DNA from: Verrucomicrobiales bacterium
GTDB taxonomy: Bacteria > Verrucomicrobiota > Verrucomicrobiia > Verrucomicrobiales > V1-33
Length of the DNA: 59,288 nt
Direction of reading: 5' to 3'
Assembly: GCA_018003315.1 (NCBI GenBank)
Contig: JAGNEJ010000020.1
Location: forward strand, 1 to 59,288
Shown here: positions 1 through 59,288 of the stretch, piece after piece
Position numbering within the stretch: the stretch's first letter is position 1
Layout: each line of letters begins with the position of its first letter
The notes under the pieces: generated by a model
What the model was told of the DNA's origin: nothing
Databases searched by the model: none
What the model saw: the letters and a program-made list of their open reading frames with translations, nothing else
Made by a program: the position numbers and the translations under genes

Positions 1-543
1 GTCGAGGATGGGGCTGAACAGGATCAGGGCATCGGGCTTGCAGGAAATCGAGAGATCATCCGCCTGGTCATCGAATCCGTTGAGCATGGCCGCTGCGCAG
101 ATGATGTGCGCCCCGCCGGAGCCTCCGATCCCGATGACCTTTGAGGGATCGATGGACAGCACTTCGGCGTTCGCCCGCACCCAGCGGACCGCGGAGCGCG
201 CATCGGCCATTGCCTCGAGGGGGGTGGTTTGATGCCGGGAGCTGACGCGGTAGTCAAAGAGAATGCCCACCGCCCCACGTTGCGCCAGATGCAGTGCATG
301 GGGCGCAAACTGACTGATGAGCCCGCCATCCCAGCTTCCGCTGAAAAAAAACAGCGCCACCGGTCTTGGTTGCCGGGCCGACCGGGCGGATTCTGCATAA
401 ACGTAAGCGTGCAGGGAAGTCCCATCCACGGTCTTATAGGTGAAGCGTTCGGCCCCTTCCAGGAGCACCCGGTTGCGATCAATGACCCCGGAAGCGGTTC
501 CGGGGGGCTGATCTGAGGTGAAGGGAGGGGTCTGGAGTTCCAT
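1..543 (-). CDS. alpha/beta hydrolase (esterase/lipase-like), 3' end outside window
   Basis: The reverse strand encodes 181 codons without a stop before the window edge, so the C-terminus is missing. The protein has the nucleophile elbow of acetyl-esterase-like alpha/beta hydrolases: IGIGGSGGAH follows a helix beginning RSAVRWVRANAEVL, and an earlier strand LFFFSGSW fits the oxyanion region. The catalytic Asp and His must lie beyond the edge. No signal peptide is visible, so a cytoplasmic carboxylesterase is most likely; the substrate is unknown. The ATG at 543 is the first in-frame ATG after a stop, and it lies 41 bases after the cyclase stop, suggesting cotranscription with that gene. Confidence 0.75.
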   Translation of the reverse strand, partial: MELQTPPFTSDQPPGTASGVIDRNRVLLEGAERFTYKTVDGTSLHAYVYAESARSARQPRPVALFFFSGSWDGGLISQFAPHALHLAQRGAVGILFDYRVSSRHQTTPLEAMADARSAVRWVRANAEVLSIDPSKVIGIGGSGGAHIICAAAMLNGFDDQADDLSISCKPDALILFSPILD

Positions 544-584
544 GAAGAGCGCGGCTCGGACGCGGGGGCGTCGGGGATGCTTCA

Positions 585-2552
585 CTATTCATGCGATGAC
601 TGGTCCGCAAGGGCTAAATCCGGAGTGCTGGCTGCCTGTGCCGGGTGCATGCTGTCCAGTTTCCAGGCCCGGACGGTTTCCGTGAAGCCTTTCAGATTGA
701 GACCGGGAAGCTGCCTGGTCTGAGCGGTTTCCGGGAGCCGGTCTTTGGTGGATTCATCGATGAGCACCTCCATCTGGCTCGCAGCGCTGCAAAGGCGGGA
801 TGCGAGGTTCACCCGTTCCCCCAGCACCGTGTAGTTGAGCCGGTTGACGCTGCCCATGCAACCGGCAACGGCTGGGCCGGTGGCCAGCCCGATGCCGACG
901 GAAAGGCTGTGCTGCGCCGAGGCGTTGAGCCGCCTGCGCTCTGCGATCATTTCCAGAGCGCAGCGCGCCGCATTCTGCGCATCATCCCCGTAACTGGCGG
1001 GTGCGCCGAAAACGGCCATGATCATGTCGCCAACGAACTTGTCCACCACGCCATGGTTCTGGTGCACCACCGTGGTCATGGCGGTCATGTGTTCATTGAG
1101 CAGGGCAATGACTTCCCCAGGCGGCATGCCTTCGGTTAGGGCGGTGAACCCGCGGATGTCACAAAACAGCACGCTGACCTCGCGGACTTCGCCGCCGAGG
1201 GTGACTTCGCCCCGCATGAGTGCCTGGGCCACCGCCTTGTCCGTTACCTGGGCCAGCACGGTCACATATTTCCGGTTCAGGGACAGTCCCTTGGCCATCT
1301 CGTTGAAGGATTCCCCGAGTTCACCGATTTCATCCCGCGTGATGACGGGAACCTGGACATCGAAATTTCCATCGCGGATTTCATTGGTGCCCCGCACCAG
1401 ATCGTGGATCGGGCCGGTCAGGCCGCGGGAGAGCAGCAGAATGATCAGGAGGGATCCGGCGAGGGAAAATGCGGCGGCGGCGGCGATCCATCCTCCGATT
1501 TCATTTTCCTCCCGCTGCGCCTCCGCGAGCGAAAACACACTCACCTGGCAGGCCACTCCGAATGGGGAATTCGGATTGAGTTCCGAAAAAATGACCCGGT
1601 GAGGCACTCCGCCCAAGGAGCAGTCGAATTGTCCTTCCACATTCGGATCACCGCCCGTTTCCGTGGCCAGCCGCTTTTCGAGCCATCGGGCATCGGATTC
1701 CGGAATCGACTCGCTGTAGAGTTTTCCTGCGATCCAGAGTCCGTTTTCCAGTCTGCTGAACTCCGACCCGGAACTCAGCGCGGACATGGCGACCTCCTCC
1801 TGATTTACAAACGCCACCGCCACCACGACTGCGCCGAGCGGCAGGGAGTCATCCGTGCGTGACGCGCGGATGGGTGTCACGACAAATTCACCGATCTGCG
1901 GTACACCCGATTCCGCTTCGCTCAGCACCGCATATCCGATCTGCTGTCGGCCGAGCCGGCCTGTTTTTCGGGCTGCGGCAAGACTGCGCAGTTGCTCCTC
2001 GCTCATCTGCCGCAGGGTCTTGCGTCCCCTGCCTGGCGTTTCGGCGTCACGGGCACCCACCAGTCGGCCTTTGTTATCCAACAGGAGCACCACCGGGCGG
2101 TCGATTTGCCAGCGGCGGCCCCAGTCGCGGCTGTTGTCCTGCAGTCTTCTTGCGGGTGGCAGAGCGGGCGGCAGCGGTGGAGGAGGACGTTCCGGAAGAC
2201 GCAGATCGGGAACTTTCACCGCAGCCTGTTCCAACTGGCGCAGCTGCCGGAGCATTTCCTGCTGCACTGCCGCGTAACTCCGCTGCAGGTCTCCCTTGAG
2301 CAGGGCGGAGACGACGGTGGAATTTTCCGCGGCGGCATCACACATTTCCGCAAGCTTTTCGAGCCTCGCCTGCTGGCGGCTGGCATAGTATTCCACCTGG
2401 GAGCGGAACTGGTCCGCAAAGAGGCGGCGATACGATTTTTCCACTCTGTGCCGGGTGATCAGCAGCGTACTGATGCCCGATGCGGCCACCACCAGCGACA
2501 TCGCAAGTATCAGTTTGCTGCGAAATCGCAGCCGGAAACGCCCCCGCTTCAT
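585..2552 (-). CDS. membrane class III adenylate/guanylate cyclase with HAMP domain
   Basis: A 655-residue receptor-type nucleotide cyclase. Transmembrane helix 1 is at about residues 12-34, an extracytoplasmic sensor of about 315 residues follows (with a Pro-rich stretch at 121-134), then helix 2 at about 354-376, HAMP at about 377-430 and the class III cyclase domain at about 455-635. Catalytic residues are visible: metal Asp465 in VLFCDIRGFT, base-contacting Lys505 and second metal Asp509 in DKFVGDMIMAVFG, and Asn582 and Arg586 in VNLASRL. Glu579 stands where many cyclases have Asp, so ATP versus GTP is not certain. It should make cAMP in response to an external cue. It is divergent from the desulfurase gene, with 87 bases between the starts. 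Confidence 0.9.
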   Translation of the reverse strand: MKRGRFRLRFRSKLILAMSLVVAASGISTLLITRHRVEKSYRRLFADQFRSQVEYYASRQQARLEKLAEMCDAAAENSTVVSALLKGDLQRSYAAVQQEMLRQLRQLEQAAVKVPDLRLPERPPPPLPPALPPARRLQDNSRDWGRRWQIDRPVVLLLDNKGRLVGARDAETPGRGRKTLRQMSEEQLRSLAAARKTGRLGRQQIGYAVLSEAESGVPQIGEFVVTPIRASRTDDSLPLGAVVVAVAFVNQEEVAMSALSSGSEFSRLENGLWIAGKLYSESIPESDARWLEKRLATETGGDPNVEGQFDCSLGGVPHRVIFSELNPNSPFGVACQVSVFSLAEAQREENEIGGWIAAAAAFSLAGSLLIILLLSRGLTGPIHDLVRGTNEIRDGNFDVQVPVITRDEIGELGESFNEMAKGLSLNRKYVTVLAQVTDKAVAQALMRGEVTLGGEVREVSVLFCDIRGFTALTEGMPPGEVIALLNEHMTAMTTVVHQNHGVVDKFVGDMIMAVFGAPASYGDDAQNAARCALEMIAERRRLNASAQHSLSVGIGLATGPAVAGCMGSVNRLNYTVLGERVNLASRLCSAASQMEVLIDESTKDRLPETAQTRQLPGLNLKGFTETVRAWKLDSMHPAQAASTPDLALADQSSHE

Positions 2553-2639
2553 TTTGAGGCAAGCGGAACATCCGATTCAGCGGAATTCAACGAACAAATC
2601 GGCCATTTCCACTGCTGCGATTTGCTGCTACCGGTGCAG

Positions 2640-3788
2640 ATGGTGATCCGCCGCTACTTTGACTGCAACGCCACCACTCCGCTTTCCGAACCGGCGCGTG
2701 CCGCGTGGCTGGAGACGGCGAACCAGCACTGGCACAACCCCGGCGGGCTTTACCGCCAGGGCGCTGCTGCCAAAGCACTGCTGGAGGAATGCCGGGAGGA
2801 GGTTGGCGCCAGGCTGGGCTGCGAGGCATCCAGGATTGTCTTCACCGCCGGCGCCACCGAGTCCAACAATGCCGTTTGCGCCTGGGCGGCGAGGCGGTTT
2901 CCTGACAGAAAGGCGCTCGTCTCCCCCATCGAGCATCCCAGTGTGCGCGAGTCGGCGAAATGGCATTTTCGAAATCGCTTGGACGTGGCGCCGTGCAGTC
3001 CGGCTGGGGTGGTGGAAGTTCCCGCTGTCCGGCAGATGCTCGGCGCGGACCGGCCTCCGGCACTGGTGTCCATGATGGCGGCCAGCAATGAATCGGGCGT
3101 TCTGCTGCCGTGGGAGGAAATCAACCTGCTGTGCCGGGAGCAGGGAATCCTGTTTCACTGTGATGCCACGCAATGGATCGGGAAACGGCCCGCTGCCGGA
3201 CTGGGCGCCTGCGATTTTGTCACCGGCAGCGCCCACAAGTTTGGGGGGCCGAAGGGAGTGGGCTTTTTGAAAATTCCCGAAGACTGCCAACTGCAGGAGC
3301 AGCACGGAGGGCGTCAGGAACATGGCCACCGTGCGGGGACGGAAAACCTGGCCGGAATCAAGGCCATGATGGCGGCCTGGACTGAGCGCGAAGCGGCCAT
3401 GGAAACGTGCGATGCGTGCGGCAGGGATGCGTTCGAACTCCAGTTGCTGGACAGTCCTCTCGGCGCGCGGATGGTAGGCAGGGAGGCGGCCAGGCTTTGG
3501 AATACAAGCCTGCTAGTCATGCCGGATTTTCCCAATGTGCGGTGGGTGGCGCGCCTGTCCGATCTCGGTTTCGCCGTTTCCACCGGTGCGGCCTGCAGCA
3601 CCGGAGAAGCCACCTCTGCCATGCTGCAGGCCATGGGATTTGGCACCGCGGAAATGAAGCGCGTGCTGCGCGTGAGCGGCTGGTGGAGCCATCAACGCAG
3701 CGACTGGCTGGATCTGGCCGAAGCCATCCTGACAACTTGGCGCGAATTTCAGTCCGGTGCCACCGTTCGGAAAAAAATCCAGCTTTGA
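2640..3788 (+). CDS. cysteine desulfurase-like aminotransferase (class V, NifS/IscS family)
   Basis: A PLP enzyme of 382 residues, close to the family's usual 380-400. It should take sulfur from cysteine as a persulfide for Fe-S clusters or thio-modification. Visible family motifs are YFDCNATTP at the start, TAGATESNN, the EHPSV histidine, the PLP-contacting Asp in FHCDATQ, Schiff-base Lys200 in SAHKFGGPKGVGF, AGTENLAG, and catalytic Cys319 in STGAACSTGEAT. The ATG at 2640 puts this N-terminus at its normal place; a much longer open frame runs upstream but overlaps the cyclase gene on the other strand. No scaffold (IscU/SufU) gene is adjacent, so the sulfur acceptor cannot be inferred. Confidence 0.9.
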   Translation: MVIRRYFDCNATTPLSEPARAAWLETANQHWHNPGGLYRQGAAAKALLEECREEVGARLGCEASRIVFTAGATESNNAVCAWAARRFPDRKALVSPIEHPSVRESAKWHFRNRLDVAPCSPAGVVEVPAVRQMLGADRPPALVSMMAASNESGVLLPWEEINLLCREQGILFHCDATQWIGKRPAAGLGACDFVTGSAHKFGGPKGVGFLKIPEDCQLQEQHGGRQEHGHRAGTENLAGIKAMMAAWTEREAAMETCDACGRDAFELQLLDSPLGARMVGREAARLWNTSLLVMPDFPNVRWVARLSDLGFAVSTGAACSTGEATSAMLQAMGFGTAEMKRVLRVSGWWSHQRSDWLDLAEAILTTWREFQSGATVRKKIQL

Positions 3789-3907
3789 CTCGCGCCGCAT
3801 CCGTGACAGCGCCACTGGCGGCTCTGGAGCGGAGCTGTCAGGTCTGAGACGAAAGTTCATTTCTTCTGTGGAAAAATCAGAAAATAAGGGTATTGGCATG
3901 TTCCGCC

Positions 3908-4492
3908 ATGAGCGATGTCTTAACAAAAGCGACGGTGCTGGTTCTGAACCGAAACTGGCAGGCCATCAACGTCAAGACGCCCCAGGACGCGTTTGGAATG
4001 CTGGCGACCGACACCGCCACGGGTCTGGATATCTCTGATGACGGCACCATGGTGCCGGTGCGGTGGAGTGACTGGGTGCTGCTTCCTGTCCGCGACAGTG
4101 ACAATGCGGTCAAGACCGTGCGGGGGGCGATTCGCGTTCCGACGGTGATGGTGCTGTCGAATTTCGCGAAAGTGCCGAAAAAGCGCCCGAAATTCGGCAG
4201 TCGGGGCATTTGGGAGCGCGACGGGGGAGTATGCCAGTACACCGGCAGGAAACTTGCGCCAGGGGAGGGAAACATCGATCATGTGGTGCCACGGTCCCGC
4301 GGCGGCAAATCCACCTGGGAAAACTGCGTGCTGGCCCACAAGGACGTGAATTCGCGGAAGGCCAACCGCCTGCCTGAAGAGGCCGGGCTGAAGCTGCTGC
4401 GCAAGCCGGCCGTGCCACGGGAGGTTCCCGTGTCCGTGCTCATCAAAAACCAGCACCGCATCAAGGACTGGGAACTGTTCCTCACCGAATAG
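3908..4492 (+). CDS. HNH endonuclease-like protein lacking zinc cysteines
   Basis: A 194-residue protein with an HNH nuclease core at about residues 100-155: CQYTGRK, then NIDHVVPRSRGGKSTWENC with His125 and Asn139, then VNSRKANRLPEEAG. In related HNH proteins two CxxC pairs bind a structural zinc. Here the first is CQYT and the second position reads AHKDVN, so the pairs are gone, while the DH-N-N core is kept. Predicted role is metal-dependent DNA cleavage or a derived DNA-binding role; the biological target is unknown. The ATG at 3908 was chosen; an in-frame TTG at 3893 sits closer to an AAGGG and could add five residues. Confidence 0.8.
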   Translation: MSDVLTKATVLVLNRNWQAINVKTPQDAFGMLATDTATGLDISDDGTMVPVRWSDWVLLPVRDSDNAVKTVRGAIRVPTVMVLSNFAKVPKKRPKFGSRGIWERDGGVCQYTGRKLAPGEGNIDHVVPRSRGGKSTWENCVLAHKDVNSRKANRLPEEAGLKLLRKPAVPREVPVSVLIKNQHRIKDWELFLTE

Positions 4493-4626
4493 CCCGCCGC
4501 GCGGGGTGCGCAATCGGCACCGGGCCAGACCGCCCGCTCTCGATTTTGGCAGGAAGTACCGGCGCTACGAAAGAACGGAAGCAGCGATTTCTTGACCAAA
4601 CCGGCAACCACCCGGAAAGTCAGCCC

Positions 4627-6327
4627 ATGTCTTCCGCTGGAATCAACTCCGCCAAGCTGCCGCTTCCGGTTCCCCCGACGATTCGCCGCTTTCGCACGCC
4701 GAGGAAAAACATCCCGCAGACCAAGGCGGAACGCGATGCGGTGCTGGCTTACGTGCGCGGCTACATTGAGCGGGTGAACCCCGTGCCCCCCCTGCCATTC
4801 GAGGAACTTCGCGTGCATGCCGAGCGCATCATCGCGGAAATGGGACTGGATCCGATTTACCGTGATTACACCGGGGTGATCTTCAGCAACGAGGTGTGGC
4901 GGGAAACGCTGGCGACCATTCCCTATGAGCGGCGGTTGTTGCTGATGCCCAAGTGCCTGCGCGTGGAGAGCAAATGTCCGGCCCCGTTCGATGAATTCGG
5001 GCTGCTCTGCAAGCAGTGCGGGCTGTGCACCATCCAGGATTTTCAGAATGAGGCCGAGCGCCTTGGCTATGCGGTGCTGGTGGCGGAGGGCAGTGCCATT
5101 GTCATGAGTCTGATTCAAACGGGCAAGATCGAGGCCATCGTCGGCATTTCGTGCCTGCCAGTGCTGGAGCGGACGTTTCCCTATGTGGAAGCCGCAGCCA
5201 TCCCGGCGGTGGCGGTGCCGCTGCTTCAGGATGACTGCATCGACACCACCGTGGACATCGACTGGGTCTGGGATTACATCCACCTAACCAGCGAGGACCG
5301 GACGCGCCGGCTCAATCTGAATGCCCTGCACGAGGAGGTGCGCGGATGGTTCGACCTGGAAAACATCAACCGCCTGATGGGGCCCGCCAACGGCCATGCC
5401 GAGGAATTGGGGCGCATGTGGCTGGCCCGGGCGGGGAAACGATGGCGGCCGTTCCTAACCGTGGCCTGCAGCCAGGCGCTGCGCAGCGATGCCGAAGCGC
5501 CGCTGACCGATGAACTCCGGAAACTGGCGCTGGCCGTAGAATGCTTCCACAAGGCTTCCCTGATTCATGATGACATTGAGGATGACGATTCCGAACGCTA
5601 CGGTGAACCCACCCTGCATGCTGAACAGGGGGTGGCGGTGGCGTTGAATGTGGGGGACCTGCTCATTGGGGAAGGCTACCGGCTGATCGCGGAGGCCAAT
5701 GTCCCCGCCCACGCCAAGGCGGAAATGCTGCGCATTGCCGCGGAAGGCCAGCGGTGCCTCTGCCGCGGGCAGGGCATGGAACTGGAATGGCTGCAGCACC
5801 GGCGTCCGCTCAGTCCCGGACAGGTGCTGGAAATTTTCAAACAGAAAACAGCCCCGGCCTTTTCCGTGGCGCTGCTCATGGGGGCAGCGCTGGCGGGACG
5901 CTTGGATGAAACGGAGGAAGTGCTCATGGCCTACAGCGAGGCGCTCGGCATTGCCTATCAAATCCGTGACGATCTGGACGACCGCGCCGCCGACACCACG
6001 GCACAATGTGCCGCCGTGCGGCCAAACATCATCGAAGCGACGGCGCGGGAGCGCTTCCGCGGGGATCTTGCGGAAGCGGCGGAGCACTGCCTCATGCTGA
6101 TGGAGCGCTACAAGGAGCAGGCCGTTCGCAGCCTGCAGGAGGTGGAAAACCCCAATCTCAAGGGCCTGCTGCGCCGCGTGGTGGGGAGGATTTTCAACGA
6201 ACTGGAAATCAAGGGCTGGTGCCGGGAGTTCGAGGTGAAAAACCAGCCTGCCGAACCGGAGGCGGCGGTGCTTTCCACACCCGTGCCGGATTCCGCTTCC
6301 GATACCGTGCTCGCAGGCGCGGTGTAG
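4627..6327 (+). CDS. DUF116 - polyprenyl synthetase fusion protein
   Basis: A two-domain protein of 566 residues. Residues about 95-225 match DUF116: a Cys cluster at 110, 117, 128, 131 and 134 (KCPAPFDEF then CKQCGLC) suggests a metal or Fe-S site, and Cys176 lies in GISCLPVLE. Residues about 235-530 are a trans-isoprenyl diphosphate synthase: GKRWRP, first Asp-rich motif LIHDDIEDDD (315-321), second Asp-rich motif QIRDDLDD (448-452). Both Mg-binding motifs look intact, so chain elongation of allylic diphosphates with IPP is likely. The tail is low complexity. The ATG at 4627 was chosen; a TTG at 4546 would add 27 residues without visible domain content. Confidence 0.85.
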   Translation: MSSAGINSAKLPLPVPPTIRRFRTPRKNIPQTKAERDAVLAYVRGYIERVNPVPPLPFEELRVHAERIIAEMGLDPIYRDYTGVIFSNEVWRETLATIPYERRLLLMPKCLRVESKCPAPFDEFGLLCKQCGLCTIQDFQNEAERLGYAVLVAEGSAIVMSLIQTGKIEAIVGISCLPVLERTFPYVEAAAIPAVAVPLLQDDCIDTTVDIDWVWDYIHLTSEDRTRRLNLNALHEEVRGWFDLENINRLMGPANGHAEELGRMWLARAGKRWRPFLTVACSQALRSDAEAPLTDELRKLALAVECFHKASLIHDDIEDDDSERYGEPTLHAEQGVAVALNVGDLLIGEGYRLIAEANVPAHAKAEMLRIAAEGQRCLCRGQGMELEWLQHRRPLSPGQVLEIFKQKTAPAFSVALLMGAALAGRLDETEEVLMAYSEALGIAYQIRDDLDDRAADTTAQCAAVRPNIIEATARERFRGDLAEAAEHCLMLMERYKEQAVRSLQEVENPNLKGLLRRVVGRIFNELEIKGWCREFEVKNQPAEPEAAVLSTPVPDSASDTVLAGAV

Positions 6328-6411
6328 CCCGGACACACCTGCGGCAGCAGGGATAATGCCCCGGCTGGGATGGGATCGGGGGTGGAACGTGCATCAGGCA
6401 TTTCCCTACCG

Positions 6412-6428
6412 CGAATAGGAAATATTCG
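6412..6428. repeat. short inverted repeat (6-bp arms)
   Basis: CGAATA and TATTCG flank five bases in the gap between the prenyl synthetase fusion and the next secreted protein gene. The site lies in an AT-richer stretch about 95 bases before the ATG at 6524. It may be an operator or a small hairpin; there is no T-run, so it is a poor intrinsic terminator. Confidence 0.3.
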
Positions 6429-6510
6429 TACGGCGAAATCAGCCAAAATCCTATTTACAGAAATGATGTTAGCGGAAAACGATGCGACCGTTTTCGAAAT
6501 CCAAACTCCC

Positions 6511-6517
6511 AGGGAGG
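6511..6517 (+). promoter_or_regulatory. strong Shine-Dalgarno site
   Basis: AGGGAGG lies six bases before the ATG at 6524. It is one of the few clear ribosome binding sites in this window and decides the start of the following gene in favour of 6524 over an in-frame upstream ATG at 6482. Confidence 0.7.
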
Positions 6518-6523
6518 TCCACC

Positions 6524-8257
6524 ATGAAAGCACTGATGATTGCGGCAGGGTTGGCGGTTTTTGCGGGGATGACAGGGCAATCCGCCCATGCTGAGGATCC
6601 GGTCATCCGATCAGTCAGCCTGCGGCCATTTCACATCGAACTCATGCACAGCGGCGATGCCGGGGCGCTGCACGGTCTTGAGTTTTCGACGGACTGCAAC
6701 ACCTGGTCACTGCTGGGGCCCACCACGGAAATCTCGCCAGGACGATTCCGGTTTGCTGATCCGTCGGTGATTCGTCAGGACCGGGGTTTTCACCGGATCC
6801 AGAGCGGTTTGGACCCGGCGCTTTTTGGATGGCAGAATGCCTATCCAGTAACCTACATCGACGGAATGAGTCCGGACCATGACCCGGTTTTCATCTGGGC
6901 TCCGCTGCCGGGTGGGGCGCTGAGCTACCGGTTTGAACTGTTTGCGGCGCTGCCGGACGGCGATGGTGGCTACGCGCCGTCTGGATTGCCGCTGGTCAGC
7001 AAGGCCGGTCTGCTCGTGCCGGGCTGTGAATTTTCAGGGGGAGATGCCTTGCTGATGCCGGGGGGAATGTTTGCGTGGCGCGTTGTTGCCGTGACGCCTG
7101 CCCGGCTGGTGCCAGGGCGCTTCGTCATCATTCCTGGCATGGAAGCGGATGCCATCGCCGAGGATCCGCTGCTGCCCGCGGCGCTAAGGGGCGGGCGTGG
7201 AGCGGGGGATTGCGAGGGAGCCGCGCCCAACTGGCCGCAGGTGTTGGAGATGGTGAAGAAAATAGCGGAGAAGAAGGAGGAAGTCCGAAAAGCACTGAAC
7301 GAAAACAGCCTGGTGGAGGAAAAAAAACTCCTCGAGCAACTGCTGCTGATGCTGCGGGATCATGAAGCGCTCAAGGAAGCCCTGACATCGCTGCTGAACG
7401 GCGATTCCACGAAACTCTCCGATCCCGATACGCTGCTCAAGGCCCTGTGTTACTTGGACAGCATGCTGGAGTTCGTGCAGAACTTTGACAAAAACATGAC
7501 CGAAAAGCGGCGCAAGGCGCTGAAGAAGTTTGCGGAGAAGGTCAAAAAGCACAAGGAGGACCTGGAAAAGGCGCAGGATCGTCAGGCGCTGGTGGACGCC
7601 ATTCTCCAGGATCTTTCCAACTTTCTCAGTCCTTCCGGCGAGGATGGCTCGGCGGTCATTGAGTATTTGAAGGAGGCGATCACGGACAAGCTCAAGGAGA
7701 AACTGGAGGAGGTGCTGGCCAAGAAACTGGGGGCAAAGGCTGCCGGAGCCCTGGTCTCCATCATCAGCGATCTGGTGAACATGGCGGACCTGCTCCTGAA
7801 ATTGAATGAATTGGAGGATCTCTGCCGCGAGTACAACCGGCTGCTTCTCAAGGCAATTGCCTGTGACGATGGCAGCCGCAGTGGGAGGGGAAGGAAGTAT
7901 CACGGATCCGTGGATGAAAAAAAACTCAACTGCAATGTCACCCTGAGCTACCACAAGCGGTGTTTTGTCAGGGATGCCAACGGAGGCCCCAACGACGGCC
8001 ACTGGGAGGACAGTCCGGTTCGGTTTTCAGATGGGACCAGTTCGGTTACCAAAAGATACTCTCAGATTAGTAACGGCCCCGGGTCGCGCATGGGCACATC
8101 GGCCTATGAACTGCACATGGAGTTGCATGCGGATGACATGGGCTGTCCCCCGGGGAGGGGACCGTGCCTTCTTTATCTGCTGATTGAGGAACGCTGTCCG
8201 CATGATCCGTCTCTGGATCGGGACATCGCCCTCTTTGCCGGAGTGATTAAATGTTGA
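6524..8257 (+). CDS. secreted protein of unknown function with central charged coiled coil
   Basis: A 577-residue protein that I do not recognise. Residues 1-23 form a clear signal peptide ending AHA. Residues 50-80 (LEFSTDCNTWSLLG to FRFADP) resemble a short beta module often seen in verrucomicrobial secreted proteins. Residues about 240-445 are very rich in Lys, Glu and Leu and should be helical or coiled coil (EMVKKIAEKKEEVRKAL, TEKRRKALKKFAEKVKK). The C-terminal part (446-577) has several cysteines (447, 470, 480, 541, 548, 558, 577), suggesting disulfides outside the cytoplasm. It is followed after 42 bases by another secreted protein gene, probably in one transcript. Confidence 0.7.
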   Translation: MKALMIAAGLAVFAGMTGQSAHAEDPVIRSVSLRPFHIELMHSGDAGALHGLEFSTDCNTWSLLGPTTEISPGRFRFADPSVIRQDRGFHRIQSGLDPALFGWQNAYPVTYIDGMSPDHDPVFIWAPLPGGALSYRFELFAALPDGDGGYAPSGLPLVSKAGLLVPGCEFSGGDALLMPGGMFAWRVVAVTPARLVPGRFVIIPGMEADAIAEDPLLPAALRGGRGAGDCEGAAPNWPQVLEMVKKIAEKKEEVRKALNENSLVEEKKLLEQLLLMLRDHEALKEALTSLLNGDSTKLSDPDTLLKALCYLDSMLEFVQNFDKNMTEKRRKALKKFAEKVKKHKEDLEKAQDRQALVDAILQDLSNFLSPSGEDGSAVIEYLKEAITDKLKEKLEEVLAKKLGAKAAGALVSIISDLVNMADLLLKLNELEDLCREYNRLLLKAIACDDGSRSGRGRKYHGSVDEKKLNCNVTLSYHKRCFVRDANGGPNDGHWEDSPVRFSDGTSSVTKRYSQISNGPGSRMGTSAYELHMELHADDMGCPPGRGPCLLYLLIEERCPHDPSLDRDIALFAGVIKC

Positions 8258-8299
8258 GTTTTTCATGGGGGACTGGGATGATTTCCAGGAATCCTCACC

Positions 8300-11110
8300 A
8301 TGAAAACCTCCGATTGCATCCTCAACGTTCTAACAGGGTGCATCGCCCTGGCATTCATCCTGCCGCAGCAGGCCCCGGCCTCCACGATGCCGGAGCAGCC
8401 GATGGGATTTGTCACGCCTCTGGAAGGGGATGGCTATGGCGGGGAGGTCGCGGTGGCCGGAGACTATGCGATTGTGGGGAACCGGCAGAAATGTCAGGAC
8501 ACGGGCTCGGATTTCCGCACGGTGGAGATCCTGGTGCGCAATGCGGTGGATGGCCGGTGGGACAAATGGCGGACCCTGACACCCCTGCCTGGACGCTTCC
8601 GTTATTTCGGCTGGTCGGTGGCGATGGATGGCGACATTGCGGTGGTCGGTGCTCCGGATTTCCTGAATGCAGACGCGGAGGGGGCCGATGCTGGTTCTGG
8701 CGGGGTGTTTGTCTATGGGCGCAACCAGGGCGGTGCCAACAACTGGGGACTGGTCCGTTCGCTCACGGGGTTTGGCCCGACGTTTGGCAGCCGCGTCAGC
8801 CTCTCCGGCAACGCTTTGGCCGTCGGTGAACCCCGCTTTTTCGACGAAGGGCGGATCCACCTGCACTCGCAGCATCAGGGCGGGGCGAATCTTTGGGGCA
8901 GGGTGAAGTCGCTGTCCCCCTCGACACCCGCGGACCCCATCATCAAGGGAAATGCCTTCCACCCGTTCGGTTCGGTATTCGATCTTTCATCCGGACGCCT
9001 CGCCATCGGCAGCTCCGATGACTTCAGGCCGGAAACCAATGAGGTGGAAATCCACCATGCCAATGCCGGCGGCATTTTCAACTGGGGGCTGGAGCATACG
9101 ATCCCAGCACCCGCTGGAGCGAGCGACTTCGGCTGGTCGGTGGCCCTGGAGGGCAGCCGGCTTGCCGCCGCCTACAAGCAGGATGGCTCCCCTGTGGTCG
9201 GACTCTATTCCGGTGCCAGCTTCAGTGCGTTTACGGTGCTTTCAGGAGCCGGTTTTCAAGTATTCGGTCCGGTGGCCATGGGCGGTGACATGCTGGCAGT
9301 GCGGATGATGGAGGCGACCGGACGGGTGGCGGTATCCACTTTTCGCTGGCCGGAAGCGGGAGGTTTCTCCCCGCAGGCGACCCGGGTTTCCGGCTATAGC
9401 CTGACACGGAAATCTGAAGGACTCGGCGTCAGCGCGGATTCGGTGCTCTTTGGCCTGGATGACCCCGTGTCGCAGTCCACAGCCACCGGGGCCGGCTGTG
9501 TGCGGGCCATGGAGCGCACTGCCGGGGGAGCGGATGCCTGGGGATTGTGGATCGCCGCCAAGCCGGATCTGCCGGGGGGCGGCGGCTTCGGCAAGGCCAT
9601 GGCGCTGCGGCAGACTTCCCATGGCGATCTGCTCGTGGTGGGAAATCCGGACTTTCCCGCAGGCGGCACCGCACGCGGACTGGTTTCGGTTTTCCGGCGC
9701 AGCGGCGACCAGTGGACGCTGGCCAGCCGGCTTTCTCCACCGCCGGGCAGCACGCCGGGGCCCATGGACAATGCGCGCTTTGGCGAAGCCGTGGCCGTCG
9801 ATTCGCTGGGAAACATCCTCGTTGGCGCACCGGGTGAAAACGCCAATGATGGCGCCGCCTACCGATTTGAACCCATTCCCCAAAATCCCGCTTACCAACA
9901 GGAAGGGCTGGCGTATGCCAGTCCGCTGCGCTTGACACGGGGCGTTTCCGGGCTGGCGGGAAAATGTGGCGCTTCCGTGGCCATGGAGTCCTGGGTGATG
10001 CTCGTTGGCGAACCGAACACGGGCGGCGGCGTCGTGTCCGAATGGCGCAGTGTCGGAGGCGGCTGGGGGTTTGCCCTGCTCACCCGCACGGATCCGGATG
10101 GCAACCCGGCCAATGATGGTTTCGGCACGGCGATGGCGCTGGACGGACAGTCCCTCGTCGTCACTGCCATGGGCGATGAAACCAACGGTGCCGCCTATTA
10201 TTTTGAGCATAACTCCGCCCCCCCGGTCTGGCTGCAAAAGCAAAAAATCCAACCGAGCGATACCACCACCGGATTTTTCGGCAAATCCGTTGTCCTGAGG
10301 GACAACCGGCTGGTCATCGGCGTGTTTCCCTACGCGCTGTTTCTCATTGGGCCAGGAAATGCGTTCTATTTCAACCGCAGCGGCAGCACCTGGACCCAGA
10401 AGGCATTTCTGCGCACCCCAGGGTTGGAAAACGGCGACGCCCACGGCTGGGCCTCCGCCATCGGCAAGGATTTCATGCTCGTCGGGGTGCCCGGTGACGA
10501 TGGCTCCGGCAATGCTGCATCCAACTCTGGAGCCGCCTTCCTCTATAACACCTACGGGGGCGGATCTGCAGCCAGTGCGTTTCTGCACGAAATCCGACCG
10601 GGAATCATCGATGAACAGTCCGGCATGGCCGTCGCTGCGGACTGGATCCACTTTGCGGTTTCCTCACCCGGCTCGAATCTGGTTGGAAGCGGAGCCGGTC
10701 GGGTGTACTGCTACCGGCTCGGCGAATACGAGCGCTGGGCCGCCAACTTCCCGCTCGGCAGCCTTTCCCGTCCGCAGGACGATGCCGACCAGGACGGCCA
10801 GAACAACCTCGTGGAATTCGCCTTTGAATCGGATCCCGCGAGGGGCGGCAGCCTTGGCCGCTTGGATTTCGGAATCCATCCAGATGGGGGAGCAAACTAT
10901 CTTTTCGCCACCTACCATCGTCCGCTGGGCTACCTCACGGACGATCTGGGCGTGAGTCTGGTCGGCGGCCGCCGTGCGGATCCCGCCTCAAGCAGCGATG
11001 TTCAGATCATTTCGGATCTTGGCGCAATCCTCACGGGCCGCTTGCGCAGCAGCACCTCCGCATGGCCCCGAGGCTTCATGTGCCTGCGTCTGACCTATCC
11101 AAACCGCTGA
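8300..11110 (+). CDS. large secreted protein with FG-GAP/integrin-like beta-propeller repeats
   Basis: A 936-residue protein with an N-terminal signal peptide (about 1-27, ending APAS). Most of it is built from repeated blades carrying a hydrophobic 'FGWSVAMDGDIAVVGAP' type unit, for example GWSVALEGSRLAAAY, FGTAMALDGQSLVVTAMG and FGKSVVLRDNRLVIG. This is the pattern of FG-GAP beta-propellers found in surface and adhesion proteins. Near the C-terminus is DADQDGQNNLVEFAFESDP, a Ca-binding-like module shared with two other large proteins in this window. No enzymatic motif is visible. Probable role is a cell-surface or secreted binding protein. Confidence 0.75.
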   Translation: MKTSDCILNVLTGCIALAFILPQQAPASTMPEQPMGFVTPLEGDGYGGEVAVAGDYAIVGNRQKCQDTGSDFRTVEILVRNAVDGRWDKWRTLTPLPGRFRYFGWSVAMDGDIAVVGAPDFLNADAEGADAGSGGVFVYGRNQGGANNWGLVRSLTGFGPTFGSRVSLSGNALAVGEPRFFDEGRIHLHSQHQGGANLWGRVKSLSPSTPADPIIKGNAFHPFGSVFDLSSGRLAIGSSDDFRPETNEVEIHHANAGGIFNWGLEHTIPAPAGASDFGWSVALEGSRLAAAYKQDGSPVVGLYSGASFSAFTVLSGAGFQVFGPVAMGGDMLAVRMMEATGRVAVSTFRWPEAGGFSPQATRVSGYSLTRKSEGLGVSADSVLFGLDDPVSQSTATGAGCVRAMERTAGGADAWGLWIAAKPDLPGGGGFGKAMALRQTSHGDLLVVGNPDFPAGGTARGLVSVFRRSGDQWTLASRLSPPPGSTPGPMDNARFGEAVAVDSLGNILVGAPGENANDGAAYRFEPIPQNPAYQQEGLAYASPLRLTRGVSGLAGKCGASVAMESWVMLVGEPNTGGGVVSEWRSVGGGWGFALLTRTDPDGNPANDGFGTAMALDGQSLVVTAMGDETNGAAYYFEHNSAPPVWLQKQKIQPSDTTTGFFGKSVVLRDNRLVIGVFPYALFLIGPGNAFYFNRSGSTWTQKAFLRTPGLENGDAHGWASAIGKDFMLVGVPGDDGSGNAASNSGAAFLYNTYGGGSAASAFLHEIRPGIIDEQSGMAVAADWIHFAVSSPGSNLVGSGAGRVYCYRLGEYERWAANFPLGSLSRPQDDADQDGQNNLVEFAFESDPARGGSLGRLDFGIHPDGGANYLFATYHRPLGYLTDDLGVSLVGGRRADPASSSDVQIISDLGAILTGRLRSSTSAWPRGFMCLRLTYPNR

Positions 11111-11336
11111 GTCTTTTTGCGACTCCCCCGCCGGATGGGGGGATAAACCCTTGTCCATGCGCCGCGGAAAGGCACCGGTAGAGGTCTCCAAACCCGGTCT
11201 GCGTCCTCCGGTAAAAAGCAGTTGCCGCACCAATGCCTACCGCCTAGTTTCCGCGCTCCAATTTCGGGGCGGAACTCCGTTGCGTTCTGATTTTTCCCGA
11301 TTTCATCCCATCCCATTTTCCGATTCTCCTGCCGCC

Positions 11337-13049
11337 ATGCTCGAAACGATGCGCAAACACCACTACGTGATGATGCTGATCATCACGACAGCAGTGATTC
11401 TTTCCATGTCCATCTGGGGGGTTTGGGACCAGGGACAAAACCAGCAGGGCGGACTGACGATTTTCGGGAAAACATACAACGAGCAGGACATGAAAGCGGC
11501 CTCCGCCGTTTATGGCACCGCCGCCATGCTTGGGACCAATTCCCAGTTCGGCATGGCCATGCCGGGCAATGATCCCGCCGGAAAGCTCTTCGGCCTGTTG
11601 CGGTTCAGTCAGAGCCGGATGCGCAGCATGCAGGACAGCGGTCCGGGCGCTGCAGACGTGCTGGCAAGCCTGATCGTCATCCGCGAGGAGGCAAAAAAAC
11701 TGGGGATCGCAGTGGAAGACGCCGACCTGCAAAAAGGCGTCGAAAGCCTCGCACGCTTCCAGACCAACGGACAATTCAACCGCAAGGAGTATGACAAATT
11801 TTTTGAGGGGGCATCGGACCGCGGTGCTGCGGAGGCCAATTTGTTCCAGATGCTCAAGGACGCGCTGCTGCTCGAGAAACTCCAGCAACTGGTCGGAGGA
11901 AGCCTGGACGCCACCGACTACCAAGTCAACCTGGCCTACAATCAGATGCACATGAAAACCACGGCGCAGGTCATGGTATTTCCGCGCAAGGAGCATGAAG
12001 CGATCAAGGCCACCGAGGAGGATGCAAAAAATTTCTACGAGGCGAACAAGGGGAAAGCCGTCGCAGAATTGGATCCGGAAATGAAGTCGGAATCCGCGAG
12101 GGATGTGAACTATGTGAAGTTGTCCCTCGCCGTGCGTGATGAAAAGCCGGACGAGCCGGAGGAGGACATTTCCAAGCTCCCCGCCGACCAGCAGGAGGCC
12201 AAGAAAAAGGAATTGGAAGCGAAACGCACCGCCCGGGCGCAGGAGAAGGAGGCGAAGAAGAAGGAATGGGATGCCCACGACCGAAAAATCAAGCTGACCG
12301 CCAAGGCCCTGGGCGATGCGCTGGTCGAAGGCAAAAAGTTGGCGGAGGCGGTGGCCTCGATCCAAGGGCAGGCCGACTACGCCGCGTGTGAAGTTAAGAC
12401 CGTTGCGGGCTTGGTGAAGGGGTCGCCACCGGACGAGCTGAAGGATTTGAAGAATAGCCAGATGGATTCCAGCGTGGTGGATGTCATGTTCGAGGAGGAC
12501 AAAGACGTGGCCTCGCATGACAAAGGCTATGTGCTTTTCGAGGTCACCAAGAAGGCGGACCCAGTGCTGCTGACTTTGGAACAGGCGCAGGGGAAATTGA
12601 TCGAGAAGCTCACCAAGGAAAAAATCGGCGCCGCCCTGCAGGAGAAGGCCAGCACTGCGCGCAGCAAGATTCAGGAAGGACTGGCGGCAAAGAAACCGTT
12701 TGCCGACGCAGCCAAGGACGCCGGCGTGACCGCGGTTGAATGGGTGTTTCCCCAGAAAACGCCCCCCAAGGACCCCCCGCCGTGGAAAATGGCCGTCGAA
12801 CAGCAGTCCGCTGAGCTGACTCCGGGCAGCCTGGGAGCGTCCGCTGTGCCATCCGGCGACGATCTGGTGCTCGTTTACCTGGACAAGAGGGAACTGCCGG
12901 ATGATCCCAAAATGAAGGCCGACAAGGAACTGCTGAAGGTCAACCGCGGCATGCGCAGCAGTCCGTTTCAGCCATCGCCGCTGTTTACCACCTGGTTTCA
13001 GCAGCGCATGGAGGAAGCGATTCCGGCCTACACGAATGCTGAGGGCTGA
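11337..13049 (+). CDS. membrane-anchored SurA/PpiD-like periplasmic chaperone
   Basis: A 570-residue protein with one N-terminal membrane helix (about residues 10-28) and a large extracytoplasmic part, the layout of PpiD. Residues about 85-215 fit the SurA-N-like helical chaperone domain (IREEAKKLGIAVEDADL, FNRKEYDKF, LLEKLQQLV). The middle is Lys/Glu-rich (about residues 275-325). I do not find an unmistakable parvulin isomerase core, so prolyl isomerase activity is uncertain. It should help outer-membrane or secreted protein folding. The ATG at 11337 puts the membrane helix at the N-terminus; longer in-frame versions add an unlikely basic leader. A TPR gene follows after 17 bases. Confidence 0.7.
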   Translation: MLETMRKHHYVMMLIITTAVILSMSIWGVWDQGQNQQGGLTIFGKTYNEQDMKAASAVYGTAAMLGTNSQFGMAMPGNDPAGKLFGLLRFSQSRMRSMQDSGPGAADVLASLIVIREEAKKLGIAVEDADLQKGVESLARFQTNGQFNRKEYDKFFEGASDRGAAEANLFQMLKDALLLEKLQQLVGGSLDATDYQVNLAYNQMHMKTTAQVMVFPRKEHEAIKATEEDAKNFYEANKGKAVAELDPEMKSESARDVNYVKLSLAVRDEKPDEPEEDISKLPADQQEAKKKELEAKRTARAQEKEAKKKEWDAHDRKIKLTAKALGDALVEGKKLAEAVASIQGQADYAACEVKTVAGLVKGSPPDELKDLKNSQMDSSVVDVMFEEDKDVASHDKGYVLFEVTKKADPVLLTLEQAQGKLIEKLTKEKIGAALQEKASTARSKIQEGLAAKKPFADAAKDAGVTAVEWVFPQKTPPKDPPPWKMAVEQQSAELTPGSLGASAVPSGDDLVLVYLDKRELPDDPKMKADKELLKVNRGMRSSPFQPSPLFTTWFQQRMEEAIPAYTNAEG

Positions 13050-13066
13050 AGCTGGGAAAGCCGGGC

Positions 13067-13414
13067 ATGAGCAAGCAACCGGAAGCATTGGCCAGGCTCT
13101 TTGACGAGGCCAATGGCGACCTTGCCGTGGGGGATCTGGATGCCGCCGCGGAAAAATTCGGCCAGTGTGTGGCGCTGGATCCGCAGTTTTTCGATGCCTG
13201 GCATGCGCTCGGCATGGTCCGGATGCGCTCTGGTGACTTGAGAGGGGCACTGGGTGCCGCACTCATGGCCACGGATCTGCAGCCCAATGATCTGCTGGCC
13301 TGGACCGCACTCTCGCAAATTCAGGTGAAACTGGGCAACATTGCCGACGCGGAGACGGCCAAAGCCAATGCCCGCATTCTTTCCCTGGGCGGGAAAGTGA
13401 AGCGGGAACCGTGA
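13067..13414 (+). CDS. small tetratricopeptide-repeat protein
   Basis: A 115-residue soluble protein made of about three TPR units: LFDEANGDLAVGDLDAAAEKF, then DPQFFDAWHALGMVRMRSGDLRGA and NDLLAWTALSQIQVKLGNIADA, each with the Gly/Ala and aromatic spacing of TPR helices. It begins 17 bases after the PpiD-like gene and is likely cotranscribed. TPR proteins are protein-binding adaptors; the partner is unknown, though the neighbour makes a link to envelope biogenesis plausible. Confidence 0.8.
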   Translation: MSKQPEALARLFDEANGDLAVGDLDAAAEKFGQCVALDPQFFDAWHALGMVRMRSGDLRGALGAALMATDLQPNDLLAWTALSQIQVKLGNIADAETAKANARILSLGGKVKREP

Positions 13415-13417
13415 TCG

Positions 13418-13433
13418 TGCGCACCGGTGCGCA
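13418..13433. repeat. 16-bp perfect palindrome after the TPR gene
   Basis: TGCGCACCGGTGCGCA starts three bases after the TPR gene's stop codon and lies in the 44-base gap between two convergent genes. It could form a short GC hairpin helping termination from both sides, but there is no T-run. Confidence 0.4.
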
Positions 13434-13458
13434 AGGGCCGGAAAATCACGCCAACGCC

Positions 13459-15291
13459 TTACCACTTCTCCAAGGGCTGCACCGCTGCAGCAGGAGCACT
13501 CGCGGCGGGCGAGAACTGCACGGCAATGTCGAAACGGACGGGAGGTGTTGGGACATGGAGGGCGAGTTTTTGGATTCCCTTGTTGGCGGCCTGCCCAGGA
13601 ACCTTTGGACTGGCCGGAAATGGTTCGGCAGGCAGGATTTGAAACGAAGCTTCCTTCGGGCTGAGCAGGGTGGCGGTGATCGATTTCCCGCCCTGCGACA
13701 GCATCAAGGATTTGCCGTCTCGGGATGGTGTTGCTTCAGCCTTGGTGTGCAGAAACCACCAGACGGGTCCGGCCTCGCATTCGATTTCATCCTGCACCAG
13801 CAGCGCGCCGTCAGGAAAAATGCGCAGGCCCCGGCGGGCTTTTTTGACGCGCTGGCCGTAGCTGGGAGCAAGGTCTGCGATGGCAAAGAGTTTTTCGCGC
13901 GCAAAACTGGAACGAAGGATGCGCGAGATGGGGTTGAGTTCCTGGTCGAGTCCGGCACCTGGCGCGACCACCAGGGTGTTGTGTCCTTCGGCGCGGTTGC
14001 GGTAAAACTTCCAGCGTCCGGTGCGGGTGTCGAAATAGCCGGGCAGGTTGTAATCGTCACTGCCCAAATCGACCGCCCAGCGCTGCCCCGACATTTCAAA
14101 CACGAAGGTTCCGACATCCATTTGCGCATGGTTGAAATGCGGACTGCCAGCCTTGAGGGCGGCCCAGGTCGCCTGCGGGTCCGACCAACTGCTGCGCAGT
14201 GAAACCATCTCCACATCCCTGAACACGGCGCCGAGCGGCAAGGGTGGGGGAGTGCCAGACGGCGTCTCCGGCAGCCAGAGAAACTGGATGGCGTCGGGCC
14301 GCTCCTCCCTGACAGAAAATGCGGTGAAGGCGGGATTTTTGAACTGGCGACCCAGCCAGCCCATGGCCCAGTTCCGTCCGACGCCTCCTTCATGTGAGTC
14401 CGCGAAATTGAAAATCCTCCCGCTGGGGCCCACACCGTGAATGGGAAACCTTGCGGTAGCCTCAAATCCGGGAGCTTTTGTCAGGCCCAGATCCGTGCCC
14501 AACGCAGACTGGAGGGCGGCGATCATGAGGATGTTGAAGCCGGTGCCATAGCTCCAGTAGGCAACCCCTTCCCGGTAGCCGCCATCCGGGGAATACTCCT
14601 TCATGGCTCTGGGGATGCTGGCCAGCGCGGCGGCCAGGATCGGGCGTGTCTGCTCCGGTGCTTCATCGGCCAGTGCCAGTGCCCCCAGGGTCATGCCGCC
14701 GTTGCAGACCTGGTTCCAGTTGTGCGTTGCCGCGGGCCAGCCGCGTTCCGGCCGGGCGTAGGCCTTTGTTCCCTCGGCCAGACCTTTTGTCAGGATCGCA
14801 TTTCGCAGCAATTGCCGTTGTTCCCCGCTCCAGGCGTCGAACATCCAGTCGTATCCGATGGCGAAGGCTGCGGTCATTTCCGCGGTGTCGAGGAAATGCT
14901 TCGGATTCCAGTTGGGAAACTGAGCCGCAGCGGAAAGCTCCACCCACGCCCGCTCCGGCCATTTGCGGTCGCCTTCGATCTGCCAGAGCAGGCCGCAGGT
15001 GCTCACGCGTTCCAGAACCCTGCGGGAAACGGCCAGCAGCCGCTTTCCGTCGGGAATTTCGTAGCGGCTGGGTGCGGCCCGGAGCACATTGTTTCCGTTG
15101 TGGACAATCGCCTGCCGCCAGCGTTTGGCGACCGGTTCATTTTCCGAGCGCTTGCGCAGCGCTTCGAATTCCGGCTTGGTGGACAACAGTCTGGGGTGTT
15201 CCGGACGCAGGTGATTCCACGGAATCTCCTCGGCGACAAGTCCGGCGGAGACGGCCAGGAAAAGCATGGCCGCAGTGATGGACAAATTCAT
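13459..15291 (-). CDS. secreted heparinase II/III-like polysaccharide lyase
   Basis: A 610-residue protein with a signal peptide (about residues 1-19, MNLSITAAMLFLAVSAGLVA) and the two-part layout of heparinase II/III-type lyases. An alpha-toroid of helices spans about 20-330 (HPRLL near the start; HNWNQVCNGGMTLGALALADE with the substrate-groove His/Asn; YSPDGGYREGVAYWSYGTGF), and a beta-sheet domain spans about 350-600 (GSPHFNHAQMDVGTFVFE, EGHNTLVV). It probably cleaves uronate-containing polysaccharides outside the cytoplasm; the exact substrate cannot be read from sequence. The start at 15291 was chosen because it begins the signal peptide; an earlier in-frame ATG at 15336 would bury it. 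Confidence 0.8.
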   Translation of the reverse strand: MNLSITAAMLFLAVSAGLVAEEIPWNHLRPEHPRLLSTKPEFEALRKRSENEPVAKRWRQAIVHNGNNVLRAAPSRYEIPDGKRLLAVSRRVLERVSTCGLLWQIEGDRKWPERAWVELSAAAQFPNWNPKHFLDTAEMTAAFAIGYDWMFDAWSGEQRQLLRNAILTKGLAEGTKAYARPERGWPAATHNWNQVCNGGMTLGALALADEAPEQTRPILAAALASIPRAMKEYSPDGGYREGVAYWSYGTGFNILMIAALQSALGTDLGLTKAPGFEATARFPIHGVGPSGRIFNFADSHEGGVGRNWAMGWLGRQFKNPAFTAFSVREERPDAIQFLWLPETPSGTPPPLPLGAVFRDVEMVSLRSSWSDPQATWAALKAGSPHFNHAQMDVGTFVFEMSGQRWAVDLGSDDYNLPGYFDTRTGRWKFYRNRAEGHNTLVVAPGAGLDQELNPISRILRSSFAREKLFAIADLAPSYGQRVKKARRGLRIFPDGALLVQDEIECEAGPVWWFLHTKAEATPSRDGKSLMLSQGGKSITATLLSPKEASFQILPAEPFPASPKVPGQAANKGIQKLALHVPTPPVRFDIAVQFSPAASAPAAAVQPLEKW

Positions 15292-15425
15292 GACACCCGA
15301 ACCATGCTGTGCGCACGGAAAGGTGGTATCGCTCATTTGCGGAGGGGAGAAGAGCAATTTCCTGCGACTTCCCGCTGGCAACTCCGGGCGATGCGTTTTA
15401 GAGACAACCCATCCTCCGCAGTGCG

Positions 15426-16043
15426 ATGAACCTCCCGAACAAACTCACCCTTGGCCGACTGGCGTTGACCGTGCTCTTTGTGGCCGTCACCTCCAGTCCC
15501 CTGGGCTGGGGGCGTGGGTGGGCATTCACCGCGGGCCTGCTGATCTTCGGCGTTGCTTCGCTGACCGACTATTTGGATGGCTACCTGGCGCGGAAGCACA
15601 ATCTCATCACGGCTTTTGGCAAATTGATGGACCCACTGGCTGACAAGGTGCTTCTGTGTGCGGCGTTTGTGCTGCTGACGGAGACGCCCGGTCCCGAGGG
15701 GGCTGGTCATTTGTTTCCAGGATGGGTGACGGTGACGGTGCTGGCGCGGGAGTTTCTGGTCACCGGGTTGCGGCTGGTGGCTTCCGCGCAGGGCAGCGTG
15801 CTGGCTGCGGACAAACTGGGAAAACACAAGACCATCTGGCAGATCATCACCGCGCTGTATTTTCTGCTATTCCTATCCACTGGCGAGCCCGCACTTTCCT
15901 GGCTGCGTCCGGTTTTTGATGTGCGTTTGCTCGGTCCGGGCGGTCTGGGAATGGTTCTGATTGCAGTGACCCTGTTGACCACGGTCGTTTCCGGGTGGGC
16001 CTATTTCTGGAAAAACCGCGCCTTGGCCTTCCGGGAAATGTGA
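15426..16043 (+). CDS. pgsA: CDP-diacylglycerol-glycerol-3-phosphate 3-phosphatidyltransferase
   Basis: A 205-residue membrane enzyme that makes phosphatidylglycerophosphate, the precursor of phosphatidylglycerol and cardiolipin. The full CDP-alcohol phosphotransferase signature is present: Asp48, Asp51-Gly52, Ala55-Arg56, Gly65, Asp69 and Asp73 in the spacing D-x2-DG-x2-AR-x8-G-x3-D-x3-D. N-terminal NLPNKLTLGRL is typical of PgsA rather than of other family members. About five to six membrane helices are visible. It is divergent from the lyase gene, with a 134-base gap that should hold both promoters. Confidence 0.9.
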   Translation: MNLPNKLTLGRLALTVLFVAVTSSPLGWGRGWAFTAGLLIFGVASLTDYLDGYLARKHNLITAFGKLMDPLADKVLLCAAFVLLTETPGPEGAGHLFPGWVTVTVLAREFLVTGLRLVASAQGSVLAADKLGKHKTIWQIITALYFLLFLSTGEPALSWLRPVFDVRLLGPGGLGMVLIAVTLLTTVVSGWAYFWKNRALAFREM

Positions 16044-16115
16044 CCGTCTGGGCGTCGGACGGGCGTCGGTTTTCTTCCGCTCGCGCCCCGGAAATTTCAC
16101 TCTAGAATTGCGAAC

Positions 16116-17807
16116 ATGATCGGGATCGACCTGGGAACGACAAACAGCCTGGTGGCCGTGCTGCGGGATGGGCAGCCCGTGGTGCTGGAAAACGAATTGG
16201 GCGAAACCCTAACGCCATCCGCCGTGGCCATTGCCGGGGACGGTGCGCTGCTGGTGGGACGGGCGGCCAAGGATCGCCTGGTTTCCAATCCGCTTGCCGG
16301 GCAGGCGTTCTTCAAGCGGGACATGGGAACAGAAATCCTGCATGCGTTTGGCGGCAGGGAATGGTCGCCCATCGAGCTGTCCGCTGTGATTCTCAAGGAA
16401 ATGAAGCGCATTGCCGAAGTGCGGCTCGGGCAGCCGGTGGATCGGGCCGTGATCACTGTTCCCGCTTATTTTCATGACCTGCAGCGCCAGGCCACCTTGG
16501 AAGCGGCACAAATCGCCGGCTTGAAAGTGGAGCGCCTGCTCAATGAGCCGACGGCCGCAGCGCTGGCTTACGGATTTCAAAAGCCGGGCGATGATTCCAC
16601 CCTGCTGGTTTTTGATCTCGGAGGAGGCACCTTTGATGTGACGCTGCTGGAAGTGTTTGACGGCGTGGTGGAGGTCAAGGCGTCCGCCGGGGTGAGCCGT
16701 CTGGGCGGTGAGGACTATACCGATGCACTGGCGATGTGGATAGCCCGGCATCATGGATGGAATCCTGAAGAGGCGCAGCGGGGGCGCTGGCGGCATCAGG
16801 TGGAATTGCTCAAACGAAGGCTGACGACAGAGGCGACGGGGAGCCTGCTGCTGGGAAATCGTGAAATTCAAGTTGGCCGTGAGGAGTTCCGTTCTGCGAC
16901 GGTTGATCTGACGGCCCGGCTTTGGCCGGTGGTGCGCCGGTGCCTGCGCGATGCCGGGGTGACGCCAAAGCACATTTCTGCAGTCCTGCTGGTGGGCGGG
17001 GCCAGTCGCATGCCCCTGGTGTGCGACGGGATCCGTGAACTGTTGGATGTGGAACCGCGCCGCGAACTGGACCCTGACCGCGTCGTGGCGCTGGGGGCTG
17101 CTGTGCAGCAGGCCTTGTGCGTGGGCCACGAAGCCGTGGGCGATCTGGTCCTCACGGATGTGTGTCCGCACACGCTGGGCCTCATGGTCTGCAAGGAGTT
17201 TGCCCCAGGGCATCACGAAACCGGCTATTTCGAACCGCTGATTGACCGCAATACGGCCGTACCGGTCAGTCGCAGCAAGCTCATGAGCACCCTGCACCCC
17301 CAGCAGGAGGAGCTGCGAATCCAGATCTTTCAGGGGGAGAGCCGCATGGTGGCGGAAAACCAGAAGATTGGGGAGGTGCTGCTGAAAGGTCTGCGCCACA
17401 AGCCCGGCCAAAAAATGCCCGGCACGGTGGATGTGCGGTTTACCTATGACATGAACGGACTGCTGGAAGTGGAAGTCACCATCCTGAGTTCGGGAAGGAA
17501 GGTGGCCAAAGTATTCCAGCAGCGACCCGGAACCATGACCGAGGATGAAATCGCAGAGGCCATCGCGCGGTTGGCGCCGATCAAAACCCACCCGCGGGAC
17601 AATTTGCAGAACCGCTCCAGGCTGGAGCGGGCCAACCGGCTTTATGCGGAACTGATCGGGGATCTGCGACACAGCCTCAGTGAGCTGATCGACCGGTTTG
17701 AAGCGGCGCTCACTGCACAGGATCGCGACAGGATCAGCCAGTCTGGTGAGGAGCTCGACAGCTTTATGGCACCGTTTTTCACCGCGGAGGAAGAGGGACG
17801 TGAATAG
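16116..17807 (+). CDS. hscC: Hsp70-family chaperone, HscC type
   Basis: A 563-residue Hsp70, shorter than DnaK (about 640) and close to HscC length. Nucleotide-binding motifs are all present: MIGIDLGTTNSLVAV, VITVPAYFHDLQRQAT, LNEPTAAALAYGF, VFDLGGGTFDVTLLEVF and LLVGGASRMPLV. The substrate-binding part is short and the acidic DnaK tail is missing. The next gene encodes a J-domain protein, matching the hscC-djlC arrangement known in E. coli, which supports the HscC assignment. HscC-type chaperones serve narrow, poorly known clients rather than general folding. Confidence 0.85.
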   Translation: MIGIDLGTTNSLVAVLRDGQPVVLENELGETLTPSAVAIAGDGALLVGRAAKDRLVSNPLAGQAFFKRDMGTEILHAFGGREWSPIELSAVILKEMKRIAEVRLGQPVDRAVITVPAYFHDLQRQATLEAAQIAGLKVERLLNEPTAAALAYGFQKPGDDSTLLVFDLGGGTFDVTLLEVFDGVVEVKASAGVSRLGGEDYTDALAMWIARHHGWNPEEAQRGRWRHQVELLKRRLTTEATGSLLLGNREIQVGREEFRSATVDLTARLWPVVRRCLRDAGVTPKHISAVLLVGGASRMPLVCDGIRELLDVEPRRELDPDRVVALGAAVQQALCVGHEAVGDLVLTDVCPHTLGLMVCKEFAPGHHETGYFEPLIDRNTAVPVSRSKLMSTLHPQQEELRIQIFQGESRMVAENQKIGEVLLKGLRHKPGQKMPGTVDVRFTYDMNGLLEVEVTILSSGRKVAKVFQQRPGTMTEDEIAEAIARLAPIKTHPRDNLQNRSRLERANRLYAELIGDLRHSLSELIDRFEAALTAQDRDRISQSGEELDSFMAPFFTAEEEGRE

Positions 17808-17824
17808 CAGTGGAAGTGCAGGCC

Positions 17825-19567
17825 ATGGATCCGCTGCCTGAGGATGCGTGGGAGTTGCTGGGGTTGGATCCAGATGCGGCACGGGAGCGCGACGTAAAGC
17901 GCGCCTATGCCCGCTTGATCAAAATTCACCGGCCCGACGCTGATCCTGACAATTTTCGCAGGGTGCATGAAGCCTACCGGGAGGCGCTCGCATGGCTGAA
18001 GGAGTGCGAGGCGGAAGGGGATGCGTCGGAGATTTTTTCAGACGAGATTGCGTTTGAATACGAAAATCCGGCGCGGCCTGAGGATTTGCCAGCGGAGACC
18101 GCCTGCGAGGATGCCCAACCGCTGGAAAGCCAGCGGGACCGGCGGTCACCCGGTGTGCCGCCGGCATTGCCCGCTTCATTTGCCTCTGCTCGCAATGCGC
18201 TGGCGGATGCCTTGGAGAATCCTGACAAAACAGATCTTGCCGGGCCGTTTGCCGCATTCCGACAGGCGTCCCTGGCGGGTGCAGACCTGACCTGCCAATG
18301 GGTGGACGCCCTGGAGGGCTGGGCGGAGATGCATTTCGTGGATCTGGCCCGGCAGCTCTCATCGGACGATGTGCTGCGGCTCATCGATGCGTGCCGGGGG
18401 GATTTGCCGCGGTCGGTCATGGACTTCTGGCACAGTCAGGCGGATTACCGGCGCCTGGTTGCCCTTGCGAAGCTGCTGCTCGCCCGCGTTCCCCCGCCAG
18501 ACCACCCCGTGGCTGTGTTTTGCATGGCACAACTTGCCGGGTTGCTTGCTTTTTCCCATGCCAATGGGGCGGAAAAGCTAGCCGACAAAGCCTACCCGCA
18601 TCTCCCACCCGGCAGCAGGGAATGGGTGATGGAACGGCTGGATCGACGTCTGGCGGCGGGGAAGCATTTCCGCGGACTGGATCCGCGGCAGGCGCGATTC
18701 TGGGAGCACCGACTGTTCGATGCTGGGGATGAAACGTTCGACTGGAGCACCCCCAGCGCCCAGGCAGCCCTGTCCTATCTGACGATGAACCGCCGTTCCG
18801 ACTGGTCGGGCCTTCCGATGATTCGCAGCGTGGTGCCGGAGTTGATCTTTTCGGATCTGGAGCGCCGACTGCGTCGGCGCGGGGCGAGTGCCCCCGGTGG
18901 GCAACGGGTTCGTCCGATCCCATCGAAAAAATCGCGCTGGATATGGTCTGTGCTCGCCGTGCTGATTCTTTTGGCGAATTTCTTGGTGGATGGGCTAAGA
19001 CGAAAGCCGGGGCAACATGGTTCGGATTCGTCTGCGCCGGATCTTCCAGCGGCACCCGCGATGTCTGAGGAATCGCGCCGGCGCGCGCAGGATTCTGCAT
19101 TTGGAGAGCGGCGGAAAGATCCGTTGGAATTGCTGGTTTCGATGCCGAATGCCACCGAGGAGGAGCGCGCCGCAACCGTGCTGCGGCTGCGTGAGGCGAA
19201 TGTGGGTGCAGCCCGATGGGTGGAGGCCACACTGGGAACACCTCATGCAGCGCAGATGGCGGAGCTTGCTGTCAAAGGGGGAGTGGCTGCGGAAACTGAC
19301 GCGCTGGCCGTGCTCATGATTCTGCTGTATGATGAAACGCTGCCCATTGCAGTGCGTCAAACGACGCCGCAGATCTTCGCCGGGCACTACCCTGTTCATT
19401 TTTCGGCGATGGTATTCGCCCCGTTTCTTGCCGATGCGAACCACCCCCTGCATGAAGCCTGCCGGGAAGCAGCGAGGATTGCCATCGGGAAAATTCCCAA
19501 AGACCTCAGTCATGCGAAGAAATGGAAGCTGATGCTCGATCTGCTGCCGGCAACTACGCACAAATAA
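17825..19567 (+). CDS. membrane J-domain-like co-chaperone (DjlB/DjlC type) of HscC
   Basis: A 580-residue protein. Residues 1-57 resemble a J-domain: AWELLGLDP, KRAYARLIKI, then HRPDADPDNFRRVHEAYREAL. The canonical HPD tripeptide reads RPD (36-38) with His35 just before, as in the DjlB/DjlC-like family. Residues 110-345 are helical without a recognised fold. A single membrane helix lies at about 371-390 (RWIWSVLAVLILLANFLVDG). The C-terminal 180 residues look helical-repeat-like. It follows hscC by 17 bases and is probably its dedicated partner. A GTG at 17810 is an alternative start adding five residues. Confidence 0.75.
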   Translation: MDPLPEDAWELLGLDPDAARERDVKRAYARLIKIHRPDADPDNFRRVHEAYREALAWLKECEAEGDASEIFSDEIAFEYENPARPEDLPAETACEDAQPLESQRDRRSPGVPPALPASFASARNALADALENPDKTDLAGPFAAFRQASLAGADLTCQWVDALEGWAEMHFVDLARQLSSDDVLRLIDACRGDLPRSVMDFWHSQADYRRLVALAKLLLARVPPPDHPVAVFCMAQLAGLLAFSHANGAEKLADKAYPHLPPGSREWVMERLDRRLAAGKHFRGLDPRQARFWEHRLFDAGDETFDWSTPSAQAALSYLTMNRRSDWSGLPMIRSVVPELIFSDLERRLRRRGASAPGGQRVRPIPSKKSRWIWSVLAVLILLANFLVDGLRRKPGQHGSDSSAPDLPAAPAMSEESRRRAQDSAFGERRKDPLELLVSMPNATEEERAATVLRLREANVGAARWVEATLGTPHAAQMAELAVKGGVAAETDALAVLMILLYDETLPIAVRQTTPQIFAGHYPVHFSAMVFAPFLADANHPLHEACREAARIAIGKIPKDLSHAKKWKLMLDLLPATTHK

Positions 19568-19596
19568 CATATTCCTTTCTCCGTCCGATGCGACGG

Positions 19597-20280
19597 TCAG
19601 AGTCTGGCGAGCATCCGCTTCAGTTCGCCCGCCTCCCACTGGGCTGGTACGGTTGGGGCATCGAGGTAGCCGTAATTGAGGATGGAGCCCAGGCGGGCAA
19701 AGAGCAGGCGGGACACTTTCCCCAACGGCCCCATGCCCATGACGGACAGTGGTGGCCGGTCCGGCAGAGTGAAAAGCCGAGCCAGCGTCACCAGATCCTC
19801 CGGACCGGCCAGATGGGTGGCGATTTTTACCGCATCGGTTCCATGAGCTATGGCATTGGCGATGAGGTCTTCCAGAAAACTCAGCTCCGGCGTGCCGCCA
19901 AAATCATGAAACGATGCCAGCAGGATCGACGATGCACCGGTTGCGGCGGCGGTCAATTCCCCCATCTCACCAAAGGAGCGGACCTCCACATCAACGATGG
20001 CGGCATGACCCAGAAAACCGGAAAGCAGGGCCTGCCGTTCGGCGGTGGAGATCTGGTTTTGACCGCCTTCCAGCGGATGCCGCGCCGTCACCAGCACGGG
20101 GGCCGCGGCGGGCAGCATCTCGCGAAGCGCCTCCGCCTGCTGTTGGAGACAGTCCAGCCGGAGTTCAATGACATCCGCTTGGTCTGGCCGGACCCGCCGC
20201 AGTGTTTCCAGCGCGGAAGCCGGTTGGGAGATGCTCCCAACCACCGAAACCTGTTCGAGAAGACTTGATTTTTTTGTCAT
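19597..20280 (-). CDS. aroD: type I 3-dehydroquinate dehydratase
   Basis: A 227-residue class I dehydroquinase, step three of the shikimate pathway. Visible active-site residues are Glu39 in VIELRLD, Arg67 in VTARHP, His125 in SFHDFGG, the Schiff-base Lys152 in AVKIAT, Arg191 in GKVSRLL and Gln214. The usual PGQ near the C-terminus reads VPAQ, keeping Gln. The ATG at 20280 gives the normal N-terminus with strand VSVVGSI; upstream in-frame codons would overlap the divergent neighbour's start. The gene is convergent with the J-protein gene, 29 bases apart. Confidence 0.88.
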   Translation of the reverse strand: MTKKSSLLEQVSVVGSISQPASALETLRRVRPDQADVIELRLDCLQQQAEALREMLPAAAPVLVTARHPLEGGQNQISTAERQALLSGFLGHAAIVDVEVRSFGEMGELTAAATGASSILLASFHDFGGTPELSFLEDLIANAIAHGTDAVKIATHLAGPEDLVTLARLFTLPDRPPLSVMGMGPLGKVSRLLFARLGSILNYGYLDAPTVPAQWEAGELKRMLARL

Positions 20281-20374
20281 GCTGCTGAGTGTCGGGGCCT
20301 GCTTGGTTTCATCCGCAACCGGATGAATCCCCACCGCATCACCCCTTAACATTTTCCGGCCATTTCCTGCCATC

Positions 20375-21793
20375 ATGCTCGGCCGAAAGCAAGAATTCTA
20401 CCTCAAGCTCAATGAAATCCTGGACTGCCTGCTCTTGGTGGTGTCGGGCATCTCCGCCCATTGGCTGCGCCAGGCCATCGGCCCCTCGTTGGGACTGCCT
20501 TCCATCCCCAACTTGGGGGAGCAGGCCGGCGGTCGCGGCGGTCCGGCATTTTATTGGGTGATCGCACTGGTCTCCGTGGCCTCGCCGCTTATTCTGGAGC
20601 TGCTGGGCTACTACAAGCATCCGCTGCAGAAGTCTCCGCTGCGCAGTGTCCAGCAATTGCTTTTCGCCGCAGTTTGGGTCGCATTCATCATTTCGGGAAT
20701 TTCCATTTTCGGAAAAATCGACGTGCATGCCCGATCCTTTCTCCCGTTCTTTGGGATCATCGGCGCGGTCCTTCTGTTGGCGAAGGAGGAGGCCATGCGC
20801 AGGCACCTCCGCCGCCGTGCGCGGCTTGGGGAAAAGCTGGAACGGGTGCTCCTCGTCGGTCCGCCGCAGGATGTGGAAAAATTTCTTCAGGAAATGCCCC
20901 GGGAGTTTCCCATGGAGGCGGAGATTGTCGCACGCATTGACATCACCAGCCAGCCCGTGGAGGAACTCGTCATCGCACTGCGGGACAAAAACATCGAACG
21001 TGTGTTCATCGCTGCGTCGCATGTCGAGTTCAAACTGGTGGAGGAGGCGATTTGTGCCTGCGAGGTGCAGGGCGTGGAAGCCTGGCTCTGGACTGGGTTC
21101 ATTCAGACATCCATTGCCAAACCGACGGTCGATTCGGTTGGCCAGCGGCCCATGATTGTGTTTCGCAGCACGCCCGATCTCGACTGGGCGCTGGTTGTGA
21201 AAGGGGTGATGGACAAAGTGGGGGCATCCGTGGCCATCGTGCTCATGCTGGTGCCCTGGCTGATCATCTGGCTGGGCATCAAAATCAGCTCGCCGGGAGC
21301 CCCTGCCATTTTCAAGCAGAAACGCAGTGGACGACATGGCAAGCCGTTCACCATGTACAAATTCCGTACCATGGTTCCTGACGCCGAGCGCAAGCGCGAC
21401 GAATTGCTCCGGCAAAACCAGATGAGCGGGCCGGTGTTCAAGGTGGAGCGTGATCCCCGCATCTTTCCGTTCGGAGCCCTCCTGCGCAATACCAGCCTCG
21501 ACGAAACACCTCAATTTTTGAACGTGCTGCGCGGGGAAATGAGCCTGGTGGGACCGCGTCCGTTGCCCTACTACGAGGCGGTCCAGGTGGTCGAACCCAG
21601 GCAGCGGAGGCGCTTCAGCGTCAAACCCGGATTGACCTGCCTCTGGCAGATCAGCGGGCGAAACGACATTACGGATTTTGACCAATGGGCGCATCTCGAT
21701 CTCCAATACATCGATCAATGGTCGCTCTGGCTCGACCTTAAAATTCTGATCAAAACCATTCCTGCGGTCGTTTTCAGCAAGGGTGCCCGGTGA
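20375..21793 (+). CDS. polyprenyl-phosphate sugar-1-phosphate transferase (bacterial sugar transferase)
   Basis: A 472-residue membrane enzyme of the WbaP/WcaJ type that starts a surface polysaccharide by moving a sugar-1-phosphate onto undecaprenyl phosphate. N-terminal membrane helices lie at about 10-25, 53-70, 90-112 and 122-135, a Rossmann-like CoA-binding part follows, one more helix lies at about 280-300, and the conserved catalytic domain ends the protein: FTMYKFRTM, LDETPQFLNVLRGEMSLVGP (with the catalytic Asp-Glu), and KPGLTCLWQISGRN. The sugar cannot be read from the sequence. No other polysaccharide assembly genes lie next to it. Confidence 0.88.
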   Translation: MLGRKQEFYLKLNEILDCLLLVVSGISAHWLRQAIGPSLGLPSIPNLGEQAGGRGGPAFYWVIALVSVASPLILELLGYYKHPLQKSPLRSVQQLLFAAVWVAFIISGISIFGKIDVHARSFLPFFGIIGAVLLLAKEEAMRRHLRRRARLGEKLERVLLVGPPQDVEKFLQEMPREFPMEAEIVARIDITSQPVEELVIALRDKNIERVFIAASHVEFKLVEEAICACEVQGVEAWLWTGFIQTSIAKPTVDSVGQRPMIVFRSTPDLDWALVVKGVMDKVGASVAIVLMLVPWLIIWLGIKISSPGAPAIFKQKRSGRHGKPFTMYKFRTMVPDAERKRDELLRQNQMSGPVFKVERDPRIFPFGALLRNTSLDETPQFLNVLRGEMSLVGPRPLPYYEAVQVVEPRQRRRFSVKPGLTCLWQISGRNDITDFDQWAHLDLQYIDQWSLWLDLKILIKTIPAVVFSKGAR

Positions 21794-21955
21794 GCTGCCA
21801 GCCAGCGCCGGAATCATCGCTCCATCCAAGCTGCGGCAGCACAGGACCACGGCGTCCGTTTTTTGAATCACGGCGCAGCACGATTGCGGAGAAAATGGCA
21901 GTGCTCAGCGCTTCCCATCGGGCGAAACCATGCTACGGTGCTGCCCCGCGCCGCC

Positions 21956-24112
21956 ATGTCCGCCCTGCAAACGTTCCGCCATTACCGCATTTCCCAGGAT
22001 CCGAAAGGCGGAGCCGTGGAAGCGTGGCGCAGCGGCACGGAAATCGTGTGCCTAGCCGTGGATACGCCGCGTCAGGTGTTTGTGGAACTGCACGTCGCCA
22101 TCGCGGAACCTGCCCGGCTTTTGGATTTCAAACAATTCCAGCAACTGGCCACCCAGGCAGGACAAATCCGCCACCGCCACGTGCTGGCAGTGCTCGACAG
22201 TGGGGAGGATGAGGGTGCCAGCTACTACGTCACCGAATTTGTGGACGGGGAGCGGCTGGACACCTACCTGGCCCGGTGCAATCCGCTGCCGGTCTGGCTG
22301 TCGCTGCAAATCCTCGGGCAGATCGCCGAGGGAGCGCAGGCGCTGGCGGCCCATCCCAGACTGCTCGCCGGTGCCGATATTTTTAATTCGAGCATGCAAC
22401 TGCTGGGAGAATCGCCTGCCGACCTCCTGGTCAAGGTGTGCGACCTGGGCCTGGCGCTGGTGCCCCAACAGGAGATGCTCCAGCCAGGCGTGGCGCAGCG
22501 CAGGGTGTTTCATGATCTGGGCTGCTTGCTCTTCTACATGCTGACCGGCAACATGAAGGAAGGGCCGCTGGGTCTGGCGGAAGCAGGCAGGCTCGCCCCG
22601 GAACTGGCGTTTCTGCTCAGCGCCCTCACCGACGTGGCCCACCGGCACCATCCGGCCTCGTGGGATCAGCTCCGCGGACTCATCGACCGCTGTCGCAGAG
22701 ACCTGCCGCCGGAACATGCCGCGCTGCCGGAGAAACTTGCCCCATCCCTGCGTCCCCGGCTTCCCCTCCAGGCGCACTTCCTGCAGCCGAGCGCCCTGGC
22801 GGATTATCTCAGCGAGGACTACCAGGTGGACGGAACGGCCTTTGACGCCACGCACCCATACCGGCACCAGGCCATCAATCGCGCCACCAAGGCCGCCGCG
22901 GTCATTCAAGTGCTGCCTCCGGCGCGGCTCATCCCAAATGAATTCGCCCGCAACCTGCGCCAGGCCCTGCAGCGCATCAATTCCCTGGACCATCCGCACC
23001 TGCTGCGCGTCATGGCCTACTGGGAAAGCGAAAACCCGGAATTTTTCATCGAAGAAGCGGCCGGCAAACTGACGCTCGCCCAGGTGGTGCGGATGAAAGG
23101 CGGGCTCAACCACTTGGAGGCCGCCATCATTCTGGAGCATTTGCTGGAGGCCGGACGCGAGGCGGAAGCCTGCGGCTTGGTCCCTGTCATCCGCGCCCCC
23201 GCGCAGATTTTTTTCCATTTTCTGGCCACCAGCGGCGAGCCGAAAACCCCCACGGAAACAAGTTTGGCCGCATTGCCGTTGGAGGAATGGCCGGCATTTC
23301 GCGTCCGGATCCGCGCCCATGTGACCACGCTGAATGTCGCGCAGCCCGAACGCTTCAATGCGGAGCGACTGCTTCCCGCCATGCATGCCGGTGCGGAATC
23401 CGGCCCCGCCTCGCGGCATTCCGCAATGCCGTCACCGCCCACCGTCCGCGATTTCGCCCTGCTGGCCAGTTTCATGACGCAGGGAACCGACACGCCGGAA
23501 AAGGCACGTCACCTGATTTTCGACCACCTCGGCAACCGCAAGTCCGCCGCCCAGGGCGAACCACGGGAATTTGTGGAAAATCTGGCCATGGTGCCCGGAC
23601 GGGCGTCGGCCAAAACCCCGGCAGCCGGAAAGAGCGGTTCCACGGGGCGAAAGAAAAAGCAGGCTCCCGTCCGCGAGTTGGCATCTCCCCCAGAGGAGAA
23701 TGTTGGTACGGACCTGCCGAGCAGCGCACCGGCTCCCTCCCCGCCGACTGCCTTGCTGGGCAGCGCAGCCATGCCGCTGCCGGAACGCTCCCCTGGCCAG
23801 CCTGCACCGGGATTTGCCGAAGTGCTCTTTGGCGCAAAACTTTCGCCGGACGAGGAGGACGAGCCCCCCGCACACCCGTTCGGACTGTTCGGAACCTTGC
23901 CTGAGGACGTCGATCCACTGCCCAACCAGCCCAACTTTCTCGACGGCCTCCCGCAGCAGGAGCCGCTGGATCCCGACTTCGGCGACTTTGACGACTCCCA
24001 CCGCGGCAAAGGCCGCACCTTCCTCTTGGTGCTGCTGGTCATCCTTATCGCAGCCGTCGTCGCGGGTATCCTGGCGCATTTCACCGGAATGGCTTTCTGG
24101 CTTCGCAATTAA
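21956..24112 (+). CDS. membrane-anchored protein with two degenerate protein-kinase-like domains
   Basis: A 718-residue protein. Residues 7-245 resemble a Ser/Thr kinase fold: hinge YYVTEFVDGERLDTYLA (90-106), a DFG-like VCDLGLAL (161-168), and helix-F-like DLGCLLFYMLTG (187-198). The catalytic HRD loop is replaced by AAHPRLLAGADIFNSS and the N-lobe VAIK lysine is not apparent. A second, shorter kinase-like segment spans about 288-460 (HQAINRATKAAAVIQVL, LDHPHLLRVMAYW, FFIEEAAGKLTLAQVV) and also lacks catalytic motifs. Residues 480-685 are low complexity and Pro-rich, and a membrane helix at about 689-708 ends the chain. It is probably a pseudokinase scaffold or sensor. The ATG at 21956 was chosen because it begins the domain. 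Confidence 0.7.
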   Translation: MSALQTFRHYRISQDPKGGAVEAWRSGTEIVCLAVDTPRQVFVELHVAIAEPARLLDFKQFQQLATQAGQIRHRHVLAVLDSGEDEGASYYVTEFVDGERLDTYLARCNPLPVWLSLQILGQIAEGAQALAAHPRLLAGADIFNSSMQLLGESPADLLVKVCDLGLALVPQQEMLQPGVAQRRVFHDLGCLLFYMLTGNMKEGPLGLAEAGRLAPELAFLLSALTDVAHRHHPASWDQLRGLIDRCRRDLPPEHAALPEKLAPSLRPRLPLQAHFLQPSALADYLSEDYQVDGTAFDATHPYRHQAINRATKAAAVIQVLPPARLIPNEFARNLRQALQRINSLDHPHLLRVMAYWESENPEFFIEEAAGKLTLAQVVRMKGGLNHLEAAIILEHLLEAGREAEACGLVPVIRAPAQIFFHFLATSGEPKTPTETSLAALPLEEWPAFRVRIRAHVTTLNVAQPERFNAERLLPAMHAGAESGPASRHSAMPSPPTVRDFALLASFMTQGTDTPEKARHLIFDHLGNRKSAAQGEPREFVENLAMVPGRASAKTPAAGKSGSTGRKKKQAPVRELASPPEENVGTDLPSSAPAPSPPTALLGSAAMPLPERSPGQPAPGFAEVLFGAKLSPDEEDEPPAHPFGLFGTLPEDVDPLPNQPNFLDGLPQQEPLDPDFGDFDDSHRGKGRTFLLVLLVILIAAVVAGILAHFTGMAFWLRN

Positions 24113-24182
24113 CCTCGGAGGATGCCGAACGAAGTTGGGGGGTGGCATGGTTTGCTTGAGGCATCAAACCGAGTCAAAAGGA

Positions 24183-24191
24183 TGTGAATAA
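24183..24191 (-). promoter_or_regulatory. DnaA-box-like 9-mer
   Basis: The minus strand reads TTATTCACA, a full match to the DnaA-box consensus TTATNCACA. The 12-mer around it is repeated at 24495-24506 in the same gene-free region. Confidence 0.4.
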
Positions 24192-24250
24192 CCCGCACCT
24201 CTAGAGGAATCTCCGATAACGGGCAACTTGACCGGACGGTTTATCACCTT

Positions 24251-24296
24251 TCTTAACCAAAGCCGTAGGCATGCTTTGGGGGTTTCCCCTAAGAAG
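24251..24296. other. predicted three-way-junction RNA fold
   Basis: TTCTTA at 24251-24256 pairs with TAAGAA at 24291-24296. Inside this stem sit two hairpins: CCAAAGC (24258-24264) with GCTTTGG (24274-24280) around a nine-base loop, and GGG (24281-24283) with CCC (24287-24289). Adjacent stems leave almost no unpaired bases at the junction. I do not recognise an RNA family, and no convincing promoter is placed before it on either strand. Confidence 0.35.
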
Positions 24297-24496
24297 TCAG
24301 TTCCTGGCAAAGACACTGGAGGATGTCGAAGTAACATTTCTATAATCAATTTATGATGAAGTATTTGGAAATTTTCGTTTCACCAAAAAATGCGCGACTT
24401 TAACAGCGTCTCAATTCCGAAATCCTGCCAGTTTGCCTGTAATGGATCCCAAATTGCGGCTCCCAAAGGGGAAATTTTCATGTTTGGGCAGGAGAT

Positions 24497-24516
24497 GTGA
24501 ATAACTTGTGAACAAT
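24497..24516 (-). promoter_or_regulatory. two adjacent DnaA-box-like 9-mers
   Basis: On the minus strand 24497-24505 reads TTATTCACA (full consensus match) and 24508-24516 reads TTGTTCACA (one mismatch), separated by two bases and in the same orientation as the copy at 24183-24191. Confidence 0.4.
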
Positions 24517-24721
24517 GACGGCGGAGAGAACCGATGCCACCTCTGCCCATTGGACCGTCATCCGGATGGCGGCCGGGAAATCCAGCACATGGACATGCCT
24601 GTTTGCAACGGGAAGGGCTCTGATTTTGGGCGACTGGTTGGTGCACCATTTTTGTGCTCCGTCCCACGCTGCGGCTGGAACCAACGCACTGGAAAGCGGC
24701 TTGCTGGACAAGGGGGGCGGC

Positions 24722-25813
24722 TTAGGACGAACGATCGCCAGCGGCACCAGAACGGCGCAGATGCAGCACCTGAAACCGCTGGCCGAGATGGGCAGGGTGG
24801 GTGAGGGTTTGGAATTGTCGCAGCCATTGCGCGATGGCAGGTGCCGGGGGGCGCGCAGGCATGGCTCTGAGCCGGGGCGCGGCCAGCGTTGTCAGGAATT
24901 TTCCCTGGGAAACAGGAAGGGCCGCGTGCCAGCCAAGAACCGCGGCCATTTCCGCAACCTGGGTCCAGTTGACGTGGGTGGTCAGGTCGGTTTCGCCAAC
25001 TGCGGTTAGCACTTCCGCTGCCTGTCGGTGATTCCGGTAGCCGCGCAGCGTTCCATCGGGACGCTCCGCGGCATAATACTCACTGCCGGGGAGTCCGTAA
25101 TCCACAATGAACAGATGGCCGGAGCGGATGGCTGCGCTGAGGCCCTGCAGCCAGGTCCCAATGCCGGGGCAAACTTCGGTGCGGTATCCGTCGGGGAGTG
25201 CTGGCAGCCGCTGGGCGAGTTCCTGAACGTGCGGGCAGGAGATGGGACGTTTGCACCAGGAAAATGCCCCCTCGCTATCTAAGGTGACGGCCAGTTCCAC
25301 CCATGCGGCATTCTGGCGTAGGAGCCGGTGAACTGGAAAGGCATCCAGCAGTTCGTTGCAGAAAAAAATGGCCAGATCCGATCTCACGGAAGACCAACCG
25401 TGATGCCAAATGGCAGGGCGGGAGCTACCGGCCAGAGTCTGCCGCTGCTGCACCGCCATTTCCGCAAGGGGTTCCACCAAATGAATGGACGCCGCGGCCA
25501 GGCAGTCCGGATGCCGTTGGTGGAGCGCCCGGAGGACATCCCCCATGAGTACGCCGTCGCCCGCTCCCTGCTCGATCAAATCAAAGCCTGCTGGAGCGCC
25601 CAGACGCTGCCAACTCAGAAAAACCTGCTCCGCCAGCAGGTCTCCAAAACAGGAGCCGACCGTGACGCTGGTGATGAAATCGCCCGCTTTGCCCGTGCGA
25701 ACCGAGCGGTAATAACCGCCCTCGCCATAAAGCGCCAATTCCATGAACCGCGCGAAGGAAATGGGACCGGCGCGGCGGATTTCCCCGGCGATGCCTGCGG
25801 CCGCCGGATTCAT
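24722..25813 (-). CDS. class I SAM-dependent methyltransferase, NDUFAF7/MidA family
   Basis: A 363-residue protein of the DUF185/MidA family. In eukaryotes the relative NDUFAF7 methylates an arginine of a complex I subunit; the bacterial substrate is not established. Motifs visible are an N-terminal ISFARFMELALYGEGGYY, GDFITSVTVGSCFGDLLA, the SAM-binding LIEQGAGDGVLMGDVLR, the family signature FFCNELLDAFPVHR, and IVDYGLPGSEYY. Its ATG overlaps the stop of the upstream CNNM/CBS gene by four bases (ATGA), implying translational coupling in one operon. Confidence 0.87.
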   Translation of the reverse strand: MNPAAAGIAGEIRRAGPISFARFMELALYGEGGYYRSVRTGKAGDFITSVTVGSCFGDLLAEQVFLSWQRLGAPAGFDLIEQGAGDGVLMGDVLRALHQRHPDCLAAASIHLVEPLAEMAVQQRQTLAGSSRPAIWHHGWSSVRSDLAIFFCNELLDAFPVHRLLRQNAAWVELAVTLDSEGAFSWCKRPISCPHVQELAQRLPALPDGYRTEVCPGIGTWLQGLSAAIRSGHLFIVDYGLPGSEYYAAERPDGTLRGYRNHRQAAEVLTAVGETDLTTHVNWTQVAEMAAVLGWHAALPVSQGKFLTTLAAPRLRAMPARPPAPAIAQWLRQFQTLTHPAHLGQRFQVLHLRRSGAAGDRSS

Positions 25814-27222
25814 TCCCGGGCCGTCGCAGCCTCCTCGGGTGATTCGGAGGAGGGAGCCACCGGCGCGAGCCTGACCTGCACCACCCGCCGCCCATCGGTT
25901 TTCGTCACCGTTGCCTCGTAGCCGTGCCCTTCCAACTCCACCTGCTCGCCTTCCGCCGGCAGACGCCCTAACAGCGAGGTGATGTAGCCGCCGAGGGTGC
26001 TCACGTTGGATTTTTCGAGTTCCAGATCGGTCAGTTCCGCGAGTTCATACAACGGCAGTTTGCCATCGACCAGAAACTCTCCATCATCAAATTTCTGAAA
26101 TCGATCCTCCTCGGTATCGAATTCGTCCTGGATTTCCCCGACCAGTTCCTCCAGCACGTCGTCGAGCGTCAGCATGCCGGTCAGCACCCCGTTCTCATCC
26201 ACCACCAGGGCCATGTGGGCGTGCTTGCCGAGGAACTCCTTGAGCACTTCATCCAGCGGCTGGATTTCCGGGACAAACAGGGCCGGCCGGGCGATCTTCA
26301 AAATGTCAGGGCGCGGGTCGTTGATGATGCACAGGATGTCCTTGATATGCACGATGCCGGGAACGTTGTCCAGACTGCCCTCCCGGATCGGAAAGCGGGT
26401 GTGCTTGGAATCCAGGGCGACCTTGAGATTGGAGGCAAAGTCGCGGACGACATCCAGATAAACGATTTCGGTGCGGGGAGTCATGATGTCCCGGGCCAGA
26501 CGATCGTTCAGTTCCAGGGCATTGATGGAGATGTCGCGTTCCGTGGCCGTCACGTGCTTGGAACGCCCGCTTTCCTCCACCAGCATCTGCAATTCCTCCG
26601 CACTGTGGACAATTTCATGCTCCCCCACAGGATCAATGCCGAAGAGCCATTTGAGCAGCCGGTTGGCAGCGCCGTTGAAGACCCAGATGACTCCCTTGAA
26701 AACGCGCTGGAAGAGCATGAGCGGGCGGGCGACCAGCAGCGTGGTGCCCAGGGAACGGCGGATGGCCAGCGACTTGGGCATCAGCTCCCCAATCACGACG
26801 TGGAAGGCGGTGATGATGCTGAAGGCAATGGCAAATGCCGTCCAACTGATGACGTCCGGAGAGATTCCGGGATTGATCCAGAAGAACAGGGGCTCGATGA
26901 GCTTGCTGAGGTATTTCTCCCCGAACATCGAAAGCAGCACGCTGGCCATGGTGATGCCGAGCTGGGTGGCCGAAAGGTAAACATCGAGGTGTTCCACGAT
27001 GTTTTTGGCCAGCCGCGCCCTGCGTCCGCCACCGCTCAGCAGTTCTTCGATCTGGGTGGAGCGCACCTTGACGATGGCAAACTCCGCCGCCACAAAGAAG
27101 CCGTTGATGAGCACCAGCAGCACAATCAGGGCGATCTGCCAAAGAGCCTGGCCTGCAGGGGGCAGCGATTCCGCTGGAGGCTCAGTGGAGGCCAGCAGCA
27201 GGGTGACTGGGAGAGTATTCAT
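25810..27222 (-). CDS. CNNM/CBS-domain membrane protein (hemolysin C / CorC family)
   Basis: A 470-residue protein with the three-part layout of this family. The CNNM (DUF21) membrane domain spans about 25-205 (ALIVLLVLINGFFVAAEFAIVKVR is its hallmark first helix), a CBS pair spans about 225-345 (DIMTPRTEIVYLD, HTRFPIRE, MALVVDENGVLTGMLTLDD), and a CorC/HlyC C-terminal domain spans about 365-450. Family members are linked to Mg2+/Co2+ efflux or tolerance, and the 'hemolysin' name is historical. The start at 27222 places the first helix properly. The downstream methyltransferase gene overlaps by four bases, and an FmdB-type gene lies 61 bases upstream. Confidence 0.88.
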   Translation of the reverse strand: MNTLPVTLLLASTEPPAESLPPAGQALWQIALIVLLVLINGFFVAAEFAIVKVRSTQIEELLSGGGRRARLAKNIVEHLDVYLSATQLGITMASVLLSMFGEKYLSKLIEPLFFWINPGISPDVISWTAFAIAFSIITAFHVVIGELMPKSLAIRRSLGTTLLVARPLMLFQRVFKGVIWVFNGAANRLLKWLFGIDPVGEHEIVHSAEELQMLVEESGRSKHVTATERDISINALELNDRLARDIMTPRTEIVYLDVVRDFASNLKVALDSKHTRFPIREGSLDNVPGIVHIKDILCIINDPRPDILKIARPALFVPEIQPLDEVLKEFLGKHAHMALVVDENGVLTGMLTLDDVLEELVGEIQDEFDTEEDRFQKFDDGEFLVDGKLPLYELAELTDLELEKSNVSTLGGYITSLLGRLPAEGEQVELEGHGYEATVTKTDGRRVVQVRLAPVAPSSESPEEAATARE

Positions 27223-27283
27223 CTCGGAATCGCAGCCCCGTCCGGGCACTGCGGGAAAAAACCGTCCGATGGCGCACCGCGGG

Positions 27284-27535
27284 TCATAACTTTTCGTAAA
27301 CTCCTTCGTCGCGCTTTTCCAATATGGTAAAACCCGCGGCCTTGGCATCCGACACGGACAGCGGCTTGTTGATGCGCGGAACATTTACGCGACTGACCCG
27401 TTTGCGCACCGGACGTTTGCAGAGCGGGCAGACTTCCAGCGGAGGCCGGTCCACCGGACGCTGCAGTTCGAAACCCCTGGAGCAGATGCGGCAGGCGTGC
27501 TCTGGGTCTTCGGTGATGTATTCGTAAATGGGCAT
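27284..27535 (-). CDS. FmdB-family zinc-ribbon protein
   Basis: An 83-residue protein beginning MPIYEYITEDPEHACRICSR, with a second Cys pair in VCPLCKRPV, which is the FmdB putative regulatory zinc ribbon. The first pair reads CRIC within ACRICSRGFELQRPV, so four cysteines are available for one zinc. The C-terminal 35 residues are basic and not conserved in an obvious way. The family is widespread and its role is largely unknown, though FmdB was named for control of an amide-related operon. It is the first gene of a likely three-gene minus-strand operon. Confidence 0.85.
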   Translation of the reverse strand: MPIYEYITEDPEHACRICSRGFELQRPVDRPPLEVCPLCKRPVRKRVSRVNVPRINKPLSVSDAKAAGFTILEKRDEGVYEKL

Positions 27536-27666
27536 CAGAAAATGCGTTTCCGGATCACAGTAACGGGAAATGGCCCCGCGAAAAGAAAAAATCCAGCGAT
27601 CATGAAAGACCCATTGCCGCTTGCGGCCGACAGTGGGTGCGCCTTGACTGGGGCAGACGTTTCTCC

Positions 27667-28890
27667 ATGAATGCAGCCGCTCCAGATTCCGAACCTGCCG
27701 GACGGAAATCCGCCATGCCGCAGCAGCCGTGTTCCCTGCTCTATGTCACCGGGGCGCGGCTGGGCGGGTCCGGGCTGGATGTCTCTTCGCTGGAAGGAGC
27801 GAGGGCTTCGTTCCGCGCTGGTTTTCTGGGTCGAGTGGTGGCCTATGCCAACCAGCAGCAGGAAATCCCAAATCGTCTGGTGCGCAGCCTGGCGCTGCAC
27901 CCGGTGCGCCTGCTCTCCGGCCTGGGCAGTGCGTCCTATTACGGCGCGAAAAAGAAGTATGCCGACTGGATCGGAGCACGGGAACTGCGCCGGGGGGCAT
28001 TCGATTTTTTCCACGGGTGGAGCGGCGACAGTCTGCGGAGTCTGGTGGCTGCCTGTCAGCTTGGGATCCCGTCGGTGATCGACATTCCCACCTGGCATCG
28101 CAACAAGGGGCGGCGAAAACGCTTTTTCACCCTCGCAGAACGTCAGGATGCGGCCAGAACCGGATGGCAGGCATGGAAGGAGCATCTGCCGCCGAGCCGC
28201 CAGCGCATTCTGCTGGAATACGAACTGGCAACCCTGCTGTTCATGCCGTCGGCCCGGGCGGCGGAAAGTTTTCTCAATTCCGGAATCCCGGCGCACAAAC
28301 TCCATTTTGTGGGCCGGGGGGTGGATTTGGAACAATTCCAGCCCGGCACCCCGCCGCCGCTTTTCCGGCTGGTTTTCGTGGGCGCACTGATTGAACGCAA
28401 GGGCATCCACCATCTGCTGCGCGTCTGGAAAAAGCTGGCCCTCAAAGATGCGGAGCTGGTGCTGGTGGGCACACCCCATGCGGAAATCAAGCCGGTGCTG
28501 GACGAATGCGGCGGACCCACGGTGAAGGTGACGGGGTTTGTCAGGGACGTGCAGGACCAGCTGCGGCAGGCCAGTGCGTTTGTTTTTCCCAGTGAAATGG
28601 AAGGGGCGGCCAAAGCCACGTTTGAAGCGGCCGCCTGCGGTCTGGCACAGATCACGACGCGCGAGAGCGGCGATGCGGTGGTGGACGGGGTCAATGGCCG
28701 CATCATCCCGCCCAATGACCCGGATGCGCTGGCCGAGGCCATCCTGGAATTCCACCGCCATCCGGAACGGCTCGCAGCAATGGGCCAGGCCGGGCGCGAA
28801 CGCATGGCTCGGGAGTTCACCTGGGATCATTTCCGCACCCGGGTGCGCGAAGGTTACGCCCGGGCCATGGCGGCGCGGCACGGTTCCTGA
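27667..28890 (+). CDS. glycosyltransferase family 4 (GT-B fold)
   Basis: A 407-residue GT-B glycosyltransferase. The C-terminal half carries the GT1/GT4 donor domain: RLVFVGALIERKGIHHLLRVW, KVTGFVRDVQDQL, and the EX7E-type loop SEMEGAAKATFEAAACG. The N-terminal half has FFHGWSGDSLRSLVAACQLG and IPTWHRNKG, fitting the acceptor domain. It should transfer a sugar from a nucleotide donor; donor and acceptor are unknown. The ATG at 27667 was chosen; in-frame GTG 27637 and ATG 27715 are alternatives. It is divergent from the FmdB gene and convergent with the MFS gene, nine bases from it. Confidence 0.87.
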   Translation: MNAAAPDSEPAGRKSAMPQQPCSLLYVTGARLGGSGLDVSSLEGARASFRAGFLGRVVAYANQQQEIPNRLVRSLALHPVRLLSGLGSASYYGAKKKYADWIGARELRRGAFDFFHGWSGDSLRSLVAACQLGIPSVIDIPTWHRNKGRRKRFFTLAERQDAARTGWQAWKEHLPPSRQRILLEYELATLLFMPSARAAESFLNSGIPAHKLHFVGRGVDLEQFQPGTPPPLFRLVFVGALIERKGIHHLLRVWKKLALKDAELVLVGTPHAEIKPVLDECGGPTVKVTGFVRDVQDQLRQASAFVFPSEMEGAAKATFEAAACGLAQITTRESGDAVVDGVNGRIIPPNDPDALAEAILEFHRHPERLAAMGQAGRERMAREFTWDHFRTRVREGYARAMAARHGS

Positions 28891-28899
28891 GAAGATTTG

Positions 28900-30414
28900 T
28901 CAGGAAACCGCCGGTTCCCTTTTTTCCTCCGCGGGAGGTTCCGGCAGGAAAAAGGCGGCGATCACTCCCAGCACCACCATGGCGGTGCCGACATATCCGG
29001 CGGCCTGCGCCACGTGCAGCGGCTTCACCGCCTCGACGGATCCAGCCAGCATGGGTGCGACAAAACTGAGCGTCACCACGGACATGAAGGTTCCGATCAT
29101 CCGTCCGCCGACGTTGGTGGCAAAGCTTCCGCCGGTTCCGCGGAGGTGCAGTGGAAACACTTTTGGCAGGTATTCCCCGAAGAAACTGAACTGGGCAACG
29201 GTGACCAGCCCGCAAAGAGCGTAGAACAGCAGAAAGGTTTCGCCCCCGGTGTTGAAGAAGTGGAAATAGGTGAGCGGGATGATGACCAGGGCGGGAAACT
29301 GAAAACAACGCAGCATCCTGATGCGCGCCATGCCGACGATCAGCAGCAATGCCAGGATGATCCGCCCTGCAAGTCCGCCCATTTCCTGGTGGAGCTGCAC
29401 ACTGTCGCGCTTGACCTTTACCTTCTCATTGATGGGCTGCTGTTTGACAAAATTCGCCTTGATCTGGTCCACCAGAGCCTTGCGTCCGGGATCGCCAGGG
29501 GGCAGGGCGTTGAGCTGGCCGTTCAGCGCTTCCGCCTCCTTCCGCAGCGGGACCAGGGCGGCCGCTTCGGACTTCATTTCCGGAAGCCCCGGAGTCACCC
29601 GCGCCACGGTGACCTGCAGGGTGCCGAAAGCAATGCCATAGGCGCAGGCGGAGAGGATGGCGGTGACGATGGTGACGCGCCGCAGCTCCGGCGCAAACAG
29701 CGCCTTGAAACTCGGACGCTTCATGGCGCCCTGCAGTTTGCGTTCCTTCCAGACCCGGCTCTCCGGAACAAAGGGCAGCAGCAGGGCGATGGGGATGGCC
29801 GGAAGCATGCCGGTCATGAGCAGGTAGCGCCATTTTCCAGGATCGGCAGCCCCCAGACCCAAGGGCAGCCCCAGATGCCCCAGTGACTTTGCATTGGCAT
29901 CCAGCCAGACGCTGATCAGCGTCACCAGGACCCCGCCCAACGAGGCAAATGCCTGCGTGATGCCCAGCCATTTTTCGCGCTGCCGACGGTCGCTGAAGAC
30001 TTCCGCCAGCCAGGTGACGGCGGCGACAAACTCCACACAGACGCCGATGAACGTCGTGCAGCGGAAAAAGAGGAATTGTTCCAGCGTGGTGGCATAGGCG
30101 GCGCAAAACGGGCTGAGCGAATAGACGAAAATGCTCGCCGCCATGATGCGCTTGCGTCCGAAACGGTCCACCAGCCAGCCGCCGAGCAGTCCGAAAACAC
30201 CGCCGCACAGTGCGCTGATCCAGAGCAGTCGGCCCACCCATTCGGTGACGATGGGGTTGTTTTGCGGCAACTTCAGCAGCTCCGCGATGGCCGGGGCGAC
30301 CACCAGCGGCGTCATCAGCAGCTCATAGGTGTCGAAGAGAAACCCGATCGAGGCAATGATGATGATGAGCCACTGGGTGGTGGAAAATTTGGATTCGGAT
30401 GTCAGGCTGCTCAT
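28900..30414 (-). CDS. MFS transporter with extra hydrophilic insert
   Basis: A 504-residue 12-helix transporter of the major facilitator superfamily. The loop 2-3 signature GGWLVDRFGRKR is clear, and FVPESRVWKER after helix 6 resembles the PESPRW motif of sugar/metabolite porters. An unusual hydrophilic stretch of about 65 residues (about residues 280-345, EMKSEAAALVPLRKEAEALN then ALVDQIKANFVKQQPINEKV) lies between helices 7 and 8, on the outer side in the usual topology. The substrate is probably a sugar or organic acid. It is divergent from a Gfo/Idh/MocA oxidoreductase, suggesting uptake and catabolism of one compound. Confidence 0.85.
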   Translation of the reverse strand: MSSLTSESKFSTTQWLIIIIASIGFLFDTYELLMTPLVVAPAIAELLKLPQNNPIVTEWVGRLLWISALCGGVFGLLGGWLVDRFGRKRIMAASIFVYSLSPFCAAYATTLEQFLFFRCTTFIGVCVEFVAAVTWLAEVFSDRRQREKWLGITQAFASLGGVLVTLISVWLDANAKSLGHLGLPLGLGAADPGKWRYLLMTGMLPAIPIALLLPFVPESRVWKERKLQGAMKRPSFKALFAPELRRVTIVTAILSACAYGIAFGTLQVTVARVTPGLPEMKSEAAALVPLRKEAEALNGQLNALPPGDPGRKALVDQIKANFVKQQPINEKVKVKRDSVQLHQEMGGLAGRIILALLLIVGMARIRMLRCFQFPALVIIPLTYFHFFNTGGETFLLFYALCGLVTVAQFSFFGEYLPKVFPLHLRGTGGSFATNVGGRMIGTFMSVVTLSFVAPMLAGSVEAVKPLHVAQAAGYVGTAMVVLGVIAAFFLPEPPAEEKREPAVS

Positions 30415-30433
30415 GATCGGAATTTCAAGGATT

Positions 30434-30456
30434 GCGCGATGCTCCAAGCATCGCGC
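30434..30456. promoter_or_regulatory. 10-bp inverted repeat, candidate operator
   Basis: GCGCGATGCT and AGCATCGCGC are perfect inverted arms around CCA, 20 bases upstream of the MFS start codon, in the 241-base divergent region shared with the oxidoreductase gene. It may be a repressor operator or a 5'-leader hairpin of the transporter mRNA. Confidence 0.45.
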
Positions 30457-30655
30457 CGCACGGCAACCCAAAATTTGCTACGCAGTCGGGTCAGTTGCTC
30501 CCATTTTCCGCACCCCCTGACATCCTCTTGGAAACCGGGTGCCGCGCTGCCAAATCCGCACCCCGGCGAGCGCTCGTTCGCCGCATTCCCCAGCCCATTT
30601 CCGGTGAAACATTGTGTTTGCAGTCGAGGAGCCCCTGCGCTTCCCATCCGGCACC

Positions 30656-31801
30656 ATGGAAACACGCAGCATCGGCATCATCATGAATGGCGTCACCGGA
30701 CGCATGGGCACCAACCAGCACCTGGTCCGCAGCATCGCCGCCATTATCAAACAGGGCGGCGTAACAACGCCCGGTCTCACCCTCATGCCCAAACCCATTC
30801 TGTGCGGGCGCAATGAAGCCAAGCTCCGCGAGGCCGCGGCCCTGGCGGGACTGCCGGACCTGCCGGTCTGCACGGATCTGGATGCCGTGCTGGGCGATCC
30901 GGATTTCCCGGTGTTCTTCGATGCTTCGCTGACCCAGCTTCGACCGGATTTTGTCCGCAGGGCCATTGCCGCGGGAAAAGCCGTCTATTGCGAAAAACCC
31001 ATCGCCTCTTCCCACGCTGAAGCGCTGGCCCTTGCCAAGGAGGCAGAGGCGGCCGGAATCAAAAACGGCGCCGTGCAGGACAAGCTCTGGCTGCCCGGGT
31101 TTTTGAAATACCTCGCGCTGCGCGACAGCGGCTTTTTCGGGCGCATCCTCAGCGTTCGCGGTGAATTCGGCTATTGGGTCTTCACCGGAGAGGAACCCAC
31201 CCAGCCGGCCCAGCGGCCCTCATGGAACTACCGGGCCGAGGACGGCGGCGGCATCATTCTCGACATGTTTTGCCACTGGCGCTATCTCATCGACAATCTC
31301 TTTGGGCCGATCACCTCCGTCTGCGCCCGTGCCGCAACCCACATTGCCACCAGAATCGGCGAGGACGGGAAATCGTATGCCTGCACCGCGGACGACGCCG
31401 CCTATGCCACGTTTGAAACGGCCAATGGAATTCTGTGCCAGCTGAACAGCTCTTGGTGCGTCCGCGTGCGGCGTGACGACCTGGCCACCTTCCAGGTGGA
31501 CGGCACCCATGGCTCCGCCGTCGTAGGCCTGCGCAACTGCTGGGCGCAGAGTCTGGCAGACACGCCCCGCCCGGTTTGGAATCCCGACATCGATCAGCCG
31601 ATTCCCTTCTTTGAAAACTGGACCGAAGTTCCCGGCGGCCCCTACGACAATGCCTTCAAAATTCAGTGGGAACACTTCCTGCGCCATGTCGCACTGGACG
31701 AACCCTTTCCCTGGTCCCTGCGGGAAAGCGCGAAGGGAGTCGAACTCGCAGAAGCTGGCCTCGCCTCCTCCCGGGAGCGACGCTGGGTTGACCTCGCATA
31801 G
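30656..31801 (+). CDS. Gfo/Idh/MocA-family NAD(P)-dependent oxidoreductase
   Basis: A 381-residue oxidoreductase. The N-terminal Rossmann fold starts SIGIIMNGVTGRMGTNQHL, and the family's nicotinamide-site motif is YCEKPIASSHAEA. The C-terminal alpha/beta domain contains LDMFCHWRYLIDNLFG, where the His-containing helix is the usual catalytic region. Members oxidise or reduce sugars, inositols and related polyols. Only the ATG at 30656 gives the standard start; earlier codons would add a leader of no known content. Divergence from an MFS transporter gene suggests the two serve one carbohydrate. Confidence 0.87.
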   Translation: METRSIGIIMNGVTGRMGTNQHLVRSIAAIIKQGGVTTPGLTLMPKPILCGRNEAKLREAAALAGLPDLPVCTDLDAVLGDPDFPVFFDASLTQLRPDFVRRAIAAGKAVYCEKPIASSHAEALALAKEAEAAGIKNGAVQDKLWLPGFLKYLALRDSGFFGRILSVRGEFGYWVFTGEEPTQPAQRPSWNYRAEDGGGIILDMFCHWRYLIDNLFGPITSVCARAATHIATRIGEDGKSYACTADDAAYATFETANGILCQLNSSWCVRVRRDDLATFQVDGTHGSAVVGLRNCWAQSLADTPRPVWNPDIDQPIPFFENWTEVPGGPYDNAFKIQWEHFLRHVALDEPFPWSLRESAKGVELAEAGLASSRERRWVDLA

Positions 31802-31916
31802 AGCCCCTCGAAGAGCATTCTGATCATCGCAGCATAGATTTCCATGAAATGAAGTTAGGTTTAGAAGCATAAAATTTCTTGGCATCCTGATTTCATAGAT
31901 CATCAACACTGCGAAA

Positions 31917-31932
31917 ACTCCAAATATTGTGT
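31917..31932 (+). promoter_or_regulatory. NrdR box 1
   Basis: ACTCCAAATATTGTGT matches 13 of 16 positions of the NrdR-box consensus acaCwAtATaTwGtgt. It lies 16 bases upstream of a second box, so the two are 32 bp apart (three helical turns), the spacing known for cooperative NrdR binding. Confidence 0.65.
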
Positions 31933-31955
31933 CGCAATAGCATTGACGACACAAT
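31926..31955. repeat. inverted repeat with 9-bp arms spanning the NrdR boxes
   Basis: ATTGTGTCG (31926-31934) and CGACACAAT (31947-31955) are perfect inverted arms around 12 bases. The arms come from the right end of box 1 and the left end of box 2, so the symmetry reflects the paired operators. Confidence 0.6.
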
Positions 31956-31971
31956 TTGTTGGGCATAGAAT
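31943..31971 (+). promoter_or_regulatory. sigma-70-type promoter of nrdR
   Basis: TTGACG at 31943-31948 and TAGAAT at 31966-31971 are separated by exactly 17 bases. NrdR box 2 fills the spacer between them. Transcription would start near 31978, giving a leader of under 20 bases before the nrdR ATG. Confidence 0.6.
31949..31964 (+). promoter_or_regulatory. NrdR box 2
   Basis: ACACAATTTGTTGGGC matches 12 of 16 positions of the NrdR-box consensus and sits between the -35 and -10 elements, so NrdR bound here should block RNA polymerase. This implies that nrdR controls itself. Confidence 0.6.
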
Positions 31972-31994
31972 CGCGGGCAATTGATCCGTAAACG

Positions 31995-32486
31995 ATGCGT
32001 TGTCCGAAGTGCCACAGTTTGGAAAACAAGGTGATTGATTCCCGGATGTCCCGCGATGGGGCTTCCATCCGGCGGCGGCGGGAATGTCTGGAATGCGCGC
32101 ATCGGTTCACTACCTACGAGTATTTGGAGGAGGCGGATTTTCTGGTGGTCAAGCGCAACGGGGCACGGGAACAATTCAGCCGGGAAAAACTGCTGAGGGG
32201 AATCATCCGGGCCTGTGAGAAACGACCGGTGCCGCGGGACACCATGGAGCAGGCGGTGGATGAAATCATTGCCGACATCCAGAAGCAGAGCCCCAAGGAG
32301 GTGCCGACGAAATGGATTGGGCTGAAGGTGATGGAAAAATTGCAGCACATCGACCCCGTCGCCTACGTGAGGTTTGCGTCCGTGTACCGGCAGTTTCAGG
32401 ATGTCGGGGAATTCATCGAGGAGATCCAGCATTTGGAAAAGCGGACACCGCGATCCGGCCTGCAGCCGGAACTTTTCGGGCAATAA
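31995..32486 (+). CDS. nrdR: transcriptional repressor NrdR
   Basis: A 163-residue NrdR, near the usual length. The N-terminal zinc ribbon is complete: MRCPKCHSLENKVIDSRMS, then RRRRECLECAHRFTTYE, giving CPKC and CLEC pairs. An ATP-cone follows at about residues 49-139 (FLVVKRNGAREQFSREKLL to VAYVRFASVYRQF). NrdR senses ATP/dATP and represses ribonucleotide reductase genes. No nrd structural genes are in the window; the paired boxes upstream indicate autoregulation. The C-terminal tail is short and variable. Confidence 0.96.
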   Translation: MRCPKCHSLENKVIDSRMSRDGASIRRRRECLECAHRFTTYEYLEEADFLVVKRNGAREQFSREKLLRGIIRACEKRPVPRDTMEQAVDEIIADIQKQSPKEVPTKWIGLKVMEKLQHIDPVAYVRFASVYRQFQDVGEFIEEIQHLEKRTPRSGLQPELFGQ

Positions 32487-32558
32487 CTTTTTCGCATCCC
32501 AACTCGGCCGACCAGCCGTCAAACCAGCAAAACCGCACCGCTCCTCACTGCCAACACC

Positions 32559-33119
32559 ATGATCGCCCTGCCATCCCAACTGCCGCTGCTCCGGGTCGGA
32601 GAGCATGATTTCGTGGAGTATCAAGGCGACTGGATCGCCGCAAGCATCCGTTCCGCTGCGATGCGTGCGGGGCATCCCGACTGGTGGATCGCCGAGGACA
32701 TCGCCCGCGGCGTTGTCGCCTTTCTGGAGCACCGCTATCCGAGGGCGGTCATCACGCTGGAGGAACTTGAGGGAAAGATCCGTGGCATTCTGGAACGCAT
32801 CGGATTCAATGACATCGCCGCCGCCGTCAGGGTGGAGCCGCCGCAGTTCTCCCTCAATCTTTCAGACCTGGCCCGCGAGGCTGCCGGTGCGGAACTTTTT
32901 TTCTTCCAGATGCTCGACCGCAAAATCTCCCATCTCTTTGCGTTGGGAGTGCGCCGCCTGGCGGTTGGCGGGACTCGGGCCGCCGTAAAATACCTGCGCT
33001 CTGCGAAGAACTGGTCGGAAGCGTGCCGCCTGCTTGAGGATGAAATTGTCTGTTTCCTTCGCCGTCGGCTGTCGGATGACAACCGTTCCGCCTGCGAATG
33101 GAAGCTGGAAGCCGCCTGA
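32559..33119 (+). CDS. unknown protein, possibly ATP-cone-like, downstream of nrdR
   Basis: A 186-residue soluble protein not assignable by name. Residues 11-92 run parallel to an ATP-cone: an N-terminal VGEHDFVEYQGDWIAASIR hairpin and helix, a second helix WWIAEDIARGVVAFLEHR, then ITLEELEGKIRGILERIG and NDIAAAVR, which line up with the corresponding elements of the NrdR cone next door. The rest (93-186) is mixed, with a central LFFFQMLDRKISHLFALG. It starts 72 bases after nrdR on the same strand. An adaptor or nucleotide sensor linked to dNTP control is possible but is inference. Confidence 0.55.
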   Translation: MIALPSQLPLLRVGEHDFVEYQGDWIAASIRSAAMRAGHPDWWIAEDIARGVVAFLEHRYPRAVITLEELEGKIRGILERIGFNDIAAAVRVEPPQFSLNLSDLAREAAGAELFFFQMLDRKISHLFALGVRRLAVGGTRAAVKYLRSAKNWSEACRLLEDEIVCFLRRRLSDDNRSACEWKLEAA

Positions 33120-33180
33120 AGCGCAGGCGCAACGCCAGGCAGACGGAGGCCGGCAAATCTGCCATCATCCAAAACGAAAA

Positions 33181-33207
33181 CGCCCGGAAGGCGGCAACTT
33201 CCGGGCG
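33181..33207 (-). terminator. rho-independent terminator
   Basis: CGCCCGGAAG and CTTCCGGGCG form a perfect 10-bp stem with a seven-base loop. Read on the minus strand the stem is followed by TTTTCGTTTT, the expected U-rich tail. It lies 25 bases beyond the stop of the small lipoprotein gene at 33233 and closes that minus-strand cluster; it may also stop the opposing transcript. Confidence 0.85.
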
Positions 33208-33232
33208 GCTTCGGGCGATGGCTGTGCGTGGC

Positions 33233-33442
33233 TTACGGTCCGCTAAAGGAATCCGGCGGGCCGACGGGCTCAATTCCCTGTCCGCCAGACGGGGCTGTGC
33301 CGAGCGAGGGAGCGGGCCGGGGACGCGGACTGTCTGAGTGGTAATGGTGGGTCTGCGGATACGTTTGGTAAACCGTGTCCCCGCAGGATGCCAGAACCAG
33401 GGCGGCGCAGGTTCCGCCGAACAGGCCAATGATTCGTTTCAT
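33233..33442 (-). CDS. small lipoprotein with PVGxPDSFS C-terminus
   Basis: A 69-residue predicted lipoprotein: signal peptide MKRIIGLFGGTCAALVLASC with lipobox LASC, so the mature protein begins at Cys20 and has only 50 residues. The mature part is His/Pro-rich (THHYHSDSPRPRPAP) and low complexity. Its end IEPVGPPDSFSGP closely matches the end of the next small lipoprotein (IAPVGQPDSFSR). It is the last gene of a minus-strand run and is followed by a strong terminator. Function unknown. Confidence 0.7.
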   Translation of the reverse strand: MKRIIGLFGGTCAALVLASCGDTVYQTYPQTHHYHSDSPRPRPAPSLGTAPSGGQGIEPVGPPDSFSGP

Positions 33443-33491
33443 GGAGATCTCCCGGATGAAGGTGATGCCGTGATGCGGACAAACTGCGCTC

Positions 33492-33677
33492 TCAGCGGCT
33501 GAAGGAATCAGGCTGCCCGACCGGAGCGATGGCATGGTTGTCCGGCGGGGTGTATTTCTTTTTCGGTGCCGGTTTCGGCGCGACCGGCTTCGGGGCCGGC
33601 GGAGGCGGAGGTGGCGCCTGCTGGCAGGACACGACCAGAAACGAAACGGCTGCGAGCATTGCTGCGGTGAATTTCAT
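33492..33677 (-). CDS. small Pro-rich lipoprotein with PVGxPDSFS C-terminus
   Basis: A 61-residue predicted lipoprotein. The signal peptide MKFTAAMLAAVSFLVVSC ends in the lipobox VVSC (mature start Cys18). The mature chain is QQAPPPPPPAPKPVAPKPAP then KKKY and the ending IAPVGQPDSFSR. The Pro/Lys stretch could be a stiff spacer through the cell wall. It lies 49 bases upstream of the related lipoprotein gene and 52 bases downstream of the PPC-like secreted protein gene, so all three are probably one transcript. Function unknown. Confidence 0.7.
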   Translation of the reverse strand: MKFTAAMLAAVSFLVVSCQQAPPPPPPAPKPVAPKPAPKKKYTPPDNHAIAPVGQPDSFSR

Positions 33678-33729
33678 GACGATGGATGGATGTTAGGTTT
33701 GGATGAATTTGTCAGAGTCTGCCGGCGAA

Positions 33730-34236
33730 TCACTTGGGTTCACGCGGCGGGGTGGTGGAGCCGTTGGGATCGACCGGATTGTTCGTGGGCTTGTTGTAGG
33801 GAGCGCGGCCTTCCTCGCCGCGGACACCGGCGATGACTGCCCAGGAACCCATGTATTTGGCCCGCTTCACGATCATGTAAACATTGGCGGTGCCGGTGTA
33901 GTTCGGGCGGAAGCGCACCGCAGCGCGGCTGAAGTCGCGGCGGTCGTCGGAGAGCAGGTTGCCAACTTCATCGTAAACGACGAGGTCGAGGTCCTGAATG
34001 TCGGAATCCCGACCGGCGACGAAGACGTAATCCACGCCCTTGCTGACCTGGACCTCGAACCAGACAATCTGGCCTGCGGTTGCCGTGTTCGAGCGGACGG
34101 GACGGAAGCTGTAGCCCGGGTGGTAGGGAGTCATTTTCCAGGCGTCGTCCTCCGCATTGTAGGGAGTGGCGGATGAAACCTGCGGCAGCAGCAAGGCGGC
34201 GGCTGCGGAGAGGATGGTGATGAGTTTGGTTTTCAT
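33730..34236 (-). CDS. secreted protein with PPC-like beta domain
   Basis: A 168-residue protein with a signal peptide (about 1-23, ending VSSA). Residues about 45-140 form a beta-sandwich-like unit resembling the bacterial pre-peptidase C-terminal domain: VSKGVDYVFVAGRDSDIQD, LDLVVYDEVGNLLSDD, AAVRFRPNYTGTANVYMIV. Such domains accompany secreted enzymes; here it stands alone. The C-terminus is Asn/Pro-rich (NKPTNNPVDPNGSTTPP). It leads a run of three small secreted-protein genes. Function unknown; binding of a surface polymer is a guess. Confidence 0.65.
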   Translation of the reverse strand: MKTKLITILSAAAALLLPQVSSATPYNAEDDAWKMTPYHPGYSFRPVRSNTATAGQIVWFEVQVSKGVDYVFVAGRDSDIQDLDLVVYDEVGNLLSDDRRDFSRAAVRFRPNYTGTANVYMIVKRAKYMGSWAVIAGVRGEEGRAPYNKPTNNPVDPNGSTTPPREPK

Positions 34237-34327
34237 GGTTCGTGGTGGTGTGGATTTGTTCGAATGGGATTCTACTGTTTACCTTACCGCCAGGAACACG
34301 GTTTGTTACGGGCAGCAGTGGATTATT

Positions 34328-35185
34328 TTACTTTTTCTGCAGACTGCCGACAAAGGTTTCGGTGAGTTTGACCAATTCCAGGACCTGATCCCTGGGAATC
34401 CACCCGTCCGGCTTGGAATCGTCAAGCCCGACGTTGATGATCTTGCCAATGGTTTCCATGAGGCGATCCATTTCCTTCACGTTGGGACGATCGCGGATTT
34501 CGGCGGGCAGTTTCGCAAGGTTCTCCCGCAGGCTGGCAACCAGGCGCGGTTCGCGCAAAAAATTCGACAACGGTCCGGAGTAGTTTTTTTCATCTGCAAC
34601 CACTTTGGCGGCGAAACGAATGCCCTGCAGCCAGCCGCCGCTCATGAGGATCGGACCGCGGTCCCGGTTGCTGTCCCGCTCGATTTCCTTGAGCACATCG
34701 TCCTGCAGGCGGCTCAATTCCGAAAACACCTTCAACCATTCCCCTTTGGTGGCCGCTTTCCGAGCGCTTTCCGCCCGGTTCAGCTTTTCCTCCGCAACAT
34801 TGAGCTTTCTGGCCAGCACTTCAATGTCATCAGCGCACTGACCCAGCTTTTCAGAATCCTTTGCCTGAATGGCCAGCACCCCGTCCGCAATGCGCACCCC
34901 AAGCACCAGCGGCACATCCACCACGGTGTCGGCAAAGGCATCCGGATCAATGTCGAACTGGCATTCCTCAAACTGCGTTTTCCAATTCGGGCGCTTCTCC
35001 CGCAGCATGGAATCCAGCGCCAGCATTTTGTCGAGCGGCGAGGGCGGGGGCATTTTGGCCCGCTGGGCCTTGGCCATCAGATCCTTCATGCTGGGGGCTC
35101 CGCCGCTGTCCTGAGCGCGGATAACAGGACTGGCCAGCAGGATGGCAATGGCGAGAAGGGAGCGGACAGGATTCTGCAGGGGCAT
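34328..35185 (-). CDS. secreted protein of unknown function
   Basis: A 285-residue protein with a signal peptide (MPLQNPVRSLLAIAILLASP, cleavage probably after IRA at about 24). The mature chain is mostly helical, with a coiled-coil-like stretch at about 110-170 (DIEVLARKLNVAEEKLNRAE, FSELSRLQDDVLKEIERDS). No family is recognised. It is divergent from a lipoprotein gene (94 bases between starts) and lies 91 bases upstream of the small secreted protein cluster, so it may share its promoter. The start at 35185 was chosen because it begins the signal peptide. Confidence 0.65.
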   Translation of the reverse strand: MPLQNPVRSLLAIAILLASPVIRAQDSGGAPSMKDLMAKAQRAKMPPPSPLDKMLALDSMLREKRPNWKTQFEECQFDIDPDAFADTVVDVPLVLGVRIADGVLAIQAKDSEKLGQCADDIEVLARKLNVAEEKLNRAESARKAATKGEWLKVFSELSRLQDDVLKEIERDSNRDRGPILMSGGWLQGIRFAAKVVADEKNYSGPLSNFLREPRLVASLRENLAKLPAEIRDRPNVKEMDRLMETIGKIINVGLDDSKPDGWIPRDQVLELVKLTETFVGSLQKK

Positions 35186-35279
35186 TTGCGTCAGGGGCTG
35201 GTGGTTGGGGGATGGTCCTGGAACTTTGAATTTGTCTATAAGTCGCCAGGCGGTATTTTGACACGAAAATCTGCATCCC

Positions 35280-35864
35280 ATGAAAAATCAAGCTTTCACC
35301 CGCTGGTTCCTGATTTTGTCCGCCGTGGCACCCCTGGCCGGCTGCGCACCGCAAAACGAGGGCGGCACCGTGGACATGTCCATCATGATGAAGGCCAAGG
35401 AAGACATGGACCAAGTGAAAGCCGGTTTTCAGGAAATGAGGGGAGAGTTGGCAAAGCTCGGCAGCCGGCTGGAGACCATCGAATCCGCCGTCAAGGAAAG
35501 CCGGACCACTGCCGCACCTGACAACCATTCGCAAATCACGGCCCTGCTCAAAGAACTCCAGGGCATCAAGACAGCCCTTGGCGAACAAAGCGAGCAGTTG
35601 GGAAAACTTTCCTCGTCGGCGGTTGCTGTCGCCGACTCTCCCGCCACTCCCGCCGGATCCAATCCTGCGGGGGAGAAACCAGCGCCGCCGACCACCACCA
35701 CCACCGCCGCGCCGCAAAATCCCACCGGTCCGTCCGCGACGGAAAAAGTCAGCGTGGACATGTCAACGCCCGGCAATAAACCAGCCGCCGACAAACCCGC
35801 GTCCGAAGCGAATCCCGGTCCGCTTCCCTTCAACGAAAAGGTCAAGGTGGACCTGACCAAATGA
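35280..35864 (+). CDS. coiled-coil lipoprotein of unknown function
   Basis: A 194-residue predicted lipoprotein: lipobox LAGC with mature Cys22. Residues 30-75 are a likely coiled coil (KAKEDMDQVKAGFQEMRGEL, KLGSRLETIESAVKE), followed by another helical part and an Ala/Pro/Thr-rich linker containing five threonines in a row. The sequence VDMS occurs near the start of the mature protein (GTVDMSIMM) and again in EKVSVDMS, with a related EKVKVDLTK at the extreme C-terminus. No known family. It is divergent from the secreted protein gene at 34328. Confidence 0.65.
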   Translation: MKNQAFTRWFLILSAVAPLAGCAPQNEGGTVDMSIMMKAKEDMDQVKAGFQEMRGELAKLGSRLETIESAVKESRTTAAPDNHSQITALLKELQGIKTALGEQSEQLGKLSSSAVAVADSPATPAGSNPAGEKPAPPTTTTTAAPQNPTGPSATEKVSVDMSTPGNKPAADKPASEANPGPLPFNEKVKVDLTK

Positions 35865-35985
35865 AGTTCCTTTCCCGGTTGGTTTGAGGGAGGCGAAATT
35901 TTGCTCATTCGACCCAAAAACCAGTTGCCACGGCGGAGCAGTGTTCTACTCTGCCGCACTTCCGGAACGATTTCGGAATGCGGTT

Positions 35986-36062
35986 GGAGCGGTAGTTCAG
36001 TCGGTTAGAACGCCGGCCTGTCACGCCGGAGGTCGCGGGTTCGAGCCCCGTCCGCTCCGCCA
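35986..36062 (+). tRNA. tRNA-Asp (anticodon GTC)
   Basis: A standard cloverleaf: acceptor GGAGCGG (35986-35992) pairs with CCGCTCC (36052-36058), discriminator G at 36059 and an encoded CCA at 36060-36062. The anticodon stem CCGGC/GCCGG carries loop CTGTCAC with anticodon GTC at 36020-36022. The T-arm contains GGGTTCGAGCCCC. The D-arm is AGTTCAGTCGGTTAGAA. No integrase or duplicated 3' end is seen nearby. Confidence 0.97.
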
Positions 36063-36176
36063 GTTTTATCCGGATCACCCGGATCCAGACTGGCTGCTGG
36101 TCACGCCGCAGGATCCAGTGCCGGGCACGCAAACAGGCAGGGTTGCGGCTGCGGTCAGACATGTTTAAACGTGCGG

Positions 36177-37775
36177 ATGCTTCGACGTATTCTCCTGCAC
36201 GCCATTTTCTGCCTGCTGCCTGGGACCATTGCTTTCGGCCAGCAGCCGGCGGAAGAGACGGGAGTGCCAGCTCCGGCGGAAAATCCGGCGGCATCCAAGA
36301 CGCAAGGGCCGGACGCTTCGCCGCACATCGTGGATGCGGCAAACGAAGCGGAACTGCGCAGGCATCTGAAGCAAACCATCCTGGTCAAAGGCGTGGTTGA
36401 CCGGCTGGAAATCACCGCGTCTTCAAAAAACGGACGCCTGTTTTTCAAGGGAGCTGAGAAATCCGCCTGTCTCTATTTCAAAAAGAAAGTGCAGGAGGAA
36501 CACCCGGAGTGGAAACCGGGCGAACTGAAGGGAAAAGAAATTTATGCCGTTGGGAAGCTCACGCTCTACAACAATCTCCTCACGATAACCATCACCTCGC
36601 CGCAACACATCGCGGACAGTCCGGACAGCCTCAAAGCCGCGGTCGCCGCCGGCGGGGAGTCCAAGGGCGATACCCCCCCTCCTCCGCCGGAGACGGGCCC
36701 GCCGGTGAAACGTCAGGAAGCCACCGTGCTCCAGGCCCTGCTCACCTGGACCAAGGGGGAACCGAAACTGGAGGTGACCCAGCAGCAGGCGGTCTGGAAA
36801 AAAAAGGCAACTTCAAAGTCGCCCGTGCTGGTGGTGGGGAAACATTCCAAGCTGCCGGACGCGGCGGGACTCGCGCTGGAACTCATCAAGGCCAAATACA
36901 AGGAGCTGCCCGGCGGCAAAACCCTGACCATCCAATCGCCCGGCACAAGCCTGCCTTCCGCCGCGGCGACGGCACTGCTGGTCGAGTCCACCCTGCAGGA
37001 TGTGGCAATTCCGAGCAGCCTCGTGGTGCTCGGCGAATTGTCGCCCAATGGCGCTTTCGACAAGGCGACGGACACGCTGCTTTACCTCAATGAAACCAGT
37101 CTCGCTGCCGGTTCAATCATCCTTGCTCCGCTGGCGGTCGAACCCCTGCTCGTGGACCTCGCGGTGGATGGTGCCTGGAAATCCCTGTGTGCCTGGCAGA
37201 TTCTGGGGGCGGAACGGTTGGATGGTGCGGTAAAATCAGCCCGCCAGTTGACAGAGCCTGTGTTCCGCCGGCAACTGGACAATTTTGCCGAAGTGCAGGC
37301 CCGCGTCGCCAAGGAGGGGATCTCGGCTCTCAAACAGCCAGCGATCAAAAATGCCCTTCTCGCATTCGTTCAATCCTGTCCGGAACACCTCACGGCCAAG
37401 CTCTTTCTCACCGCCAGCACCAGCCGGCTTCCCGAGCAGTATTCCCCGGACGGAGCACGGCTGCGGCTGCGCCAGTTCATCACCCGTGTCCTCGAAGAAA
37501 CCAAATCGCTCCCGTCGGACCGCGGAGACCGGCGGAAAAAACTCCGGGAGCTGACCGACGCCTACAAGCTCGTCCGTCAGAAATGCCCGCCTACCATGAA
37601 ACCCAACCCGGCCAGTGTCGATGAATTCATCAAGGCCGCAGAGGAAAAATTTCGTCTGGATGACACCGACAAGTCCGACCGTGCAAAATCACAGATGAAA
37701 AAGGCCGAATCCGCCTACGACAAGGCCTACGAAACGATGCGCCAGGAGTTCGATGTCGGCGAACGAAAGAAATAG
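36177..37775 (+). CDS. secreted protein with OB-like and Lon-protease-like domains
   Basis: A 532-residue protein with a signal peptide (about 1-21, ending AFG). Residues about 60-145 look like an OB-type beta-barrel (ILVKGVVDRLEITASSKNGR, GKEIYAVGKLTLYNN). Residues about 185-350 run parallel to the Lon proteolytic domain: ALLTWTKGEPKLEVT, SPGTSLPSAAATALLVES with a Ser (261) at the nucleophile place, VVLGELSPNGAF at the 'TGEITLRG' place and AAGSIILAP at the 'GIKTVLIP' place. The catalytic Lys position is not Lys. The rest is helical. Activity is doubtful and the assignment is inference. ATG 36177 was chosen over GTG 36171. Confidence 0.6.
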   Translation: MLRRILLHAIFCLLPGTIAFGQQPAEETGVPAPAENPAASKTQGPDASPHIVDAANEAELRRHLKQTILVKGVVDRLEITASSKNGRLFFKGAEKSACLYFKKKVQEEHPEWKPGELKGKEIYAVGKLTLYNNLLTITITSPQHIADSPDSLKAAVAAGGESKGDTPPPPPETGPPVKRQEATVLQALLTWTKGEPKLEVTQQQAVWKKKATSKSPVLVVGKHSKLPDAAGLALELIKAKYKELPGGKTLTIQSPGTSLPSAAATALLVESTLQDVAIPSSLVVLGELSPNGAFDKATDTLLYLNETSLAAGSIILAPLAVEPLLVDLAVDGAWKSLCAWQILGAERLDGAVKSARQLTEPVFRRQLDNFAEVQARVAKEGISALKQPAIKNALLAFVQSCPEHLTAKLFLTASTSRLPEQYSPDGARLRLRQFITRVLEETKSLPSDRGDRRKKLRELTDAYKLVRQKCPPTMKPNPASVDEFIKAAEEKFRLDDTDKSDRAKSQMKKAESAYDKAYETMRQEFDVGERKK

Positions 37776-37836
37776 CCCTGCACCGGCACCGTCATTCCCT
37801 GACATTTTACGGAAACCTTCCACCATTCCAATCCGC

Positions 37837-38925
37837 ATGCGATCCACCTTCACCCTGCTCCTGCTGGCCTCCGGCTGCTGGCCGGTTGTACCTCCCGCCG
37901 CGGCATCGGAAAACGAAGCCAAGCCGATCCAGCGGATTGCCTTTGGCTCGTGTGCCAACCAGTCAAAGCCCCAGCCGATCTGGGACGTGGTGGTGGAGCA
38001 AAAACCGGATATCTTCGTCTTTCTCGGCGACAACATTTATGCGGACACCGCCGACATGAAGTTGATGAAGGAAAAATATGCCAGGCTCGGGGCGAAACCG
38101 GGCTACCAGCAGTTGCTCAAGCAATGTCCGGTGCTGGCAACCTGGGACGACCACGACTTCGGCGTCAACGACGGCGGCGCTTGGTATCCCAAAAAGGAGG
38201 AGTCCCAGCGGATCCTGCTGGACTTTTTCAACGTCCCGCAAGATTCCCCGCGCCGCCAGCGCCCGGGAATTTACGATGCCACGATCTTGGGTCCCGCAGG
38301 GAAACGCGTGCAGATCATTCTCCTGGACACGCGGTATTTCCGAAGCCGGGCGACGGTGGATGTCCGCAGTGAAGCGGAGAAGCGCAAACAGAATCTGGTC
38401 GGCTGGTATGTGCCAAACCACGATCCAGCAGCGACCATGCTGGGGCCCGAACAATGGAAATGGCTGGAGGCCCGACTAAGGGAACCTGCGGACCTGCGCT
38501 TCATCGCCTCCAGTTCCCAGGTGGTTGCCGATGAAAAAGGCATGGAATCGTGGGGAAATTTTCCTGCGGAACGCACGCGGCTTTACCAGTTGATCAAATC
38601 CACCGCTGCCCAGCATGTGCTCTTCCTGTCCGGGGATGTGCATTTTGCCGAGATTTCAAAGACTGACGAAGGCCCCTATCCGCTTTATGATTTCACCTCC
38701 AGCGGATTGACGAACGTCAATCCGTCCTGGGCCGCGGCTGTGAATACCCACAGGGTGACCCCGGGTGCCTACGCCAAGCCGAACGCCGGCTTCATTGACA
38801 TCGACTGGGACAAAGCGCCGCCGCAGCTCACGCTTCGGGTGGCGGGCCTGAACCAGGAATCCGGATTTTCCAAAGTCATCCGGTTGTCCGAACTCGAAGC
38901 AGCACACGAGGGAACAAAGCCCTGA
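37837..38925 (+). CDS. PhoD-like metallophosphatase (alkaline phosphatase D family)
   Basis: A 362-residue secreted enzyme with a signal peptide (about 1-24, ending AAAS). Metal-binding motifs of PhoD-type phosphatases are clear: IAFGSCANQ near the N-terminus, FVFLGDNIYAD, ATWDDHDFGVNDGG and LFLSGDVHFAEI. IILLDTRYFR and IASSSQVV are further family motifs. It should hydrolyse phosphomono- or diesters outside the cytoplasm with Ca/Fe-type metals. An alternative ATG at 37753 would overlap the upstream gene and hide the signal peptide, so 37837 was preferred. Its stop is 55 bases before the HupE/UreJ gene. Confidence 0.88.
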   Translation: MRSTFTLLLLASGCWPVVPPAAASENEAKPIQRIAFGSCANQSKPQPIWDVVVEQKPDIFVFLGDNIYADTADMKLMKEKYARLGAKPGYQQLLKQCPVLATWDDHDFGVNDGGAWYPKKEESQRILLDFFNVPQDSPRRQRPGIYDATILGPAGKRVQIILLDTRYFRSRATVDVRSEAEKRKQNLVGWYVPNHDPAATMLGPEQWKWLEARLREPADLRFIASSSQVVADEKGMESWGNFPAERTRLYQLIKSTAAQHVLFLSGDVHFAEISKTDEGPYPLYDFTSSGLTNVNPSWAAAVNTHRVTPGAYAKPNAGFIDIDWDKAPPQLTLRVAGLNQESGFSKVIRLSELEAAHEGTKP

Positions 38926-38980
38926 ATTTCCTGGCGAAAGACAGTTGTTGTCCCATGAACCCTGAACGATGGGAGGCCGC

Positions 38981-40240
38981 ATGATTTCACGGTGCTTCAT
39001 GCTCATTTTCCTGCTGCTGGCTGGGCCGGTGCTGGGACATCCGATCTTTCAGAATCCAGCCTGGATTGAATACACCGAACACGAAATCACCCTGACTGCA
39101 CATGTTTCGGTCACGGAGATCTGCACCGTGGCAGGCATCCCCATCGACAACTCCGGAACCGTCGAACGCGCGCTGGTTGAGGAAGCCGCGGAAAAGCATG
39201 GCGGCTATTTTCTGAGTCATTTCACCGTCAGCGCGGACGGCCAGGAACTGAAACCGGAGATCAAGCGCATCAAGCATCCGGTGTCGTGGGATGCGGAAAT
39301 CACCGCCACCGATGCAGGATCAGCCGGAAGCGTGTTGGAAGGAAGCGCCCGGGATCGCCCGGACCGCATTCATTTTGTCTTTGAGGTGCGTTTTCCCTGT
39401 GCAGCCCCGCCGCAACGCATCCAACTGCGGCAGAACATGATGACGGAGTTCACCTATACTCCAGGAACCAGGTTCAATTTCAGCTACATGGTGCGCTTTG
39501 CGAAGGCCGGTGATCCCCCGCTGGATTTCGCCCTCCTCGCCGCCGATTCCGTTTACGATTATGCCACGGTGTTCCACCAAGGAGGGGGCGCTGGAAGCGG
39601 GGAAAGCACCCAGACCGGGTGGAAGCGCTTCAAGGAGTTTTTCCACCACGGCGTCCACCATGTCCTGACCGGGTATGACCACCTGCTGTTTGCCTCCGCA
39701 CTGGTGCTGGCGCTGCGCAGCTTCTGGGAAGTCTTCAAGATCATCGGCATTTTCACCATCGCCCACTCCATCACCATCACCCTGGCCGCCTACAATCTGC
39801 TGCGGCTTCCGGACTGGTTTCCCGTGGAACCCATCATCGCAGGCAGCATTGTGTTCGTGGCCGTGGAAAACCTGATTTTCCCCTCCCACGGTTCCAGCCG
39901 CAGCCGCATGGTCATCACCTTCCTCTTCGGACTGGTGCACGGCATGGGACTGGCCCAGGCATTTGTGGAAAATCTGCAGGGTTTTTCCAGCGGTGTCATC
40001 GCCCTGGTTGTACTGGCGTTCTGTCTGGGAGTGGAGGCCGGACACCTGATGATCGTGGCCCCGCTCAGCGGTGTCATGACCGCAGGGCGGACGAAGTGGG
40101 GCGGTCTGTTTTCCGCCGCTGCCCTGCGCTATGGCTCCATCCTCATCGCCCTTGGAGGCACGTATTATTTCCTCAATGCCATCCATGCGCTGCCGGAAAA
40201 CTGGGGGCCGGACACGCTGTTTCATGCCGCGGGGCTGTAA
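38981..40240 (+). CDS. HupE/UreJ-family membrane protein with periplasmic N-domain
   Basis: A 419-residue protein. A signal peptide (about 1-19, ending VLG) leads into an extracytoplasmic beta-rich domain (about 20-215), then six or so helices of the HupE/UreJ type with its His/Asp motifs: HHVLTGYDHLLFASALVLAL, FTIAHSITITLAAY and FGLVHGMGLAQAF. Relatives are linked to nickel or cobalt uptake in hydrogenase and urease operons, but none of those enzymes is encoded here, so the metal is unknown. GGGAGG at 38971-38976 lies four bases before the ATG at 38981 and fixes the start. Confidence 0.8.
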   Translation: MISRCFMLIFLLLAGPVLGHPIFQNPAWIEYTEHEITLTAHVSVTEICTVAGIPIDNSGTVERALVEEAAEKHGGYFLSHFTVSADGQELKPEIKRIKHPVSWDAEITATDAGSAGSVLEGSARDRPDRIHFVFEVRFPCAAPPQRIQLRQNMMTEFTYTPGTRFNFSYMVRFAKAGDPPLDFALLAADSVYDYATVFHQGGGAGSGESTQTGWKRFKEFFHHGVHHVLTGYDHLLFASALVLALRSFWEVFKIIGIFTIAHSITITLAAYNLLRLPDWFPVEPIIAGSIVFVAVENLIFPSHGSSRSRMVITFLFGLVHGMGLAQAFVENLQGFSSGVIALVVLAFCLGVEAGHLMIVAPLSGVMTAGRTKWGGLFSAAALRYGSILIALGGTYYFLNAIHALPENWGPDTLFHAAGL

Positions 40241-40247
40241 CGCAACA

Positions 40248-40280
40248 CCCGCCGGAGCGGCATTCGCTCCGACGGGCGGG
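40248..40280. terminator. GC-rich hairpin between convergent genes
   Basis: GGAGCG (40254-40259) pairs with CGCTCC (40265-40270) around a five-base loop, and outside it CCCGCC (40248-40253) can pair with GGCGGG (40275-40280) with a four-base bulge. It follows the HupE/UreJ stop by seven bases and faces the DUF4870 gene. There is no T-run, so it is a weak or factor-dependent terminator. Confidence 0.45.
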
Positions 40281-40320
40281 GGGGGGCAACGATGCGGGGA
40301 TTTCGGCGTCAGGGTTCCAG

Positions 40321-40734
40321 TCACTTGATGAGCCGGAAATTGAACGGATAGCGCAGCAGTTTGCCATTCCCGGCCTTGAGCATTCCGTAAATGACCATTG
40401 CCAGCATCACGAGGCTGACCAGGGACAGCAGCGCGCTGATGATGATGGCGAAGGTGACTCCCAGCAGGCCTGCCACAATGTTGATAGGAATCATGCAGAG
40501 CACCATCGTGATTCCAAAATTGAGCGCTTCCTTGCCATGGGCATCCACGGCCGGACTGGCCTTGCGTTTCCAGAGCCAGATGATGAGAGCGAATGGGTGC
40601 GCCAGCATGGAAAAGGTGCGGTCCTGGTCGGCAGGAAGGCTGCCCTGCCCAAATGCCGGGGCTGGTTCCAGCTTTAAAATGCCTGGGAGCAGATCGGAAT
40701 TCGTGCCAGGGTCCGAATTGGGTTCTTGGTTCAT
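40321..40734 (-). CDS. DUF4870 small membrane protein
   Basis: A 137-residue protein whose residues about 38-130 match DUF4870: DRTFSMLAHPFALIIWLWKR, then AHGKEALNFGITMVLCMIP, and two more helices (GLLGVTFAIIISALLSLVSL, VMLAMVIYGMLKA). Three to four membrane helices are predicted. The family's role is unknown; members often accompany envelope or lipid-related genes. The N-terminal 35 residues are polar and variable. Confidence 0.82.
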   Translation of the reverse strand: MNQEPNSDPGTNSDLLPGILKLEPAPAFGQGSLPADQDRTFSMLAHPFALIIWLWKRKASPAVDAHGKEALNFGITMVLCMIPINIVAGLLGVTFAIIISALLSLVSLVMLAMVIYGMLKAGNGKLLRYPFNFRLIK

Positions 40735-40805
40735 GGTGTGGATTTGGTTTGGGTTCGCAATGACGAATGACGGGAATGGGCCTCAGATTGTGTGTGGCGG
40801 CAGGA

Positions 40806-41060
40806 TCAATCGCACCCTGCCACCAGGTGATTACCGGCAGGCTTGGTTTTTGTTACTGAAGGAAGCGATGCACCCTGCCCGTGGCGGTGGGCTCCAGCAG
40901 GGTTGTGCGACGGCTCTTTTCCACCGCTGCGCAGAACCAAGCCCAGAGCGAGGAGCCCGCCGACCATCCCGGCGAACACCAAAAAATGCCGTCTCCTCCG
41001 TCGCGAACTCTGATGCCTCGCAGGATAGTCAAGACGATGAAGAATGGTTTTCGGGTGCAT
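40806..41060 (-). CDS. possible small single-helix membrane protein
   Basis: An 84-residue open frame in a 505-base stretch that otherwise has no gene. It has an Arg-rich segment SSRRRRRH directly before a hydrophobic helix LVFAGMVGGLLALGLVL, and a polar Pro/His-containing tail, which is a believable membrane protein pattern (positive side inside). No homologue is recognised and codon evidence is weak. An in-frame ATG at 41087 could be the start. The remaining bases of the stretch (40735-40805 and 41061-41239) show nothing definite. Confidence 0.4.
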   Translation of the reverse strand: MHPKTILHRLDYPARHQSSRRRRRHFLVFAGMVGGLLALGLVLRSGGKEPSHNPAGAHRHGQGASLPSVTKTKPAGNHLVAGCD

Positions 41061-41239
41061 GGTTGAGTGAACGTCACAATGATGCACCATTGCCTCCCAA
41101 TCGGGTATCAGCCGTTGGACCGATGCCATCGGGCGAGTACGGCCATCCAAATTCAGACCAAAGTCGGAGAACCAGACACGCGGTGGCGCTGGAAAAATAA
41201 TCTCATGGTGGGTCCGGCAAATAAACATATCATGCGCCC

Positions 41240-42679
41240 ATGAAGTCCATTTTCCTCGTTTCACTGCTGCTTGCCGCTGTTCCGGAGGCATCTGCTAGGC
41301 CGGAGGCGGCGCAGTGGGACGGGCTGCGCTTTTTCAAACCTCCGCAGCCCCTGCCCGCCGGAGCGATGGCGAGCGACTGGCCGCGGTTTCTGGGGCCGGA
41401 TCACCAGCCAGTGTCGAAAGAGACCAAACTGCTCGCCGCACTGCCCGAAGGAGGACCGGAAAAAGTCTGGGAATGCCGCATCGGTGCGGGCTACGCCTCG
41501 CCGGTGATTGTCGGTGACCGCCTCGTGTATTTCCATCGGCTGGGGGGAAAGGAACAAGTGCTGTGCCTGCATCCGGAAACAGGCTGCCGCTATTGGAGCC
41601 ACGAGTATGCCTGTGACTACCGCGACCGCTACGGCTACGCCAATGGTCCTCGCAGCAGCGCGGTGGTGGCGGGCGGACAGGTGTTCACCTACGGCGTGTC
41701 CAGCTGGCTGCACGCCCTGGATCTGGAAACCGGCTCGGTGCAGTGGAAGCACAACTGCGCGGAGGAATTTGGAGTGCCTCAGTATTTTTTTGGCACGGGT
41801 TCGTCGCCTCTGGTGGTTGGCGATCGTGTGATCCTGAACCTAGGAGGTTCGGAGAACCGCTCCGTGGCTGCCTTCGACCGGAAATCCGGCGAACTGCTGT
41901 GGACTGCCCGCCATGAATGGAGCCAGAGCTATGCCTCCCCCATTGCGATGGAGCTGCGGGGTCGTCCGCGGGTGCTGGTTTTTGCCGGCGGGGAGGCGGC
42001 GGATGCGGGGGACTCCACCGGCGGGCTGCTGAGCCTGAATCCGGAGGACGGGAAATGTGAGGATGCCTATTTTTGGCGGGCCCGGCGCTATACTTCCGTC
42101 AATGCCTCCACCCCCGTGCCTTGCGGGCCGAACCGGGTTTTCATTTCCCAGGCCTACGTGGATCGGGACTCGGCCTGCAATGGCGGAGTCCTGCTCGAAA
42201 TGGAGGAGGATCGCAAATGGCATCCGGTGTGGAAGGCGCCGGACTTCGGCTGCCACTGGATGACTCCGGTATACCACGCGGGCCACCTCTATGCCTTCAG
42301 CGGGGAAAAGGAACACCAGTGCGATCTGGTTTGTTTTGATGCGGCGGATGGGAGACAGAAATGGCGGGAACGACCAGCATGGAAATCGCCGCTGGGGGAG
42401 GGGCGGGAAATTGAAATTGGCTTCAAGCGCGGCAGCCTGCTGCGGGTGGACGGGCGGTTTCTCTGCCTAGGGGAGTGGGGCACGCTAGCGTGGCTGGACC
42501 TGACGCCGTCAGGGGCGAAAATCCTGAGCCGGACGCAGCTTTTCCTTGCGCAGCAGACGTGGACGCTGCCCACGGTGTGCCGGGGGTTGCTTTACGTTTG
42601 CCAGCATGAAATCGACGAACTGACCGGTGGCGGGCCGCGGCTCATTTGCTATGATTTTCGAGGGCATGAGAACCCCTGA
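41240..42679 (+). CDS. secreted PQQ-like beta-propeller protein
   Basis: A 479-residue protein with a signal peptide (about 1-19, ending ASA). The mature chain is a beta-propeller of PQQ-repeat type, with blade pieces such as SPVIVGDRLVYFHRLGGKEQ, VLCLHPETGCRYWSHEY, LHALDLETGSVQWKHN and VAAFDRKSGELLWTARHEW. WPRFLGPDHQPVS near the N-terminus is common in planctomycete and verrucomicrobial members. No heme or PQQ-dehydrogenase active-site motif is visible, so it may be structural or ligand binding. The next gene overlaps its 3' end by 14 bases. Confidence 0.85.
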   Translation: MKSIFLVSLLLAAVPEASARPEAAQWDGLRFFKPPQPLPAGAMASDWPRFLGPDHQPVSKETKLLAALPEGGPEKVWECRIGAGYASPVIVGDRLVYFHRLGGKEQVLCLHPETGCRYWSHEYACDYRDRYGYANGPRSSAVVAGGQVFTYGVSSWLHALDLETGSVQWKHNCAEEFGVPQYFFGTGSSPLVVGDRVILNLGGSENRSVAAFDRKSGELLWTARHEWSQSYASPIAMELRGRPRVLVFAGGEAADAGDSTGGLLSLNPEDGKCEDAYFWRARRYTSVNASTPVPCGPNRVFISQAYVDRDSACNGGVLLEMEEDRKWHPVWKAPDFGCHWMTPVYHAGHLYAFSGEKEHQCDLVCFDAADGRQKWRERPAWKSPLGEGREIEIGFKRGSLLRVDGRFLCLGEWGTLAWLDLTPSGAKILSRTQLFLAQQTWTLPTVCRGLLYVCQHEIDELTGGGPRLICYDFRGHENP

Positions 42680-43454
42680 CTGCACAGTGCTTCCAGTGGT
42701 GATTTCGCTGGTGCTGAGCGGCTGCGGAGACTCCGGGCCGCCCCAGGAGCCGCGCCGCTTTGTGTATCCCCTGCCGCCACCGCGCGTGGCCACCCACCTT
42801 CCGGAGGGTCTGGGGGAATGGTTGAAATTGCTGGACGAAATGCGCCGGCAGATCGCAGACCTGGAGGGGAAGGTGTCCGAACACCTCGCCCTCCACCGCG
42901 CCACGCCGTTTGATGCATTTCTCCAGCTTGATCCCGCCGGCCTGCCGAAGGACCAGTTGAGTTATCTCTGGCATTTTGCCGACAAGGGCTACTTCACCGT
43001 GGAGAGGGAAATCATCGTGCGCATTCTGGAGGAGCGCCACCGCAACGCCACCCAACCGTCCGCCGCCGGGAACATCGCTGACCGCGCCAGGAACCTGGCC
43101 CTGGAGTATGAACAGCGGCTCAACGACTTGCAGGCCGCCAGCGAATTGTATGAAAAAACCAAACAGGGCGACTTCCACGTCCCTGCGACACTGAACGACG
43201 AACAACTGGACGTGCTGCGCGACATGGTTCGGGAAAAACTGGCCGCCGTCCGGACCGAAGTGGCGCGCCTGGATGCCCGCATTGCCGAACTGCAGGGGAG
43301 GCCACCTTCGGCGGACGATGACCCCGTCACCACCGCGAAACCATCCGAGCAAGCAACATCTGCTGCCCCGCAAGAAGCGGGCCGCCAGAATCTCCCCGAA
43401 AACCCGGTCGCCAGTCCGCCCGGTCCTCCATTGAAAAATCAACCGGACCTGTGA
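42666..43454 (+). CDS. lipoprotein with coiled-coil segments
   Basis: A 262-residue predicted lipoprotein: signal peptide RTPDCTVLPVVISLVLSGC with lipobox LSGC (mature Cys20). Helical, partly coiled-coil stretches lie at about 50-80 (LGEWLKLLDEMRRQIADLEG) and 180-230 (EQLDVLRDMVREKLAAVRTE), and the C-terminus is Pro/Ser-rich. No family is recognised. The start overlaps the preceding propeller gene by 14 bases, so the two are probably translated from one mRNA and may work together at the cell surface. Confidence 0.65.
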   Translation: MRTPDCTVLPVVISLVLSGCGDSGPPQEPRRFVYPLPPPRVATHLPEGLGEWLKLLDEMRRQIADLEGKVSEHLALHRATPFDAFLQLDPAGLPKDQLSYLWHFADKGYFTVEREIIVRILEERHRNATQPSAAGNIADRARNLALEYEQRLNDLQAASELYEKTKQGDFHVPATLNDEQLDVLRDMVREKLAAVRTEVARLDARIAELQGRPPSADDDPVTTAKPSEQATSAAPQEAGRQNLPENPVASPPGPPLKNQPDL

Positions 43455-43539
43455 CAGGCGCTGCATGACTCCCAGGAAAAAGGGGGCACCGCGCCGTGAT
43501 GAAGGCGTTGGGGCACAAAGCCCTGACTGGTGCCAGCAT

Positions 43540-43947
43540 TTACCGATAGCGCAGGGTGGGCGCGGCAGCGGAGACGATGATGCGTTTGATGCCCCCGCGC
43601 AGGTCCGCCACGTTAAAATTGATGAGCAAACCGACCTCGTAGCCAGTCAGCCGCAGGTAGTTGCGCATGCGGGCCTTGTCCGGCTCGCGCAGCCCGTCAA
43701 TGCAGCTGACATCCACCACCACTTCGTTTTCGACGAGAAAATCCAGCCGGCACACTCCCTCCACCCAGCGTTCCTTGTAGCAAACGTCCACCTTGTGGTC
43801 GCGGGCGAAGAGGACTTCCCGCATGCGCAGTTCGTGGGCCAGACATTCCTTGTAGGCGTCCGCATTGAGCCCCGGCCCAAGGTGGCGATGCACTTCCATG
43901 CAGGCTCCGACGATGATGTGTGGAAGTTCCTGGCGGTCCAAGTTCAT
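43540..43947 (-). CDS. GxxExxY-family protein (PD-(D/E)XK-like fold)
   Basis: A 135-residue protein of the GxxExxY family: LPHIIVGACMEVHRHLGPGL at the start, then DAYKECLAHELRM, RLDFLVENEVVVDV with the D-x(n)-E-type pair, and RNYLRLTGYEVGLLINF. The motif naming the family is altered: its Glu place holds Ala (GLNADAY). The fold relates to restriction-like nucleases, but the cellular job of these small proteins is unknown and nuclease activity is unproven. A start at 43947 gives the usual N-terminus. It stands alone between unrelated genes. Confidence 0.82.
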   Translation of the reverse strand: MNLDRQELPHIIVGACMEVHRHLGPGLNADAYKECLAHELRMREVLFARDHKVDVCYKERWVEGVCRLDFLVENEVVVDVSCIDGLREPDKARMRNYLRLTGYEVGLLINFNVADLRGGIKRIIVSAAAPTLRYR

Positions 43948-44071
43948 GATGGCAGCAAGGGGCGGGTTGACGCCGCTCGCGGAAGGATGTTTACCAGAAA
44001 CCTCCAGCGGAGACAAGAGCCATGCGTTGCCCCCGGCGATTCCGGAATGATGGTCGTGCAAACGCCGGGAA

Positions 44072-47000
44072 TTACTTCAATTCGGCACGGACGCGGATGA
44101 AGAGCCGCTGTTCCCCGGACGCCGGCTGGTTGCTGCGCCACAGCAGGGTCGCCCGGCCGTCCACCGGGCCAGTGGTGCTGAGGAGGCTGGCGGTGTCGGC
44201 TTGCCAGACTCCGAGGGTGCTGCTGGTTTCGACCTTCAGCGACACATCGTCGGCACCGATTCGGCAGGGAAACTGAATGGTTAGGAAATCATCAATGCTT
44301 TGGCCAATGAGCACGGGCTGCACGCCGCCGGAGGTGGAAAATCCATCCGGAAGATCCGGTTCGGTTCCCAGGGCGTATTCCATGAGATTGTTCAAGCCGT
44401 CGTGGTCCTCGTCCCCGGAATCAGCGGCGATGGAGTGGTCGGCTTTCCATGCGGGAAAGGTGATGGCATCCGACGTGCCGGGGTTTCCGCCACTGGCGGC
44501 ACTGGAACGCCAGTTGGCCGGGAGCGCCGGGTCGGGGTTGGTCTCCGGACGGATCAGAACGAGGCTGGAGCCCTCGCCATCCGGCGCGGCGGGCCAGGAG
44601 CCATCATCATGATAGGAAAACGACCGGATGACGACCCCGGCGGCATCACGCAGGGTGAGGGTTTCGCCGGTGTTGTTCAGGCTTCCGGAGAATTCACCAA
44701 AGGCGGTGACGCCGGGATGGTGCATGGCCAGAGCGGCGGCATTTTTTGCCAGGACCATGCGAGTTCCGGGGGCCAGCACCGAGCCGGGGAGATTGGGGAA
44801 CCGGTATTCGATGCCCTCGGAGAAATAACATTCGCGCAGGTCGATGGAGAGGGTGCCGGTGTTCTGGAGTTCGATGAATTCGAAGTCGCCATCGTCGAAA
44901 TAGCCGGCATCGCTTTCGGCAGGGGTTGGCGGTGCGGGGTGGTACATGATTTCTGAAATCGCGAGATTGGCGGAGGCGGCTTCCTCCATGTCCACGAGGT
45001 ATTCCACGTCGTTGAGCGCCGACCAGTCCCCGGCCGCGGTGCGGGACCGGGCCTGGACCCTGACAATGCCAGGGCCGCTGAGCCGGATGGGCTGAGGATA
45101 GACCGATCTTTCCGTGCGCATTTTCAAATCGAAACTCAGATCGGTGCTGCCGGCGCTGCTTTGGTGGATTTCCACGGCCAGGGTGTTGGTGCCCGCATGG
45201 ATGAAGGACGGGGAGACGGTGAACGGGTAAAACGTCGTCTCGCCGGTTCCGCCGACCGCCGCTGTGGCCGGAGTCAGATGGCCGATAACAGCCGGAGCCG
45301 CGGGGAGGTTCGTGTCGCGGATGGCTTCCACGCCGTTGATGTAAACGACAAAGGCGTCGTCACGAAGGATTTCAAAAACGAGGCGGTCGATGTTGGTGTC
45401 GTTGATCTGGAAGGTGGTGCGGAAATAGCTGGTGATATAGCGGTTGGTGTCGGACGCCACATAGCCTGGCGTGGCGTTGTCCTCGATCCGCGTGGTTTCA
45501 TCATTTTCACCATAACCGAACTGTCCGCGGGAAGGCCCCTTCCAGGTGGAATCATCAAATCCCGGCTGCCGCCAGGCAGTTCCCTGGTTGGTGCCATTGT
45601 CGAGATAGCGCCAGGCCGTGCCGGTGGAGCCAGAGGTGACGATTAGGTTGGTGTAGTTGGTGCCGCCCTGGAACTGAACCGACGCTGGGTTCAGCGCTCC
45701 GCCTGTTTCGCGGGGGTCCGTTCCATTGATGGTGTAGTAGATGGGTCCCCCGCCGTTGGTCAGGGCGATGTCAGTGGTTGAGGAGACGGAGCCGCCGTGA
45801 ATGTTGTAGGACGGCGTCGCCACCAGGGGAAAGAGGCCGTCGCCCTGCAGTTGGGCGAGGACCGTGCTGTGGCGGTTGGAGAGCCAACTGCGCAGGGCAT
45901 TGCGTGCGGCACGCCAGTCGTTGGCATTGCGTGCCGGTGAAATCTGCGCATCCCCCCAGCGGGCGCTTTCCGCCATGATGGCGCTTTCCACCTGTGCGGC
46001 ACGGGCATCCAGCCGCTCCAGGCATTTTGTCAGGGAAAGGGCGCCGCCATTGAAAAAATGACGGTAAACCCGGTCCCCCCAGCGTGTCTTGTATTCCAGC
46101 GCTCCGGACTTGTCCGCCGCAGCTGCGCTGCCCATGAGGTCCTGGTGGGTGAACTGCGGATTGCTCTTGGAAAAGTTGTTCCACGCTCCAGTGACGGGAT
46201 CGCCGTGAGGGCCTGTGCGGTCGCCGGCACCGCGGTCCATGCTGTGTTCGGCATCGTGCTGGATCTGGATGAACCCGTGACCGCCGCGACGGTCGCGGAC
46301 TACGTAAAAGTTGTTGGGGGTTTCACTGCCATTGAGCGGTGAATCCGCGTTGCCGGTGAAAAAGACCACCATCATGTAGTCGATGAGATTGTCAGGATCG
46401 AGCAGGACGGGGTCGGTTGGGGAGGGGACGCCCGCTGCGGTCTGCCCCAGCATGCGCCGGTAATTTGCCAGGGTGGGTGCAGCGTAGAAGGCGCGGCTTT
46501 GATTCCAGAGGTTTTGCCAGGCGGCGAGGTCGCCCGCGGTGGGATTGACCGTGTAGCCTGCGGAGGTTTCGACTTTGATCACGTCGTAGTCATCCTTGGT
46601 GCCTCCCATGTAGCTGGACGCCCAGGCGGCCTCCGGACGCTCCTCGATTTGATAGAGTCCCCAGTAGGTGCCGTTGAGGTAGAGATGGACAAAGCGTCCG
46701 CGGGCGCCGGGGCTTCTGAGGGCGAGTTGGGCGTCGCGGCTGAACTGTTCGCGCAGGAAGACATTTCCGGCATCCCCGTGGAAGCTCCAGGAATAGTTCT
46801 GCGCGGTCTGGATATCGAACTTGTCGAACTCGGTTGCCGCGGTGTTGTCCCACGGGAATAGCGGGTAATTCAATTTCCCCGCGCCATAGTCGCCGCGGAA
46901 GAGAATGCGGAAGGCATGTTTTGGATTCGAGGAGGAGCGGGAATAACCACCGCGGATGCGCAGGCCGCAGTTTTCCTGAAAGCCGCCGGAGGGGTTCTGG

Positions 47001-49171
47001 GTGTCGTTGAGCATTTCGATGGAGGCCTCCCGCTCCCAGGCGAATCCATCCTCCCCGGCATGGGTGTAGATGCCCGTGGAAGCGTTGAACAGACTGGAGA
47101 CCGGCAGCGACACGCAGATGCTGGGGATGGCGGCCAGCGCCTCCTTGACCTTGCCAGCGCCGCCGATGGAGGGATCGGAATGGTTTACGATGTTCTGGTC
47201 CATTCCGTAGTTGAGCACCTGGCCGTTGACCGGGCCGACTGGCCATCCTGCCGGTGGCGCGCCGTAGGGGTTGGACTGCTGTCGGATCACGTCATCGGGA
47301 AAAAGATAGGTGTTGGTATCCACGTTGGTGGGATCAAAATTTTCCTTGAAGGCTGCGGCGCGGATCACCGTGGTGGCAGAAATGGGGATGATCGCTTCCG
47401 GCGGTGTTTCTGCATTGGGTGCAGGAACGGCGGTGCCGGTTGTAGCGGTGGGCTTGGAACCGTCCGTGGTATAGCGGATGGTGGCTCCGGGCGTGGCGCA
47501 GGTGATGGTCAGGGTGAACGGTGCGGAATAGAGGCCGCGGGCATGGCTGAATTCCGTGTCTGCCACGAATCCCAGGGTGCCCGGAGTGGAATTGGCGGTG
47601 GAGGGCGTGGGTGATTTGAAGAACAGCGGACCGCCGGACTGGAGCTTGCCACCGCTCAGCTCCGGCTGCAGCAGGAAGCTGCCATCCGCTGCCGTGATGT
47701 TGAATCCCTGCACCGCCAGCACGTTGGCACCGGCCACCAGCGCGCTTCTGGCTGCGGTGGCGTTGAAGGTTTCCGGATTCACCGAGGCGAAAACGGATCG
47801 GGTGGCCGTGGCGGTGGACTGCCAGTCCGGCACCGCCGGGGCGTTGTTCCGGGCGATTTCCACTCCGTTGATCCAGGCCACGAAACCATCGTTGTAGCGC
47901 AAGCTGAGTGACAGCAGGTCCAGGTCGGCGGGATTTGCCAGGGTGAACGGAATCCGGACGAACGCGGTTGGCCGAATGTTCTGCATGGCTGACTGGAGGT
48001 TGGTGGCAACGAGAGTCCCCCCCCCGCCACCTTCCGGCGTCGTGAGCGCCTGCAAGCCTCCGTTGGCAGTGTCACCGATCAGTTTGAACGCGGCACTCCA
48101 CGCGGCAAAGGAGCCGGGTGCGGCATACAGCTCCACTTCGTCGCCGCCGCCGTTTTCAAAATAGACAAACTCGATGGCATGCAGGCCGGCCGAAACGTTT
48201 ACGCTGGCGAGGCTGTCGGAGGGGCCTCGCAGCAGGTCGGCGACCACCGTATTTTCCTGTGCGTCGAGGAAGTCACCGTCGCCATTGAGGTCAACGCGCA
48301 GGCGTCCGCCGTCATCCGAGCTGAATCCGAAGGTATAATAACCAGCCGTCGGAATGTTGATGACGCCGGTGGCCCGCAGACAGTGGGTTTCTCCGGGCAG
48401 GGCGAAGGTGAGGTTGCCTGGGTAGTGGTGGTCCCCGCCGTCGCCGAGGAAATTCACGAATGGTCGGACTTGGGTGTCGTAGGCGACTGCGGATGTTCCG
48501 TTGAGCAGCGCGTCGGCGGTGGCCAGATTGGTGATGTCCGTGCTGCTGTCCGCCTCCTTCACTAGCAGACCCGGCGTCAGAATGCCGAATCCATACCCGC
48601 TGGCACCGGGCGTCCAGGCAGCGTCGTTGAAGGTCCGGTCCACCCAGACTGCCTGCGCCGGACTCCCCGCGGAGGGAACCAGAAACCGCCCGGACGCGCC
48701 GGTTTGCAGCAGCGACAGGCTGTTAAAGGGCAAGCCAAAAGAGACATCCTCCGTCTGCGGGGGATAGGCGGGTCCGAAATCCTGCGCCACCGTCACGCCA
48801 TCCGGACGCACCAGCGCCAGGTATTCACCTCCGGAGGCCAGCGAGAAATTTGTGTGCAGTTCCGCCGCCGGGTTTGCGCGGTTTTTCCCAGAGGCAAAGA
48901 CCAGGCGAAATTCACCCGGCTGCAGCGTCACCGCGGGCAGCCGCCATTTGGTGAGGTCGCTGCTGGAATCCGTCAGGTACCAGCCGTCCAGATTGACGGG
49001 AGTGGCGGCGGGGTTGCAGAGTTCAATCCAGTCGGAGGAATCCGCATCGGCATCGGCGATCGACTCCTTGTTGTCCGCCATGAATTCGGAAATGACGGGT
49101 TCGGACCGGAGGTTAGGAGTAATGGACCACAGCATGGCTGCGGCAGCGGCAGGGAGGAGAGTGCTTCGCAT
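44072..49171 (-). CDS. giant secreted protein with lamin-tail and CotH-kinase domains
   Basis: A 1699-residue protein with a signal peptide (about 1-24). In order: lamin-tail domain (VISEFMADNKESI, SDWIELCNP, about 25-130); a PA14-like sugar-binding unit (GYYTFGFSSDDGGRLRVDLN, about 275-300); a chitobiase-like Fn3 unit (ATIRYTTDGSKPTA, about 567); a CotH kinase-like domain (about 650-1030; GLRIRGGYSRSSSNPKHAF, LYLNGTYWGLYQIEERPE, IQHDAEHSMDRG); a second chitobiase-like unit (YYTINGTDPRE, about 1145); a second lamin-tail (ISEIMYHPAPPTP, about 1409); and a C-terminal DEDHDGLNNLMEYALGTEP (about 1594). CotH phosphorylates spore coat protein in Bacillus; here a surface-protein kinase is possible. 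Confidence 0.88.
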   Translation of the reverse strand: MRSTLLPAAAAAMLWSITPNLRSEPVISEFMADNKESIADADADSSDWIELCNPAATPVNLDGWYLTDSSSDLTKWRLPAVTLQPGEFRLVFASGKNRANPAAELHTNFSLASGGEYLALVRPDGVTVAQDFGPAYPPQTEDVSFGLPFNSLSLLQTGASGRFLVPSAGSPAQAVWVDRTFNDAAWTPGASGYGFGILTPGLLVKEADSSTDITNLATADALLNGTSAVAYDTQVRPFVNFLGDGGDHHYPGNLTFALPGETHCLRATGVINIPTAGYYTFGFSSDDGGRLRVDLNGDGDFLDAQENTVVADLLRGPSDSLASVNVSAGLHAIEFVYFENGGGDEVELYAAPGSFAAWSAAFKLIGDTANGGLQALTTPEGGGGGTLVATNLQSAMQNIRPTAFVRIPFTLANPADLDLLSLSLRYNDGFVAWINGVEIARNNAPAVPDWQSTATATRSVFASVNPETFNATAARSALVAGANVLAVQGFNITAADGSFLLQPELSGGKLQSGGPLFFKSPTPSTANSTPGTLGFVADTEFSHARGLYSAPFTLTITCATPGATIRYTTDGSKPTATTGTAVPAPNAETPPEAIIPISATTVIRAAAFKENFDPTNVDTNTYLFPDDVIRQQSNPYGAPPAGWPVGPVNGQVLNYGMDQNIVNHSDPSIGGAGKVKEALAAIPSICVSLPVSSLFNASTGIYTHAGEDGFAWEREASIEMLNDTQNPSGGFQENCGLRIRGGYSRSSSNPKHAFRILFRGDYGAGKLNYPLFPWDNTAATEFDKFDIQTAQNYSWSFHGDAGNVFLREQFSRDAQLALRSPGARGRFVHLYLNGTYWGLYQIEERPEAAWASSYMGGTKDDYDVIKVETSAGYTVNPTAGDLAAWQNLWNQSRAFYAAPTLANYRRMLGQTAAGVPSPTDPVLLDPDNLIDYMMVVFFTGNADSPLNGSETPNNFYVVRDRRGGHGFIQIQHDAEHSMDRGAGDRTGPHGDPVTGAWNNFSKSNPQFTHQDLMGSAAAADKSGALEYKTRWGDRVYRHFFNGGALSLTKCLERLDARAAQVESAIMAESARWGDAQISPARNANDWRAARNALRSWLSNRHSTVLAQLQGDGLFPLVATPSYNIHGGSVSSTTDIALTNGGGPIYYTINGTDPRETGGALNPASVQFQGGTNYTNLIVTSGSTGTAWRYLDNGTNQGTAWRQPGFDDSTWKGPSRGQFGYGENDETTRIEDNATPGYVASDTNRYITSYFRTTFQINDTNIDRLVFEILRDDAFVVYINGVEAIRDTNLPAAPAVIGHLTPATAAVGGTGETTFYPFTVSPSFIHAGTNTLAVEIHQSSAGSTDLSFDLKMRTERSVYPQPIRLSGPGIVRVQARSRTAAGDWSALNDVEYLVDMEEAASANLAISEIMYHPAPPTPAESDAGYFDDGDFEFIELQNTGTLSIDLRECYFSEGIEYRFPNLPGSVLAPGTRMVLAKNAAALAMHHPGVTAFGEFSGSLNNTGETLTLRDAAGVVIRSFSYHDDGSWPAAPDGEGSSLVLIRPETNPDPALPANWRSSAASGGNPGTSDAITFPAWKADHSIAADSGDEDHDGLNNLMEYALGTEPDLPDGFSTSGGVQPVLIGQSIDDFLTIQFPCRIGADDVSLKVETSSTLGVWQADTASLLSTTGPVDGRATLLWRSNQPASGEQRLFIRVRAELK

Positions 49172-49341
49172 GACAATGGGGGAGGGGAGAAAACGGGGAA
49201 ATTTACCGGCGATGCCCCGGTCGCGTCCAGTCTTGATTTTCCGCAAGGAAATTCACCTTGCCTTAATGGCGGAATTTTTGCAGGCTTCGTCAGGCCGTGC
49301 AGGCGAGCACGCCACGCCGTCTGCAGAATTCTTCCGTTCCC

Positions 49342-49731
49342 ATGCGCCTGTCTGTCGCCACCGATTTTGCCCTCACGCGCCTCCATGGCGGTACGCAGAA
49401 TGCCGCCAGCAGCGCGGCAGTAATTTTGAAGGGCGGCCTTGATGAAGTGCGTTTGAGCGACTCCGACGGCCTCCCCTCCGGAACGAAGGACATCACCGTC
49501 CTAACGGTGCCGACTGCCGGTACCCAGCCGGACTTCCAACCGTTTGCGTCCGGCACCTTTGCGCAGAGCATCCGCGCGGACGATGGCGTCATCCAGATGG
49601 GGAAGGTGCTTCTCCATGATTCCGCGGTGGCGCATCGATTTTTCCGTCCTGCTGGTCGCCGGTCCCTGACGTTTACACCAGACCAGAACCTCAACCAAAA
49701 CCTCAACCAGAACCGTCAGCCAAACCCATGA
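49342..49731 (+). CDS. doubtful open frame before the repeat protein gene
   Basis: A 129-codon open frame in the 556-base gap between two divergent giant genes. Third codon positions are GC-rich as in neighbours, and its TGA overlaps the next ATG by four bases (ATGA). Against it: no recognised domain, no good ribosome binding site, and its C-terminus is a simple repeat (QNLN) encoded by a 12-bp tandem repeat. It may be a real leader protein or chance. The rest of the gap (49172-49341) shows nothing definite. Confidence 0.25.
   Translation: MRLSVATDFALTRLHGGTQNAASSAAVILKGGLDEVRLSDSDGLPSGTKDITVLTVPTAGTQPDFQPFASGTFAQSIRADDGVIQMGKVLLHDSAVAHRFFRPAGRRSLTFTPDQNLNQNLNQNRQPNP
49684..49719 (+). repeat. 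12-bp imperfect tandem repeat, three units
   Basis: CAGAACCTCAAC, CAAAACCTCAAC and CAGAACCGTCAG follow one another directly before the ATG at 49728. Such short repeats are prone to slippage and could alter spacing upstream of this gene. Confidence 0.6.
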
Positions 49732-52634
49732 ACACCCGAACACCACACGCAGCCCTTCCGCTGCTCGCCCTGCTCTGTGGAGTCTCCACCGCTTCTGCGC
49801 TCAACATCGCCAGCCCCCTTTACGGAGGCAGCGGCATCTGCGGGTGCAACGATCCCGCCACCATCACCGCGCTGGGCACTCCGCGCACCAACTCTGGAAC
49901 CACCGCCAACATCAACGACGGAGTGCTCACCACCCGCGTGGACACCTGGGGCATTGGAAATCCCAGCATCCTCAGCTACGCGGGCATCCGCTGGCCGTTT
50001 CTCCGTGCCGATTCGGTAAAAACACTAACCTTCACGATGGCCTGCTTCAATGACGGCGGCTGGTTTGGCCTTGCCGGTCTCCCCAATCCCGCCGCGCCTG
50101 GTAGCGCGCTCACGTCCGGCCTGCTGCTGGAGCCCATCGTGCAGGTCACCGCCGACGGCGGCGTCACCTGGACTGCCGTGGACGCCACCACCACCTATTT
50201 GCTTCCGTTTATCAGCGCATCGGATCCTGCCGGTGGAGCGGACGGAGCCTTCATGGGCGGAAGTCCCAACCCCAGAACGGTTCCGTTCACCATTACGTTA
50301 GTAACCCCCGTTTCCGGCATCAATGGCATCCGCATCATCGGCCAAAATGGCGGGGCCTCCGATGGCAACGGCTTCCTCGGCATCTTCGAACTGGCCGTGG
50401 AGGCCGGCCCCGTGGTGGACACCGACGGCGACGGCATGGAGGATTCCTGGGAAAGCGCCCACGGTCTGAGCGTCGGCCTGAACGATGCCGCAGGCGACGC
50501 CGAGACCCCGCCCGATGGGCTGACCAACATCAACGAATTCCTCGCCAACGTGGACCCGCAGGATCCCGACAGCGACAACGACGGTCTGCTCGACGGTCCG
50601 GAAGTCCTCACGCACCAGACCAACCCCAGTGACACCGACACCGACGACGACGGCCTCACCGACGGTGCGGAGGTCAATACCCACGGCACCAATCCGAGGC
50701 TGGTGGATACCGACAGCGACGGCCTCAGCGACAACGCTGAAATCAACACTCACGGCACGCTGCCCGCCAACCGTGACTCGGACGGCGACGGTTTCAGCGA
50801 CGGCCAGGAACTCCTCACCTTCAGCACCGACCCGCTGCTGCCCGGCAGCCGCATTGCCAATATCGCTCGCGCCGGCAGCGGCCTCACCGGGGTGAACAAC
50901 GCCATTGATGCTGACAACGGCACGTTGGTGGCCCATTCCGGCACCGTCACCGGCTCCACCGGCAGCAACAGTTTCAATATCAACGACGGCAATTTTGCCA
51001 CCCGTGTGGACACCTATCAAACCACCGCCAGCAACGTCATGAGCTACGTCGGCATCCGCTGGGCCGCACCCTGGCCGCAGCCGGTCTCGCGGCTCGAGCT
51101 GACGCTGGCCACGTTCGTTGACGGCGGATGGTTCGGCCCGAACAACGCCGGTCCCGGTGCGGGCAATCCGCTCGTCAATCCCACTCACCTGCTGCTGCCC
51201 TCCATTCAGGTGGCCACCAATCCCGCCGGCACCAACTGGACCACCATCGCTGGAACTTTCACTTCCAATTACATTGCCCAAATGACCGGTCATCAGGTCG
51301 GCGGCGGCAGCATGCCCAATCCCAGCAGCCGCAAAACGGTTTTCACTCTGGACTCCCCAGTGTCCGGGATCACCGCCATACGGCTCATCGGACGCGAGGG
51401 TGGCACTGCCAGCGGCGGCTTCCTCGGCGTTTTTGAACTCACCATCCAGGACACCACCACCTCCAACGATCTCGACCAGGACGGACTGAGCAACGCGGAC
51501 GAAACCAGCATCCACTTCACCGACCCCGAGGACGACGACAGCGATCACGACGGCCTCAAGGACGGTGAGGAAGTGCTCACCTATCTGACCAGCCCGCTGA
51601 ATCCCGACCACGACGGCGACCAATTCCGCGACGGACTGGAAGTTTCCCTAGCTGCAAATCCAGCCAGCGCCCTCTCGTTTCCCGCCAACCTCGCCCTCAT
51701 CGGCACGCCGATCATCGGCTTGAATGACGCCGTCGATTCCGACTCCGGCATCGCCTACTTCCAGGCCGGCGTGCCTGAGAACATGAACGACAACGATCCC
51801 GCCACCCGCGTGGATACCTTCAACGGGGCCGGACTCACCAACTTCAGCTTTGCGGGCATCCTCTGGCCCGCTCCGCAGACGGTGGGCACGGTCACCTTCA
51901 CCTTCGCCACTTTTTTCGATGGTGGATGGTTCGGCACCAACGGCCTGGACCCCGGCGCAGGAGGCGCGCTGAACACTGCCGTCCACCTCACGGAAGAACC
52001 CACCGTTCAGATCACCACCGATGGCGGAGCCACCTGGACCACCGTACCCCACACTTCCAACTACCTCACGGCCCTCGACGGCCACAACATCGGCGGCGGA
52101 GCTTTTCCCAATCCCACGAGCCGGACGGCCACCTTCACCCTCACCACTCCCGCCGTGGCCGTGAACGGCGTCCGAGTCATCGGACACGAAGGCGGTACGG
52201 CCAGCGGCGGCTTCCTCGGCTGCTTCGAACTGGCCGTCACTCATGGCACCGGCGCGGCAGGCGACAATGACAACGACGGGTTTCCCGATGTCTGGGAAGT
52301 CGCACAGTTCGGGTTTGTCCATGCACGGCATCCGCGTGATGACAGCGACCGCGATGGCTCCGACTTCCTGCTGGAATACGGACTCGGCATGAACCGAACC
52401 ATGTCTGATCAGCCGCCCGCGGGCCAGGTGGAAGCCGGTTATCTCACCATGACCATCACCAAAGTCCCCGGCATTGCCTATGATGTCCTCGTCGGCTCCG
52501 ATCTTGCCGGCTGGAGCAACGTGGACACCACCGTGCTCATCGACAATGCCACCACGCTCAAGGTCCGGGACAATGTCCCCTTTGCCGCCGGCCCGCGGCG
52601 CTTTCTCAAGACCAGCGTCCGTCCGGGTCCCTGA
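49728..52634 (+). CDS. large secreted repeat protein with Ca-binding ladders
   Basis: A 968-residue protein with a signal peptide (about 1-24, ending ASA). It is built from three copies of a beta-sandwich unit of roughly 200 residues (starting about 25, 377 and 654) sharing 'NINDG..TRVDT', 'F.DGGWFG' and 'GFLG.FEL.V', which suggests a discoidin-like ligand-binding fold. Between them lie thrombospondin-type-3-like ladders rich in Asp (DSDNDGLLDGPEVLTHQTNP, DTDTDDDGLTDGAEVNTHGT), likely binding many Ca2+ ions. A DSDRDGSDFLLEYGLGMN module lies near the C-terminus. Probably a surface or matrix protein. Confidence 0.82.
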   Translation: MNTRTPHAALPLLALLCGVSTASALNIASPLYGGSGICGCNDPATITALGTPRTNSGTTANINDGVLTTRVDTWGIGNPSILSYAGIRWPFLRADSVKTLTFTMACFNDGGWFGLAGLPNPAAPGSALTSGLLLEPIVQVTADGGVTWTAVDATTTYLLPFISASDPAGGADGAFMGGSPNPRTVPFTITLVTPVSGINGIRIIGQNGGASDGNGFLGIFELAVEAGPVVDTDGDGMEDSWESAHGLSVGLNDAAGDAETPPDGLTNINEFLANVDPQDPDSDNDGLLDGPEVLTHQTNPSDTDTDDDGLTDGAEVNTHGTNPRLVDTDSDGLSDNAEINTHGTLPANRDSDGDGFSDGQELLTFSTDPLLPGSRIANIARAGSGLTGVNNAIDADNGTLVAHSGTVTGSTGSNSFNINDGNFATRVDTYQTTASNVMSYVGIRWAAPWPQPVSRLELTLATFVDGGWFGPNNAGPGAGNPLVNPTHLLLPSIQVATNPAGTNWTTIAGTFTSNYIAQMTGHQVGGGSMPNPSSRKTVFTLDSPVSGITAIRLIGREGGTASGGFLGVFELTIQDTTTSNDLDQDGLSNADETSIHFTDPEDDDSDHDGLKDGEEVLTYLTSPLNPDHDGDQFRDGLEVSLAANPASALSFPANLALIGTPIIGLNDAVDSDSGIAYFQAGVPENMNDNDPATRVDTFNGAGLTNFSFAGILWPAPQTVGTVTFTFATFFDGGWFGTNGLDPGAGGALNTAVHLTEEPTVQITTDGGATWTTVPHTSNYLTALDGHNIGGGAFPNPTSRTATFTLTTPAVAVNGVRVIGHEGGTASGGFLGCFELAVTHGTGAAGDNDNDGFPDVWEVAQFGFVHARHPRDDSDRDGSDFLLEYGLGMNRTMSDQPPAGQVEAGYLTMTITKVPGIAYDVLVGSDLAGWSNVDTTVLIDNATTLKVRDNVPFAAGPRRFLKTSVRPGP

Positions 52635-52663
52635 CAGACGGGGATTCCCTCCTGACTCCCCGG

Positions 52664-52690
52664 TGCGGCGTTGCGCTGGCAAACGCCGCA
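52664..52690. terminator. 9-bp stem hairpin between convergent genes
   Basis: TGCGGCGTT (52664-52672) and AACGCCGCA (52682-52690) are perfectly complementary around a nine-base loop. The hairpin lies 29 bases after the repeat protein's stop and 15 bases beyond the end of the opposing LptF/LptG-like gene, so it can serve both. A U-tract is absent. Confidence 0.55.
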
Positions 52691-52705
52691 GCCTCGCTGT
52701 GATGT

Positions 52706-54433
52706 TTACCGCGCGCTTGGCTGGGCTGCCGCCGGACGCCTGGTCCTGCGGAATGGGTTGAGCGAGGGCAGGGAGCGGTTGTAATTGCGCATCCAGAGCA
52801 GGCCGATGCCGAGCAGGGCAAAGGCCAGGATAACCACCCAGGCGCTGACCGCAGGAGGCAGGACGCTGCGTTCTCCAGCCTTGAGCGCCAGCGTATAGCT
52901 GAAGAACAGGATGACGAAGAGGGTGACGGCAGTGGCAATGCCCCCCAGGACGCCGCGGCGGGAAGAGACCACGGCCAGCGGTGCTCCAATCAGCACCATG
53001 ATCAGGCAGCGGAAGGGCAGCGAGAAGCGGGACTGCAGGGTCGCCTCATATTTGGCGAGTTTTTCAGGGGCGAGCCCCTCATTGGTTTTCAGATAGGATG
53101 CCAGTTCCTGAACGCTGAGGAATTCCGGATTGATCTTGCCGCTCAGAATGCTCCACGGCGTCTCCGTCCAGTGCTCCTCCACCGACAACCGGTCAAAGCC
53201 CGGAATTTCCGGCTTCTCTGAATGGATGACCGCCGGATCCACTACATGGGCATCGTAAAACCGCCATTCCCGATGCTGCGGCACCCACGCCGCCTTGCGG
53301 CCGTACCAGGCCTTGATCAGATTGCCCTTGCCGTCATCCTGCACGACGATGCTCAGACCGATATCCGCTTCCGCCGCCATGCTGTTCGACATGCGGGCGT
53401 GGTACCAGAAGCGGTTTTCCTCCCGGTTGCGGTAAAAAACATTGTAGGTGGAATTCTGCTCCCGGCGGCGGCGGAGTTCGGATTTGTCAGCATTGCGCAG
53501 CATGGCATCCTTGACGTTCTGGGCTGCGGGCGCCCATTCATAATTCATGGCCAGGATGATGAGGCTGCTCCACAGGCCGACGACAATGAGGGGCAGCAGC
53601 ACCCGGACCAGGCTGCGCCCGGAGCCGAGCATGGAGATGATTTCGTTGAACCGCGACATGCGGCTCAAGGTGAACAGGGTGGCCAGGAGCACGGCCACGT
53701 CCGTGATCATGACCAGGATCTGGGGCAGTTGCGTCAGGTAAAATGCGCCCACCTGGCTGGGGCCAAATCCGGCTTTGAGGAAATCGTTGGCGTTGTCCAG
53801 CAGGTCCATGGTGATCATGATCCCAATGATTCCCAGCAGGCAGAGCAGGAACGGCGGCAGGAAATGGCGCACCACGTATTTGTCCATGAGGCTGCTTCGC
53901 TGGTAGAGCAGAAACAGGATCGGCAGGCTCAGAATGGCCGCGGCAATGAGCCCCAGTTTGATGTAGTAGGCCTCGGGAACAGGCTGTTCTCCCATGCTGC
54001 TGCTCAGTGAGGCGTCCAGACGGTAATGCAGGTCAGACACCAGCCAGAGGCTGAGCAGCGCCAGAGTAGCCAATGTCAGGGGAAGCGCCAACTGGAGGCC
54101 GCGGAGCCGGAGGAGCGCCTGCACAAAAGCCGGCAGCAGGAGGAGGGCTCCGAGTTTCCAGTGTTCCAGAAAAAAATCGTAAACGAACTGGTGCTGGGTG
54201 TGCCCGTCCAGTGCCATCCGGTATTGCTGCTGCAGGCCCGCGGGCGTGTCGCTGATGAGCGAGGCGTAATGCATCCGGGTGAGGACGCAGAGGGTGACCA
54301 CTCCCGCCAGAGCCGCAGCACTGGTGAGCCAGGGCACGCGGCGAATCCAGTCCAGTCCCAGCAGGAACAGGGAGCGCAGCCGCTGTTTCCAGTCGGGAGC
54401 CAGAGGGGAACGGGTCGGGGCTTGATAGGCCAT
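52706..54433 (-). CDS. LptF/LptG-like permease with extra N-terminal membrane region
   Basis: A 575-residue membrane protein. Residues from about 182 on match the LptF/LptG fold of the lipopolysaccharide export ABC transporter: LMDKYVVRHFLPPFLLCLLG starts the first core helix, LFTLSRMSRFNEIISMLGSG is the coupling-helix region, a beta-jellyroll-like part spans about 320-470, and three C-terminal helices follow (RFSLPFRCLIMVLIGAPLAV and others). Before this core lie about 180 extra residues with roughly four more helices. It should take part in moving LPS out of the inner membrane. No LptB or second subunit is adjacent. Confidence 0.82.
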   Translation of the reverse strand: MAYQAPTRSPLAPDWKQRLRSLFLLGLDWIRRVPWLTSAAALAGVVTLCVLTRMHYASLISDTPAGLQQQYRMALDGHTQHQFVYDFFLEHWKLGALLLLPAFVQALLRLRGLQLALPLTLATLALLSLWLVSDLHYRLDASLSSSMGEQPVPEAYYIKLGLIAAAILSLPILFLLYQRSSLMDKYVVRHFLPPFLLCLLGIIGIMITMDLLDNANDFLKAGFGPSQVGAFYLTQLPQILVMITDVAVLLATLFTLSRMSRFNEIISMLGSGRSLVRVLLPLIVVGLWSSLIILAMNYEWAPAAQNVKDAMLRNADKSELRRRREQNSTYNVFYRNREENRFWYHARMSNSMAAEADIGLSIVVQDDGKGNLIKAWYGRKAAWVPQHREWRFYDAHVVDPAVIHSEKPEIPGFDRLSVEEHWTETPWSILSGKINPEFLSVQELASYLKTNEGLAPEKLAKYEATLQSRFSLPFRCLIMVLIGAPLAVVSSRRGVLGGIATAVTLFVILFFSYTLALKAGERSVLPPAVSAWVVILAFALLGIGLLWMRNYNRSLPSLNPFRRTRRPAAAQPSAR

Positions 54434-54542
54434 GTGGTGAAGCGTGCCGGCCACGGTTGCGCAGGCGGCAGCGGTTTTGCTACTCGCCTCCGCACATCCG
54501 GTCAAGTGCTCTCCGGGGATCGCGAACGTCGGCCATCCGGCA

Positions 54543-54950
54543 TCAGGATGCCGTTTGCTTGAGTACGGTGCGGATTCTTTCCGCGGCGGCGTCGAGATCG
54601 GATGCCTTGGCCCCGTTGTCCTGGCGGGCGAAGTTCATGTCGCCGATTTCATCGATGGGCGTGAGGTGGATGTGCAGGTGGGGCACTTCCAGACCGGCCA
54701 CCATGAGTCCGACCTTGGTGCAGGGAAAGGCCTGCTGGATGGCTTTGGCGACGGTTTGTGCGGTTTGAAAGAGATGGGCGGTGAGGTGCGGCGGGGCGTC
54801 CACCCAGTGGTCGATCTCCTGACGCGGGACCACCAGGGTGTGGCCGGGGCGGATCGGAGCGATGGTGAGGAAGGCGACGCAGAGGTCGTCCTGATGGACA
54901 AAACGTCCGGGGATTTCCCCGTTGATGATTTTGGTGAAAAGCGTGGCCAT
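54543..54950 (-). CDS. HIT-family nucleotide hydrolase
   Basis: A 135-residue histidine-triad protein with ATLFTKIINGEIPGRFVHQD at the N-terminus, RPGHTLVVPRQEIDHW in the middle and the catalytic triad HLHIHLTPI near residue 101. The family hydrolyses AMP-linked or phosphoramidate compounds. The size matches bacterial Hint/HinT. The start at 54950 was chosen because longer in-frame versions only add an unrelated Cys-rich leader. It is 109 bases downstream of nothing on its strand and divergent from the gene at 55036. Confidence 0.9.
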   Translation of the reverse strand: MATLFTKIINGEIPGRFVHQDDLCVAFLTIAPIRPGHTLVVPRQEIDHWVDAPPHLTAHLFQTAQTVAKAIQQAFPCTKVGLMVAGLEVPHLHIHLTPIDEIGDMNFARQDNGAKASDLDAAAERIRTVLKQTAS

Positions 54951-55035
54951 GCCGGCAACGAAAGCAGCAACTGCGGCGCATGACAAGCGGCAGAAGCCCG
55001 TTGCAGCGCGGCACATGGCGGCTATGTCTTGCAGG

Positions 55036-55515
55036 ATGAACCTTTCCTCGGAACAACAGGCAATCGTTAGAAAATGGGCGGCAGAGGGCGCCACCCTCAA
55101 TGACATCCAGAACAAACTGCGCGAAGAACTGGACATTTCCATGACCTACATGGAAACCCGGCTGCTGCTCATCGACCTGGATGCCGCCCTTCAGGATACC
55201 GAGGAAGAGGCAGCGGAACGCAAAGCGGAGGAATCGCAGGATGATGCCCAGGAGGCGTTTTCGGAGCATGCGCTGGAACCGGAGGAGCCCGGAAACCTGG
55301 GAGCAGGAAAGGTTAAGGTCACTCTCGATGAGCTGACCATTCCGGGCACCGTGGCCAGCGGAAACGTGACATTCAGCGACGGGAAGTCGCTGAAATGGTA
55401 TCTGGATCAAATGGGCCGCCTTGGGTTGCAGGGCGGCGATTCCAGCTACCAGCCGCCGAAGGACGACGTTCCGGCATTCCAGCGGCAACTGCAGGCATTG
55501 CTGAGCCGATTCTGA
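55036..55515 (+). CDS. conserved-looking unknown protein with N-terminal helix pair
   Basis: A 159-residue soluble protein with no recognised name. The N-terminus (SSEQQAIVRKWAAEGATLND then IQNKLREELDISMTYMETR) looks like a helix-turn-helix-type or DNA-binding-like helical unit. The middle is very acidic (about 55-85), and the end (VKVTLDELTIPGTVASGNVT, GKSLKWYLDQMGRLGL) is a beta-rich unit. It starts 86 bases from the divergent HIT gene and lies 49 bases before the folate cyclo-ligase gene. Function unknown. Confidence 0.65.
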   Translation: MNLSSEQQAIVRKWAAEGATLNDIQNKLREELDISMTYMETRLLLIDLDAALQDTEEEAAERKAEESQDDAQEAFSEHALEPEEPGNLGAGKVKVTLDELTIPGTVASGNVTFSDGKSLKWYLDQMGRLGLQGGDSSYQPPKDDVPAFQRQLQALLSRF

Positions 55516-55564
55516 CTTTTGCCCAGGGACAGCGGTCAGAAGGCATGGTGCGATCCCGGATGCC

Positions 55565-56128
55565 ATGAAGGAAGAAACCAAACCCGCCATCCGCCGGGAA
55601 ATCCAGCAGGCTCTGCGCAAGTCCGCACCCGCGAGCCGCGCTGCATGGTCCTCGCGGATCGTGGACCATCTTTCCGATCTGCCCCGGTTTCTGGAAAGCC
55701 GAACCGTGCTCCTGTTTGCGCCGCTGCCATCGGAGCCGAACCTGCTTCCCTTGCTGGAAGCGCCGGAATTTTCCGGACGGCGGTGGGTTTTTCCCAGGAT
55801 CTCCGGACAGGATCTCCGGCTGCATCTGGTGGAGCGAACCGGCGAGTTATCGCCGGGCACCGGAAACATTCTCGAACCGACGCCGGGGAGCAGAGCCGTG
55901 TCCGCCGCGGAAATTGATTTCGCACTGGTCCCCGGCCTGGCATTTGATCCCGCCGCCGGAATGCGTCTGGGGCGCGGCGGCGGCTATTATGACCGGCTGC
56001 TGGCAAAACCAGGATTCCGCGCCTTTGCGCTGGGCGTTTGTTTTTCGCTGCAGTTGCGCGCTGGACTGCCGTGCGAGGCGCATGATGTTCCCGTTCACGC
56101 CATCCTAACTGAACTGGGGGTTGCCTGA
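55565..56128 (+). CDS. 5-formyltetrahydrofolate cyclo-ligase
   Basis: A 187-residue enzyme, the usual length, that converts 5-formyl-THF to 5,10-methenyl-THF with ATP. The family signature GMRLGRGGGYYDRLL is at residues 132-146, preceded by FALVPGLAFDPAA. Lys/Arg residues near the N-terminus (KPAIRREIQQALRK) fit the ATP-binding part. It is convergent with the DUF1501 gene, eight bases away. Confidence 0.93.
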   Translation: MKEETKPAIRREIQQALRKSAPASRAAWSSRIVDHLSDLPRFLESRTVLLFAPLPSEPNLLPLLEAPEFSGRRWVFPRISGQDLRLHLVERTGELSPGTGNILEPTPGSRAVSAAEIDFALVPGLAFDPAAGMRLGRGGGYYDRLLAKPGFRAFALGVCFSLQLRAGLPCEAHDVPVHAILTELGVA

Positions 56129-56136
56129 AGCGCTGC

Positions 56137-57273
56137 TCAGATTTCCAAGGACCCGGGCTGCCAGTCTGGAAAGACTTTGGCCATGTCTGCATCCGGACGC
56201 AGTCGGCGCAGCACGGCGGTCAGCGCATGGTGTGTGTGGTGGCGCACCGGAAGGTTGCCGTCGGCATCCAGCGAATGCTCTTTCAGTCCGCCCTTCGGCC
56301 AGTCGGCGAGGACTTTTCCGCCCTTGGTGCCGCCGCCCAGCACCAGCATGACCCCGCCTTTGCCGTGGTCGGTGCCAATGCTGAAATTCTGCGCCACCCG
56401 GCGGCCAAATTCGGACACCGCCACGACGGAAACTCGGGCCATGTCTTTGCCCAGATCTTTGTGAAACGCGGCCAGGCCGGATGCCAGCCGGGGCATCAGG
56501 GTTCCTGTCAGGGTGAGCTGGGTGAAATGGGAATCCCACCCGCCCAGCTCGATGGTGGCCGCCCGGACGCCCACCCGCGCCCGAATCAGCCGGGCCAGCA
56601 GCCGGAGGCCGCGGGAAAAGTCATCCTGCCCATACTCGGCGTCATTGGCCGGTGCATCTGCTGCCTTGCGCAGGGAATCGATGCGCTGCAGCGCCTGCAG
56701 CGTCTGCGCGGCGGCGGCGCCGAGCACCCCGCCGGTGCGTTGATAGAGAGTGTCAAGTTGGCCGCGCATTGCAGGATCCTTTTCCGGAAAGGCAAACTCC
56801 TCCACCGAACGCAGTGCGGTGGCCGGAGCGCCCCGCAGCGAATCGGACACCGCCGGGCCGATGCTGACCGCCGTGAGCGGTCCGTCCTCCGTGTTCCGGG
56901 TGTGGTGCAGAAAGCGGCCCAGCCATCCGCCGCCCTGGCGGCCTCCAAAATGCAGCATGTCCTCCGCTTCGAAATGCGACAGACTGCTGTCTGGAGTGCC
57001 GGTCTGGTGGACGACGGCGAGTTCTCCATCGCGGTAGAGCGGCAGCAGCGGAGCGAGATCGGGATGCAATCCGAAAAAACCGTCCAGCCGCAGCGCGTCG
57101 GATTTTTTCACGGCGATGGCAGGCCGGGCTTGATGATAGGCGTCGTCCTCGACCGGAGGGATCAGATGCAGTCCGTCGGCACCCCCGCGCAGGAAAACGC
57201 TGACGATGACCGGAGCATCCGTGGGTGTGGCCGAAAAGACGGCCTGCAGGCTGGAAGTGACGGGGAGGTCCAT
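56137..57273 (-). CDS. DUF1501 protein
   Basis: A 378-residue protein of the DUF1501 family: VIVSVFLRGGADGLHLIPP near the N-terminus, SHFEAEDMLHFG, ELGGWDSHFTQ, VVAVSEFGRRVAQN and GTDHGKGGVMLVLGGG are typical, with metal-binding-like His/Asp residues as in the sulfatase/alkaline phosphatase superfamily. Most relatives start with a Tat signal, but no twin-arginine or other signal peptide is seen here. It is the last gene of an operon with DUF1800, 16 bases apart. Function of the pair is unknown. Confidence 0.88.
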   Translation of the reverse strand: MDLPVTSSLQAVFSATPTDAPVIVSVFLRGGADGLHLIPPVEDDAYHQARPAIAVKKSDALRLDGFFGLHPDLAPLLPLYRDGELAVVHQTGTPDSSLSHFEAEDMLHFGGRQGGGWLGRFLHHTRNTEDGPLTAVSIGPAVSDSLRGAPATALRSVEEFAFPEKDPAMRGQLDTLYQRTGGVLGAAAAQTLQALQRIDSLRKAADAPANDAEYGQDDFSRGLRLLARLIRARVGVRAATIELGGWDSHFTQLTLTGTLMPRLASGLAAFHKDLGKDMARVSVVAVSEFGRRVAQNFSIGTDHGKGGVMLVLGGGTKGGKVLADWPKGGLKEHSLDADGNLPVRHHTHHALTAVLRRLRPDADMAKVFPDWQPGSLEI

Positions 57274-57289
57274 GGCTGCGGTGAAACGG

Positions 57290-58846
57290 TTAGTAACATT
57301 GAAATCCCGGAGCGGCCAGAGCCAGGGCCGCCGGGTTGGCGACGACGGCGGCGGCGGCGCTTTCCTCCGCCGTGGGGCGGCGTCCAAAAAGATGGGCCAG
57401 CAGCCCGTCCACGCCTCCGGCGCAGGCGGTTAGTTTTTCGGGTTCCAGTTTGGAACAGGTGATGGCCTGGCCAGCCAGGCGGGTGGCAAATTCCCAGCGG
57501 TAGAGCAGGGTGGAAAGCCACGCCGCGCCCTCGGGCGGCGGACCTTCCGGAGTTGGATAGTGGAACGGCGCCTGGCCCATGATGCGCAGCGAGCGCTTGA
57601 TGCCCGGGCCACACTGGGTCGATGCCCCTGTGGCGCGCAGTGCGGAGACCACGAAGTGGAATGGACGCTTGATGCGGGTGCTGCGTTGGGAAAGAAATTC
57701 CGGCGTGGCAAAGAGTCTTCGCAGTGTGGTGCGGATGTCGCCGTGGCTGGAAACAAATGCCGAGGCCACCGCCTGCACCGCCGGGACGGGCGGATCATCC
57801 GCAATAAAATGGCGACACAGCTTCCCGGCCAGAAATGTCGCGGTGGACGGGTGCCGGGCGACCAGGTCCAGCAGGGCATCCAGTTCCCCGGCTCCGGAAC
57901 TGGGGATGCGCGTGCCCAATACGGTTTTTTCACCGGCATCGTGGGCCTTGGGATCAAAGTAGGCCTGGCCAATGGCGGCATTGCCCGCAGGACTGCCCGC
58001 ATCGAAGATCGCCCCAGGACGCATCAGCCGACCCAGCGCTTCGCCCATCCTGGCGGAGAATTTTACGCTCCATCCCGTCAGGCAGCGGGCGGCCTCCCTG
58101 ACATCATTCTGGGTGTAGCCGCCGTGGACACCCAGGGTGTGCAGTTCGAGCAGTTCGCGGGCGTAGTTTTCATTCGGTTTGTCTGCGGGTTTGCGCTTTT
58201 TGTTCTGCCGTCCGTCCAGGTAAACGAGCATGGCCGGACTCAGTGCGGAGGCGCGCAGCAGGTCGCGGAAGTTCCCCAGGGCATGCTTGCGGATCACCTC
58301 GCGGTCATCCACCGTCTTGACCCAGCGGCATTCCAGTTTCGAGGAGTCGATGTTGAAATGGTCCGACCAGAACCCGCACATCACCTCATGCAGTTGACGG
58401 CGGGAATACACGGCGCGCAGCACCGCATTGCGGGTCAGTTCATCGTCCAACTGGGCCGGCTTGTATTCGAACAGTTCGCCCATTGGCACGTTCATCGCCT
58501 CCAGCACAGACAGCGCCGCGCTGACTTCGCGGTCTTCGATCCGCGCAGGGTTCAACTGTTCTTCGATGAACGCCGCCACCGCCGCCGCCGGCGTTTCGCC
58601 AAGGGAGCGGACTCGGCCGTATTCCCCCGGTGCCACGCCCCAGGTGAGGCGGTTCAGGGCGTGGGTGACCAGGTCCGGCACGGTTTCCTGCGGCACGGCA
58701 AACGGTGCCAACGCCGGAGCCTTCGGGCCAAAGCGCAGGAATGTTCCTGCCAGATCCTTCACGCCGTCGCAGGCGGTCAGCGCCAGCATTCCGCTTCCGC
58801 TGGCCAGTTGCAGAAAGACCCGGCGGGATTGCGGTGACGAATTCAT
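57290..58846 (-). CDS. DUF1800 protein with Tat/lipoprotein-type signal
   Basis: A 518-residue DUF1800 protein. The N-terminus SRRVFLQLASGSGMLALTAC combines a twin-arginine motif with a lipobox (LTAC), so it is probably folded in the cytoplasm, exported by Tat and lipid-anchored. Family motifs include HALNRLTWGVAPGEY, MCGFWSDHFNID, ENYARELLELHTLGVHGGYTQ and VREAARCLTGW. DUF1800 is nearly always next to DUF1501 in this group of bacteria, as here. Function unknown. Confidence 0.9.
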   Translation of the reverse strand: MNSSPQSRRVFLQLASGSGMLALTACDGVKDLAGTFLRFGPKAPALAPFAVPQETVPDLVTHALNRLTWGVAPGEYGRVRSLGETPAAAVAAFIEEQLNPARIEDREVSAALSVLEAMNVPMGELFEYKPAQLDDELTRNAVLRAVYSRRQLHEVMCGFWSDHFNIDSSKLECRWVKTVDDREVIRKHALGNFRDLLRASALSPAMLVYLDGRQNKKRKPADKPNENYARELLELHTLGVHGGYTQNDVREAARCLTGWSVKFSARMGEALGRLMRPGAIFDAGSPAGNAAIGQAYFDPKAHDAGEKTVLGTRIPSSGAGELDALLDLVARHPSTATFLAGKLCRHFIADDPPVPAVQAVASAFVSSHGDIRTTLRRLFATPEFLSQRSTRIKRPFHFVVSALRATGASTQCGPGIKRSLRIMGQAPFHYPTPEGPPPEGAAWLSTLLYRWEFATRLAGQAITCSKLEPEKLTACAGGVDGLLAHLFGRRPTAEESAAAAVVANPAALALAAPGFQCY

Positions 58847-58864
58847 GGCGAAGGGGGTCTCCTG

Positions 58865-59288
58865 TTAAGCGGCGACGTTTGACTGGCCGGAGCCATCCAT
58901 GGTCTGCGCCGGCACGGGAGGAGGGAGCGTGCCGGGAACCGGAGTCGGGTTGCGGAAAACGGCCATCACCGCGGAACCCAGCCCATAGAGCAGGGAAAGC
59001 GGCAGCACCAGCACCCATCCCGCAATGGGCAGCAGGAACGACAGGGAGAGCACCGTGGCGCTGCGGAGCAGTGCCGACCATCCGGGATCGCCTCCCTGGG
59101 AAAAGCGCCGCGCCATGCGCAGGACCAGTCCGGACGCCCCGCACAGGGCAGCCACTCCCGCACAACTGCCGACGAACATGGCCGCGGGCGGTCCAATCTT
59201 TGGAACCCTGGAAAACACCGCGACCAGAACGACCGCGCCAACCGCGCAGGCAGCACCCAGCAGGATCGCCAGGAAGGCGGACCCGGGC
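58865..59288 (-). CDS. membrane protein of unknown function, 5' end outside window
   Basis: At least 140 residues; the open frame reaches the window edge, so the start is missing. Three hydrophobic segments are visible (FLAILLGAACAVGAVVLVAV, GPPAAMFVGSCAGVAALCGA, ATVLSLSFLLPIAGWVLVLP), followed by a Pro-rich tail (NPTPVPGTLPPPVPAQTMDG). A GTG at 59218 could be an internal start but would cut the first helix. It ends 18 bases before the DUF1800 start, suggesting a three-gene operon. No family is recognised. Confidence 0.65.
   Translation of the reverse strand, partial: PGSAFLAILLGAACAVGAVVLVAVFSRVPKIGPPAAMFVGSCAGVAALCGASGLVLRMARRFSQGGDPGWSALLRSATVLSLSFLLPIAGWVLVLPLSLLYGLGSAVMAVFRNPTPVPGTLPPPVPAQTMDGSGQSNVAA

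What the first reader, a model, noticed from the sequence alone, without database searches (positions are those of the whole stretch)
33233..34236. Run of tiny secreted proteins, two ending in a shared PVGxPDSFS motif
Two adjacent lipoproteins with mature parts under 55 residues differ everywhere except their last dozen residues: IEPVGPPDSFSGP and IAPVGQPDSFSR. With the PPC-like secreted protein upstream and a strong terminator downstream they form one transcription unit. The conserved tail looks like a binding or sorting tag at the end of a Pro-rich spacer.
Basis: seen in the sequence. Interest (0 to 1): 0.55.

Follow-up and report, generated by a model that had tools for sequence, protein, structure and literature searches.

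The report
Lipoprotein tail tag beside GOLD-like protein
Two tiny lipoproteins that share only their last dozen residues belong to a bacterial family whose short tail is kept next to one particular secreted protein, which suggests the tail is a docking peptide in an envelope signalling system.

Summary
In detail: 33233-33442 and 33492-33677 (- strand) encode lipoproteins with mature parts of 50 and 44 residues sharing IxPVGxPDSFS at the C-terminus; this string occurs only there in the genome. The exact string is private to this genome, but the tail is not. In Verrucomicrobiales, 29 other genes for the upstream secreted protein (a confident GOLD/PPC-like model) were found; all 29 are followed by a tiny lipoprotein, and in 18 of 29 it ends in [FILVM]x[AP][VI]xxPx[ST][FY][ST]. 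Tails are more alike within a genome than between genera. The unit also includes the preceding gene (34328-35185). All 27 genomes with the secreted protein carry a relative of an FHA-ABC exporter, against 11 of 261 without; kinases lie near 20 of 28 loci. Best reading: outer-membrane lipoproteins hold the GOLD-like periplasmic protein by a C-terminal docking peptide, as part of a kinase/FHA-ABC envelope system that works like, but is not shown to be related to, TagQRST-PpkA. Binding is inferred, not shown.

The parts
34328..35185 (-). c2: secreted, mostly uncharacterised protein of about 285 aa, first gene of the unit
   Evidence: relatives at about 42% identity beside the PPC-like gene at 21 of 28 loci; no Pfam match above cut-off
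33730..34236 (-). secreted GOLD/PPC-like beta-sandwich protein, 168 aa
   Evidence: AlphaFold2 pLDDT 85.9; Foldseek matches to p24 GOLD domains, a subtilase and ColH collagen-binding domain; 29 other genes in the order
33492..33677 (-). tail lipoprotein A, 61 aa
   Evidence: lipobox VVSC, Pro-rich spacer, C-terminal tail; matches family profile at E 1.4e-12, being one of its rows
33495..33530 (-). tail of A: IAPVGQPDSFSR
   Evidence: read from the sequence; aligned with relatives
33233..33442 (-). tail lipoprotein B, 69 aa
   Evidence: lipobox LASC, spacer, tail; matches family profile at E 9.2e-18, being one of its rows
33236..33274 (-). tail of B: IEPVGPPDSFSGP
   Evidence: read from the sequence; aligned with relatives
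33181..33207 (-). terminator-like stem-loop after lipoprotein B
   Evidence: 10-pair stem and T-rich tail; not more than shuffles give
34322..34353 (-). promoter-like sites just upstream of the PPC-like gene (two overlapping)
   Evidence: 2 found, mean 0.4 in shuffles; a consensus match only
35280..35861 (+). divergent coiled-coil lipoprotein ending PFNEKVKVDLTK; positional counterpart of the c3 lipoproteins of other loci
   Evidence: same place and layout as c3; no BLAST match to c3 and only a weak tail similarity, 98 of 2000 shuffles

Best explanation
The two proteins are lipoproteins of the outer membrane made of a lipid anchor, a flexible Pro/Ser/Lys-rich spacer and a C-terminal docking peptide. 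The peptide (consensus FxAVxxPxSYS, here IxPVGxPDSFS) most likely binds the periplasmic GOLD/PPC-like protein encoded just upstream and so holds it at the outer membrane. The unit c2 - GOLD-like protein - tail lipoprotein(s) is probably the envelope part of a signalling or export system that also uses an FHA-ABC exporter and Ser/Thr kinases. Shown: gene order, tail conservation, coding constraint, neighbourhood, co-occurrence with the exporter. Inferred: outer-membrane location, binding of the tail, direction of signalling.
For: All 29 other PPC-like genes are followed by a tiny lipoprotein; strict tail in 18 of 29; among 4433 stop-ended frames of 45 codons or more in 28 loci the strict tail ends 19, all of them these lipoproteins, and the reversed pattern ends none. 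22 of 22 family-profile matches below 1e-10 in 288 genomes lie beside a PPC-like gene (16 of the 22 are rows of the profile). Tails are more alike within a genome (53% identity, 11 pairs) than between genera (22%, 152 pairs); 4 of 10000 label permutations reach it, spacers 656 of 10000. Nonsynonymous change is rarer than synonymous in all nine gene pairs taken whole. All 27 genomes with the PPC-like gene have the FHA-ABC relative, 11 of 261 without. In a read-through fold the tail block has pLDDT 80 with a two-residue bridge, the stretch before it 49. No Asp at +2 in 36 of 36 lipoproteins, which by the recalled E. coli rule means outer membrane.
Against: No binding was measured. The read-through fold has no control and no coordinates. 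11 of 29 loci have altered tails and one (L126) none that I recognise. Two genomes of one genus have paired tails that differ (L090, L092). G003 has a tail lipoprotein directly after c2, with no PPC-like gene in the 72 bases left before the contig end, so the partner could be c2. The tail pattern was drawn from the same data.
Confidence: 0.45

Rival explanations
1. The tail is a docking peptide for another partner: the c2 protein, the periplasmic part of the kinase, the FHA-ABC exporter or peptidoglycan. The GOLD-like protein is a neighbour, not the receptor.
For: c2 is beside the unit at 21 of 28 loci, and in G003:C312 a tail lipoprotein directly follows c2 near the exporter. Kinase relatives lie at 20 of 28 loci.
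Against: c2 relatives were not found at seven of 28 loci with a PPC-like gene and a lipoprotein, among them the second copies L114 and L115; L118 is cut by its contig end. The PPC-like gene is the upstream neighbour of the lipoprotein at all 29 other genes.
Confidence: 0.25
2. The tail is a sorting or export tag that sends the lipoprotein to the cell surface or is cut off on the way.
For: The tail is C-terminal, short and conserved apart from the rest of the protein.
Against: A general sorting tag should occur on many different proteins; here the strict tail ends only these lipoproteins in the loci examined, and the family profile finds them only at this system's loci. A tail-only search of whole proteomes was not possible.
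Confidence: 0.1
3. Ordinary tandem copies of a small structural lipoprotein; the tail is the slow-changing end and has no special partner.
For: Several loci have two adjacent copies and spacers are low-complexity and change fast.
Against: The tail is kept across four families of the order and in single-copy loci while the spacers hardly align, beside the same partner gene.
Confidence: 0.15

Closest known systems
TagQRST-PpkA sensor module of the Pseudomonas aeruginosa H1 type VI secretion system
   Same: An outer-membrane lipoprotein (TagQ) recruits a periplasmic protein (TagR), with an ABC transporter (TagS, TagT) and a threonine kinase (PpkA); passages of PMC6657622 seen.
   Different: No homology tested or seen; no type VI genes looked for; here the lipoprotein is under 100 aa with a spacer and a tail, the partner is GOLD-like, and the ABC transporter carries FHA domains.
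Rv1747-PknF, FHA-ABC exporter with its kinase in Mycobacterium tuberculosis
   Same: An ABC exporter with FHA domains in an operon with a Ser/Thr kinase (starts of abstracts seen in the search listing); c4 of L102 has FHA, ABC and ABC2-membrane domains and lies beside a kinase.
   Different: No lipoproteins or GOLD-like protein are named in what I saw; in the window's genome the c4 relative lies on another contig.
GOLD and PPC-like beta-sandwich domains
   Same: Foldseek matches of the model to p24 GOLD domains, subtilase Tk-SP and ColH collagen-binding domain, E 2.8e-5 to 9.6e-4.
   Different: No Pfam family at E <= 1 for the window protein; here it is a stand-alone small secreted protein.
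C-terminal sorting tags such as PEP-CTERM (recalled)
   Same: Short conserved C-terminal stretch on otherwise unrelated secreted proteins.
   Different: No hydrophobic helix or basic cluster follows the motif; the chain ends 1 to 4 residues later.

Membership tests
PPC/GOLD-like domain proteins | sequence match to a curated family | tested here: not met
   0 Pfam families at E <= 1 for 33730-34236; 0 NCBIfam at E <= 0.05
PPC/GOLD-like domain proteins | beta-sandwich fold of this type | tested here: met
   confident model with Foldseek matches E 2.8e-5 and weaker, TM-score by query 0.41-0.52
TagQRST-PpkA sensor module | outer-membrane lipoprotein with a periplasmic partner protein | tested here: inconclusive
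   lipoprotein and secreted partner are neighbours at 29 of 29 other loci; location and binding not testable
TagQRST-PpkA sensor module | kinase and ABC transporter encoded with it | tested here: inconclusive
   kinase relatives at 20 of 28 loci, c4 at 13 of 28; neither next to the window unit, both elsewhere in the genome
TagQRST-PpkA sensor module | homology of the parts to TagQ and TagR; type VI secretion genes | not tested
   no comparison made
FHA-ABC exporter with kinase (Rv1747-PknF type) | FHA + ABC + ABC2-membrane domains in one protein | tested here: met
   L102 c4: PF00498, PF00005, PF01061; the window genome's relative matches residues 225-962 at 50% but was not scanned for domains
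PEP-CTERM-like sorting tags | motif followed by a hydrophobic helix and basic residues | tested here: not met
   the chains end 1 to 4 residues after the motif

The most novel reading that the evidence does not exclude
An undescribed envelope signalling module of Verrucomicrobiales in which lipoproteins reduced to anchor, spacer and docking peptide present a short, genome-specific C-terminal code that recruits a GOLD-like periplasmic protein and, together with a second tail on coiled-coil lipoproteins (MPVxxDVxIxF[ED]), links the outer membrane to Ser/Thr kinases and an FHA-ABC exporter.
Probability: 0.33. Interest if true: 0.75.

Novelty: new variant of a known kind. Interest (0 to 1): 0.55.

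Why it matters
It gives a partner and a system, both testable, to a class of proteins usually skipped in annotation: lipoproteins under 100 residues with no domain. If the tail docks the GOLD-like protein, a 12-residue peptide would explain how these bacteria hold a periplasmic component at the outer membrane and tie it to Ser/Thr kinases, of which this genome has 22 candidate matches.

Tried and rejected
Exact motif PVGxPD.F. in the order: 20 of 288 genomes, but outside this genome the frames are not tail lipoproteins; rejected as chance. A search with one G003 lipoprotein alone gave mostly weak low-complexity matches. A scan of one genome each for 84,980 species by peptide patterns gave one locus, the same length of contig and place as G003:C48. 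Weaker PPC-like relatives in the family (L013-L022) show no tail lipoprotein within about 1.5 kb by my finder; treated as a separate branch. The gene before the PPC-like gene in L012 looked like an ECF sigma factor: only a sub-threshold match, E 4e-4. I first took c2 for such a factor too and dropped this on reading its sequence. The divergent lipoprotein 35280-35861 as a c3 homologue: not shown. My gene caller picked some antisense frames in this GC-rich DNA, so c2 in the window was found only by direct comparison. Searches for print on such a unit: searches listed 0 papers, one search listed 2 that look unrelated by title and abstract start.

Choices of mine: PPC-like counted at E <= 3.1e-12, exporter at E <= 1e-60. 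The 24 further PPC-like matches between 2.5e-9 and 1e-4 were left out of the counts. The strict tail pattern was drawn from the same sequences that it counts. Genus sizes used were counted by eye from the listing, and the large genera g6 and g11 were left out of that product.

Full report
What is there. On the - strand of the window lie, in order of transcription, a secreted protein of about 285 residues (34328-35185, here called c2), a secreted protein of 168 residues (33730-34236), lipoprotein A (33492-33677) and lipoprotein B (33233-33442), then a terminator-like stem at 33207-33181. The gaps between the last three genes are about 50 bases. The lipoproteins have mature parts of 44 and 50 residues; the match of their tails is beyond shuffled sequence (0 of 3000), and the motif is found nowhere else in the genome.

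The exact motif is private, the tail is not. The back-translated motif is absent from the 12 other genomes of the family, and in the order it hits 20 of 288 genomes; outside this genome the frames are chance. A profile of the 168-residue protein, made from this window and one relative, found 30 genes in 27 of 288 genomes of the order at E <= 3.1e-12, this one included. Looking downstream of the 29 others showed a tiny lipoprotein each time: 26 by a script rule and three more by eye, whose lipobox the rule missed. Tails read, for example, AESFRAVEKPGSYSN, PEDFKAVSPPHSFSQ, SPDNFQAITKPSTYSR, NPDSVEPVRTPSTYTR and NLEPVRKPATFSPSY. Eighteen of the 29 carry the strict form (15 by the script, three more by eye); the rest have shortened or altered tails such as AESFEPVGKNQ, DPRDFKPVEGF or TPESTTVVRPAE, and in L126 I see none. 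Among 4433 stop-ended frames of at least 45 codons in 28 loci the strict tail ends 19, all of them these lipoproteins. The pattern was drawn from these sequences, so the count describes them and does not test them.

Where else. A profile of 16 tail lipoproteins against the 288 genomes gave 22 matches below 1e-10, each beside a PPC-like gene; 16 of the 22 are rows of the profile and six are not. The next matches, from 1e-6 down, mostly end before the tail. One of these, in G003, proved to be a third tail lipoprotein of that genome, after a c2 gene and near the exporter, with the tail DTPESTTVVRPEE against DTPESTTVVRPAE of a lipoprotein at the genome's other locus. In 387 genomes drawn from the phylum only three match at 1e-7, all of this order.

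Constraint. In all nine gene pairs compared, nonsynonymous change per site is below synonymous over the whole gene, so these small frames are real genes. In three of the four most distant pairs the tail is clearly stricter than the spacer; in the fourth (L078/L114) the two are about equal, and in one close pair (L082/L083) the only nonsynonymous changes fall in the tail. For nine genomes with two or three such lipoproteins, tails are more alike within a genome (53% over 11 pairs) than between genera (22% over 152 pairs); 4 of 10000 permutations of genome labels reach this, against 656 of 10000 for the spacers. Against this stand two genomes of one genus (L090, L092), whose paired tails differ, and the possibility of tandem copying with fast spacer drift.

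Neighbours. The window gene 34328-35185 has relatives at 21 of 28 loci, so the conserved unit is c2 - PPC-like - tail lipoprotein(s). Many loci also hold a Ser/Thr kinase relative (20 of 28; kinase plus beta-helix domains), a coiled-coil lipoprotein (c3) and an exporter with FHA, ABC and ABC2-membrane domains (c4, 13 of 28 loci; domains). In the window none of kinase or exporter is adjacent, but the genome has 22 kinase matches, none on this contig, and one c4 relative on another contig. A search for c4 in the order found it in 38 of 288 genomes: all 27 with the PPC-like gene and 11 of the 261 without (Fisher p 1.8e-29). Genomes are related, so this p is not literal; within nine genera in which PPC-like presence varies, seven lean clearly the same way, two hardly or not at all (product 3.7e-9, genus sizes counted by eye, two large genera left out).

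Structure. The model of the window PPC-like protein is confident (pLDDT 85.9) and resembles GOLD domains of p24 proteins, a subtilase and the ColH collagen-binding domain; Pfam gives no match. As a docking trick I folded one chain read in frame through the stop between the PPC-like and the lipoprotein gene of L118. The domain stays at 95-98, the region between lies at 40-61 apart from one Pro-rich block at 73, and the tail block rises to 80 with a two-residue bridge. Coordinates are not on hand and no control was run, so this is a hint only.

How it most likely works. By the recalled +2 rule (no Asp in 36 of 36) the lipoproteins stay in the outer membrane. The spacer reaches into the periplasm and the tail docks a protein, most simply the GOLD-like neighbour. 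The nearest working analogy is TagQ recruiting TagR together with an ABC transporter and a kinase (PMC6657622, passages) and, for the exporter with its kinase, Rv1747-PknF (starts of abstracts). Neither relation is one of shown descent. The searches for print named under Tried and rejected found nothing on this unit in the open library; most subscription papers are not covered.

Verdict. The binding partner and the function remain inferred.

Noticed in passing
L102-L117, c3 genes (for example L109:4079-5002 and 5034-6017, - strand): Coiled-coil lipoproteins of the same loci have a second conserved C-terminal tail, MPVxxDVxIxF[ED], after their own Pro-rich spacer.
   Followed up: partly
window 35280-35861 (+): Divergent coiled-coil lipoprotein in the place of c3, ending PFNEKVKVDLTK; similarity to c3 tails is weak (98 of 2000 shuffles).
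   Followed up: partly
L170 6941-7150 (G003:C312): A third tail lipoprotein of G003 directly after a c2 gene, with nearly the same tail as at the other locus of that genome.
   Followed up: partly
L013-L022: A wider family of secreted proteins with a FKGNEYWFFLG-like stretch, weakly similar to the PPC-like protein, is common in this bacterial family.
   Followed up: no
L102 11663-14500, L105 8127-10580: Ser/Thr kinases with right-handed beta-helix domains in their C-terminal part.
   Followed up: no
window 31995-32486 (+) and 35986-36062 (+): An NrdR-type repressor gene and a tRNA-Asp gene flank the unit; ordinary.
   Followed up: no
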